From Desulfobacterales bacterium (lineage in GTDB: Bacteria; Desulfobacterota; DSM-4660; Desulfatiglandales; Desulfatiglandaceae), in assembly GCA_027027005.1 (NCBI GenBank), contig JALVMN010000171.1, positions 1-38,095 on the forward strand: a stretch of 38,095 nucleotides of DNA, in the 5' to 3' direction. Within the stretch, counting starts at the first letter, position 1. Each line of letters opens with the position of its first letter. The notes under the pieces were generated by a model that ran no database searches, had not been told where the DNA came from, and worked only from the letters and a program-made list of their open reading frames with translations. A program made the translations under genes and the position numbers. Below are positions 1-38,095 of this stretch, in pieces.

Positions 1-368
1 CACTGGCCCAATTACTCAAGCGAAACGAGATCTTCTTTGATGACTTGAGGAGGTTTTGGCCTGAGCTTCCCCGGGTGGATGAATCAGTGGCAAGTGAGGT
101 GGAGACCAGGATCAAGTACGAGGGCTATATTGCAAGGCAAGAACGCCAGGTGGAAAAGCTCCTGAAGATGGAAGAAATCAAACTTCCCCTGGAAATCGAC
201 TACTATTCCATTCATGGACTATCAACAGAAGTGCGGCAGAAGCTGACCGAGATCCGACCACTAACCCTGGGCCAAGCATCCCGAATCCCTGGGGTGACAC
301 CGGCCGCACTGATGGCCATCCAGGTCCATCTGAAGCGAAATGAGACAAGCTCGACTGCGCAATACTAA
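1..368 (+). CDS. mnmG: MnmG (GidA), C-terminal fragment; 5' end outside window
   Basis: The open frame runs from base 3 with no stop, so the gene starts upstream of the window and only about 121 C-terminal residues are visible. They match the helical C-terminal domain of MnmG, the FAD enzyme that works with MnmE to place the carboxymethylaminomethyl group on U34 of certain tRNAs. Landmarks are the YEGYI segment, the IDYYSIHGLS segment and the near-terminal RPLTLGQASRIPGVTPAA segment, typical of the MnmE/tRNA-binding tail. The TTG at 45 that could look like a start lies inside the conserved domain and is not the real start. The end overlaps the next gene by 29 bases. Confidence 0.93.
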   Translation, partial: LAQLLKRNEIFFDDLRRFWPELPRVDESVASEVETRIKYEGYIARQERQVEKLLKMEEIKLPLEIDYYSIHGLSTEVRQKLTEIRPLTLGQASRIPGVTPAALMAIQVHLKRNETSSTAQY

Positions 369-1605
369 AAGGAGGCCGGTAAAAGCCCCCTACTTTTTTG
401 CCATCCTGATTTTTCTTTCCTGGGTGAGCCCTGCTCCAACCTTTCCCAAGCAAGCAAAAGAACCACCCATTGTAAAAGTCTGGCGAGCAAGGCCTTTGTC
501 CAAGAATATCACCTTGACCCATGTGGGTACCTTGTGCGCGGCGAGGAAGGTGCGGGTAAGCAGTGAGTTGGGCGGAGTCGTGGAAAGGCTCTATTTTGAG
601 GAGGGCCAGAGGGTCAAAAAGGGACAATTGCTTGCTGAGATAGGGACCAGCAGCTTGGGGCTTCAGGTCAAGGAAGCAAGGGCCGCCCTTGAAGCGGCCA
701 GGGCTAGGCTCCAGAGACTTGAGGCAGGGAGTCGTCCTGAGGAGATTTCAGTGGCAGAGGCCGCTTTGATGGAGGCAAGGGCCGCCCTTGCCGAGGCCGA
801 GCAAAATTATTCTCGCATGAGGCACCTTCACCACCGTGCAGTGGTCTCCCAAAGGGAGCTGGATGCTGCCAAAAGGATGGTTGATACTGCCAGAGCAAGG
901 GTCAAGGAGGCCGAAAAGCGCCTGGAACTGGCCAGAAAGGGCCCCAGGGCAGAGGACAAAAGGGAGGCCGCGGCCATGGTCATGCGGGCCGAGGCAGCCC
1001 TGGATGTGGCCTTGGACAGATTCAGAAAATCCAAGCTCCACGCCCCCTGCAGTGGGATAATAGCCTACCGCGGGGTGGAAGAGGGGGAGGTGATCGGCCC
1101 AGGATTTGTCATAACCCAGGTGGTGGATGACTCTGAATTTGAGGTGGTGGCCCACATAAATGAAGAGGACCTCCCCTATTTAAAAAAAGATGCCGTTTAC
1201 GCCTTCCTGGTGGATGCCATCCCTGGAAAGCAGTTCCGATGCCGCCTGAAATTCATAGCGCCTGCAGGTGATCCCAAAGGCCGCTCCTTCAGGGTGGAAT
1301 TCCAGGTCCTGGACACCCACCCCCGCATGGCAGACGGGATGAGTGCAAGGCTGCTACTCCCTTCAAGGCATGGAGGCAAGGGCATAAGTGTGCCTGTGAC
1401 ATGGCTCGTGGAGCAAAACGGGAGGCTGGGACTCTTCGTGGTCAAGGACGGCAGGGTAGAGTTTGTACCCGCCGAGCTTGGCAACTATTTCGAAAGGGAG
1501 GTGGAGATAGTAAAAGGAATAAGTATGGGAGACTTGGTTATCACCAATCCCTCGGGCCTTCGCCCGGGCCAGGCTGTTCTAGTGAAAGATATAGAGGTGA
1601 ACTGA
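340..1605 (+). CDS. RND efflux periplasmic adaptor (HlyD/MFP family)
   Basis: A membrane fusion protein of 421 residues that should bridge the inner-membrane pump encoded next to an outer-membrane channel. A basic N-terminus followed by a hydrophobic stretch (about residues 16-33) acts as signal or anchor. The first lipoyl half is at about 73-101 (GGVVERLYFEEGQRVKKGQL), followed by a long Ala/Glu/Arg-rich coiled-coil hairpin (about 108-222) and the second lipoyl half at about 233-255. A beta-barrel and membrane-proximal domain follow. The ATG at 340 lies inside mnmG and its ribosome site is weak, but no better in-frame start precedes the signal segment. The pump gene starts 7 bases after the stop, so the two are one operon. 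No outer-membrane factor gene is present in the window. Substrate unknown. Confidence 0.9.
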   Translation: MRQARLRNTKRRPVKAPYFFAILIFLSWVSPAPTFPKQAKEPPIVKVWRARPLSKNITLTHVGTLCAARKVRVSSELGGVVERLYFEEGQRVKKGQLLAEIGTSSLGLQVKEARAALEAARARLQRLEAGSRPEEISVAEAALMEARAALAEAEQNYSRMRHLHHRAVVSQRELDAAKRMVDTARARVKEAEKRLELARKGPRAEDKREAAAMVMRAEAALDVALDRFRKSKLHAPCSGIIAYRGVEEGEVIGPGFVITQVVDDSEFEVVAHINEEDLPYLKKDAVYAFLVDAIPGKQFRCRLKFIAPAGDPKGRSFRVEFQVLDTHPRMADGMSARLLLPSRHGGKGISVPVTWLVEQNGRLGLFVVKDGRVEFVPAELGNYFEREVEIVKGISMGDLVITNPSGLRPGQAVLVKDIEVN

Positions 1606-1612
1606 CTTCCCC

Positions 1613-4600
1613 ATGTTCCTCACCCGCTTCGGCATATCCAGGCCTGTGGTGGTAAGGCTTGCCTTGATCCTCATCCTGATCCTGGGGGTCTATTCCTACA
1701 GGGCCATGCCCCGATACCTGGACCCTGATCTCACCATAGGCGAGGCCCTGATAATCACCACCTGCCCCGGGTTCTCACCTGAAGAGGTGGAAAAGCTCAT
1801 AACTAACAAGCTCGAAGACCAACTGGAAGGCATCGGCCAAATCAGGCGCTACGAGTCCATTTCATTTGAGGGCACCTCCAAGATCCATGTCTTCTTCAAC
1901 ACAGGGCTTTCAGAATACGAGATAGACCGGGCCGTTGAAGATGTAAGAAACGCAGTGGACCAGGTGGAAGACCTCCCCCAAGAGGCCAACAAACCCAGGG
2001 TAATAGAGATCGAGATAGCGCTCTTCCCGGTGTGTCTGGTGGGGCTTTCAGGCCAGATCCCCATGATGCAACTCCAAGACATTGCCCAAGACATATCCGA
2101 GGTCTTGGAGAATATCGATGGGGTCTCGGAGGTGCAAATCATGGGGGAGCGGGACAAGGAGGTGTGGATAGAGCTGGACCCCTTGAAGCTCTCTGCCCTC
2201 TCCCTTTCAGTTGCAGATGTGGCAAGGGCTCTATCGGCCAGGGTAAGGAATCTTCCTGGAGGATGGGTTGAATTGGGCCCCCATGACACCTCCATCAGGA
2301 TGCTGGGTGAGCCCAGGCACATAAAGGACCTGAGCCAGATCGTGGTGGCCACAAAGGCAGGGCGGTCAGTGTTCCTGGGGGAGATTTCCACCATCAGGAC
2401 CACCCTTGAAAGGCCCAGGACCCTTACTTACATACACGAGGCCCCCGCCCTGGTGCTGGCGGTAAAGCGCAAGAGAAACACCAACATGATCCGGATAGTG
2501 GAAGAGGTCAAAGAAATCGTAAAAGGCCTCAAATCCCAGTATCCTGGCCTCGAGACCACCATATATTTCAATCAGGCAAGGGAGATCAAACGCCGCATAA
2601 CCGAGCTTCAGACCAATGCCGTCCTGGGAGTGATGGCGGTATTCTTGATCTTGTGGTTGTCCATGGGAATCAGGAACGCGGTATATGCATCCATCGGGAT
2701 CCCTGTGGCCTTCCTTCTCACCTTTATCTTCATGAGGTTCATGGGGCTGTCCATTGACGGGGTAACACTGTTTGCCCTGATCCTGGTCCTTGGCGTGATA
2801 GTGGACGATGCCATCGTGGTCCTTGAAAATATATTCCGCCACCGGGAGGAAGGAAAGTCAGTGACCAAGGCTGCCATTGACGGGTCAAGGGAAGTGGTGG
2901 CCCCTGTGGTGGCATCGGTCACCACCACCATGGCGGCCTTTTTCCCCTTACTTTTCATGGTGGGAGGGGTAATCGGCAGGTTCCTTGCCATTCTACCCAA
3001 GGTGGTAATCGCGGCCCTACTGTCCTCCCTCTTTGAGGTCTTTTATATGCTCCCGTCCCACGTGGTGGAGCTCACCCCCAGAAATGAGAAGGGAAAGAGG
3101 AGAAAGTTTGCCAGACGCCTTGACATCTTCACTCCCCTAAGGAGGATATATTACCCTTTCCTGAGGATGGTGCTGCGGCACAGATACATCTCCGTGGTAC
3201 TTATCATTTTTTCAACTTGCCTTGCCATCTTCCTGTACTTCCAGACCGACTTTGTCATGTTCCCCAAGTCTGATGCCTTTCCAAGATTCAATATCTATTT
3301 CGATTTGCCGGTGGGATCATCCCTTGATCGGACAAGGGATACCCTCATGGAGGTGAGCAAGTTGGTTAGGAAGAAACTGGAAAGGGACTTGGTTGCCCCC
3401 ATTGCCGTAGCAGGCATGAAAGAGGTCAATTACGAGCCTGTCTATGGCCCTCACTACGGCATGCTGAACGTGATACTGAAGCCAAAGGGCCAGAGGAGCG
3501 CCAGCGTAAAGGAGCTGATGGAATCGGTAAGGCCGGATGTCACAAGGCTACTCACTTCCATGGGTGCCACATCGGTTGTGCTGGAAAGGATGCTCGAAGG
3601 CCCCCCTGTGGGAAAAGACGTGGATCTCAAGATACAGGCAGCAGACTGGGACAGTGCGGCCGAGATCTCAAGGCTCATCAGGGCAGAACTTGGCAAGCAT
3701 CCCGGCATTGTGGACATAACTGACAACTACAATCGCGCAAAGCAGTTCCTGGAGGTAACCATAGACGAGGCAAAGGCCAAGCGAATTGGCCTCACCCAGC
3801 AAGATCTCACCATGGCTGTACAGGCCGCATTCCATGGCCTGAAAGTAGCAACCTACAATCAGGGGGAAAAGGCCCAGGAGATAAAACTCATCTATCCCGA
3901 AGAGCACCGAAGCAGGCTTCACGACCTGATGGACCTAAAAGTTGTGGTCCCAGGTGTGGGCCAGGTGCCTCTGAAAGAGGTGGCAGCGGTGAGACTTGTC
4001 CCGGGGTTCCATAACATTTACCACTACAATGGTGCCCAGACCGTTCGATTGACCGCCAACATCTCAGGCCAGGAAGCAAACAAGAAGGGCCTTCAAAGGT
4101 TTCTCTCCCACATAAAGGGTGAGGGCATGACCGCTGTAAAGGCAAACGCCATAGCCAGGGACCTCTTCCAGAAGATCAAGAAAGACTATCCCGGCGCCCG
4201 TTTGATAGCAGGGGGCCTTCAGGACGAGACCAACAAGTCGCTCCAGGACCTGAAAAAGGCCGCCTACCTTGCCCTGTTTCTCATCTTCTTCATCCTGGCC
4301 ATCCAGTTCAACTCATTTACCCAGCCACTCATAATCATGATGACCATCCCCTTTGTCACCCTCGGGGTCATGGTGGGATTGATCGTTAGCCAAAACCCCC
4401 TGACATTTGTGACCCTCATAGGGCTGTTAACCCTTGCAGGCATCGTGGTAAACGACGCCCTTGTACTAATAGACTTCATGAACAGGTTCCGCCATGACCC
4501 GGGCATCTCCTTTTATCAGGCCATTGTGAGGGCCTGCCACATAAGGATGCGGCCCATTTTGCTTACATCCATCACCACCATATTCGGCCTTGCCCCCATG

Positions 4601-4879
4601 GCCTTTGGGCTGGGGGGAAAATCCATCTTCTGGGCACCGCTTGCAACCGCCATCATGTGGGGACTTGGCTTTGCCACCTTCCTGATCCTCACCATGGTCC
4701 CAGCATACTACGCCATCCTGCAAGATCTGTCTTTGCTGCTGAGGGCTAAAAAAAGGCCCCGCCAAGAGGTGCTAAAAGAGATAGACGAGGCCTTTGATTG
4801 GGAAGTGCTAAAGCCCTATTATTCGCTTTCTGTCAAGGCATCAACCCAGCGGCGGGCATTCACCTCTTCTGGAGAGTAG
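1613..4879 (+). CDS. RND-family efflux pump, inner-membrane permease
   Basis: At 1088 residues this is a full-length AcrB-type proton-driven pump. The order is the usual one: an N-terminal membrane helix (about 10-30), a large periplasmic porter/docking region, a membrane block from about 334 to 490, a second helix at about 527, the second periplasmic region, and a final membrane block from about 881 to 1042. The paired aspartates of the proton relay are visible in TM4 as GVIVDDAIVVLEN (D398, D399). This favours the hydrophobe/amphiphile branch, but substrate cannot be read from sequence. It forms an operon with the adaptor. Its last 61 bases overlap the end of the convergent flavoprotein gene, so the extreme C-terminus (after about residue 1068) is probably unconserved. 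Confidence 0.95.
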   Translation: MFLTRFGISRPVVVRLALILILILGVYSYRAMPRYLDPDLTIGEALIITTCPGFSPEEVEKLITNKLEDQLEGIGQIRRYESISFEGTSKIHVFFNTGLSEYEIDRAVEDVRNAVDQVEDLPQEANKPRVIEIEIALFPVCLVGLSGQIPMMQLQDIAQDISEVLENIDGVSEVQIMGERDKEVWIELDPLKLSALSLSVADVARALSARVRNLPGGWVELGPHDTSIRMLGEPRHIKDLSQIVVATKAGRSVFLGEISTIRTTLERPRTLTYIHEAPALVLAVKRKRNTNMIRIVEEVKEIVKGLKSQYPGLETTIYFNQAREIKRRITELQTNAVLGVMAVFLILWLSMGIRNAVYASIGIPVAFLLTFIFMRFMGLSIDGVTLFALILVLGVIVDDAIVVLENIFRHREEGKSVTKAAIDGSREVVAPVVASVTTTMAAFFPLLFMVGGVIGRFLAILPKVVIAALLSSLFEVFYMLPSHVVELTPRNEKGKRRKFARRLDIFTPLRRIYYPFLRMVLRHRYISVVLIIFSTCLAIFLYFQTDFVMFPKSDAFPRFNIYFDLPVGSSLDRTRDTLMEVSKLVRKKLERDLVAPIAVAGMKEVNYEPVYGPHYGMLNVILKPKGQRSASVKELMESVRPDVTRLLTSMGATSVVLERMLEGPPVGKDVDLKIQAADWDSAAEISRLIRAELGKHPGIVDITDNYNRAKQFLEVTIDEAKAKRIGLTQQDLTMAVQAAFHGLKVATYNQGEKAQEIKLIYPEEHRSRLHDLMDLKVVVPGVGQVPLKEVAAVRLVPGFHNIYHYNGAQTVRLTANISGQEANKKGLQRFLSHIKGEGMTAVKANAIARDLFQKIKKDYPGARLIAGGLQDETNKSLQDLKKAAYLALFLIFFILAIQFNSFTQPLIIMMTIPFVTLGVMVGLIVSQNPLTFVTLIGLLTLAGIVVNDALVLIDFMNRFRHDPGISFYQAIVRACHIRMRPILLTSITTIFGLAPMAFGLGGKSIFWAPLATAIMWGLGFATFLILTMVPAYYAILQDLSLLLRAKKRPRQEVLKEIDEAFDWEVLKPYYSLSVKASTQRRAFTSSGE

Positions 4880-6492
4880 TCGGGAAGCAGTATGGGGGCG
4901 ATCTTGGGGTTGTCCACCCCTGCCTCCTCCAGCTCCTTTTCAAAGCGGACCACATGGTCCAGGGTAAGGGGCTTAAATGACACCCCACCTTTTACATATT
5001 GGGCCGCATTGGTGCCGGCCCTCCTGCCAAAGGTAATGATGTCCTGGAGGCTGTTTCCCATGAGGCGGTTTTCTCCATGGATGCCCCCCACCACCTCACC
5101 TGCTGCAAACAGGCCGGCCACAGAGGTCTCGGCCTTTTCATTTATCTTTATCCCGCCGTTTTGGTAGTGGAGGGTGGGATATACCAGCATGGGCTCCTTG
5201 CTGATGTCGATACCGTGGCGCTTGAACTGGATGAATTTGGCTGGCAGTTCTTTCCTGACCGTGCCCTCACCGTGGAGGAGATCGATCATGGGGGAGTCCA
5301 GCCACAACCCAACCCTTCCCGTGGGAGTCATGATGCCCTTGCCCCTTTCCATGGCCTCCCTGATGAGCTCGGCTGATTCCACATCGCGCGGCTCCAATGG
5401 AAAACAGAACTGCTCGCCATCGATGTTTAGGACATGGGCCCCCAGGCCTCTCACCTTTTCGGTTATGAGGAGCCCCACATTCTGCTCAGGATAGACCGCA
5501 CCCGTGGGATGGTATTGCGTGGAGTAAAGGTAGCGGTTGCCCACCCCCACCCGGTAGGCCAGGACCACGCCGTCCATGGTGGCCCCATAGTGGTTTGTGG
5601 TGGCAAATCCCTTTATATGGAGCCTGCCGAACCCTCCTGTGGCAAGCACCACTGCCTTGGCCCTTACCACATAGAATTCTTGGGTTTCCAGGTTGTAGAG
5701 GATCGCACCTGCACACTTTCCATCCTGGTCCAGGAGCAACTCCACTGCGGGCGAGAATTCCATGATGTTGATGCTTTCATGACGATTGCGGGCCTCATCG
5801 CGGAGCACCCGCATTATCTCAGCCCCTGTCATGTCTCCTGCCGAGTGCATACGCTTTCGCGAAGAGCCACCGAAATGGGTGACGAACAGCCTGCCATCAG
5901 GCAGCTTGTTGAACATCATGCCCAGCTCTTCAAGCCATGCTATGGAAAGGGGTGCATCATGGGCCAAGGCAGCCACCAGCTTGGGGTCATTGGTGAAGTG
6001 GCCGCCTCCCACCGTATCCAGGTAATGATAAAAAGGGGAGTCACACTCCTGGGTGGCGGCCTGGATTCCACCCTCGGCCATTACGGTGTTGGAGTCGCCG
6101 TGGCGCAGCTTGGTGGCCATGGTCACCTTCACCCCGTTTTCAGAGGCCATGAGGGCCGCAGAAGTGGCAGCCCCCCCGCCTCCAATGATCAACACATCGG
6201 TGTCATGGTGTATCTGGGACAGGTCCACCTTGTCAGGCCTGATCATTGACCTTGACTCCAGCAGGTCTGCCACCTCTTCCTGGAACAGGTCCCCTTTGTT
6301 GGGGCCCACCCTCACCAGGCGTCTTCCCTCTTTCTGGTAGTCAGGGTGATATTTGCTCAGGACCTTTTCCCGCTCCTCCATGCTCAGGGCAGGATAGTGT
6401 TCATTCCTGCGGGCCATTTCCACCCGAGCGGGTCGAGTGGCCTCCACCCGCTTGATCAGTTCCTTGAGTTCTGGGGTGTATGGCATTTCCAA
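4819..6492 (-). CDS. Fumarate reductase/succinate dehydrogenase-like flavoprotein (TfrA-like)
   Basis: A 557-residue FAD subunit of the fumarate reductase superfamily. After an atypical N-terminal stretch of about 95 residues comes the Rossmann FAD motif GGGGAATSA (104-112). The active-site segments are QYHPTG (326-331), PTLHYQNGG (439-447) and HGENRLMGNSL (472-482). In membrane FrdA/SdhA the FAD is attached to a His in a SHTV-type motif; here the equivalent is SNTVMAEGG with Asn135, so FAD should be bound non-covalently. No membrane-anchor gene (FrdC/D, SdhC/D) is nearby. It is last in the operon hdrC-hdrB-FeS-flavoprotein, like a thiol:fumarate reductase A subunit. Fumarate is the likeliest acceptor, but another enoate or a role inside an Hdr-type complex is possible. 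Confidence 0.88.
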   Translation of the reverse strand: MEMPYTPELKELIKRVEATRPARVEMARRNEHYPALSMEEREKVLSKYHPDYQKEGRRLVRVGPNKGDLFQEEVADLLESRSMIRPDKVDLSQIHHDTDVLIIGGGGAATSAALMASENGVKVTMATKLRHGDSNTVMAEGGIQAATQECDSPFYHYLDTVGGGHFTNDPKLVAALAHDAPLSIAWLEELGMMFNKLPDGRLFVTHFGGSSRKRMHSAGDMTGAEIMRVLRDEARNRHESINIMEFSPAVELLLDQDGKCAGAILYNLETQEFYVVRAKAVVLATGGFGRLHIKGFATTNHYGATMDGVVLAYRVGVGNRYLYSTQYHPTGAVYPEQNVGLLITEKVRGLGAHVLNIDGEQFCFPLEPRDVESAELIREAMERGKGIMTPTGRVGLWLDSPMIDLLHGEGTVRKELPAKFIQFKRHGIDISKEPMLVYPTLHYQNGGIKINEKAETSVAGLFAAGEVVGGIHGENRLMGNSLQDIITFGRRAGTNAAQYVKGGVSFKPLTLDHVVRFEKELEEAGVDNPKIAPILLPDYSPEEVNARRWVDALTESE

Positions 6493-6581
6493 CTCCTTTC
6501 TATCTGGTCCGCTTCAGCCCGTTCCTTCCTTTTCAGGCCGGTCTGTCGGGTCCAAGGGTGTTTTCAAGCTTTGGAACATGA

Positions 6582-7385
6582 TTAAAGATACCTGGTATCC
6601 TTTGGCATCCAGGTCCCTGGAGGGGCCAGGTCTGGTTCTCGCTCCCTCTCGTCGTAGAGGCGTTGCAATTCTTCCTTGCTCATCTTGGTGAGATCTTCCA
6701 GCATCTGGTCGTACTTTCCCTCCGTGATCTCCTGGACCCTCTTTTTCAAGTGCTGGGCCCGAGGCTGAAGATACTTGCCATACAGGCGACGGGCCAACTG
6801 GGCCATGTGATACTGGGGCAGCTCCCCCATGCAGCGGCTGGCACACAGCCCACACTGGATGCAGTCAAAGGAGAGCCTTGCAGCCTTTTCAATGTCACCC
6901 TGCTTGAGTGCGGCGATGTAGTCCATCACCTCGATGTCCATGGGGCATGCCTTTGTGCAGGCATTGCAGGCCACACATCTGAACAGTTCCGGGTAAAGGG
7001 TGTAGATGGAATCCGCAGTGGGCTCGAGCGTTTCAATGTCATAGGCGGCCCTGTTGGCCGGGTAAAAAGGGATCTGGGTGAGATACATGTCTGGTTCCAC
7101 CACCGTCTGGCAGGCCAGCCCAAAGTAGAGTTTGTAGTCGCCCGCCTTTCGGTAAACCGTGGCACAGGCCCCGCATATCCCACCTCTGCACCCAGCCCCC
7201 CGAATATACCTAAAACCCGCATACTCCATAGCCTTCATGATGGTGAGGGTCTCGGGGACCTCGTATCTCTTCCCCATTATATAAATAGGAATGGTCTTTG
7301 CGCCCTCTGGCAGGATGGTCCTGTCGCCTGTGGCCATCTTTTGTGCCTGGGCCTGAGAGGATTGGGTTTTCTCAGCCATGTTCAA
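6582..7385 (-). CDS. Fumarate reductase-type iron-sulfur subunit (SdhB/TfrB N-half-like)
   Basis: A 267-residue electron-transfer subunit. An N-terminal ferredoxin fold carries a 2Fe-2S site (C66, C71, C74 and C92). A C-terminal module carries two four-Cys ferredoxin motifs: C137, C140, C143, C147 and C175, C178, C181, C185. Standard SdhB binds 2Fe-2S, 4Fe-4S and 3Fe-4S; here both C-terminal motifs have four Cys, so two 4Fe-4S clusters are predicted. A charged tail of about 75 residues follows. In methanogen TfrB this module is fused to an HdrB-like domain; here the HdrB part is the separate gene just upstream, 23 bases away. It should connect the flavoprotein with the Hdr subunits. Confidence 0.9.
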   Translation of the reverse strand: MNMAEKTQSSQAQAQKMATGDRTILPEGAKTIPIYIMGKRYEVPETLTIMKAMEYAGFRYIRGAGCRGGICGACATVYRKAGDYKLYFGLACQTVVEPDMYLTQIPFYPANRAAYDIETLEPTADSIYTLYPELFRCVACNACTKACPMDIEVMDYIAALKQGDIEKAARLSFDCIQCGLCASRCMGELPQYHMAQLARRLYGKYLQPRAQHLKKRVQEITEGKYDQMLEDLTKMSKEELQRLYDEREREPDLAPPGTWMPKDTRYL

Positions 7386-7408
7386 CTCTCCTGATCCTGT
7401 TCGCCCCT

Positions 7409-8296
7409 TCAGGGACTGATATATTTTTTGGCCTTGAGGAGCTCCAAGGCGGCCTCATGGTTCAATTCAAAGTGACATATCTCTGGGTCCAATCCCAGGG
7501 AAACGGCCAAAAGCTGGGTAAAATAGAATGTGGGGAGGGATTGGTCCAGCCTTCCATCTTCTGCCAACTGCTCTCCTCCCTGGACAAGATTGAACTCGCA
7601 CAAGGGGCAGCTCAATATCAGGGCATCTGCACCTGCCCGGGAAGCAGACCTCATTATTGCCAGCACCGCCTCCCTTGCCGCTTCAGGGTTCCCCAGGACC
7701 TGGTAAGAACCGCAGCAGCGGTCACTGGCTGGGAATGGGACTGCAGATGCCCCCAAGGCCTCCAGCATCCGGCCCATGAGCTGGAAACTTCCCAGCGGCT
7801 CGATGGCAATCTCCCTGGGTCTTTGTAATGTGCAGCCATAGTAGGGGGCAAGCCTCAGCCCCTCAAGAGGGACCTTGACCTCTTTTCTCAGCCTTTCCCA
7901 GCCCACTTGATCCCGCAAGAAGCTGAGGAGATGTACCACCTCCACCTCCACCTCCCCCTCATAGTCGGGCTCTTCGTCCATGAAGAGATTTATGGTCTTT
8001 CTCTTTTCAGGGTCGTGGCGCATCATGAGATTGGCCCTTGCCAGGGTGTTGTAACACATGGAACAAAGGGTCACCACCGTGTCATGCCCCTGCTCTTTAA
8101 CCCGGATCAGGTCTCTCACAGGGGCCACCTGATGGATGAGGTCGTCTTCTGCCAGGGAATGGACCGCCCCACAGCAATTCCACCTGGGCAACTCCACCAA
8201 CTCCACTCCCAATACCGCCATGGATTCAATGGCTGAGCGATCCAGGTTCTTGGCCTTGCTTTTCAAAGTACAGCCAGGATAATAGCTTACCTTCAT
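7409..8296 (-). CDS. hdrB: Heterodisulfide reductase subunit B-like protein (two CCG domains)
   Basis: A 295-residue HdrB family protein. Two cysteine-rich CCG domains are complete. The first has C9, C41-C42 and C78-x2-C81; the second has C155, C194-C195 and C230-x2-C233. In methanogen HdrB such domains hold the non-cubane 4Fe-4S clusters that cleave a disulfide. It follows hdrC by 9 bases and precedes the iron-sulfur subunit by 23, so the proteins are surely made together. Methanogens use CoM-S-S-CoB; in this background the substrate could be a small-molecule disulfide or a protein disulfide such as a DsrC-type one. That substrate is inference. Confidence 0.92.
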   Translation of the reverse strand: MKVSYYPGCTLKSKAKNLDRSAIESMAVLGVELVELPRWNCCGAVHSLAEDDLIHQVAPVRDLIRVKEQGHDTVVTLCSMCYNTLARANLMMRHDPEKRKTINLFMDEEPDYEGEVEVEVVHLLSFLRDQVGWERLRKEVKVPLEGLRLAPYYGCTLQRPREIAIEPLGSFQLMGRMLEALGASAVPFPASDRCCGSYQVLGNPEAAREAVLAIMRSASRAGADALILSCPLCEFNLVQGGEQLAEDGRLDQSLPTFYFTQLLAVSLGLDPEICHFELNHEAALELLKAKKYISP

Positions 8297-8305
8297 GGTT
8301 ATTCC

Positions 8306-8713
8306 TTAACTGGTAAATTTTCTGAAAGCAGCCACGAGTGCGATCTGTGGACATTCCTTTACGGTTTCAGCCGGAAGTTCAGCTAGTCTTATGAAGTCCT
8401 CATTCTTTCTAAGGGTCATGACTCTTAGGGCCTCCATTATCTTGGGGATGTCAAGGCCCCTTGGGCAGAGCACCTCACATGAGTGGCAAGCAGCACAAAC
8501 CCAGCAGGTGTTTAACCTTTCCATCTCCTCGGCCCTACCCAACTGGGCCAATCGAATGAGTCTGCGGGGTGAGACATCCATCTGCCTGCACATGGGGCAG
8601 GCCCCGGCACATGTGCCACACTGAAAACACATGTGGACCTTCTGCCCGCTGATCTTTTCCAATCTTTCCAGGAATTCCCTGTCAATCTGCTTTGAAGATA
8701 TCTTAACGGTCAC
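8306..8713 (-). CDS. hdrC: Heterodisulfide reductase subunit C-like ferredoxin
   Basis: A 135-residue HdrC-type protein with two 4Fe-4S motifs: CFQCGTCAGACP near the N-terminus and CWVCAACHSCEVLCP in the middle. It should pass electrons to or from the HdrB partner. The start chosen is the GTG at 8713, with GGAGG nine bases upstream. An upstream in-frame start at 8773 is ruled out because a good sigma-70 promoter (8742-8770) lies between the two. This is the first gene of the four-gene redox operon. Confidence 0.88.
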   Translation of the reverse strand: MTVKISSKQIDREFLERLEKISGQKVHMCFQCGTCAGACPMCRQMDVSPRRLIRLAQLGRAEEMERLNTCWVCAACHSCEVLCPRGLDIPKIMEALRVMTLRKNEDFIRLAELPAETVKECPQIALVAAFRKFTS

Positions 8714-8741
8714 GGCCTTATTCCTCCAGACAAGGTAACAG

Positions 8742-8770
8742 CTTATACTAGGCCGAATGCATCTTGTCAA
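8742..8770 (-). promoter_or_regulatory. Sigma-70-type promoter of the hdrC-hdrB-Tfr-like operon
   Basis: Reading the minus strand, a perfect -35 TTGACA (8765-8770) is followed by a 17-base spacer and the -10 TATAAG (8742-8747). Transcription would start at about 8735, leaving a leader of about 22 bases that carries the GGAGG site used by hdrC. It also settles the hdrC start. Confidence 0.7.
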
Positions 8771-8850
8771 CATCCTCCGGGGTGAGCATTCCAGAGGCCA
8801 AGATGCATGAAATTTTCCCTTTAATCTTCAAGCATTAGGGTAACCTATTT

Positions 8851-8867
8851 TTTGCTTGACAAGCAAA
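8851..8867. promoter_or_regulatory. 17-bp palindrome in the divergent intergenic region, possible operator
   Basis: The sequence TTTGCTTGACAAGCAAA has perfect 7-bp arms around a 3-base centre. It lies between the divergent Tfr/Hdr-like and dsr operons and contains the -35 element of the predicted dsr promoter, so a bound dimeric regulator would block or modulate that promoter. The regulator is unknown and none is encoded in the window. Confidence 0.5.
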
Positions 8868-8885
8868 GCTCAGTTTGTCTATAGG
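8856..8885 (+). promoter_or_regulatory. Putative promoter of the rsbRD-like/dsrMKJOP operon
   Basis: A perfect TTGACA (8856-8861) is followed after 18 bases by TATAGG (8880-8885). Transcription would begin near 8892, giving a leader of about 115 bases before the first gene. The -35 lies inside the 17-bp palindrome. Confidence 0.5.
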
Positions 8886-8954
8886 ACTCCATCAATACGA
8901 AGGCAGAAATGCTTTAAGATTTTGAGGTCTTAGCAATTTTTGCGCCTCCAAGGC

Positions 8955-8974
8955 CCCCATTTTTTGGGGTTTTT
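8955..8974 (+). promoter_or_regulatory. Short hairpin with U-run in the dsr leader, possible attenuator
   Basis: CCCCA (8955-8959), a five-T loop, TGGGG (8965-8969) and then TTTTT form a five-pair stem plus U-run, the minimal shape of an intrinsic terminator, 33 bases before the first gene of the dsr operon. The stem is short, so read-through or no function is equally possible. Confidence 0.3.
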
Positions 8975-9007
8975 GGAAAAGAAGCCGGACCCAGGAAAAG
9001 AACCCAT

Positions 9008-9523
9008 ATGGCACTTCAAGACCAAGTCATAAAAGAAAAAAAGAGGATCCTCAAACAGTGGCTTGATGTGCTCCTGGAGAGCTATCCTGAAGACGCCCGG
9101 CGCTTTTTTAAGAAAGAGAGTGACCAGTTTGCAAACCCCGTTGGGGTGACCTTTTCAAGGGAGATGGAGGGGTTGCTGGAAGACCTCATCAAGGGAAACC
9201 TCGGCGAGGACGCCCATAGGTGCCTCGACAGAATCATCCGGATTCGGGCAGTGCAGGATTTTACCCCATCTGAGGCCGTTTCCTTTGTGTTCCAGTTGAA
9301 AGGCATAATACGCCATGTGATGCATAAAGAGCTCTCGGGCGGCTCCTATGGCGAAGAGCTGAGGGCACTGGAAGATAACATTGACCAGGCGGCCCTCCTT
9401 GCCTTTGATATATATGCACAATGCAAGCACAAGATTTATGAGCTCAGGGTTGGGGAGATCAGGAGAGAGGTTTCCGGGCTTTTGAGGCGTGCAAATTTGG
9501 TGAGCGAGATCCCTCAGCAGTGA
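9008..9523 (+). CDS. RsbRD N-terminal domain-like protein, head of dsr operon
   Basis: A 171-residue, all-helical protein with no signal peptide or membrane segment. Its pattern resembles the RsbRD N-terminal (RsbT co-antagonist) sensor domain, standing alone without an STAS domain. Such a gene often precedes dsrM in Desulfobacterota; this is recalled family knowledge, not a search result. AGGAAAAG precedes the ATG. It lies 55 bases upstream of dsrM and is presumably co-transcribed. A role as sensor or accessory factor of the Dsr complex is inference from position only. Confidence 0.75.
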   Translation: MALQDQVIKEKKRILKQWLDVLLESYPEDARRFFKKESDQFANPVGVTFSREMEGLLEDLIKGNLGEDAHRCLDRIIRIRAVQDFTPSEAVSFVFQLKGIIRHVMHKELSGGSYGEELRALEDNIDQAALLAFDIYAQCKHKIYELRVGEIRREVSGLLRRANLVSEIPQQ

Positions 9524-9578
9524 GAAGGACTCCGTGGCCTACAACTTGTACAGCTTTATTGAAGCGAGGTAGAGGTTC

Positions 9579-10661
9579 ATGAATTTTATAATCAGCATCC
9601 TCTTTTCAGGGATTTTGGTCTCGGTCTTGGTGCTCATTCCATGGATCGGGGTGGGTGTCTTTGATCTGCGCTTCCTTTTTGGCGTGGTGGTCCCTTATGC
9701 TGCAATGGCCGTCTTTTTCATAGGCATGGTGGCGAGGGTGATAGGATGGGGGAGGTCCCCTGTGCCCTTCAGGATACCCACCACCGCCGGCCAGCAGTTT
9801 TCACTTCCATGGATAAAGTACAGCAAGATCGACAACCCCAAGAGCAATGCAGGTGTCATCGTGAGGATGATATTTGAGGTGGCTCTTTTCCGGTCCCTTT
9901 TCAGGAATACCCGCCTCGAATACAGGCGCCTTGCAAGTGGCCCCAAGCTGGATTACGAGTGGGAGAAATGGTTGTGGCTGGCCGCCCTGGCCTTCCATTA
10001 TTCCTTCTTGGTCATCTTCTTGCGCCACTTTAGATTTTTTATGGATCCAATTCCAGGCTTTGTTCATCTCCTGGAAAAGCTTGATGGATTTTTGCAGTTG
10101 GGGGTTCTGCCCATCAGCGGGCTCAATGTGCCTTCCGTATTTCTCACAGACATGCTGCTGATGCTGGCCCTAACCTACCTGTTCCTGAGGCGCATATACA
10201 TCCCTCAGACCAGGTATATTTCTTTGCCTGCCGACTTTTTTCCCCTGTTCTTGATACTTGCCTTAGGCCTTACAGGTATTCTCATGAGATATTTCATCAG
10301 AGTGGATATTACCGCGGTAAAGACCCTGGCTCTAGGGCTCTTCAAGTTCAATCCGACGGTACCTGAAGGAATAGGGGTGATATTTTTTATCCATCTTTTC
10401 ATGATAAGTGTCCTGATTGCTTATTTCCCATTCAGTAAGCTGGTGCACATGGCCGGCGTCTTCTTGAGCCCCACAAGGAACCTTGCCAACAACAGCCGGA
10501 TGAAGCGTCACGTGAATCCTTGGGACTATCCGGTGAAGGTACATACTTACGACGAATATGAAGAAGAATTCAGGGAATTGATGATCGAAGCTGGAATCCC
10601 TGTGGAAAAGCAGCCGGAGGAAACCAAAGAAACCGAAGAAGACACAGGAGAAAAGGAGTAG
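9579..10661 (+). CDS. dsrM: DsrM, membrane cytochrome b subunit of the DsrMKJOP complex
   Basis: A 360-residue NarI-like membrane protein. Hydrophobic helices lie at about 5-25, 32-52, 133-150, 183-203, 218-240 and 260-295, with histidines suitable for heme b in the FHYSFLVIFLRH and HLFMISVLI segments. The extra helices before the cytochrome core and the charged, Glu-rich C-terminal tail fit DsrM. With DsrK it forms the HdrED-like module that oxidises menaquinol and sends electrons to the cytoplasmic DsrC trisulfide. dsrK starts 4 bases after its stop. Confidence 0.93.
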   Translation: MNFIISILFSGILVSVLVLIPWIGVGVFDLRFLFGVVVPYAAMAVFFIGMVARVIGWGRSPVPFRIPTTAGQQFSLPWIKYSKIDNPKSNAGVIVRMIFEVALFRSLFRNTRLEYRRLASGPKLDYEWEKWLWLAALAFHYSFLVIFLRHFRFFMDPIPGFVHLLEKLDGFLQLGVLPISGLNVPSVFLTDMLLMLALTYLFLRRIYIPQTRYISLPADFFPLFLILALGLTGILMRYFIRVDITAVKTLALGLFKFNPTVPEGIGVIFFIHLFMISVLIAYFPFSKLVHMAGVFLSPTRNLANNSRMKRHVNPWDYPVKVHTYDEYEEEFRELMIEAGIPVEKQPEETKETEEDTGEKE

Positions 10662-10665
10662 TTCC

Positions 10666-12303
10666 ATGGCTCAGACCCCTAAACCAGAAGAATTGGCTCA
10701 AATTGATCACTCCCCACCCTTGATGGAAGGGTGGATGGATCGCCCGGTAGAGATCCGTGAAGGTATTTATTGTTACGGTGCAAAGGGCAAGAACCTGGAG
10801 GCCGTGGGAATGCCCAACCCCAGGGATTGGAACCCGGCCGAAGAGGACTGGAAACTCCCCGAAGACTGGAAGGACATAGTCCTCGATGGGTTCAAGGACC
10901 GCCTTGAGAGATTCCGCTCTTTCAAGCTGTTCATGGACATATGCGTGAGGTGCGGGGCCTGCGCCGACAAGTGCCATTTCTTCATAGGTTCAGGTGACCC
11001 CAAGAACATGCCGGTCTTGAGAGCAGAGCTTTTTCGTTCGGTTTACCGCAAGAAATTTACCACAGCGGGCAAGCTGTTTGGGAAACTGGCCGGTGCAAGG
11101 GACCTGGACTACGATGTGCTCAAGGAGTGGTGGTATTATCTGTACCAGTGCACCGAGTGCAGGCGCTGTTCGCTATTTTGCCCCTATGGAATTGACACGG
11201 CAGAGATCACCATAATCGGCCGTGAGCTCACCAACCTCTTGGGCCTCAATACTGACTGGATCTCGGCCCCTGTGGCCAACTGCTACCGCACAGGGAATCA
11301 CCTGGGCATCCAGCCCCATGCCTACAAAGACATGATCGACTTCTTTGTGGATGAGATAGAGGAGATTACCGGCATAAGGGTCAATCCTTCCTTGAACCGA
11401 AAAGGGGCTGAGATACTCTTCATCACTCCTTCTGGCGATGTTTTTGCCGACCCCGGCACCTACACTGCCATGGGATACCTGATGCTCTTCCACTACCTGG
11501 AGAGCATGGGCCTTGATATCACATGGAGCACCTATGCCTCTGAGGGTGGCAACTTTGGGTACTTTACCTCCCACGAGATGGCCAAGCGCCTCAATGCCAA
11601 GATGTATGCGGAGGCAAAGCGCCTGGGTGTGAAGTGGATCCTGGGCGGTGAGTGCGGACACATGTGGCGCGTGGTCCACCAGTACATGGACACCTTCAAT
11701 GGCCCTCCAGACTTCCTGGAAGAGCCGGTCTCTCCCATTACAGGCACGAAGTTTGAAAATGCAAAGGCCACTAAGATGGTGCACATTGCAGAATTTACTG
11801 CAGACTTGATCAAACATAACAAACTGAAGTTGGACCCCAGCAGGAACGACAATCTGGTGGTCACATTCCACGACTCTTGTAACACCTCGCGGGGGATGGG
11901 GATCTTTGAAGAACCCCGTTATGTCCTGAAAAGCGTCTGCAATAATTTTTACGAGATGCCCCCCAGCACCATACGCGAGCAGACTTTTTGCTGTGGCAGT
12001 GGCTCAGGGTTAAATGCCGGTGAGAACATGGAGCTGAGGATGAGGGGAGGACTCCCAAGGGCCAATGCCGTAAAACATGTGCATGAAAAGTACGGTGTGA
12101 ACATGCTTGCCTGTATATGCGCCATAGACAGGGCGGTGCTACCCACCCTCATGGACTACTGGGTGCCCGGAGTAGATGTCACAGGGCTCCATGAATTGGT
12201 GGGCAATGCCCTTATCCTTGAAGGTGAAAAAGAGAGGACCACTAATTTGCGTGGTGATCCGCTCCCTGGAATGGAGGAAATGGAGGAAGAAGAGGATGTA
12301 TGA
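10666..12303 (+). CDS. dsrK: DsrK, HdrD-like catalytic iron-sulfur subunit
   Basis: A 545-residue cytoplasmic protein. Two ferredoxin motifs (C93, C96, C99, C103 and C162, C165, C168, C172) precede a long C-terminal CCG-type region with LGGECGHMWR, FHDSCNTSRGMG and TFCCGSGSG. The CCG cysteines should hold the special 4Fe-4S cluster that reduces the DsrC trisulfide, as in methanogen HdrD. AAAGGAG precedes the ATG. The Glu-rich C-terminal tail is coded by the same bases that carry the dsrJ ribosome site, and the two genes overlap by 8 bases. Confidence 0.95.
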   Translation: MAQTPKPEELAQIDHSPPLMEGWMDRPVEIREGIYCYGAKGKNLEAVGMPNPRDWNPAEEDWKLPEDWKDIVLDGFKDRLERFRSFKLFMDICVRCGACADKCHFFIGSGDPKNMPVLRAELFRSVYRKKFTTAGKLFGKLAGARDLDYDVLKEWWYYLYQCTECRRCSLFCPYGIDTAEITIIGRELTNLLGLNTDWISAPVANCYRTGNHLGIQPHAYKDMIDFFVDEIEEITGIRVNPSLNRKGAEILFITPSGDVFADPGTYTAMGYLMLFHYLESMGLDITWSTYASEGGNFGYFTSHEMAKRLNAKMYAEAKRLGVKWILGGECGHMWRVVHQYMDTFNGPPDFLEEPVSPITGTKFENAKATKMVHIAEFTADLIKHNKLKLDPSRNDNLVVTFHDSCNTSRGMGIFEEPRYVLKSVCNNFYEMPPSTIREQTFCCGSGSGLNAGENMELRMRGGLPRANAVKHVHEKYGVNMLACICAIDRAVLPTLMDYWVPGVDVTGLHELVGNALILEGEKERTTNLRGDPLPGMEEMEEEEDV

Positions 12304-12682
12304 TGGAGGCAAGATCATAGCGGGACTGATCATTGGCCTTGGGCTTTTGTTATCCCCCTTTTTTTACAATGCAGGAAAGGCCACCAAACCACCGGAGCCG
12401 CAACTCACCCCAAAGGCCAAGGAGGCCAAGGTGTGTGTGGCTGACACTGATTTCATGATCACAAAGCACATGCAGCTCTTGGACAGGTGGCGTGATGAGG
12501 TGGTTAGGGAGACCAAGAGGTTTTATAAGTCTGCCACGGGCAAGGTCTATTACAAGAGCCTGCAGGTGACCTGCCTTGACTGCCATTCAAACAAATCAAA
12601 GTTCTGCGATGAATGTCACAATTACATGGGTGTCCAACCATTTTGCTGGGAGTGTCACATAGCACCAAAGGAGAATAAGTGA
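12296..12682 (+). CDS. dsrJ: DsrJ, periplasmic triheme cytochrome c
   Basis: A 128-residue protein with an uncleaved-looking N-terminal membrane helix (about 6-24) and three CxxCH heme sites: CLDCH (93-97), CDECH (104-108) and CWECH (117-121). Cys47 (KVCVADTDFM) sits where the Allochromatium DsrJ has the cysteine of its unusual His/Cys-ligated heme. The ATG at 12296 is preferred over frames opening farther upstream because GGAGG precedes it at proper distance and the helix begins there. It probably connects DsrO/P chemistry in the periplasm with the quinone pool. Confidence 0.93.
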   Translation: MYDGGKIIAGLIIGLGLLLSPFFYNAGKATKPPEPQLTPKAKEAKVCVADTDFMITKHMQLLDRWRDEVVRETKRFYKSATGKVYYKSLQVTCLDCHSNKSKFCDECHNYMGVQPFCWECHIAPKENK

Positions 12683-13494
12683 TGGGTGTGAGCCGCAGGG
12701 AATTTCTTAAAGTCACGGGCCTAGCCGCCTTGCTAGGGCTGGGTGGTAGGGCCGCCTTCGAGTTGCTGGCCCCCGGAAGGATCGAGGCTGCAATGGAGGG
12801 CCTCCCTCTTACCAAGGGCAAGCGGTGGGCCATGGTGATAGATGTAAAAAAGTGCATAGAAAAACAAAAGAAGGATGGCTGCAGGGAGTGTATAGACATA
12901 TGTCACAAGATCCACAATGTGCCCAACTTCGGAAATCCCAAGGAAGAGATAAAGTGGATCTGGAAGGAGACATATGAGCATTCCTTCCCTGGCCAGCACC
13001 ACAAATTCGTCTCAGAAGATATCCATGGGCAACCAATCATATTGCTCTGCAATCACTGCACAAATCCCCCGTGTGTGAGGGTCTGCCCCACCAAGGCCAC
13101 CTGGCAGCGCGACGATGGGGTGGTAATGATGGACCAGCACCGCTGCATAGGGTGCAGATTCTGCATGGCGGGCTGCCCTTATGGGTCCAGGAGCTTTAAC
13201 TGGGGAGATCCTCGCAAGGCACCAAAGGAACTGAATCCTGGATTTCCCACCAATATGGCCTATCCGACCAGGTCAAAGGGTGTTGTGGAAAAATGCACCT
13301 TTTGTGCAGAGCGGCTGGCCAAGGGAGAGATTCCCGCATGCGTGGAGGCATGTTCAAAGATCAAGGTAAAGGCCTTGATCTTTGGAGACCTCCAGGACAG
13401 TGAATCAGAGGTTAGGGAGATCTTACGGCACCATTACACAATAAGGCGAAAGCCGGAATTGGGGACTGAACCAAACATCTTTTACATGATATGA
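12682..13494 (+). CDS. dsrO: DsrO, periplasmic Tat-exported ferredoxin-like subunit
   Basis: A 270-residue protein. It opens with a twin-arginine signal (SRREFLKVTG, residues 4-13) and a short hydrophobic stretch. Cysteine groups follow the DmsB/HybA pattern: C58/C67/C70/C74, C123/C126/C131/C135, C155/C158/C161/C165 and C205/C208/C220/C224. It should carry electrons between DsrJ and the membrane protein DsrP. The ATG at 12682 shares its A with the dsrJ stop (TGATG) and follows AAGGAG. Confidence 0.94.
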   Translation: MGVSRREFLKVTGLAALLGLGGRAAFELLAPGRIEAAMEGLPLTKGKRWAMVIDVKKCIEKQKKDGCRECIDICHKIHNVPNFGNPKEEIKWIWKETYEHSFPGQHHKFVSEDIHGQPIILLCNHCTNPPCVRVCPTKATWQRDDGVVMMDQHRCIGCRFCMAGCPYGSRSFNWGDPRKAPKELNPGFPTNMAYPTRSKGVVEKCTFCAERLAKGEIPACVEACSKIKVKALIFGDLQDSESEVREILRHHYTIRRKPELGTEPNIFYMI

Positions 13495-13501
13495 GGTGAT
13501 C

Positions 13502-14659
13502 ATGCTTGAGAGGGCATTAAGCGGAAGTCAAAGGTATTGGAGTTGGTTGATATTCCTGCTGGTACTCATGACCATCGGTCTTGCATGTTACCTGTACCAG
13601 TTCAAGATGGGCTTGAAGATCACGGGCATGAGCAGGGATGTCTCCTGGGGGTTTTATATTGCTCAGTTCACCTATCTGGTCGGTGTTGCAGCCTCAGGGG
13701 TGATGGTGGTCCTCCCGTATTACCTACACAATTACAAGGCCTTCGGAAGGATTGCAGTCCTGGGCGAATTCCTTGCCATTGCTGCTGTTACCATGTGCCT
13801 CCTGTTCATCTTCGTGGATCTGGGCTATCCATTGAGGATCATGAATGTGGTCATGCATCCCACGCCCAATTCCATCCTCTTCTGGGACATGATAGTGCTC
13901 AACGGCTACCTGCTCCTGAACATCCTCGTGGGATGGAACGTGCTGGCAGCAGAACGAAAAGGGGTGCCTTACAGCAAGTGGGTCAAGACCCTGGCCTACA
14001 TTTCCATTCCTTGGGCCTTCAGCATCCATACAGTCACGGCCTTTCTTTACGCAGGCCTCCCTGGCAGGCACTTCTGGCTGACCGCCATCATGGCCGCCAG
14101 ATTTCTGGCCTCTGCATTCTGCTCCGGACCAGCACTTCTTGTGCTCATATGCCTGATCGTGCGTAAGGTAAGCCGCTTTGACCCTGGAAAAGAGCAGATC
14201 AGGACCCTGGGAGGAATTATTGCATACGCCATGATTATGAATGTGTTCTTCTTCCTCCTGGAGATATTCACCGCGTTTTACAGTGGAATCCCCGGCCACA
14301 CCCACACCTTTGTCTATCTGTTCAAGGGGCTTGACGGCTACGGCAAGCTGGTGCCTTGGATGTGGACCTCGGTCGGTTTCGGTGTGCTTGCCCTGGTTCT
14401 CCTTGTAGTACCTGCAACCAGACGCAAGGAGGACACCCTTGCCCTTGCATGTGCCTCTGTGATAATCTCCACGTGGATCGATAAAGGAATGGGCCTGGTG
14501 GTGGGGGGATTTATCCCCAATCCCTTTGAGCGCGTGTTCGAATACTGGCCCACTACCCCTGAAATCCTCATCACCATAGGGGTCTGGGCCACTGGATTTT
14601 TCATCCTTACCGTCCTTTTCAAGATAGCGGTATCGGTAAAAGAAGAAGTGGGGGCATGA
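13502..14659 (+). CDS. dsrP: DsrP, NrfD-family integral membrane quinone-interacting subunit
   Basis: A protein of about 385 residues with about ten hydrophobic helices spread along its length, fitting the NrfD/PsrC family. It should exchange electrons between menaquinone and the periplasmic DsrO/DsrJ arm. An in-frame GTG at 13496 is also possible; the ATG at 13502 has GAGG five bases upstream. It starts just after the dsrO stop. About 120 bases with a small hairpin separate it from the ferredoxin gene. Confidence 0.93.
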   Translation: MLERALSGSQRYWSWLIFLLVLMTIGLACYLYQFKMGLKITGMSRDVSWGFYIAQFTYLVGVAASGVMVVLPYYLHNYKAFGRIAVLGEFLAIAAVTMCLLFIFVDLGYPLRIMNVVMHPTPNSILFWDMIVLNGYLLLNILVGWNVLAAERKGVPYSKWVKTLAYISIPWAFSIHTVTAFLYAGLPGRHFWLTAIMAARFLASAFCSGPALLVLICLIVRKVSRFDPGKEQIRTLGGIIAYAMIMNVFFFLLEIFTAFYSGIPGHTHTFVYLFKGLDGYGKLVPWMWTSVGFGVLALVLLVVPATRRKEDTLALACASVIISTWIDKGMGLVVGGFIPNPFERVFEYWPTTPEILITIGVWATGFFILTVLFKIAVSVKEEVGA

Positions 14660-14716
14660 GAAAATTTCTTGACATTGTGTTAGGGGCTCTGTTAAGAAGC
14701 CTTTTTTAAATTTGAG

Positions 14717-14731
14717 GCCCGGTTTTCGGGC
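14717..14731 (+). terminator. Small GC hairpin between dsrP and the ferredoxin
   Basis: GCCCG, a GTTTT loop and CGGGC form a five-pair stem, followed by a short run of four T. It could be a weak terminator or an mRNA end stabiliser that sets the ferredoxin level apart from dsrMKJOP. A weak poly-T site also precedes it at about 14703-14708. Confidence 0.35.
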
Positions 14732-14782
14732 AAGCTTTTAAAGCCTTGAGGTAAAAATTCAGTTTCAGGAGGATGTGTCGTT

Positions 14783-14971
14783 ATGGGATATGAAGTAGAA
14801 GTCGATCATGAAAAGTGTGAGGGCTGCGAAGAGTGCACAGAGGTGTGTCCTGTGGATGTCTTTGAAATGCAGGACGACAAATCAGTCCCTGTCAATGCAG
14901 AGGAGTGCTTGGGTTGTGAGAGCTGTGTGGAGGTCTGCGAGCCCGAGGCAATTACTGTAACAGAAGTATAA
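14783..14971 (+). CDS. Small acidic 2[4Fe-4S] ferredoxin
   Basis: A 62-residue ferredoxin with two complete motifs, C12-C15-C18-C22 and C42-C45-C48-C52, the last Cys of each followed by Pro or Glu-Pro. It is very acidic. AGGAGG precedes the ATG. A ferredoxin gene after dsrP is a common arrangement in sulfate reducers, and a strong terminator follows. It could donate electrons to sulfite reduction or to the Hdr-like enzymes; the partner is not shown by sequence. Confidence 0.93.
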   Translation: MGYEVEVDHEKCEGCEECTEVCPVDVFEMQDDKSVPVNAEECLGCESCVEVCEPEAITVTEV

Positions 14972-15007
14972 GTCCCTGCCCGTTCAATTGAACTAAAAGC
15001 CGTTATG

Positions 15008-15042
15008 AGCCGCTCATCCCCTTTGCGGGTGAGCGGCTTTGT
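15008..15042 (+). terminator. Rho-independent terminator of the dsr operon
   Basis: AGCCGCTCA (15008-15016) pairs with TGAGCGGCT (15030-15038), extended inward by a T-G pair region and CCC/GGG around a loop of about six bases, and followed by a T-rich tail. It closes the dsr-ferredoxin unit before the TrpF-like gene. Confidence 0.8.
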
Positions 15043-15063
15043 GTTTCAAGGTCGAGTCCCCTC

Positions 15064-15846
15064 ATGGAATCAGAAGTGACCTTATCAGAACCCCGATTAA
15101 TTGTTCAGATTTACGAAATCCAGACCCCCGAGGAGGCAGAGGCCTGTATCGACCTGGGGGTGGATCATGTGGGTAGTGTGGTCCTGGAGCCAGAGCAGTG
15201 GAAAGAGTCGCGGCTAAAAGAGGTAGTGAGAGTCGTGCGAGAAGCAGGTGCCAAGGCCAGCCTGATCCCCCTGTTCCGAGACCTGGACCTGATCCTGAAG
15301 GTAGTTGATTATTATGAACCCCACTTCATACACTTGTGCGATTCTCTCACTTCACAAGAAAATAAAACCGTCGAACTCGAACCTTTCTTATGCACCCAGC
15401 AGGTCATAAAGGAGCGGTGTGAAGGGGTGGGTATCATCCGGTCCGTTCCTATTCCCACAAGAGAAAAATCAAGGCAATTTCCCACTATTGAGATCGCCCG
15501 CCGGTTTGAGGAGTTGACGGATATCTTCTTGACCGACACCACCCTGGGCCGAGAACCTGTGGATGGTTTTATTGGCATAACAGGTATCCTCCCTGACCTT
15601 GCCCTTGCCCGAGAGCTGGTTGTCAAGGTCTCAAGGCCGGTGATATTGGCAGGGGGGCTTTCGCCGGATAACGTATATGATGCCATAATCAAGGTACGAC
15701 CTGCCGGTGCCGATAGTTGTACATGGACAAATCTCACAGACTCACAAGGGAAACCCATCAGATTCCGCAAGGACCTTGATAAGGTCAAACGGTTTGTCCA
15801 AGAGGTGAGGCGGGCCGAGGAGGCCTTGAAATCAATTGACCCATAA
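15064..15846 (+). CDS. TrpF-like TIM-barrel protein lacking the catalytic Cys
   Basis: A 260-residue protein with the fold signature of phosphoribosylanthranilate isomerase. The C-terminal phosphate-binding segment LAGGLSPDNV (195-204) and the RPAGADSCTW segment (212-221) are clearly TrpF-like. In TrpF the first strand carries KICGI with the general-base Cys; here the segment is VQIYEI with Tyr17 in its place. An Asp (D158, LTDTT) is present near the position of the general acid. No other trp gene is nearby. It probably does not isomerise phosphoribosylanthranilate, and the real substrate is unknown. It may be co-transcribed with the zinc-ribbon gene 15 bases downstream. Confidence 0.7.
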   Translation: MESEVTLSEPRLIVQIYEIQTPEEAEACIDLGVDHVGSVVLEPEQWKESRLKEVVRVVREAGAKASLIPLFRDLDLILKVVDYYEPHFIHLCDSLTSQENKTVELEPFLCTQQVIKERCEGVGIIRSVPIPTREKSRQFPTIEIARRFEELTDIFLTDTTLGREPVDGFIGITGILPDLALARELVVKVSRPVILAGGLSPDNVYDAIIKVRPAGADSCTWTNLTDSQGKPIRFRKDLDKVKRFVQEVRRAEEALKSIDP

Positions 15847-15861
15847 ATCCTGGAGCAGCCC

Positions 15862-17271
15862 ATGGACATCGCGCTTTCCTGCCCTCAGTGCGGGGCCGAG
15901 GTGGACCTTGAGGAAGACTCATTGGTCTTTCACTGCCAGTTTTGCAACACCACCTTGAAGCCCACGGGCAGAAACCAGGTCCAGTCCTTTTTCTTTGAAC
16001 CAAAGGGGGGGCTCAGCGAGATAGCCCCTGCCCTCCTGAGGGCCATACAGAAAAAGGGGATATCTTCACCCAAGATCTTGGATTCCCACCTGGTCTATGC
16101 CCCATACTGGCGCGTAAAGGGCCTCCTTTTTCAGTGGGCGTTCGGAAAGATATACAAGTTTTCGACCATGGGGGGGCAAAGCTTTGATTATTTCAAGAAG
16201 CTCAGATCTGTCCCATATCACCGGACCTTCCCTGCCTTTGAAAGCAAGCGATTCGGACTCTTTTCCCTTGGCCTGAGGGTCCAGGCCATGAAGATGCGCC
16301 CTTATAACCGTGAAAAAATGGGCCTGGATGCCTTGCTTCTGGAGCAGACAGTGGACCTCAAGGAGGCTGTCCAGACCGCCCTAAAGACCCCCACCCAGGT
16401 GGTTAACCAGCCCCGCTCAAAGGTGGACTTCCTGCACACCGGTCTCATAGGTGAGGGATATAGTCTCATCTATTTCCCTTTCTTCTGTTTTTCCATCCGA
16501 CTGGGACCAAAAGAGGAACTGGTGGTGGTGGACGGCCTCTCTCACAAGGTCATAAAGGGTGAGCTGCCCTTGGAGGAGATATCCAGGCACACGGAGTCAA
16601 GACAACTCCCCTATCAACCCCTTGATTTCATTCCATTTCAATGTCCCAATTGTGGATGGGACCTCCCCTATCAGCCCCATGCCAGGGTCCACCTCTGTAC
16701 CACCTGCAAGAGGGCATGGCAAGAGATGGGAGGAGAGTTTCAGGAAATGGAATACAAGATCAGCCCGTCGGCCACCAGGGGCAGCCAGAGCATCTATCTA
16801 CCCTTTTGGAGGCTCCAGGTGGCCATCCATACCAAGGAAGGCTCCATTTCCACACAAGAGGAGTTTTTCCAACTTTTTCCTCAGTATAGAGTCAGTAAGG
16901 GCCCTGACACCAAGGGGATTTATTTTTATGTGCCAGCCTTCAGGATAAGGAATCCCGTTGCGGTTGACAAATTGGCGGCCTCCATGACCAGGGTCCAGCC
17001 TTCCATCCCTGTTTCAGAACCAGAAGACTTCGAGGTGGAGCGGGCAGCAGACGCCTGGCTTCCACTGGGGGAGGCAATGGAAATGGCCCACTTGCTCCTC
17101 TACTCCATGACACCCAAGAGGGCAAAACGCACTTTGACCATGGTCAAGGATGCAAGGGTCAAGCTCATCTCAAAGGAATTGCTCTGGTTGCCCTTTCAGG
17201 AGCAGGGCATATTCCTGCGTCAAGAGAGCACGGATCTTGCCATTCAAAAAAACTGCCTTCAAATACATTGA
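15862..17271 (+). CDS. Double zinc-ribbon protein of unknown function
   Basis: A 469-residue cytoplasmic protein, function not recognised. It has two rubredoxin-like zinc ribbons: C7, C10, C25, C28 at the N-terminus and C261, C264, C279, C282 in the middle. Each is followed by a similar segment: YAPYWRVKG (79-87) after the first and YLPFWRLQV after the second. The protein therefore looks like an internal duplication of a ribbon plus an aromatic-rich domain. No membrane helix or catalytic motif is evident. The frame continues cleanly to a stop 103 bases before the aconitase start. Confidence 0.7.
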   Translation: MDIALSCPQCGAEVDLEEDSLVFHCQFCNTTLKPTGRNQVQSFFFEPKGGLSEIAPALLRAIQKKGISSPKILDSHLVYAPYWRVKGLLFQWAFGKIYKFSTMGGQSFDYFKKLRSVPYHRTFPAFESKRFGLFSLGLRVQAMKMRPYNREKMGLDALLLEQTVDLKEAVQTALKTPTQVVNQPRSKVDFLHTGLIGEGYSLIYFPFFCFSIRLGPKEELVVVDGLSHKVIKGELPLEEISRHTESRQLPYQPLDFIPFQCPNCGWDLPYQPHARVHLCTTCKRAWQEMGGEFQEMEYKISPSATRGSQSIYLPFWRLQVAIHTKEGSISTQEEFFQLFPQYRVSKGPDTKGIYFYVPAFRIRNPVAVDKLAASMTRVQPSIPVSEPEDFEVERAADAWLPLGEAMEMAHLLLYSMTPKRAKRTLTMVKDARVKLISKELLWLPFQEQGIFLRQESTDLAIQKNCLQIH

Positions 17272-17374
17272 GCACCTTTGAAGTGGTAGGATTTGTTTGT
17301 ATCGGGCAATATGCCTGTGTTATGTTCTGCCCACCATTTGGCGGGACATGTATCTCTGCTTCAAGGAGGATCTT

Positions 17375-19318
17375 ATGGGGGAAAACCTCACATACAAGAT
17401 ACTCAGGGCCCACCTCGTGGAAGGCACCCTTGAGCCTGGATCCGAGATAGGTATTCAGATAGACCAGACCTTGCTCCAGGATGCCACCGGAACCATGGCA
17501 TTGCTTGAATTTGAGGTATTGGGCCTGGAGCGCATCAAGACCGAATGCTCTGTGGTATATGTGGATCACAACCTGCTCCAGACTGACCACAAAAACCCCG
17601 ACGACCACCGCTACCTTCAGACCGCCTCCATGCGATTCGGCATCCACTTCAGCCCGCCAGGCAACGGCATATGCCATCAAGTTCACATGGAACGCTTCGG
17701 TGTTCCTGGCAAAACGCTGCTCGGCGCTGATAGCCACACCCCCAGTGCCGGGGCATTGGGCATGCTGGCCATTGGCGCAGGGGGGCTTGATGTGGCCATG
17801 GCCATGGCCGGCAGGCCCTATTATCTGCCTTGCCCGCAGGTGGTTGGTGTGAGACTCAAGGGTCGGCTACCAGACTGGGTGAGCGCAAAGGACGTGATCC
17901 TTGAGCTGTTGCGGCGCTATGGTGTGAAGGGTTTTGTGGGAAAGGTGATTGAGTACTATGGCCCTGGCCTGGATCAACTGAGCGCCACAGACAGGCTCAC
18001 CATAGCCAACATGGGTACAGAGCTGGGTGCCACCAGCTCTGTCTTTCCCTCAGACCTCAGGACAAAGGCCTTTTTAGAAGCACAACGGCGAGGGTCGGCC
18101 TGGACCGAGCTCGTGGCAGACCCTGACGCCACCTATGACCAATATGACGAGATCGACCTTTCATCGTTGGAGCCCCTTATTGCCTGCCCCTCCTCACCGG
18201 GCAATGTCAGACCCGTGCGTGAGGTGGCCGGAGTGGATGTGGATCAGGTGATCATTGGAAGCTGCGTGAATTCATCCTTCCGAGACCTGATGCTGGTAGC
18301 TAGAATACTGGAAGGAAGGCGCATCCATCCCCGCACCTTTTTTCACGTAAACCCTGGTAGCAGGCAGGTGCTGGAAAATATCTCCCAACACAACGGGCTC
18401 CTTTCTCTTTTGAGGGCAGGAGCGAGGGTGCACGAGCCGGGATGCCTGGGTTGTATCGGCATGGGCCAGGCCCCTGGCACCGGCCAGGTGAGCCTTCGCA
18501 CATTTCCCAGAAACTTCCCGGGCCGCTCAGGCACAAAAGACGACCGGGTGTATCTCTGCTCCCCTGAGACGGCAACTGCGTCAGCAATCACCGGTCGGAT
18601 ATCAGACCCTAGAGAGTTGTCAAAAGAGTTGGCTTATCCAAAGGTGGAAGAGCCCAAAGAGTACCTGGTGGATGACTCTTCCATCATATTCCCCAGCAAA
18701 GACCTCCAGGGCACAAAGGTCGTGAGGGGGCCAAACATAAGGCCACTTCCCTCCATGGATCCGTTGCCAGAAGACCTTGAACTCGTGGTATTACTTAAAC
18801 TGGGAGATAACATCTCCACAGATACCATCATGCCTGCGGCAAGCCATATCCTCCCGCTTCGCTCAAACATAGAGGCGTTGAGCAATCATGTGTTCACCTC
18901 GGTTGACCCGGATTTTCCACACAAATGCCGCAAGGTTTCTCAGGTGGCCATAGTGGGTGGAGAAAACTATGGGCAGGGTTCCAGCAGGGAGCATGCTGCA
19001 CTTGCCCCCAGGTTGCTTGGGGTAAGGGTAAAGCTCGCAAAGAGCTTTGCCAGGATACACAAGGCAAACTTGTGTAATTTTGGAATAATCCCCCTTGTTT
19101 TCAAAGACCCTGCTGACTACGAAATAATCAAAGAAGGCCAAAGTCTGGTTATAAAAAATGTCCGTGGCCTGATTGAGAGCGGGATGACAGAGATCCCTGT
19201 CATGCTCCAAGGCAGAGAGATCACCACAGTGCTGGATGTCTCAGGGCGCCAGAGGAAGTTCTTGCTTGCAGGTGGGGCGCTGAATTTTGTCAAACATGAA
19301 TTGATTCGTGAATCCTAG
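17375..19318 (+). CDS. Aconitate hydratase, single-chain Aquifex-type
   Basis: A 647-residue enzyme that interconverts citrate and isocitrate through cis-aconitate. The 4Fe-4S ligands are C297 (GSCVNSSF), C357 and C360 (CLGCIGMG). DSHT (119-122) and the swivel-domain active-site loop GQGSSREHAA (533-542) are intact, as is GDNISTDTIMPA (477-488). At about 650 residues it is shorter than AcnA (about 890) and fits the putative aconitase group sometimes called Aquifex type. The ATG at 17375 has AGGAGG just upstream; an in-frame ATG at 17297 lacks one. A related homoaconitase or isopropylmalate isomerase role is less likely, given the single-chain order. Its stop overlaps that of kamA by 4 bases. 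Confidence 0.88.
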   Translation: MGENLTYKILRAHLVEGTLEPGSEIGIQIDQTLLQDATGTMALLEFEVLGLERIKTECSVVYVDHNLLQTDHKNPDDHRYLQTASMRFGIHFSPPGNGICHQVHMERFGVPGKTLLGADSHTPSAGALGMLAIGAGGLDVAMAMAGRPYYLPCPQVVGVRLKGRLPDWVSAKDVILELLRRYGVKGFVGKVIEYYGPGLDQLSATDRLTIANMGTELGATSSVFPSDLRTKAFLEAQRRGSAWTELVADPDATYDQYDEIDLSSLEPLIACPSSPGNVRPVREVAGVDVDQVIIGSCVNSSFRDLMLVARILEGRRIHPRTFFHVNPGSRQVLENISQHNGLLSLLRAGARVHEPGCLGCIGMGQAPGTGQVSLRTFPRNFPGRSGTKDDRVYLCSPETATASAITGRISDPRELSKELAYPKVEEPKEYLVDDSSIIFPSKDLQGTKVVRGPNIRPLPSMDPLPEDLELVVLLKLGDNISTDTIMPAASHILPLRSNIEALSNHVFTSVDPDFPHKCRKVSQVAIVGGENYGQGSSREHAALAPRLLGVRVKLAKSFARIHKANLCNFGIIPLVFKDPADYEIIKEGQSLVIKNVRGLIESGMTEIPVMLQGREITTVLDVSGRQRKFLLAGGALNFVKHELIRES

Positions 19319-20436
19319 GGCGCTGATTGGGTCTTGCCGGGATCAGTTGGATAAGAGAACACCCGCCCCATGTAGTTTTTCACCTTTATGTGGTCTGGTC
19401 TAGTCTCCAGGACATAGTCCGGCAGCAAAGGAACCTTGCCCCCGCCTCCCGGAAGATCAACGGCAAAGTGAGGCAGGCACATCCCTGAGGTGTGCCCCTG
19501 AATGGCTGCCATTATCTGTAGCCCCTTCTGGATTGGGGTCCAGAAGTGGGCGGTTCCTTTTACAAGGTCAGCCTGGAACAGGTAATAGGGCCTTACCCTG
19601 ATCTGGAGCAGCCTTTGCACCAGCTCCACCATGGTGCGGGTATCGTCATTTACACCTTCCAGGAGCACTGTCTGGTTTCCCAGGGGGATCCCTGCATCGG
19701 CCAACATGCCACAGGCCCTGGCAGCCTCGGAGGTGATCTCCCTGGGGTGATTGAAATGGGTGTTTATATAAAGGGGATGGAAGCACTTTAGTGTGTTAAC
19801 CAGATCTGAGGTAATCCTTTGGGGAAGTGTACAGGGCACCCGGGTCCCTATCCTGATGATCTCCACGTGCCTGATGGAGCGAAGTTCCTTCAGGATACAC
19901 TGGAGAAATCTTGTATCGAGCAGCAAGGGATCACCACCTGAAAGGAGCACATCGCGCACCGAGCATGTCTTTTTGATGTATTCCAGGCCCCCTTGGATGG
20001 TCTCCCTTGTTACCACATCGGGGCGGCCCACCATGCGTTTTCTGTTGCAAAACCGGCAATAGACGGCGCACTGATTGGAGACCAAGAAAACCACCCTGTC
20101 CGGATACCTGTGGATGAGGCCGGGCACAGGAGACAGCCGCCCTTCATCAAGCGGGTCTTCCAGGCCCCTGGTGTCTGCTATCTCTTTGGGGTCAGGGACA
20201 CACTGCCTGTATATGGGATCACCCACCTTTTTTATGAGGCTCAGGTAGTAAGGATTGATCCGCATGGGGTATCTGGCAAGCACCGAGGCGATTTCTTGAA
20301 ACCGCAACGCAAAGTGTGCTTCCAATTTCGGAATGGATGTGATGGATCGGGCCAGCAGGCTCTTCCAACCGCGCCACTCTTCTTGTTGTGCCTTTCGGCA
20401 TGGCAAAGGGTTGTCAAAGGATCTTTCCACGTCCAT
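19315..20436 (-). CDS. kamA: Lysine 2,3-aminomutase (radical SAM, PLP)
   Basis: A 373-residue radical SAM aminomutase. The cluster motif is C123, C127, C130 (CAVYCRFC), and the PLP lysine is K334 in DLPGGGGKVP. In the Clostridium enzyme Asp293 and Asp330 bind the lysine amino group and are 37 residues apart; here D290 and D327 match both in context and spacing, which supports lysine rather than glutamate as substrate. The product would be beta-lysine, used as a compatible-solute precursor or, in the EpmB branch, for EF-P modification. No acetyltransferase (AblB) or EF-P gene is in the window. The start ATG has no strong ribosome site at the usual distance. Confidence 0.88.
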   Translation of the reverse strand: MDVERSFDNPLPCRKAQQEEWRGWKSLLARSITSIPKLEAHFALRFQEIASVLARYPMRINPYYLSLIKKVGDPIYRQCVPDPKEIADTRGLEDPLDEGRLSPVPGLIHRYPDRVVFLVSNQCAVYCRFCNRKRMVGRPDVVTRETIQGGLEYIKKTCSVRDVLLSGGDPLLLDTRFLQCILKELRSIRHVEIIRIGTRVPCTLPQRITSDLVNTLKCFHPLYINTHFNHPREITSEAARACGMLADAGIPLGNQTVLLEGVNDDTRTMVELVQRLLQIRVRPYYLFQADLVKGTAHFWTPIQKGLQIMAAIQGHTSGMCLPHFAVDLPGGGGKVPLLPDYVLETRPDHIKVKNYMGRVFSYPTDPGKTQSAP

Positions 20437-20586
20437 GTATTGTAGTAGTTCTCCGCCAGCGCTTCTTCAGGATAAAGAGAACCTAGACAAAATTCATAGT
20501 CTTTTCAAGAAAATGTTCTTTTGACAGCTTGCATTATTAGGGGCCAAGCATTAGATTAACCAAAAAATGGGTCAAAAGGAGGGGCA

Positions 20587-22395
20587 ATGGAAAAACACCA
20601 CAAGTTTTCCATCTGGTATGTGCTCATTGGGATATGGATAGTACTCTTGATACAGCACTACCTCATGATGGCCTTTTCCATCAAGACCATTCCCTACAGC
20701 GAGTTTCTCAGGTTGCTCCAAGAGAACAAGATTGAAGAGGTCGCGGTCACTGCCAATGAGATCCAGGGCCGCCTGAGGGTTGATACACCGATGGGTGAAA
20801 AAGGCATGCTCTTCAGGACCGTGAGAGTGGACCCCGAGATCTCAGATCTCCTTGCCAAATACAACGTCACCTTTAAAGGGCAGGTGGAATCCACATTTCT
20901 GAGGGATCTCTTGTCTTGGATCTTGCCCATCTTTCTCTTTGTGGGTGTGTGGTATCTCATGATGAAGCGTTTTGCAGGAGGCCAGCCAGGCTTTATGACC
21001 CTGGGCAAGAGCAAGGCCAAGGTCTATATGGAAGACGAGATCCCGGTGAGGTTCAAGGATGTTGCAGGAGTTGAGGAAGCAAAGCAGGAGCTCATGGAGG
21101 TGGTGGAATTTCTCAAAGAACCCGAAAAGTTTGTGGAGATAGGCGGCAGGATGCCCAAAGGGATCCTCCTGGTGGGCCCCCCTGGGACCGGTAAGACCCT
21201 GCTTGCAAAGGCAGTGGCAGGGGAAAGTGGCGTGCCGTTTTTCAGCATGAGTGGTTCCGACTTTGTGGAAATGTTTGTAGGCCTTGGCGCTGCAAGGGTT
21301 CGGGACCTTTTTGACCAGGCCAAAAAGAGGGCCCCTTGCATCATATTTATCGATGAGCTGGACGCCCTTGGTAAGGCCCGAGGCATTGGTGGCGTTGGGG
21401 GGCATGATGAACGGGAGCAGACCCTCAACCAGCTACTGGTTGAGATGGACGGATTTGATCCAAATGTGGGTGTGGTACTGATGGCCGCCACCAACAGACC
21501 GGAAATCCTGGACCCTGCGCTCCTGAGGCCAGGACGGTTCGACAGGCATGTGCTGGTGGACAGACCCGACAAAAAGGGCCGCGAGGAGATCCTCAAGGTT
21601 CACATAAAGAAGGTAAAGATAGCAGATGACGTGGACATTGAGGCCATTGCAAACATGACCTCTGGGATGGTGGGCGCAGACCTGGCAAACCTGGTAAATG
21701 AGGCGGCCCTCCTTGCGGTCAGGAGGAAGAAAAAGCGGGTGACCATGAAGGAATTCGAGGAGGCGGTTGAAAGGGTCATCGCTGGCCTTGAAAAGAAAAA
21801 CCGCCTCATAAATGAAGAGGAGCGAAAGATTGTGGCATATCACGAGGTGGGCCATGCCCTGGTGGCCTTATCCCTTCCTGGCACAGACCCGGTCAAAAAG
21901 ATCTCCATCGTGCCACGAGGCATAGCAGCCCTGGGTTATACCATGCAAGTCCCCACAGAGGATCGTTTTCTTATGAAAAAGACAGAGTTGCTTAACCGCA
22001 TTGCGTCCCTTTTGGGGGGTCGGGCTGCCGAGGAACTGGTCTTTGGCGACATCTCCACAGGCGCCCACAATGACCTCGCAAGGGCCACTGATATTGCCCG
22101 CAGCATGGTGAAGGAATACGGAATGAGTGAAAAGGTGGGACAAGTCTATTTTGCGAGGGAAAAACAGGCCCAATTCCTCAATGTGCCCGGCATGGATGGA
22201 AGGGGAGAGTACAGCGAGGCCACGGCCCAGTTGATAGACCAGGAGGTACGGGAGATAATCAACACCCAGTACGAAAAGGCCAAGGGGATTCTCCAGGAAA
22301 AGAAAGACGTCCTGGACCGTGGCGCAAGGCTACTCCTGGAAAAGGAAAAGATAGAAGGGGAGGAGTTGAAGGCCCTTATATCGCCTGCTCAGTAG
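20587..22395 (+). CDS. ftsH: ATP-dependent zinc metalloprotease FtsH
   Basis: A 602-residue membrane-anchored AAA+ protease that degrades misfolded or short-lived membrane and cytoplasmic proteins. Two membrane helices (about 10-30 and 107-127) flank a small periplasmic domain. The ATPase has Walker A GPPGTGKT (197-204), Walker B IIFIDE (252-257) and the second-region-of-homology arginines at about 315-320. The zinc site is HEVGH (419-423), with Val where most FtsH have Ala. AAAGGAGG lies five bases before the ATG. Its end overlaps the convergent wbqC-like gene by 20 bases. Confidence 0.95.
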
Positions 22396-23092
22396 GAGGA
22401 CTCAGCCTCCTTTTGAGGATAGCTGCAGCCTTGGGGCCGCAATTGAATATCATGTCAAGGATCGAGAGATTGGGCAGGAATTCCCCCCAAAGCTGGGGAT
22501 ATACGGGGGAGCGCGGGTTGAAAAAGGTTAGCTCTATTCCTTCCTGCCTGAATCTCTGGGGATCCAGGTACTTTTTGGCAGATGATTGGGCCAGAAATCG
22601 AGTGGCCCCCATTTCCTTGCAGATATCAACCGAGAGTTGAGGCTCTTTTGAACTCACCTTCAGGCTGGAGAGCAGCACCAACTCTGTCTGGCTCTCCAGT
22701 TGTTTCAGGACATAGTGTATGATTTCCAGGTTGAGATCCAGGAGGAATGAGTATCTGTCTGAAAAGATCTCATTTACAAAGGACTGGTGATCTTCAAGAA
22801 ATGGAGCGTTCTTGTAAGCGGTCATGAGACTTGCCAGATGCTTTGAAGCCCACCTTCCTTCCCTGCAGATCCTTACATCCTTTACCTTTTGAAGCCCCAG
22901 GCCCTTTTTCCACACAGGAATGGTTAACCACAAAGTGCCCTGGTCGTTTTTGAACCGGTTCCTCGTGAGCCAACTCCTGCCCCTGGGAAACTGGACATCG
23001 TCCATCAAGACCATCACATGGGAGCGTATCGCCTTTTCAAAGAACCCCGCATACGGGGCAAAATAAGGCTGGTAGGCCGAGACAATCTTCAT
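22376..23092 (-). CDS. WbqC-like family protein
   Basis: A 238-residue protein that fits the WbqC-like family: the opening [15 protein letters not shown], then [18 protein letters not shown] and later LTIPVW are typical. Members often lie in O-antigen or surface-sugar clusters; their biochemistry is poorly known. Here it ends an operon with a polysaccharide deacetylase and starts 3 bases after the stop of the gene before it, which suggests translational coupling. A sugar-modification role is inference. Confidence 0.8.
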
Positions 23093-23095
23093 GAC

Positions 23096-23506
23096 CTAAT
23101 TATTCATAAAGAGGGGGGGATCTTTTTTGTAAAGCTCCATTACCTTGGAGACAATGAGCCGCTTGGAAAAGTCAGGGTGGGCAAGATAGGGCAGCAGGTT
23201 TTTCCTGAGCAGCCTCAGAAATTCTTCAAAGAGTCTCTCTTTTTCCTTTTGATCTATGAAGTGGCGTTCCTGTCTGTAAACATAGGGAATTGTGTCTCCG
23301 AATTTCTCCCGTAACACCTTGGCGGCGGTCCTTGGCCCTCCAGGAAGAGGTCTTCCACTGTTAAGGGCTGATTCATCAAACGGGACCTTGACCCTGGCCT
23401 CCATGGCAACTAGCCACCTGTCCCCTGCCAGAACCCGGCTCATATCCCATATCTCCACCTCCAGGCCGTTTTCCAGTCTGATGGTATCGACCAGTTTCCC
23501 TTCCAT
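23096..23506 (-). CDS. Conserved-looking hypothetical protein
   Basis: A 136-residue soluble protein that I do not recognise. It has no signal peptide, membrane helix or metal motif. The first half looks beta-rich with charged turns and the second half is helical and rich in Glu, Lys and Arg. It is packed between the DUF3786-like gene (3 bases) and the WbqC-like gene (3 bases), so it is a genuine operon member. Confidence 0.7.
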   Translation of the reverse strand: MEGKLVDTIRLENGLEVEIWDMSRVLAGDRWLVAMEARVKVPFDESALNSGRPLPGGPRTAAKVLREKFGDTIPYVYRQERHFIDQKEKERLFEEFLRLLRKNLLPYLAHPDFSKRLIVSKVMELYKKDPPLFMNN

Positions 23507-23509
23507 GTA

Positions 23510-24127
23510 TCACTGCGACTTGCCAGCCCGGACCAAATCTATCATGGCCTTGGATGTGTACTCTCCAACATCTGCAAGGCCATCCAACGGCATAAAAGAT
23601 AATGCATTAGCAGAGAAAAGACAAGTTGCCGAGGCAGGGAACTCCTCGTCAGGGAGGTAAAATATGTACGCAAGTGCGATTTTTGGGAGGGGGTAGAGCA
23701 CAAAAGAAAAATCTCCCCCACCTCCCTCAGGACCAGGGTGGCCTGAGAACCTTTCCATAATCACAGCCCCCATCTCCTTTATCCTGGGGACATGGGCCAA
23801 GAGGACCCTTTCTGTGTTGGCGGCAAAGGCCCCCTGGTAAGGCATGCTGCCGGGCAGTTCCCTGAATGCCTTGAAGGGTTCAAGGATCAGCTTCTCGCTA
23901 CTTGCCTTCAAGGCGTAAAGAGAGATGATGACCCCTTCTGGTCCCCCTGCAGGCCTGCCTCCCAAGGTTATGGCGTCTCGACCGAGGTGGCATTCCTTGC
24001 CGAATGCCTTAAACACCAGGCCCCTGTCATCCTCTCTGGCCCCCAAACGGGAGGCGAGTTCTGCCAGCGGGGCGGAAAAGGCCTGGCCCAGGTTTTCCAA
24101 GATTATCTCCTTGTAATTGGTGCCCAA
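23510..24127 (-). CDS. DUF3786-like protein
   Basis: A 205-residue soluble protein matching the remembered pattern of DUF3786: an N-terminal LGAREDDRGLVFKAFGKECH segment, a central ALKASSEKLILEPFKAFRELPG segment split by short turns, and the C-terminal LPKIALAYIFYLPDEEFPA followed by LFSANALSFMPLDGLAD. This family is frequent in anaerobes, sometimes fused to an iron-sulfur domain, which is absent here. Function unknown. It is 9 bases downstream of the deacetylase gene. Confidence 0.75.
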   Translation of the reverse strand: MGTNYKEIILENLGQAFSAPLAELASRLGAREDDRGLVFKAFGKECHLGRDAITLGGRPAGGPEGVIISLYALKASSEKLILEPFKAFRELPGSMPYQGAFAANTERVLLAHVPRIKEMGAVIMERFSGHPGPEGGGGDFSFVLYPLPKIALAYIFYLPDEEFPASATCLFSANALSFMPLDGLADVGEYTSKAMIDLVRAGKSQ

Positions 24128-24136
24128 CTCCTTCTC

Positions 24137-24937
24137 CTACAAAAGGCTTGACACATACACGAATTCCACTGGGCCCTCTTCTGGATCGGTATTGTCCAAA
24201 TACCTCTTCAAGGCCTCCACAGTGCTGGGAAAAGGGTGCCCTATGGCAATGGCATGCCCCCTCTTCAAGGCCCTCTGCTCAAGCCTTTTCAGTTGCCTGG
24301 TGGTAAAGTCCATGGAGGGCACATGGTCAAGGAAAAGGTCCCTGTGGGCAGCGTGCATCCTGAGAGCCCTGGCAGTCCTGTATGCAACAGTATGAGAGGT
24401 GGTGACACTGTCCACAAAAAAGAGACCGTGGGACTTGATCACCTCCAACGCCGCCCTAACCTTTGGATACCTGGAAGTGAAACGGCTGCCCATGTGATTG
24501 TTAACACCTGCCACAGTGGGCAACTGACCCAGGTTCCTCTCAATGGTGAGAGCGATATCTTTTGGGCTGGATGATACAAACAAGGCCCCAGGGCCGGGAT
24601 CAAGGTCCCTTCTCATGGGCTCCATGGGCTGATGGAGCATGATCTCATGCCCCCTCTGCTGGATTTCTTGGCAAAGGGCCAGTGAATAAGGCCTCCATGG
24701 CAGGATGGAAAAGGTGATGGGGATACCTAAGTGGAGGAGTTCCATGACCACAAACGGGTCATTTCCAATGTCGTCGATTATGAGTGAGACCTTTGGCTTC
24801 TTGGGAGGCCTTCTGGGAATGGGTAATACCAACTTGGACCAGGAAAGGGCTTCAGAAGGAAGGCACGGCACAAGCGCCGTACCAAGGAGAGAGGCCAGCG
24901 ATGTCTTCAAGAATTCCCTTCTGTTGGATACCACCAT
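24137..24937 (-). CDS. Divergent polysaccharide deacetylase (YibQ-like), Tat signal
   Basis: A 266-residue exported protein of the divergent polysaccharide deacetylase family. It begins with a twin-arginine signal (SNRREFLKTS, residues 4-13) and a hydrophobic segment ending near residue 30. The catalytic fold is seen as LIIDDIGND (52-60), RGHEIMLHQPME (96-107), GVNNHMGS (144-151), FFVDS (173-177) and AIAIGHPFPST (229-239). It probably acts on cell-envelope polysaccharide in the periplasm. The ATG at 24937 is chosen because the Tat motif begins there; a GTG at 24982 would add 15 residues before it. First gene of a four-gene operon. Confidence 0.85.
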   Translation of the reverse strand: MVVSNRREFLKTSLASLLGTALVPCLPSEALSWSKLVLPIPRRPPKKPKVSLIIDDIGNDPFVVMELLHLGIPITFSILPWRPYSLALCQEIQQRGHEIMLHQPMEPMRRDLDPGPGALFVSSSPKDIALTIERNLGQLPTVAGVNNHMGSRFTSRYPKVRAALEVIKSHGLFFVDSVTTSHTVAYRTARALRMHAAHRDLFLDHVPSMDFTTRQLKRLEQRALKRGHAIAIGHPFPSTVEALKRYLDNTDPEEGPVEFVYVSSLL

Positions 24938-25131
24938 GAGAGCTGTCCGGAGAGCGGAAATTTCGGCCCAATATACAACCACTGGTGTAGCTCGTCAACA
25001 AAAAATACAACATCTTGTGCGTCTATCCTCTTTTGTCTCTTTATAGCCTAACATTCGAGAGTGGGCTTAGTTCCAGATGAATCACTTGGCCTTTTGCGAA
25101 TTGAAGGGATTTAGGCGATTTCAAGTTTGCA

Positions 25132-25161
25132 TTGACAACACCGCCTGATTTTACCTACAAA
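25132..25161 (+). promoter_or_regulatory. Putative promoter of the class II aldolase gene
   Basis: A perfect TTGACA (25132-25137), an 18-base spacer and TACAAA (25156-25161) precede the aldolase. Transcription would begin at about 25168, so the protein must start at the ATG at 25195 and not at the TTG that is part of this -35 box. Confidence 0.45.
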
Positions 25162-25194
25162 GAAGAATCATGGGAGAAAGGAGGTGTGGATGGA

Positions 25195-26469
25195 ATGGCT
25201 TCTGACTTTGAAAGAGCGCTCAGCATCGGACGACCACCAAACGTACAAAAGCTGTTTCCCAATTCCAAGGCCCTTATAGTGAGCGGCAAGGTGATTGATC
25301 GGGCCCTGATGGAGAAGGGAAAGGCCATGACCATTGCTGCAAACGGCCGCAACCACTTCGTTATACGGGGGGCGCTAAGGGCTGCCCAGCGGGCCAATGC
25401 TGCCATTATCCTGGAGATAGCCAAATCAGAGGGTGGTGCCAATGCATATTGTGCCGTGAACTTCTGGAATCTCGCCAGACAGGTGGATGCCCTCTGCAAT
25501 GAAATGGGTATAACCGTCCCTGTGGCAATTCACGCTGACCACTATGGGATAAAAGGGAAAAAGGATATTGAAAAGGCAAAGGTGGAAATCCCTTCCATGT
25601 TTGATGCAGGCATTACCTCCATTGCCATTGATGCCTCACACCTACCAGACGACGAAAACCTGCTTGCCAGCATTGAACTAAATCCCCTGGTGCCAAAGTG
25701 GGCAGGTTACGAGACCGAGGTGGGTGAGATAAAGGGCAAAGAGGGACTATCCACCAAAGAAGAGGCCTTGTTCCTGATCCAGGGCCTCAACGCCCACGAC
25801 ATCTTCCCTGACTGGATAGCCCTTAACAACGGCACCACCCACGGTATTGAGGCAAGTGATGCCGGCATCCAAGTGGAACTCACAAAGGAGATCCATGAGG
25901 CCCTCTCACCTTATAAGGTCTCAGGGGCCCAACACGGGACCTCTGGTAACAATTCCGAGAGATTGCGCCGTATTGCCCAGGAGACCAGGACCACCAAGGC
26001 CAATGTGGCCACGGCCCTCCAGATGATCACCTGGGGGGTGAAGGTAAATGAATACGGAAATGCCATACTGGACGAAAACGGCGAATTTGTTAAAGAGCCT
26101 GACAAGGGAGTGACCCAAGAGCTGTGGGAAGAGATGGTGGCCTATGCAAAAGAAAAGGGTCTCAAAGGAGGCAATTACAAGAAGCTGAATCTCCCCTTTG
26201 AAAACAAGCTGCTTGGGCTTCCCGCAGAGGTGAGGGAGCGCATGACAAGAGGTGTTGAAGACTTTGTCTATGACCTGCTCACCAATGTCTTCAATGCCAG
26301 TGACACCGCCCCCATTGCCATTGAGGCCATATTGAAGGCAGGCTCATACGATCTCGGTCCCAAGGTGGGAAGGATAGAAGATCCTTCAGAATGGACAGAG
26401 GAAAAGATCCGAGAAAAAGCCAAGCTGTTGAGTTCTGATAAGGGACCTGAAGGCGACTTTGACGATTAA
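25195..26469 (+). CDS. fba: Class II fructose-bisphosphate aldolase, long form
   Basis: A 424-residue zinc aldolase that cleaves or forms fructose 1,6-bisphosphate in glycolysis and gluconeogenesis. Metal and phosphate sites are visible: HADH (113-116), ETEVGEI (173-179), NNGTTHG with H216 and GAQHGTSG (244-251). It is longer than common FbaA (about 285-360 residues), with an extended C-terminal part. The start is set by AAAGGAGG ten bases upstream of the ATG and by the promoter. A tagatose-bisphosphate or other class II aldolase activity cannot be excluded. A terminator follows 21 bases after the stop. Confidence 0.88.
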   Translation: MASDFERALSIGRPPNVQKLFPNSKALIVSGKVIDRALMEKGKAMTIAANGRNHFVIRGALRAAQRANAAIILEIAKSEGGANAYCAVNFWNLARQVDALCNEMGITVPVAIHADHYGIKGKKDIEKAKVEIPSMFDAGITSIAIDASHLPDDENLLASIELNPLVPKWAGYETEVGEIKGKEGLSTKEEALFLIQGLNAHDIFPDWIALNNGTTHGIEASDAGIQVELTKEIHEALSPYKVSGAQHGTSGNNSERLRRIAQETRTTKANVATALQMITWGVKVNEYGNAILDENGEFVKEPDKGVTQELWEEMVAYAKEKGLKGGNYKKLNLPFENKLLGLPAEVRERMTRGVEDFVYDLLTNVFNASDTAPIAIEAILKAGSYDLGPKVGRIEDPSEWTEEKIREKAKLLSSDKGPEGDFDD

Positions 26470-26490
26470 CCGCCCTTTCAGTTTGGAGGA

Positions 26491-26518
26491 GAGGCCCCTT
26501 GCGTGGGGCCTCTTTTTT
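26491..26518 (+). terminator. Rho-independent terminator after the aldolase
   Basis: GAGGCCCC (26491-26498) and GGGGCCTC (26505-26512) form a perfect eight-pair stem with a six-base loop, followed by six T. The next gene starts 14 bases later, so that gene needs read-through or its own promoter. Confidence 0.9.
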
Positions 26519-26532
26519 CAGGTGAAGATCTC

Positions 26533-27546
26533 ATGAGTCACAAGTGGTTAAAAGAGATAAAACAAGGCGAATCCGTCAAGGGTCTATATGTGGTGAAGGA
26601 AAAGGGCCTGAGCACCACCAAAAAAGGAGAGCCATTCCTGGCGCTGACCTTGGCTGACAGGAGCGGTGAGGTGGAGGCCAGGGTCTGGGAAGGGGCCAGG
26701 GATGCATCAGCACTCTTTTCAACAGGAGATGTGGTGGAGGTGGAAGGAGAGGTAACCTCTTTCAGGGATAAGGTCCAAATTAATATCAACCGTATCAAGA
26801 AGGTTGAAGGAGAGGCAGATCCATCCATCTTCGTGGAGTCAAGCCCCGAGGACCCCTCTTCCATGATCACCTCTTTGGCCGAACTCTTGAGAAGCATTCG
26901 AGAGCCCTACCTCATCACCCTGGTGAACCTATTCTTGAAGGACCATCGATTTATTGAAAAATTCAAGAAGGCCCCTGCGGCCAAGAATTTTCATCACAAT
27001 TACGTGGGGGGATTGCTGGAACATACCTTGGGGGTGTGCAGGCTGGCTGAGGCAGTGGCAAGGCTTTATCCTCGGCTGGATCGGGACCTGCTCCTTGCAG
27101 GAGGATTCGTGCACGACATAGGGAAGGTAAAGGAGCTTTCCTGCTCCCTTGTCATTGATTACACTGACGAGGGGAGGCTTTTGGGGCATCTCACCTTGGG
27201 AGTGATGATGCTTCGGGAAAAGCTGCAAGTTTTAAAATCATTTCCCCGCGACACCGCAATGAGGCTGGAGCACATGATCCTCAGCCACCACGGAGAATTT
27301 GAGTTCGGCTCCCCCAAGAGGCCCAAGTTCCTGGAAGCACTCATCCTTCACTTCATAGACGACATGGATGCAAAGATAAACGCAGTGGCCCGCTTCATGG
27401 ACAAGGATGCCAGAGACGGTATATGGACTGAATTCCACCGCGCCTTTGAGCGCTTTTTCCTAAAAGGTGTCATCACGGAGGATACACCTACCCAAGAAGA
27501 AGGCCCAAAGGGAGAAACTCGCCAACCCACCCTCTTTTCTACCTGA
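26533..27546 (+). CDS. yhaM: 3'-5' exoribonuclease YhaM-like (OB fold plus HD domain)
   Basis: A 337-residue protein with an N-terminal OB-fold nucleic-acid-binding domain (about 10-95) and an HD phosphohydrolase domain. Metal motifs are LLEHT (H164), HDIGK (194-198), ILSHHGEFEFGSPKRP (249-264) and D276. Order and length agree with YhaM, an RNA-degrading enzyme. The ATG at 26533 is taken rather than the GTG at 26503, because the latter lies inside the aldolase terminator. Its 3' end overlaps the convergent pcm gene by 8 bases. Confidence 0.85.
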   Translation: MSHKWLKEIKQGESVKGLYVVKEKGLSTTKKGEPFLALTLADRSGEVEARVWEGARDASALFSTGDVVEVEGEVTSFRDKVQININRIKKVEGEADPSIFVESSPEDPSSMITSLAELLRSIREPYLITLVNLFLKDHRFIEKFKKAPAAKNFHHNYVGGLLEHTLGVCRLAEAVARLYPRLDRDLLLAGGFVHDIGKVKELSCSLVIDYTDEGRLLGHLTLGVMMLREKLQVLKSFPRDTAMRLEHMILSHHGEFEFGSPKRPKFLEALILHFIDDMDAKINAVARFMDKDARDGIWTEFHRAFERFFLKGVITEDTPTQEEGPKGETRQPTLFST

Positions 27547-28261
27547 GCCCGTCGTTTTCCCTCACCATGGGCACGAAGCGAACGGGCAGCAGTGTTTGGA
27601 GCCTCAATTTGCCGTTCTGCTTGGTTGCAAGGATCAGCTTTTGCACTGTATCCTGGGGGCCCACAGGTATCACCATGCGGCCACCTTCCCTTAACTGCTC
27701 TATGAGTGGCTTGGGGATCTCTTCCGGGGCACAGGTCACTATGATGGCGTCGAAAGGGGCATGTTGGGGCCAGCCCTTGTAGCCGTCGCCAGTAAGGACA
27801 AATATGTTCTCATATCCCATGCCTCTAAGCAGGGCTTCTGCCCTCCTGGCAAGGGAGGGGATGATCTCTATGGTATAGACCTGATCTACAATCTCTGCAA
27901 GCACGGCCGCCTGGTATCCTGAGCCTGTCCCTATCTCCAGCACCTTGTGGTGAGGCTGCAAAGAAAGGGCCTCGGTCATGAATGCCACGATATAGGGCTG
28001 GGAGATGGTCTGGCCCTCCCCGATGGGCAAAGGCCCGTCGTGGTAGGCAAACCTTCTGTATTTCTCCGGGACAAAGAGGTGGCGGGGGACCCTTTTCATG
28101 GCCTCAATGACCCCCTTGTCCTTTATGCCACGGGCAACGATCTGCTGCTCCACCATCTTATGGCGCAGGGCTTCAAAATCCAGGCCCTCTCCCACACAAG
28201 AGCAGGGTAGTCCCACAAAGAGCATGATTCCGAGCAATAGAATCAAACTCTGCTTATACAT
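27539..28261 (-). CDS. pcm: Protein-L-isoaspartate O-methyltransferase with signal peptide
   Basis: A 240-residue PCMT that uses SAM to methylate isoaspartyl residues and so repair aged proteins. The family motifs PIGEGQTISQPYIVA (79-93) and VLEIGTGSGYQAA (107-119) are intact. Unlike the usual cytosolic enzyme it begins with a typical signal sequence (about residues 4-24), ending near CSCVGEG. AGAGGG precedes the ATG, so this start looks genuine. Export would place a SAM enzyme in the periplasm, which is unusual. It is last in the rlmE-yebC-ruvCAB-dac direction, 87 bases after the diadenylate cyclase. Confidence 0.9.
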   Translation of the reverse strand: MYKQSLILLLGIMLFVGLPCSCVGEGLDFEALRHKMVEQQIVARGIKDKGVIEAMKRVPRHLFVPEKYRRFAYHDGPLPIGEGQTISQPYIVAFMTEALSLQPHHKVLEIGTGSGYQAAVLAEIVDQVYTIEIIPSLARRAEALLRGMGYENIFVLTGDGYKGWPQHAPFDAIIVTCAPEEIPKPLIEQLREGGRMVIPVGPQDTVQKLILATKQNGKLRLQTLLPVRFVPMVRENDGLR

Positions 28262-28348
28262 TCCCAGCCCTCTTTCAACAGCACTTAGATTAATCTGGAA
28301 GCAGGCAAACCCATGTGCATTCTTGATAATGGTAGCCCTTGTTCCGGG

Positions 28349-28969
28349 CTAGTGGCGTGAAGGGGTGGCTTTTGAGGAAACGGCCTTGCTTATCACAGTA
28401 AGATCACGGTCGGTCTTTTCTGATACCAGGCCTGTCAGGTGATGCGAGTATCTGCTTAGCATCCATATCTCAGGGATGATCTCCGAGATGAGCTCTCCAT
28501 CGTCAAAGACCCGCACGATGGAGCTTTCAGATACCACCACCCCCACTGCATCGGTTGCCTTTGAAATGGAGGCGGCAGCCATGTGCCTGGTGCCGAATCC
28601 CAGGGGGAGCCTGATCCCTTCGGCAGCTGCGCTGATGTAACGGCAGGCCGAAACCACCACACCGCTGTCATCCACCACAAAGGCACCGTCCAGGAGTGCC
28701 AACTCCTTTACAGTCTCCCTCAAATTTGGGTTGGTAATCTGTTTCAAGTGATCCGGATGACCGTATAAAGGGTCCAAGATCAAGGGCCTGGACCTCTTGA
28801 GCACTTCCTCTGCGTCTGAGACCACGAACAGGGTGCCCACCTTTTTCCCTTCTCGTCCCTCACGGGCGATCTCAAGGCCGAGCAAGATCACCTCCCTGAG
28901 CGTGTCCTGATTGATATTCCTCTCAGGGCAGCAGATGTCACTCAGGATCTCGTATGAGCTGGTATTCAA
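28349..28969 (-). CDS. Diadenylate cyclase (stand-alone DisA_N domain)
   Basis: A 206-residue soluble protein with the diadenylate cyclase domain in its C-terminal half. The catalytic motifs are DGA (94-96) and GTRHMAAASI (126-135), followed by VVVSE (144-148). It should condense two ATP to c-di-AMP. There is no membrane region as in CdaA and no DNA-binding HhH domain as in DisA; the N-terminal 85 residues are a different regulatory or oligomerising region. The start is TTG at 28969, with GGGAGG nine bases upstream. It follows ruvB by 18 bases. Confidence 0.88.
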   Translation of the reverse strand: MNTSSYEILSDICCPERNINQDTLREVILLGLEIAREGREGKKVGTLFVVSDAEEVLKRSRPLILDPLYGHPDHLKQITNPNLRETVKELALLDGAFVVDDSGVVVSACRYISAAAEGIRLPLGFGTRHMAAASISKATDAVGVVVSESSIVRVFDDGELISEIIPEIWMLSRYSHHLTGLVSEKTDRDLTVISKAVSSKATPSRH

Positions 28970-28987
28970 GCCTCCTCACCTCCCTGT

Positions 28988-30016
28988 TTAAAAAAGGCTT
29001 TCTTGCATTGGCCCCTTTTTGTTGCCCTGTTTTATACCAAAGTGTTCATACGCCCGCTTGGTGGCAACCCTTCCCCTAGGGGTCCGTTTTATGTATCCAC
29101 ACTGGATCAGAAAAGGCTCATAGACGTCTTCCAGGGTATCCTTTTCTTCGCTCACCGCGGCAGAAAGGCTGTCAAGACCGATGGGGCCTCCGTCGAACTT
29201 CTCTATTATAGTTAACATTATGTGCCGATCCATCTTGTCAAGGCCCCTTTCGTCCACTTCCAGCATATCCAGGGCACGGGCTGCCACAACTCTGGTAATG
29301 ACTCCGTCGCCTTCCACCTGTGCGAAGTCCCTCACCCGCCTGAGCAACCTGTTGGCCACCCTGGGAGTGCCCCTGGCCCGTCTGGCAATCTCAAAGGCCC
29401 CGTCTTCCTCTATGGGGATTTCCAGGAGCGAGGCAGAACGAAGCACGATCTTCTTGAGATCTTCCGGCCCATAGAAGTCCACCCTCAGCATGACCCCGAA
29501 CCTGTCACGGAGGGGAGGGGTCAGCAGCCCGGCCCTGGTGGTGGCCCCCACCAGGGTAAAGGGCGGAAGGGGGATCTTCATGGTCCTGGCCGAAGGCCCC
29601 TGGCCGATAATTATGTCCAGCTTATAGTCCTCCATGGCGGGATATAATATTTCCTCAACCACATGGTTTAGGCGGTGGATCTCGTCGATAAAGAGCACAT
29701 CCCTGGGCTGGAGGCTTGTAAGGATTGCGGCCAGGTCGCCGGGCTTGTCAATTACCGGCCCGGAGGTACTTTTGATACCCACACCCAGCTCATTGGCAAT
29801 AATATGGGCAAGGGATGTCTTTCCAAGCCCCGGGCTTCCGTGCAGGAGGACATGGTCCAGGGCCTCGGTCCTCCCCCTTGCTGCTTCAATAAACACCCTC
29901 AGATTTCTCTTCAATTCTTCCTGGCCGATATATTCGTCCAGGAAGCGGGGCCTCAGGCTCACCTCTGCAGGCACATCATCGGCCTTGGGCTCCGGGTCTA
30001 TGATCCTCTCTGCCAT
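28988..30016 (-). CDS. ruvB: RuvB, Holliday junction branch-migration ATPase
   Basis: A 342-residue AAA+ motor, the usual RuvB length. Walker A is GSPGLGKTS (60-68), Walker B FIDEIH (109-114), and the C-terminal winged helix ends with [16 protein letters not shown]. It drives branch migration with RuvA. It follows ruvA by 23 bases in a ruvC-ruvA-ruvB operon. Confidence 0.97.
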
Positions 30017-30039
30017 TTGCCTCTATTTTCCTTTTCTTT

Positions 30040-30633
30040 TCAGGCCAAAAGTTTCAGGGCCTCCTTTATAAGCCCTTCAAGGGACAGTTCTCCTCCCATC
30101 TTCCTTGCCCTTTCCACCGCCTTCTTTGCTGACTTCAAGGGATAGCCCAGGTTGGTGAGGGCCGAGATGGTATCCGAAATAAGTGGGTCATCAGGAACCG
30201 GCATGGGGGCCCTCTCCTTTTCACCGCCAAAGCGTTGGGCCTTTTCCCTGAGTTCCACCACAATCCGCTCGGCGGTCTTCTTGCCCACACCCGGGATGGA
30301 TCGAAGCCTCAGGGCATCGCCAGAAGCAATTGCTTCCAGCAGTTCTTCGGGCCCCATCCCTGAGAGGATGTTAACGGCCAGCTTTGGTCCAATGCCCGAC
30401 ACTGAGATGAGCATGAGAAACAGCTCTTTTTCAAGACTGGATCGGAAGCCAAAGAGTACGATGGCGTCCTCACGCACATGGGTGTAAATGTGGAGGCTCA
30501 CGTCCTGGTCCTGCTCTGGCAGCGTGTAAAAGGTAGAAAGGGGCACCAGAACTTCATAGCCTACCCCACCGGTTTCAATGATCACCGATTGGGTGGATTT
30601 TTTGAAGATCTGTCCCTTGAGGTGGGCTATCAT
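30040..30633 (-). CDS. ruvA: RuvA, Holliday junction-binding subunit
   Basis: A 197-residue protein starting MIAHLKGQI. An OB fold is followed by two helix-hairpin-helix motifs (SGIGPKLA and PGVGKKTAERIV) and the C-terminal RuvB-contact domain. The ATG at 30633 is chosen because it overlaps the ruvC stop as ATGA and begins the conserved OB fold; an upstream in-frame start at 30675 adds 14 unconserved residues inside ruvC. Confidence 0.96.
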   Translation of the reverse strand: MIAHLKGQIFKKSTQSVIIETGGVGYEVLVPLSTFYTLPEQDQDVSLHIYTHVREDAIVLFGFRSSLEKELFLMLISVSGIGPKLAVNILSGMGPEELLEAIASGDALRLRSIPGVGKKTAERIVVELREKAQRFGGEKERAPMPVPDDPLISDTISALTNLGYPLKSAKKAVERARKMGGELSLEGLIKEALKLLA

Positions 30634-31118
30634 GCCTTGCACCTTTGCCCGTAGTCCTGCCAGTTCAAGTGGCAAACCGCTGCAGCCAATGCATCAGAGG
30701 AATCCCACGCCGGATCCTCATCCAGCCCCAATATGATCTTGACCATGGCCCTTACTTGATCCTTTGAGGCCCTCCCGTATCCCACAACGGCCTTTTTTAT
30801 CTGGAGGGCAGAGTATTCGTGGATCCTGAGTCCACAGTGGACTGCAGCTATGAGAACCGCTCCCCTTGCGTGACCCAGTTTGAGGCTGCTCTTGACGTTT
30901 TTGGCGTAGAACACCTCTTCTACGGCAAGCTCCTCCGGGCCATAGCGCCCCATGAGCTCGACCATTGAGGTGAATATGTTGTGGATTCGATTGTAGAAAG
31001 GGGTGTTCCGGGGAAATGTGATCTGGCCCCATCCAAGGCAGGTCAACCTGCCGTCCACCTTTTGGACCAGCCCGTAACCCGTTGCATTGGAGCCGGGATC
31101 AACCCCCAGCACTATCAT
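30630..31118 (-). CDS. ruvC: RuvC, Holliday junction resolvase
   Basis: A 162-residue endonuclease starting [16 protein letters not shown], with the catalytic Asp7, Glu in LAVEEVFY and the C-terminal acidic pair in DSSDALA. Length is normal. Its start overlaps the yebC stop as ATGA and its stop overlaps the ruvA start, so translation is coupled on both sides. Confidence 0.97.
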
Positions 31119-31864
31119 GAGCTCATGGCCTCCATTACATCCTCAGGGATGTCAAAGTTGGCGTAGACATGGCTCACATCATCGTTGTCTTCCAGGGCCT
31201 GCATCAGGCTGAGCATCTGTTGAGCCTTCTTTCCCTCCAGCTTCACCGTGTTCTTGGGTATCATACCGATCTCAGCCACATTGTACGGGATCCCTCTTTC
31301 CTCGATGGCCTTTTTCACCCTCTCGAAATCTCCCGGATCGGTGAGCACCTCGAATTGGGTTTCATCCTCTTTTACATCCTCGGCCCCTGCCTCCAGGGCC
31401 ACATCCAGGAGGGTCTCCTCGTCCACCTTGTCCTTATCAATGACTATGAGGCCCTTTTTCTCAAATATCCAGGCTACACAGCCCGGCTCCCCCAGGCTTC
31501 CCCCATGGCGTTCAAACAGGTGCTTTATTTCTGCCACGGTTCGATTCCGGTTATCGGTAAGGCAATCCACCAGCACGGCAACGCCACCCGGCCCGTAGCC
31601 CTCGTAATTGGCCTCTTCATAGGCGGTTCCTTCCAGTTCGCCGGTGCCCTTTTTTATGGCCCTCTCGATATTCTCCTTGGGCATGTTTTCCGCCTTGGCA
31701 GCGGCAATGGCGGCCCGAAGCCTGGGGTTGGCGGCAGGATCTCCCCCCCCGACCCTGGCAGCCACTGTGATTTCCCTGATCAGCTTGGTAAATATCTTGC
31801 CACGCTTGGCGTCCACGGCCGCCTTTTTGTGTTTGATGGAACTCCACTTAGAATGACCTGACAT
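31115..31864 (-). CDS. yebC: YebC/PmpR-family transcriptional regulator or translation factor
   Basis: A 249-residue protein with the family start [16 protein letters not shown] and normal length. YebC proteins were described as DNA-binding regulators, and one branch helps ribosomes through proline stretches. The link yebC-ruvCAB is common in bacteria. It begins 4 bases after the stop of rlmE. Confidence 0.96.
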
Positions 31865-31868
31865 TACC

Positions 31869-32480
31869 TCAAACCTCCCTTGCCTCCTGGTTATCTATTT
31901 TTGATAGACCAACGAGATAGATTTCACGGCTCCCCTTTCTCACGGCCTTGGGCCTCAGGGCCTTCACCTGTCTGTAGCGTCTCTGCAAGGAGCCCTTGAA
32001 TCCCGGCAAGTCTCCTGACTCGAACACCTTGCAAACGAACTTTCCCCCGGGCTTCAATACCCTATCTGCCACTTCCATTGCCTTCTCACTCAGGGCCATG
32101 GAGCGGGCGGCATCCACATCCCTTGCCCCGGACGTGCGTGGGGCCAGGTCACTTATCACCACGTCCACCGTTCCGATTTGACTCAGCAACGACTCTGGAT
32201 CCAGTTCCAATATATCCGCCTCCATGAACCTGAATCCGTCGGATATTGGTGTCTCTACTCTGTTGAGATCTATCCCAATGACCTCGCCCTTGCTACCCAC
32301 CTTGCTGGAGGCATATTGAGACCAAGAGCCTGGACTGCACCCAAGATCCAGGACCCTCTGGCCGGGACGAAAGATATGGAACTTCTTGTCAAGCTCTTGA
32401 AGTTTATAGACGGATCGTGCAAGCCAAGCCTCTTGTCTCGCCCTGCGGCTATAGTGATCCGCCCACTTGTTTCGTTTCAT
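31869..32480 (-). CDS. rlmE: 23S rRNA 2'-O-ribose U2552 methyltransferase RlmE
   Basis: A 203-residue FtsJ/RrmJ-type SAM methyltransferase. The SAM loop is [15 protein letters not shown] (43-57), and the catalytic Lys-Asp-Lys set appears as K26, D111 (ISDLAP) and K151 (FVCKVF). It methylates U2552 in the ribosomal A loop. It leads the minus-strand operon rlmE-yebC-ruvCAB-dac(-pcm). No clear promoter was identified upstream. Confidence 0.92.
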
Positions 32481-32727
32481 ATCCAGAGAAATTTGGTGTT
32501 CTTAGCCCCATAACCATAGAAATCTTTAACATAGACCGATAGGCATTTCAATGTCCATGGCCCTAAAGCCCCCACATCCTTTTTAAAAAATCTCCCGGGC
32601 CATAGGGATAACGGGAATTGATCTGTAAAATACTAGTCTCAGGCACTTATGGACTCACAACTGATGCGGGGATTGAGGCGCAGTGGGGGGGAGCCCGAAG
32701 GTATCGGCGGCTGCAAAATTTACGAAA

Positions 32728-32958
32728 TCAGATACCGCAGGTCTTCCGGACCTCATCGTTTTCCATGAGTTCATCCACAGGACCCTGGAAGCAGACCCTT
32801 CCATCGTCAATGATGTAGCCGTAATCGCTCAACTTCAGGGTGAAGGTCACATTCTGCTCTGCAAGGAGCACGGTGAGGCCTGAGGACTTGAGCTTTTGGA
32901 TGGTTTCCCGAAACAGCCTGACCAGGGCCGGGGCAAGTCCCTCAGTGGGTTCGTCGAG
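32728..32958 (-). pseudogene. Truncated LivF-type ABC transporter ATPase (C-terminal remnant)
   Basis: About 76 residues match the C-terminal third of branched-chain amino-acid ABC ATPases (LivF). Walker B and D-loop are seen as LDEPTEGLAP, then LLAEQN with the H-loop region replaced by VTFTL, and a C-terminal GRVCFQGPVDEL. The Walker A, Q-loop and signature segment that should come before are absent; the upstream frame is unrelated and no LivG, LivM or LivH genes follow. It is therefore a decayed fragment and not a gene. Confidence 0.8.
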
Positions 32959-33319
32959 CTCCATCTTTAAAGGTTTGAGGTTTTTCAAGACGGAAAGACC
33001 AAGCCTTGCTCCACAAAATCAACAATTCTTGATGGTGAAACCAAAAAGCGGCCGACAAAGTGCAGTCTAGGCAAATGTAATAGAAATTCCCTAACCATGT
33101 CAACCGCCATATGGCTCACACAAGCCCCCCTTTGATTCCTCGAAAATAGACACCCCCTGTTCACTAAAGTGCACCAGCCTAATACTTCTCTGAGATTCGT
33201 TACAGCAGGGCATGGGCCTAACCACCTAACATTACAGAAGTTATTAAAAAGGCAGTTTTGGAATGCAACTTGCTACTGAAAATAGGCAAGTCAAGGGGAA
33301 CAAGAAGGGGGTGACCCGG
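32959..33319. other. Intergenic region without recognisable gene
   Basis: Apart from the LivF remnant, the stretch from rlmE (32481) to the small exported protein gene (33320) shows no supported gene, tRNA or clear promoter. Stop codons are frequent in all frames at 33071-33262. The decay of LivF suggests old, degenerating DNA. Confidence 0.6.
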
Positions 33320-33718
33320 ATGGCAAAGAAGATCCTGATAGGAGTAATGATGTTTACAGCCTTTGGATTTGTGTCATCCACAGGGGCAGCAGACTTTGCT
33401 GGGCTTCCCACTGCACCGGTTTATCTGGATGCATTTGGCGGGGCACTCGCAGCTGAGGCCTCATGGTCTCCCTGGAAACAAGGGCTGGGAGACGAGCGAG
33501 TATGCTCTTCCTGGAAGATAGTTAACAGCAGCGCAATGGCATCTGCTTGCTGGATGGCTGATGAGGCTGAATTCTTTGGACTTGATTCCAACTGGACTCA
33601 GAAGAGGAGGTATGTAGTTGGTGTCATGTTCACTTTAAGCGGCCTAAAAGGTGCAGCCAAGGCCCTTGGATTCGGGTCCTCTGTCTCCCTGTTCATTGAT
33701 TCCCCTGATTTGCGCTGA
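33320..33718 (+). CDS. Small exported protein of unknown function
   Basis: A 132-residue protein, function not recognised. A signal peptide is clear: MAKK, a hydrophobic stretch (5-18) and a likely cut near STGAAD (residues 20-25). The mature part, about 108 residues, has two Cys (C62 and C77), which may pair in the periplasm, many aromatic residues, and a hydrophobic, Gly-rich C-terminal segment (100-127). The ATG at 33320 has AGGGGGTGA upstream; an earlier ATG at 33263 would put 19 polar residues before the signal. Two hairpins follow, so it seems a single-gene transcript. Confidence 0.65.
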   Translation: MAKKILIGVMMFTAFGFVSSTGAADFAGLPTAPVYLDAFGGALAAEASWSPWKQGLGDERVCSSWKIVNSSAMASACWMADEAEFFGLDSNWTQKRRYVVGVMFTLSGLKGAAKALGFGSSVSLFIDSPDLR

Positions 33719-33740
33719 CCGAGCGGGCTGACCATGCCCT

Positions 33741-33763
33741 CCTGCCTGTGGGAAACAGGCAGG
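33741..33763 (+). terminator. Hairpin after the small exported protein gene
   Basis: CCTGCCTGT and ACAGGCAGG form a perfect nine-pair stem with a five-base loop. No T-run follows directly, so it may act as an mRNA 3'-end stabiliser ahead of the stronger terminator 29 bases farther on. Confidence 0.5.
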
Positions 33764-33791
33764 CTCACCTTCCCGTCCTCTTTTCCCTCCC

Positions 33792-33823
33792 AAAGCAGGA
33801 CCCTCATGAAGGGTCCTGCTTTT
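33792..33823 (+). terminator. Rho-independent terminator
   Basis: AAAGCAGGACCCT (33792-33804) pairs perfectly with AGGGTCCTGCTTT (33810-33822) around a CATGA loop, a 13-pair stem with U-run. The A-run on the left makes it potentially bidirectional. It separates the small exported protein from the MoxR operon. Confidence 0.85.
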
Positions 33824-33913
33824 CCTTTATTGACCCTATAGAACTTCTGGCCATTGAGCTGAAATGGCGTTAGAATATTTTTTAAAGATATACCGCGGAG
33901 GTGAATCCGACAG

Positions 33914-34780
33914 ATGGAGACCGTAATAATAGAAGGGGTTGAGCTGCATCTCTCCCAGCCAGATGAGGTGCCCATGGAGTGGGTGGGCCAGCCCGAATTA
34001 ATTTCCCAGGTGCTTGCAGCATGGTTGCTGGTGGGTGACGATGATGTGCCCCTTAACCCTCGGCTGGTGGGAAAACCCGGGGTGGGAAAGACCACCCTTG
34101 CCTACTATGCTGGGAAGGCCCTGGGAAAGCCGGTTTATCTCTTCCAGGCAACAATGGACACAAGGCCCGAGGACCTGATCGTAACCCCTGTGATCTCTGA
34201 CAATGGAAAGATTAAATACATGGCAAGCTCCATCGTCTCTGCAATGATAAAGGGAGGAGTGGCAGTAATAGACGAGGGGAACAGGATGAGTGAGAAGTCG
34301 TGGGCATCCCTTGCCCCCCTCCTGGACAACCGCAGGTATGTGGAGTCAGTGGTGGCAGGCATCAAGATAAAGGCTCATCCTGAGTTCAGGCTGTGCACCA
34401 CCATGAACGAAGACGCCAGCACCTTTGAACTACCCGAATACATCCACTCCAGGCTACAGCCCCAGATATTTATCGATTTCCCCGAGCGTGACGAAGAGAT
34501 GCTGATCCTGAAGAAAAACCTGCCCTTTGCAGACCAGGAGATCCTGGACTATGTGGTGGAATTCCTCCAAAGTGCCCATGATGCAGATGAGCCCTATTCT
34601 GTGCGCGATGGCATAAATATCGCTCGCTATGCATTGAAGAGGCTCACCATAAACAAAAAGAGCTCAGGAGGAGAGACCTCCATTGTGGAATTGCTCAAAG
34701 AGGCCGCATCCATGATCTTGGACCCCCATGCAGCAGAATATTTCAAGGCCATTGTGGATGACACTGAATACGATGCCTGA
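33914..34780 (+). CDS. MoxR-type AAA+ ATPase
   Basis: A 288-residue AAA+ ATPase of the MoxR/CbbQ/NorQ kind. Walker A is GKPGVGKTT (53-61), Walker B VAVIDE (116-121), sensor 1 Asn165 (CTTMNED) and a sensor-2 Arg near PYSVRDGINIARY. Such ATPases remodel or activate a partner protein, usually with a VWA-domain protein encoded next door. No VWA gene is present here. GGAGGTGA precedes the ATG. The last 8 bases overlap the start of the next gene, so the two products are probably made in step and act together. Confidence 0.88.
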   Translation: METVIIEGVELHLSQPDEVPMEWVGQPELISQVLAAWLLVGDDDVPLNPRLVGKPGVGKTTLAYYAGKALGKPVYLFQATMDTRPEDLIVTPVISDNGKIKYMASSIVSAMIKGGVAVIDEGNRMSEKSWASLAPLLDNRRYVESVVAGIKIKAHPEFRLCTTMNEDASTFELPEYIHSRLQPQIFIDFPERDEEMLILKKNLPFADQEILDYVVEFLQSAHDADEPYSVRDGINIARYALKRLTINKKSSGGETSIVELLKEAASMILDPHAAEYFKAIVDDTEYDA

Positions 34781-36593
34781 GCTTCAGTGGAAAAACATTC
34801 GCCTTTTGCCTATTCTGCACGGCCGCATGGAGTTTGCATCCGAGGTAAGGCGGCAATTCCATGAATTCCAACCGGACTGTGTGGCAGTTGAGTACCCGCC
34901 CACCCTTAAGGAGCAGATCCTCCAGGGGGTCAAGCGGCTCCCCTTGCTTTCTGTGGTCTATTATCAGGAAGGAGAGGAGTTCGTCTACCTCCTGATAGAG
35001 CCCACAGACGGAGAGGTGGAGGCCGTAAGGCTTGCCTTAGAACACGGCATCTCAGTCCATTTTGTTGACAGGCACACCAGGGAATACCCCCTGGACCTCT
35101 CCCCCTACCCTGACCCGTACTCCATAATGAGAATAGGCCATCAACTCTACTGCCAGGCATTTTTGTCCGTGGCCGCAAGGGGCCGCTCTCCTTCCCGCGA
35201 AGATATCCTCAGGGAAAAGACCATGGCCTTCAACCTCCAGAGGCTCAGCAAGGAGGCCGAAAGGGTGCTCTTCGTTGGAGGGCTGTATCACATACCAGGT
35301 ATTCTGGAGATGTTGGACCAACCCCAGACCCGGGTAATCGGACCCACAACAGCCAAAGGCCCTGGCCTGGCCCACCTTCACGAGGATTCCAGCCGTGAGC
35401 TTTTGACAGAGATGCCTTTTTTGGCGGCGTGCTACGAGCGGGCAAGGACTAGCAAAGAAAATCCCAGGCTTGATAGGCTTCTGATTCAAAACCTACTCAT
35501 TAAAGAGGTAAGAGAGCGGCATAAAAAGAAAAACAGGGAAGAGCTTAGGCCTTGGCAATTGAGGGTGCTCAACAGGTTTGCCCGTAATTACGCATTGATC
35601 ACCGGAAGGCTGGTCCCGAATTTTTACCAACTGATCGTGGCTGCCAGAGGGGCTGCAGATGACAACTTTGCCTACGAAGTCTGGGAAAAGGGGAGTGAGT
35701 ATCCCTGGCAGACAGAGCAGCCGGGCCTCCCTGTGCTAAGGCTAAGTGGAGAGGACCTCTTCTTGGATCAAAAGCGGATCCGGTTCCACAGGCGGATCAA
35801 GACATTCAGGAGGCGCCTCCTTTCAGTAAAGGTGAAGAAGAGGCCCACTGCCAAGGACAGGGCCAAATGGAAAAAGGAGTTTGGAGCCTTCAGCATATGC
35901 TCATATCCCCCTGAAGACGTGGTGGTGGAGGGATATGGCCACTATCTCCAGAAAAGGGCCATGGAGATAAAGACTGAAGACAACAGCACCATAGAGCCAT
36001 TTATGACCTCCATGCTGGACGGCATTGACATCCGCCAGACCATAAGGGAGTGGGGCAGTGGCAAGATTTATGTAAAACACAACGCCCCCTTCAGGGGAAA
36101 GGTGGACTCGGTGGTGGTGATATTCGATCCTGATTATCCTGACAAGGAGGGTAATGAAAGGTTCCCCTGGTGTGTCACATGGCTGGGAGAGCATGAACAG
36201 GAATCTGATATGGCCTTTTACAGCACACCTGCAGGTGAGGAGGTGGTTGGACCCGGAATCTCCAGGTGTCAATATGGTGGCTTCATGCTTACCTATCCCC
36301 CGATGCGTGTCTTTGACATATGGAAGGATCCCCTGTTTGACTTTGCCCGCAACAAACCCGAACGCCTGCTTTTGGCAGCCATCGACTATAGCATGGAAAA
36401 CAATATCGTCTATGTGGCCCCCACCCCACCATCTGGTTGGTGCAAGAGCTTTGCTGCTAGACAGGGCAAAAGAATCATCTACATGCCCATTGGCCTCTTT
36501 TCTCCAGTGACCCTTAACAAGATCCGCCAGTTCCACGTGCTTGACGGCCATCACGTGCGCCGCTACGCTCATAACTACATCCAAAAACCATAG
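34773..36593 (+). CDS. TraB/ChaN-like domain fused to an unrecognised C-terminal domain
   Basis: A 606-residue soluble protein with no signal or membrane helix. Residues about 9-182 resemble the TraB/PrgY and EreA/ChaN superfamily: H16-G17 near the start, QPDCVAVEYPP (E40), EKTMAFNLQRL (148-158) and VLFVGGLYHIPGI (165-177, H173). A middle basic helical part (about 240-370) follows. The C-terminal part (about 375-606) has striking conserved-looking stretches such as EDVVVEGYGHYLQKR, VKHNAPFRGKVDSVVVIFDPDYPD and YGGFMLTYPPMR, which match nothing I know. DUF5682 proteins beside MoxR ATPases are a possible relative of the first half. The start at 34773 is chosen for its overlap with the ATPase stop; an in-frame ATG at 34728 lies deeper in that gene. 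No partner VWA gene follows. Confidence 0.65.
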   Translation: MPELQWKNIRLLPILHGRMEFASEVRRQFHEFQPDCVAVEYPPTLKEQILQGVKRLPLLSVVYYQEGEEFVYLLIEPTDGEVEAVRLALEHGISVHFVDRHTREYPLDLSPYPDPYSIMRIGHQLYCQAFLSVAARGRSPSREDILREKTMAFNLQRLSKEAERVLFVGGLYHIPGILEMLDQPQTRVIGPTTAKGPGLAHLHEDSSRELLTEMPFLAACYERARTSKENPRLDRLLIQNLLIKEVRERHKKKNREELRPWQLRVLNRFARNYALITGRLVPNFYQLIVAARGAADDNFAYEVWEKGSEYPWQTEQPGLPVLRLSGEDLFLDQKRIRFHRRIKTFRRRLLSVKVKKRPTAKDRAKWKKEFGAFSICSYPPEDVVVEGYGHYLQKRAMEIKTEDNSTIEPFMTSMLDGIDIRQTIREWGSGKIYVKHNAPFRGKVDSVVVIFDPDYPDKEGNERFPWCVTWLGEHEQESDMAFYSTPAGEEVVGPGISRCQYGGFMLTYPPMRVFDIWKDPLFDFARNKPERLLLAAIDYSMENNIVYVAPTPPSGWCKSFAARQGKRIIYMPIGLFSPVTLNKIRQFHVLDGHHVRRYAHNYIQKP

Positions 36594-37076
36594 CATCCAG
36601 AGTTCAATCAAAGGGCCGCTGAGCTGGCAAGAAACGACATGCAAAACAGGAAAGGCAAAAGAAGAAGGTTAAGCGGAGTATCTGCTCACATTGGACAAGG
36701 GGCTTGCCATTACAGCCAAAGGGGAAGGGCTTGGAGGCTAGAAACTCGGTTAGTAGGCTATAAGGCCTTAGAGCTTGCCTCCTAAACTACATGGTCTGCA
36801 GAGTGATGCCAAGGTTACCATGAGAGACATAGAAGGGAGAAGCGTCCGTTCCAGATGTCAACAGAGCGTTGATGACTAATGCTTAAGGAGGCGTTTCAGA
36901 CTAGAATTCCATTTCCATTGATCTGCCCGAGACGGTACATCTGGATGTCAAGCTGGCTGGAGTAGATAGCGGCGCATGGCACAACTAGTCAGGCAGGTGC
37001 CCATAATGACAGGTGGGCTTGGTCATAGCAACTATGAACGCATACAAATTTATTGGAATCGAGGAGGATACTTCAT
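36594..37076. other. About 480 bp without recognisable gene
   Basis: No open frame above about 60 codons, tRNA or clear promoter is supported here. Only the last 16 bases (GAGGAGG at 37061) have an assigned job, as ribosome site of the lactonase-like gene. It may be decayed mobile or genic DNA; I could not identify a parent. Confidence 0.5.
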
Positions 37077-37823
37077 ATGGCAACATATTGGATTCACCCC
37101 ATTGTCATGGGGACCAAGCTGTTTGATAAGGGGATGATGACATATCAGCATGGGTATGGTTCTCCCTATGCAATACCGATCTATTGCTGGTATCTCGAAG
37201 GGGCAGGCAAAAGGATCCTTGTAGATACGGGCGAGATGAATCCCATTCAATCAGAAGACCGGGAAAATAGGATTGGTGGAAAGATTTATATGTTTGAAGA
37301 GGGGCTTCAGAGATGGGGGCTCACACCACAAGATATCGACATAGTAATCCATACCCATCTCCACAATGATCACTGCGAGAATGATTATAAGTGCTCCAAT
37401 GCCTTGATCTATGCACATGAAAAGGAGGTTCAAAGGATTCATGATCCACATCCACTGGATTTCAGGTACATGGAGGACTACATCGAGGACGTGGAGGAAA
37501 ATGGTCAACTACAGGTACTAAAAGAAGACAAAGAGATAGTGCCCGGCATAAAGATGGTTCACACTCCGGCCCATACAGAAGGAGGAATGTCGGTATTTGT
37601 AGATACCCCTAAGGGGCTCGCAATAATTACAGGATTCTGCGTGGTTAAGGAAAATTTCTTCCCTCCCAAGGAAGTCGTTGCAATGGAGATGGAGGTAATC
37701 CCCCCTGGAACACTGGTAAGCTCATACCAGGCTTATGACATAGTAAAGAAGATAAAGGATACAGCCGATATCCTGATTCCGCTACACGAGCCGGAGTTTT
37801 CATCCATGGACACGGTACCGTAA
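37077..37823 (+). CDS. Metallo-beta-lactamase-fold hydrolase, AHL-lactonase-like
   Basis: A 248-residue MBL-fold enzyme near the N-acyl homoserine lactonase group. The metal motif is HTHLHNDH (92-99, with H94, H96, D98, H99); further ligands are H166 (PAHTEGG) and H237 (PLHEPEF). The bridging Asp that normally follows in TGD is replaced: here ITGFCVV has Phe187 at that position, so a two-metal centre is doubtful. No signal peptide is seen. The ATG at 37077 follows GAGGAGG by nine bases. Lactone, ester or thioester hydrolysis are all possible, and AHL degradation is not proven. Confidence 0.82.
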   Translation: MATYWIHPIVMGTKLFDKGMMTYQHGYGSPYAIPIYCWYLEGAGKRILVDTGEMNPIQSEDRENRIGGKIYMFEEGLQRWGLTPQDIDIVIHTHLHNDHCENDYKCSNALIYAHEKEVQRIHDPHPLDFRYMEDYIEDVEENGQLQVLKEDKEIVPGIKMVHTPAHTEGGMSVFVDTPKGLAIITGFCVVKENFFPPKEVVAMEMEVIPPGTLVSSYQAYDIVKKIKDTADILIPLHEPEFSSMDTVP

Positions 37824-37842
37824 TATCTATAGAGCTCTTGTT

Positions 37843-37858
37843 TTCCATTATAATGGAA
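37843..37858. promoter_or_regulatory. 16-bp perfect palindrome downstream of the lactonase-like gene
   Basis: TTCCATTATAATGGAA is a perfect palindrome without a loop, 20 bases after the stop codon. Its centre contains TATAAT, so it could also serve as a -10 element or a binding site for a dimeric regulator of a gene beyond the window. Confidence 0.4.
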
Positions 37859-37999
37859 TTGATGCCATCAAACCCCCATCGGCTCAGAACTTATTCACAT
37901 CATCAGGCCGTCCACACAATGGGGCCCACTCCAAATTCCAATATTGGGCCAATGGGATTTTTTCACTATCTGAATTGTTGGAAGGCAGGAGGTGACCAC

Positions 38000-38064
38000 C
38001 CATTCTCACCACAGACTTTTCACATGGGGATATGAGAGGATCCTTTGATCCTTTGTGAGAATGG
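38000..38064. repeat. 10-bp inverted repeat in the terminal intergenic region
   Basis: CCATTCTCAC (38000-38009) is repeated inverted as GTGAGAATGG (38055-38064), 45 bases apart, with a tandem GATCCTTT pair inside. A T-rich tail follows at about 38070. It could be a long-looped terminator or the edge of an element continuing outside. The remaining bases from 37859 to 38095 show no supported gene. Confidence 0.35.
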
Positions 38065-38095
38065 TCGCCTTTTCCTCACGAGCTGTTGCTACAAT

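Follow-up and report, generated by a model that had tools for sequence, protein, structure and literature searches.

The MoxR clade of ATPases is widespread, and for most of its members the role has no explanation. The locus described here, which encodes one such enzyme directly ahead of a two-domain protein and includes neither a VWA nor a SWIM gene, offers the simplest setting in which to study how an ATPase of this kind acts on a TIKI-fold protein. The locus lies within a window of 38,095 nucleotides (the whole stretch of DNA that was analyzed) from a Desulfobacterales bacterium and, as a first-pass annotation had described, it comprises genes for a 288-residue AAA+ ATPase (P1; 33914–34780, forward strand) and a 606-residue protein (P2; 34773–36593, forward strand), the reading frames of which overlap by 8 bases (34773–34780). 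Both are real genes, because P2 occurs in 75 and P1 in 77 of 99 relatives. An alternative in-frame ATG at 34728 would extend P2 to 621 residues; the start at 34773 is plausible, if unproven, because homologue alignments to P2 begin at about residue 4 of the 606-residue form. The pair had also been placed behind a strong terminator. A hairpin of the intrinsic-terminator type (a stem of 13 bp and a U tract) is indeed present 5′ of the two genes on the forward strand (33792–33822), whereas terminator-like matches across the region number 7 against 4.9 ± 2.2 in shuffled sequence, which is only a slight excess.

Pfam scores, PDB matches and the alignment of its homologues place P1 among the AAA_5, helix-2-insert-clade AAA+ ATPases. 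P1 scores 65.5 bits against AAA_5 (cut-off 22) and 29.1 bits, just over the cut-off of 27, against AAA_3, the MoxR model; with both scores above cut-off and its motifs conserved, it belongs to the MoxR-clade ATPases in the broad sense. Its closest PDB matches are midasin (E 1e-22), NorQ (3e-6), CbbQ (1e-5) and the uncharacterized chain 2r44 (0.004), which we take to be a MoxR-type protein. The earlier label "MoxR-type" is hence correct at the level of the clade and inexact for the protein, which by Pfam and PDB comparison is better described as AAA_5, or midasin/CGN-like, than as MoxR proper. Across 73 P1 homologues from several phyla, mean column identity is 75%, and Walker A (GKPGVGKT), Walker B (VIDEGNR), sensor 1 (TMN), the HSR arginine finger and the RDG sensor-2 region are near-invariant, so P1 is expected to be an active ATPase.

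The first 182 residues of P2 (34773–35318) are best described, from profile comparisons, as a divergent DUF5682/YehM-type domain of the TIKI/TraB/EreA superfamily, which bears out the previous assignment of the first half of P2 to TraB/PrgY-EreA/ChaN-like proteins and makes it more specific. P2 of the window scores 18.7 bits against DUF5682 (PF18934), below the gathering score of 26, and so falls outside the full family; DUF5682 is, however, matched at E ≤ 0.01 by 20 of 76 P2 homologues (best 1e-7), and five P2-type homologues exceed the gathering score over their N-terminal part. Two of the 76 weakly match TraB_PrgY_gumN (PF01963). At the level of profiles, homology extends to Escherichia coli YehM, residues 6–210 of which align with the P2 family over 171 columns (hhalign E 2.3e-5, probability 76%). 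Foldseek searches of the PDB with the full-length P2 model returned weak matches only (best E 5e-3).

Alignment of P2, a divergent P2 copy from genome G212, YehM and the DUF5682 protein of genome G280 identifies H16, E40, D99, R147–E148, G170 and H173 as common to all four. TIKI enzymes possess a 2His/2Glu site and a nearby Arg, and in RRSP the first Glu of this site lies two residues before the first His (PMC6254334). Judged by their order and spacing, H16, E40, R147 and H173 of P2 probably correspond to three of the four site residues and the Arg; the first Glu, which would stand two positions ahead of the first His, is not conserved. P2 thus keeps the His…Glu…Arg-Glu…Gly-x-x-His pattern of the wider TIKI/TraB/PrgY/EreA/ChaN superfamily (PF01963, RRSP, Bcr135) and differs from it in this Glu, in its large fused C-terminal domain and in its ATPase partner. 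Catalysis by P2 is uncertain, since the first Glu of the site is not conserved and PMT, a relative of the TIKI fold, lacks both the 2His/2Glu site and activity (PMC6254334).

A helical linker region (residues 183–357; 35319–35843), predicted by AlphaFold2 with a low-confidence stretch at residues 344–354, joins this domain to a compact predicted alpha/beta domain (the C-domain; residues 358–606, 35844–36590), which is the best-conserved part of the protein (mean column identity of 62% vs. 46% for the whole of P2) and carries the motifs SICSYPPED, DGID.RETIR, FD.D, WLGEHEQESDM, YGGF and PP.R. AlphaFold2 models the isolated C-domain with a pLDDT of 88.8 and a pTM of 0.81 (89.4 and 0.60 for full-length P2). 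Sequence searches with the C-domain gave no match to PDB sequence profiles or Pfam, searches of PDB, Pfam and NCBIfam sequences with P2 and the C-domain gave nothing past DUF5682/TraB, and Foldseek searches of the PDB and BFVD with the C-domain gave nothing below E 0.17 (TM about 0.2). The domain is also unrelated to the C-terminal part of YehM. The first-pass annotation had described the C-terminal region as matching no family, which these searches confirm. The C-domain is hence a well-predicted, highly conserved fold without a detectable solved relative and, as judged from its model against the PDB and BFVD, possibly a new fold. Local Foldseek matches of full-length P2 and the C-domain to Rossmann-like, deaminase and nuclease structures were rejected, as they span only about 40–70 columns. 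Assignment of the C-domain to the PD-(D/E)XK nucleases was likewise dropped, the motif being absent, and the sole short frame retrieved that resembled a stand-alone C-domain is a fragment at a contig edge.

That P1 and P2 function jointly is strongly supported by their distribution. Among 297 genomes from across the phylum, 48 encode the P2 C-domain and all 48 encode P1 (Fisher p about 2e-53, a value that overstates independence because the genomes are related), in support of the tight functional pairing that had been proposed. P1 alone was recorded at first count in two further genomes: in G194 (76% complete) it adjoins a P2 fragment, and in G212 a divergent P1 (36% identity) adjoins a divergent P2 of 782 residues that is homologous over its length (hhalign 99.8%). 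The two genes are same-strand neighbors in 38 of the 48 genomes, lie further apart on one contig in three (by about 2, 8 and 11 kb when the C-domain is taken as the end point) and occupy different contigs in seven; a survey of contigs counted 58 loci at which P1 and P2 are adjacent, 6 at which they are separated and 9 without P1 within the sequence examined. Spacing therefore varies from overlap through hundreds of bases to complete unlinking while co-occurrence stays perfect, and it is co-occurrence, not overlap, that argues for joint function. The inference of matched synthesis from the 8-base overlap is accordingly weak, and the expectation that the genes are neighbors in relatives has a mixed but favorable outcome, as about ten genomes carry them unlinked and none lacks the partner. 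The pair is always together across one phylum, yet it is unnamed and unstudied.

The surroundings of the pair speak against the accessory-like DNA in which it had been thought to stand. G+C is level across the region (0.50–0.54), an rlmE-yebC-ruvCAB neighborhood is found near the pair in the window and at loci L021, L022 and/or L024 of relatives, and the pair counts as core within its family, where it is present in single copy in 27 of 27 genomes that are at least 90% complete. It is core in its order as well, and the suggestion that it forms a small defense or stress module is unsupported for the copy in the window. Searches with P2 of PHROGs, phage records and viral contigs returned nothing, and PADLOC, which gave weak, generic AAA matches for P1 and one 12-bit match for P2, places the pair in no known defense system. 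A plasmid search found one intact pair, on a Neochlamydia plasmid, where RefSeq names the two proteins "AAA family ATPase" and "hypothetical protein". At the window locus, P1–P2 is most likely a real, uncharacterized molecular machine and not a stray defense cassette.

No third gene recurs beside the pair over about 80 loci, and neighbors at other loci are varied (MFS, SNF2, ferrochelatase, aminotransferase, SbcC, PP-loop and transglutaminase genes). The reported lack of a VWA partner was confirmed: a simple MIDAS-motif scan, of a kind that misses degenerate VWA domains, found no VWA gene beside the pair in the window and one at a single surveyed locus, L041, where a VWA-domain gene (2513–3547) lies about 650 bp upstream of P1. 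VWA_CoxE-type genes occur elsewhere in the genome, and a distant VWA partner for P1–P2 is conceivable.

The nearest described arrangement to P1–P2 is the yehL-yehM-yehP-yehQ locus of E. coli, which encodes a MoxR ATPase (YehL), a DUF5682 protein (YehM), a VWA protein (YehP) and a SWIM protein (YehQ); a search of one literature library for DUF5682 or yehLMPQ by name found no paper. In both, an AAA+ gene directly precedes a DUF5682-type, TIKI/TraB-like gene, and the N-terminal ~180 residues of P2 are homologous to YehM. The pair differs in that it has no VWA and SWIM genes and so falls outside the four-gene type, in the unrelated C-domain of P2 and in its ATPase, as P1 shows no similarity to YehL by BLASTP, phmmer or P1 profile and is, in sequence, closer to midasin, NorQ and CbbQ. 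The four-gene layout is itself rare in the phylum: one locus (L145, G280:C27:80000-96000; 5606–12562) carries AAA_5, DUF5682, MIDAS-bearing and SWIM-motif frames, and its DUF5682 protein is the only full-length match to that family among the 297 genomes. Because P1 and YehL are not recognizably sister, the safest reading of the resemblance is a recurrent association of P1's AAA clade with the DUF5682 type of TIKI domain, and the pairing of YehL with YehM would be conserved in P1–P2 by analogy rather than by demonstrated descent. The CGN (CbbQ/GvpN/NorQ) and midasin ATPases of the AAA_5 type, the nearest to P1 in sequence, act with a VWA/MIDAS partner, whereas P1 has none alongside, L041 excepted. 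The pair also recalls the MoxR-vWA ternary conflict systems (Kaur et al. 2020, PMC7159879) in coupling a MoxR-clade ATPase to an effector-like protein; it differs from them in having no vWA, VMAP/iSTAND/FtsH or beta-propeller component, in being core rather than hypervariable and, with no MIDAS-type frame alongside except at L041, it does not belong to the MoxR-VWA systems.

We hypothesize that P1 and P2 constitute an obligate two-protein machine with a core function, a proposal that we judge to have an even chance of being correct because the two co-occur in 48/48 genomes, the ATPase motifs are near-invariant, P2 is homologous to YehM and retains shared TIKI residues, and no third gene recurs. 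P1, a ring-forming AAA+ member of the midasin/CbbQ/NorQ/MoxR (helix-2-insert) clade, would bind P2 and, by hydrolyzing ATP, remodel or activate it; the P2 N-terminus would be a latent TIKI-fold hydrolase of the peptidase or esterase type, and the C-domain would take the place of the VWA adaptor, as an ATPase docking surface, a substrate-recognition module or a second active site. In the window, the pair would then have a core role in the lineage, in housekeeping or under stress, and not act as a mobile defense cassette. Possible, though we are more doubtful of it, is that the two proteins instead act as a maturation chaperone that loads a cofactor into, or assembles, a third, unlinked enzyme, with P2 as a dead-TIKI adaptor replacing VWA. 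NorQ, CbbQ and CoxD serve in cofactor loading or enzyme assembly and activation, and NorQ and CbbQ are the nearest structures to P1 after midasin; the core-like distribution of the pair and the missing TIKI Glu of P2 would suit such a role, but no gene for a client is repeatedly found alongside the pair, and H16, E40, R147/E148 and H173 persist even in the 782-residue divergent P2, which would be unusual for a dead scaffold. That P1 and P2 are independently useful core genes and neighbors merely by history is very improbable: variable spacing and the ten or so genomes with unlinked genes would be expected of such a relationship, whereas loss and gain are perfectly correlated over 297 genomes, including those in which the two are no longer linked.

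A further reading, in which the pair is a conflict module triggered by defense or stress, with the ATPase as switch and P2 as toxic effector, draws mainly on the G212 copy and seems to us improbable for the window. At this locus (L151, G212:C12:52000-66000; 2383–10311) the divergent pair stands in a forward-strand cluster with RyR-domain AAA, ThsB-like TIR and TPR genes, and the cluster is, from its gene content, a candidate TIR-signaling defense locus; recent work shows that the ADPR signals of Thoeris are cleaved or sequestered by RyR domains (PMC13232231). The intact pair on the Neochlamydia plasmid, the absence of G212-type copies from the other 147 close relatives searched (with no second copy found in 395 phylum genomes) and the precedent of the MoxR-vWA conflict systems (PMC7159879) point the same way. 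However, the G212 setting was met only once, and this reading fits that copy alone, and elsewhere the complete and single-copy presence of the pair in its family, its conserved chromosomal context, the absence of convincing PADLOC and phage matches, and neighbors that are metabolic or otherwise unrelated all argue against it. In the boldest reading, P1–P2 would represent a new class of TIKI-fold proteases driven by ATP, in which a new-fold C-domain replaces the VWA adaptor, and its effector machinery would be common to a core housekeeping branch and a sporadic branch linked to TIR/RyR nucleotide signaling; we regard this extension as unlikely, if less so than the conflict module.

Other frames flank the pair in the window. 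Downstream, 37077–37823 encodes a protein of the metallo-beta-lactamase fold that resembles quorum-quenching lactonases (70 bits against an AiiA-type model, far under its cut-off). Upstream, a 151-residue open reading frame (33263–33718) has no family match, and a frame 34% identical to it occupies the same place at L021. A short frame at 32728–32988, which has no Pfam match, looks by eye like the C-terminus of an ABC transporter ATPase for branched-chain amino acids and is possibly a gene remnant; a similar stretch adjoins rlmE at both L021 and L022.
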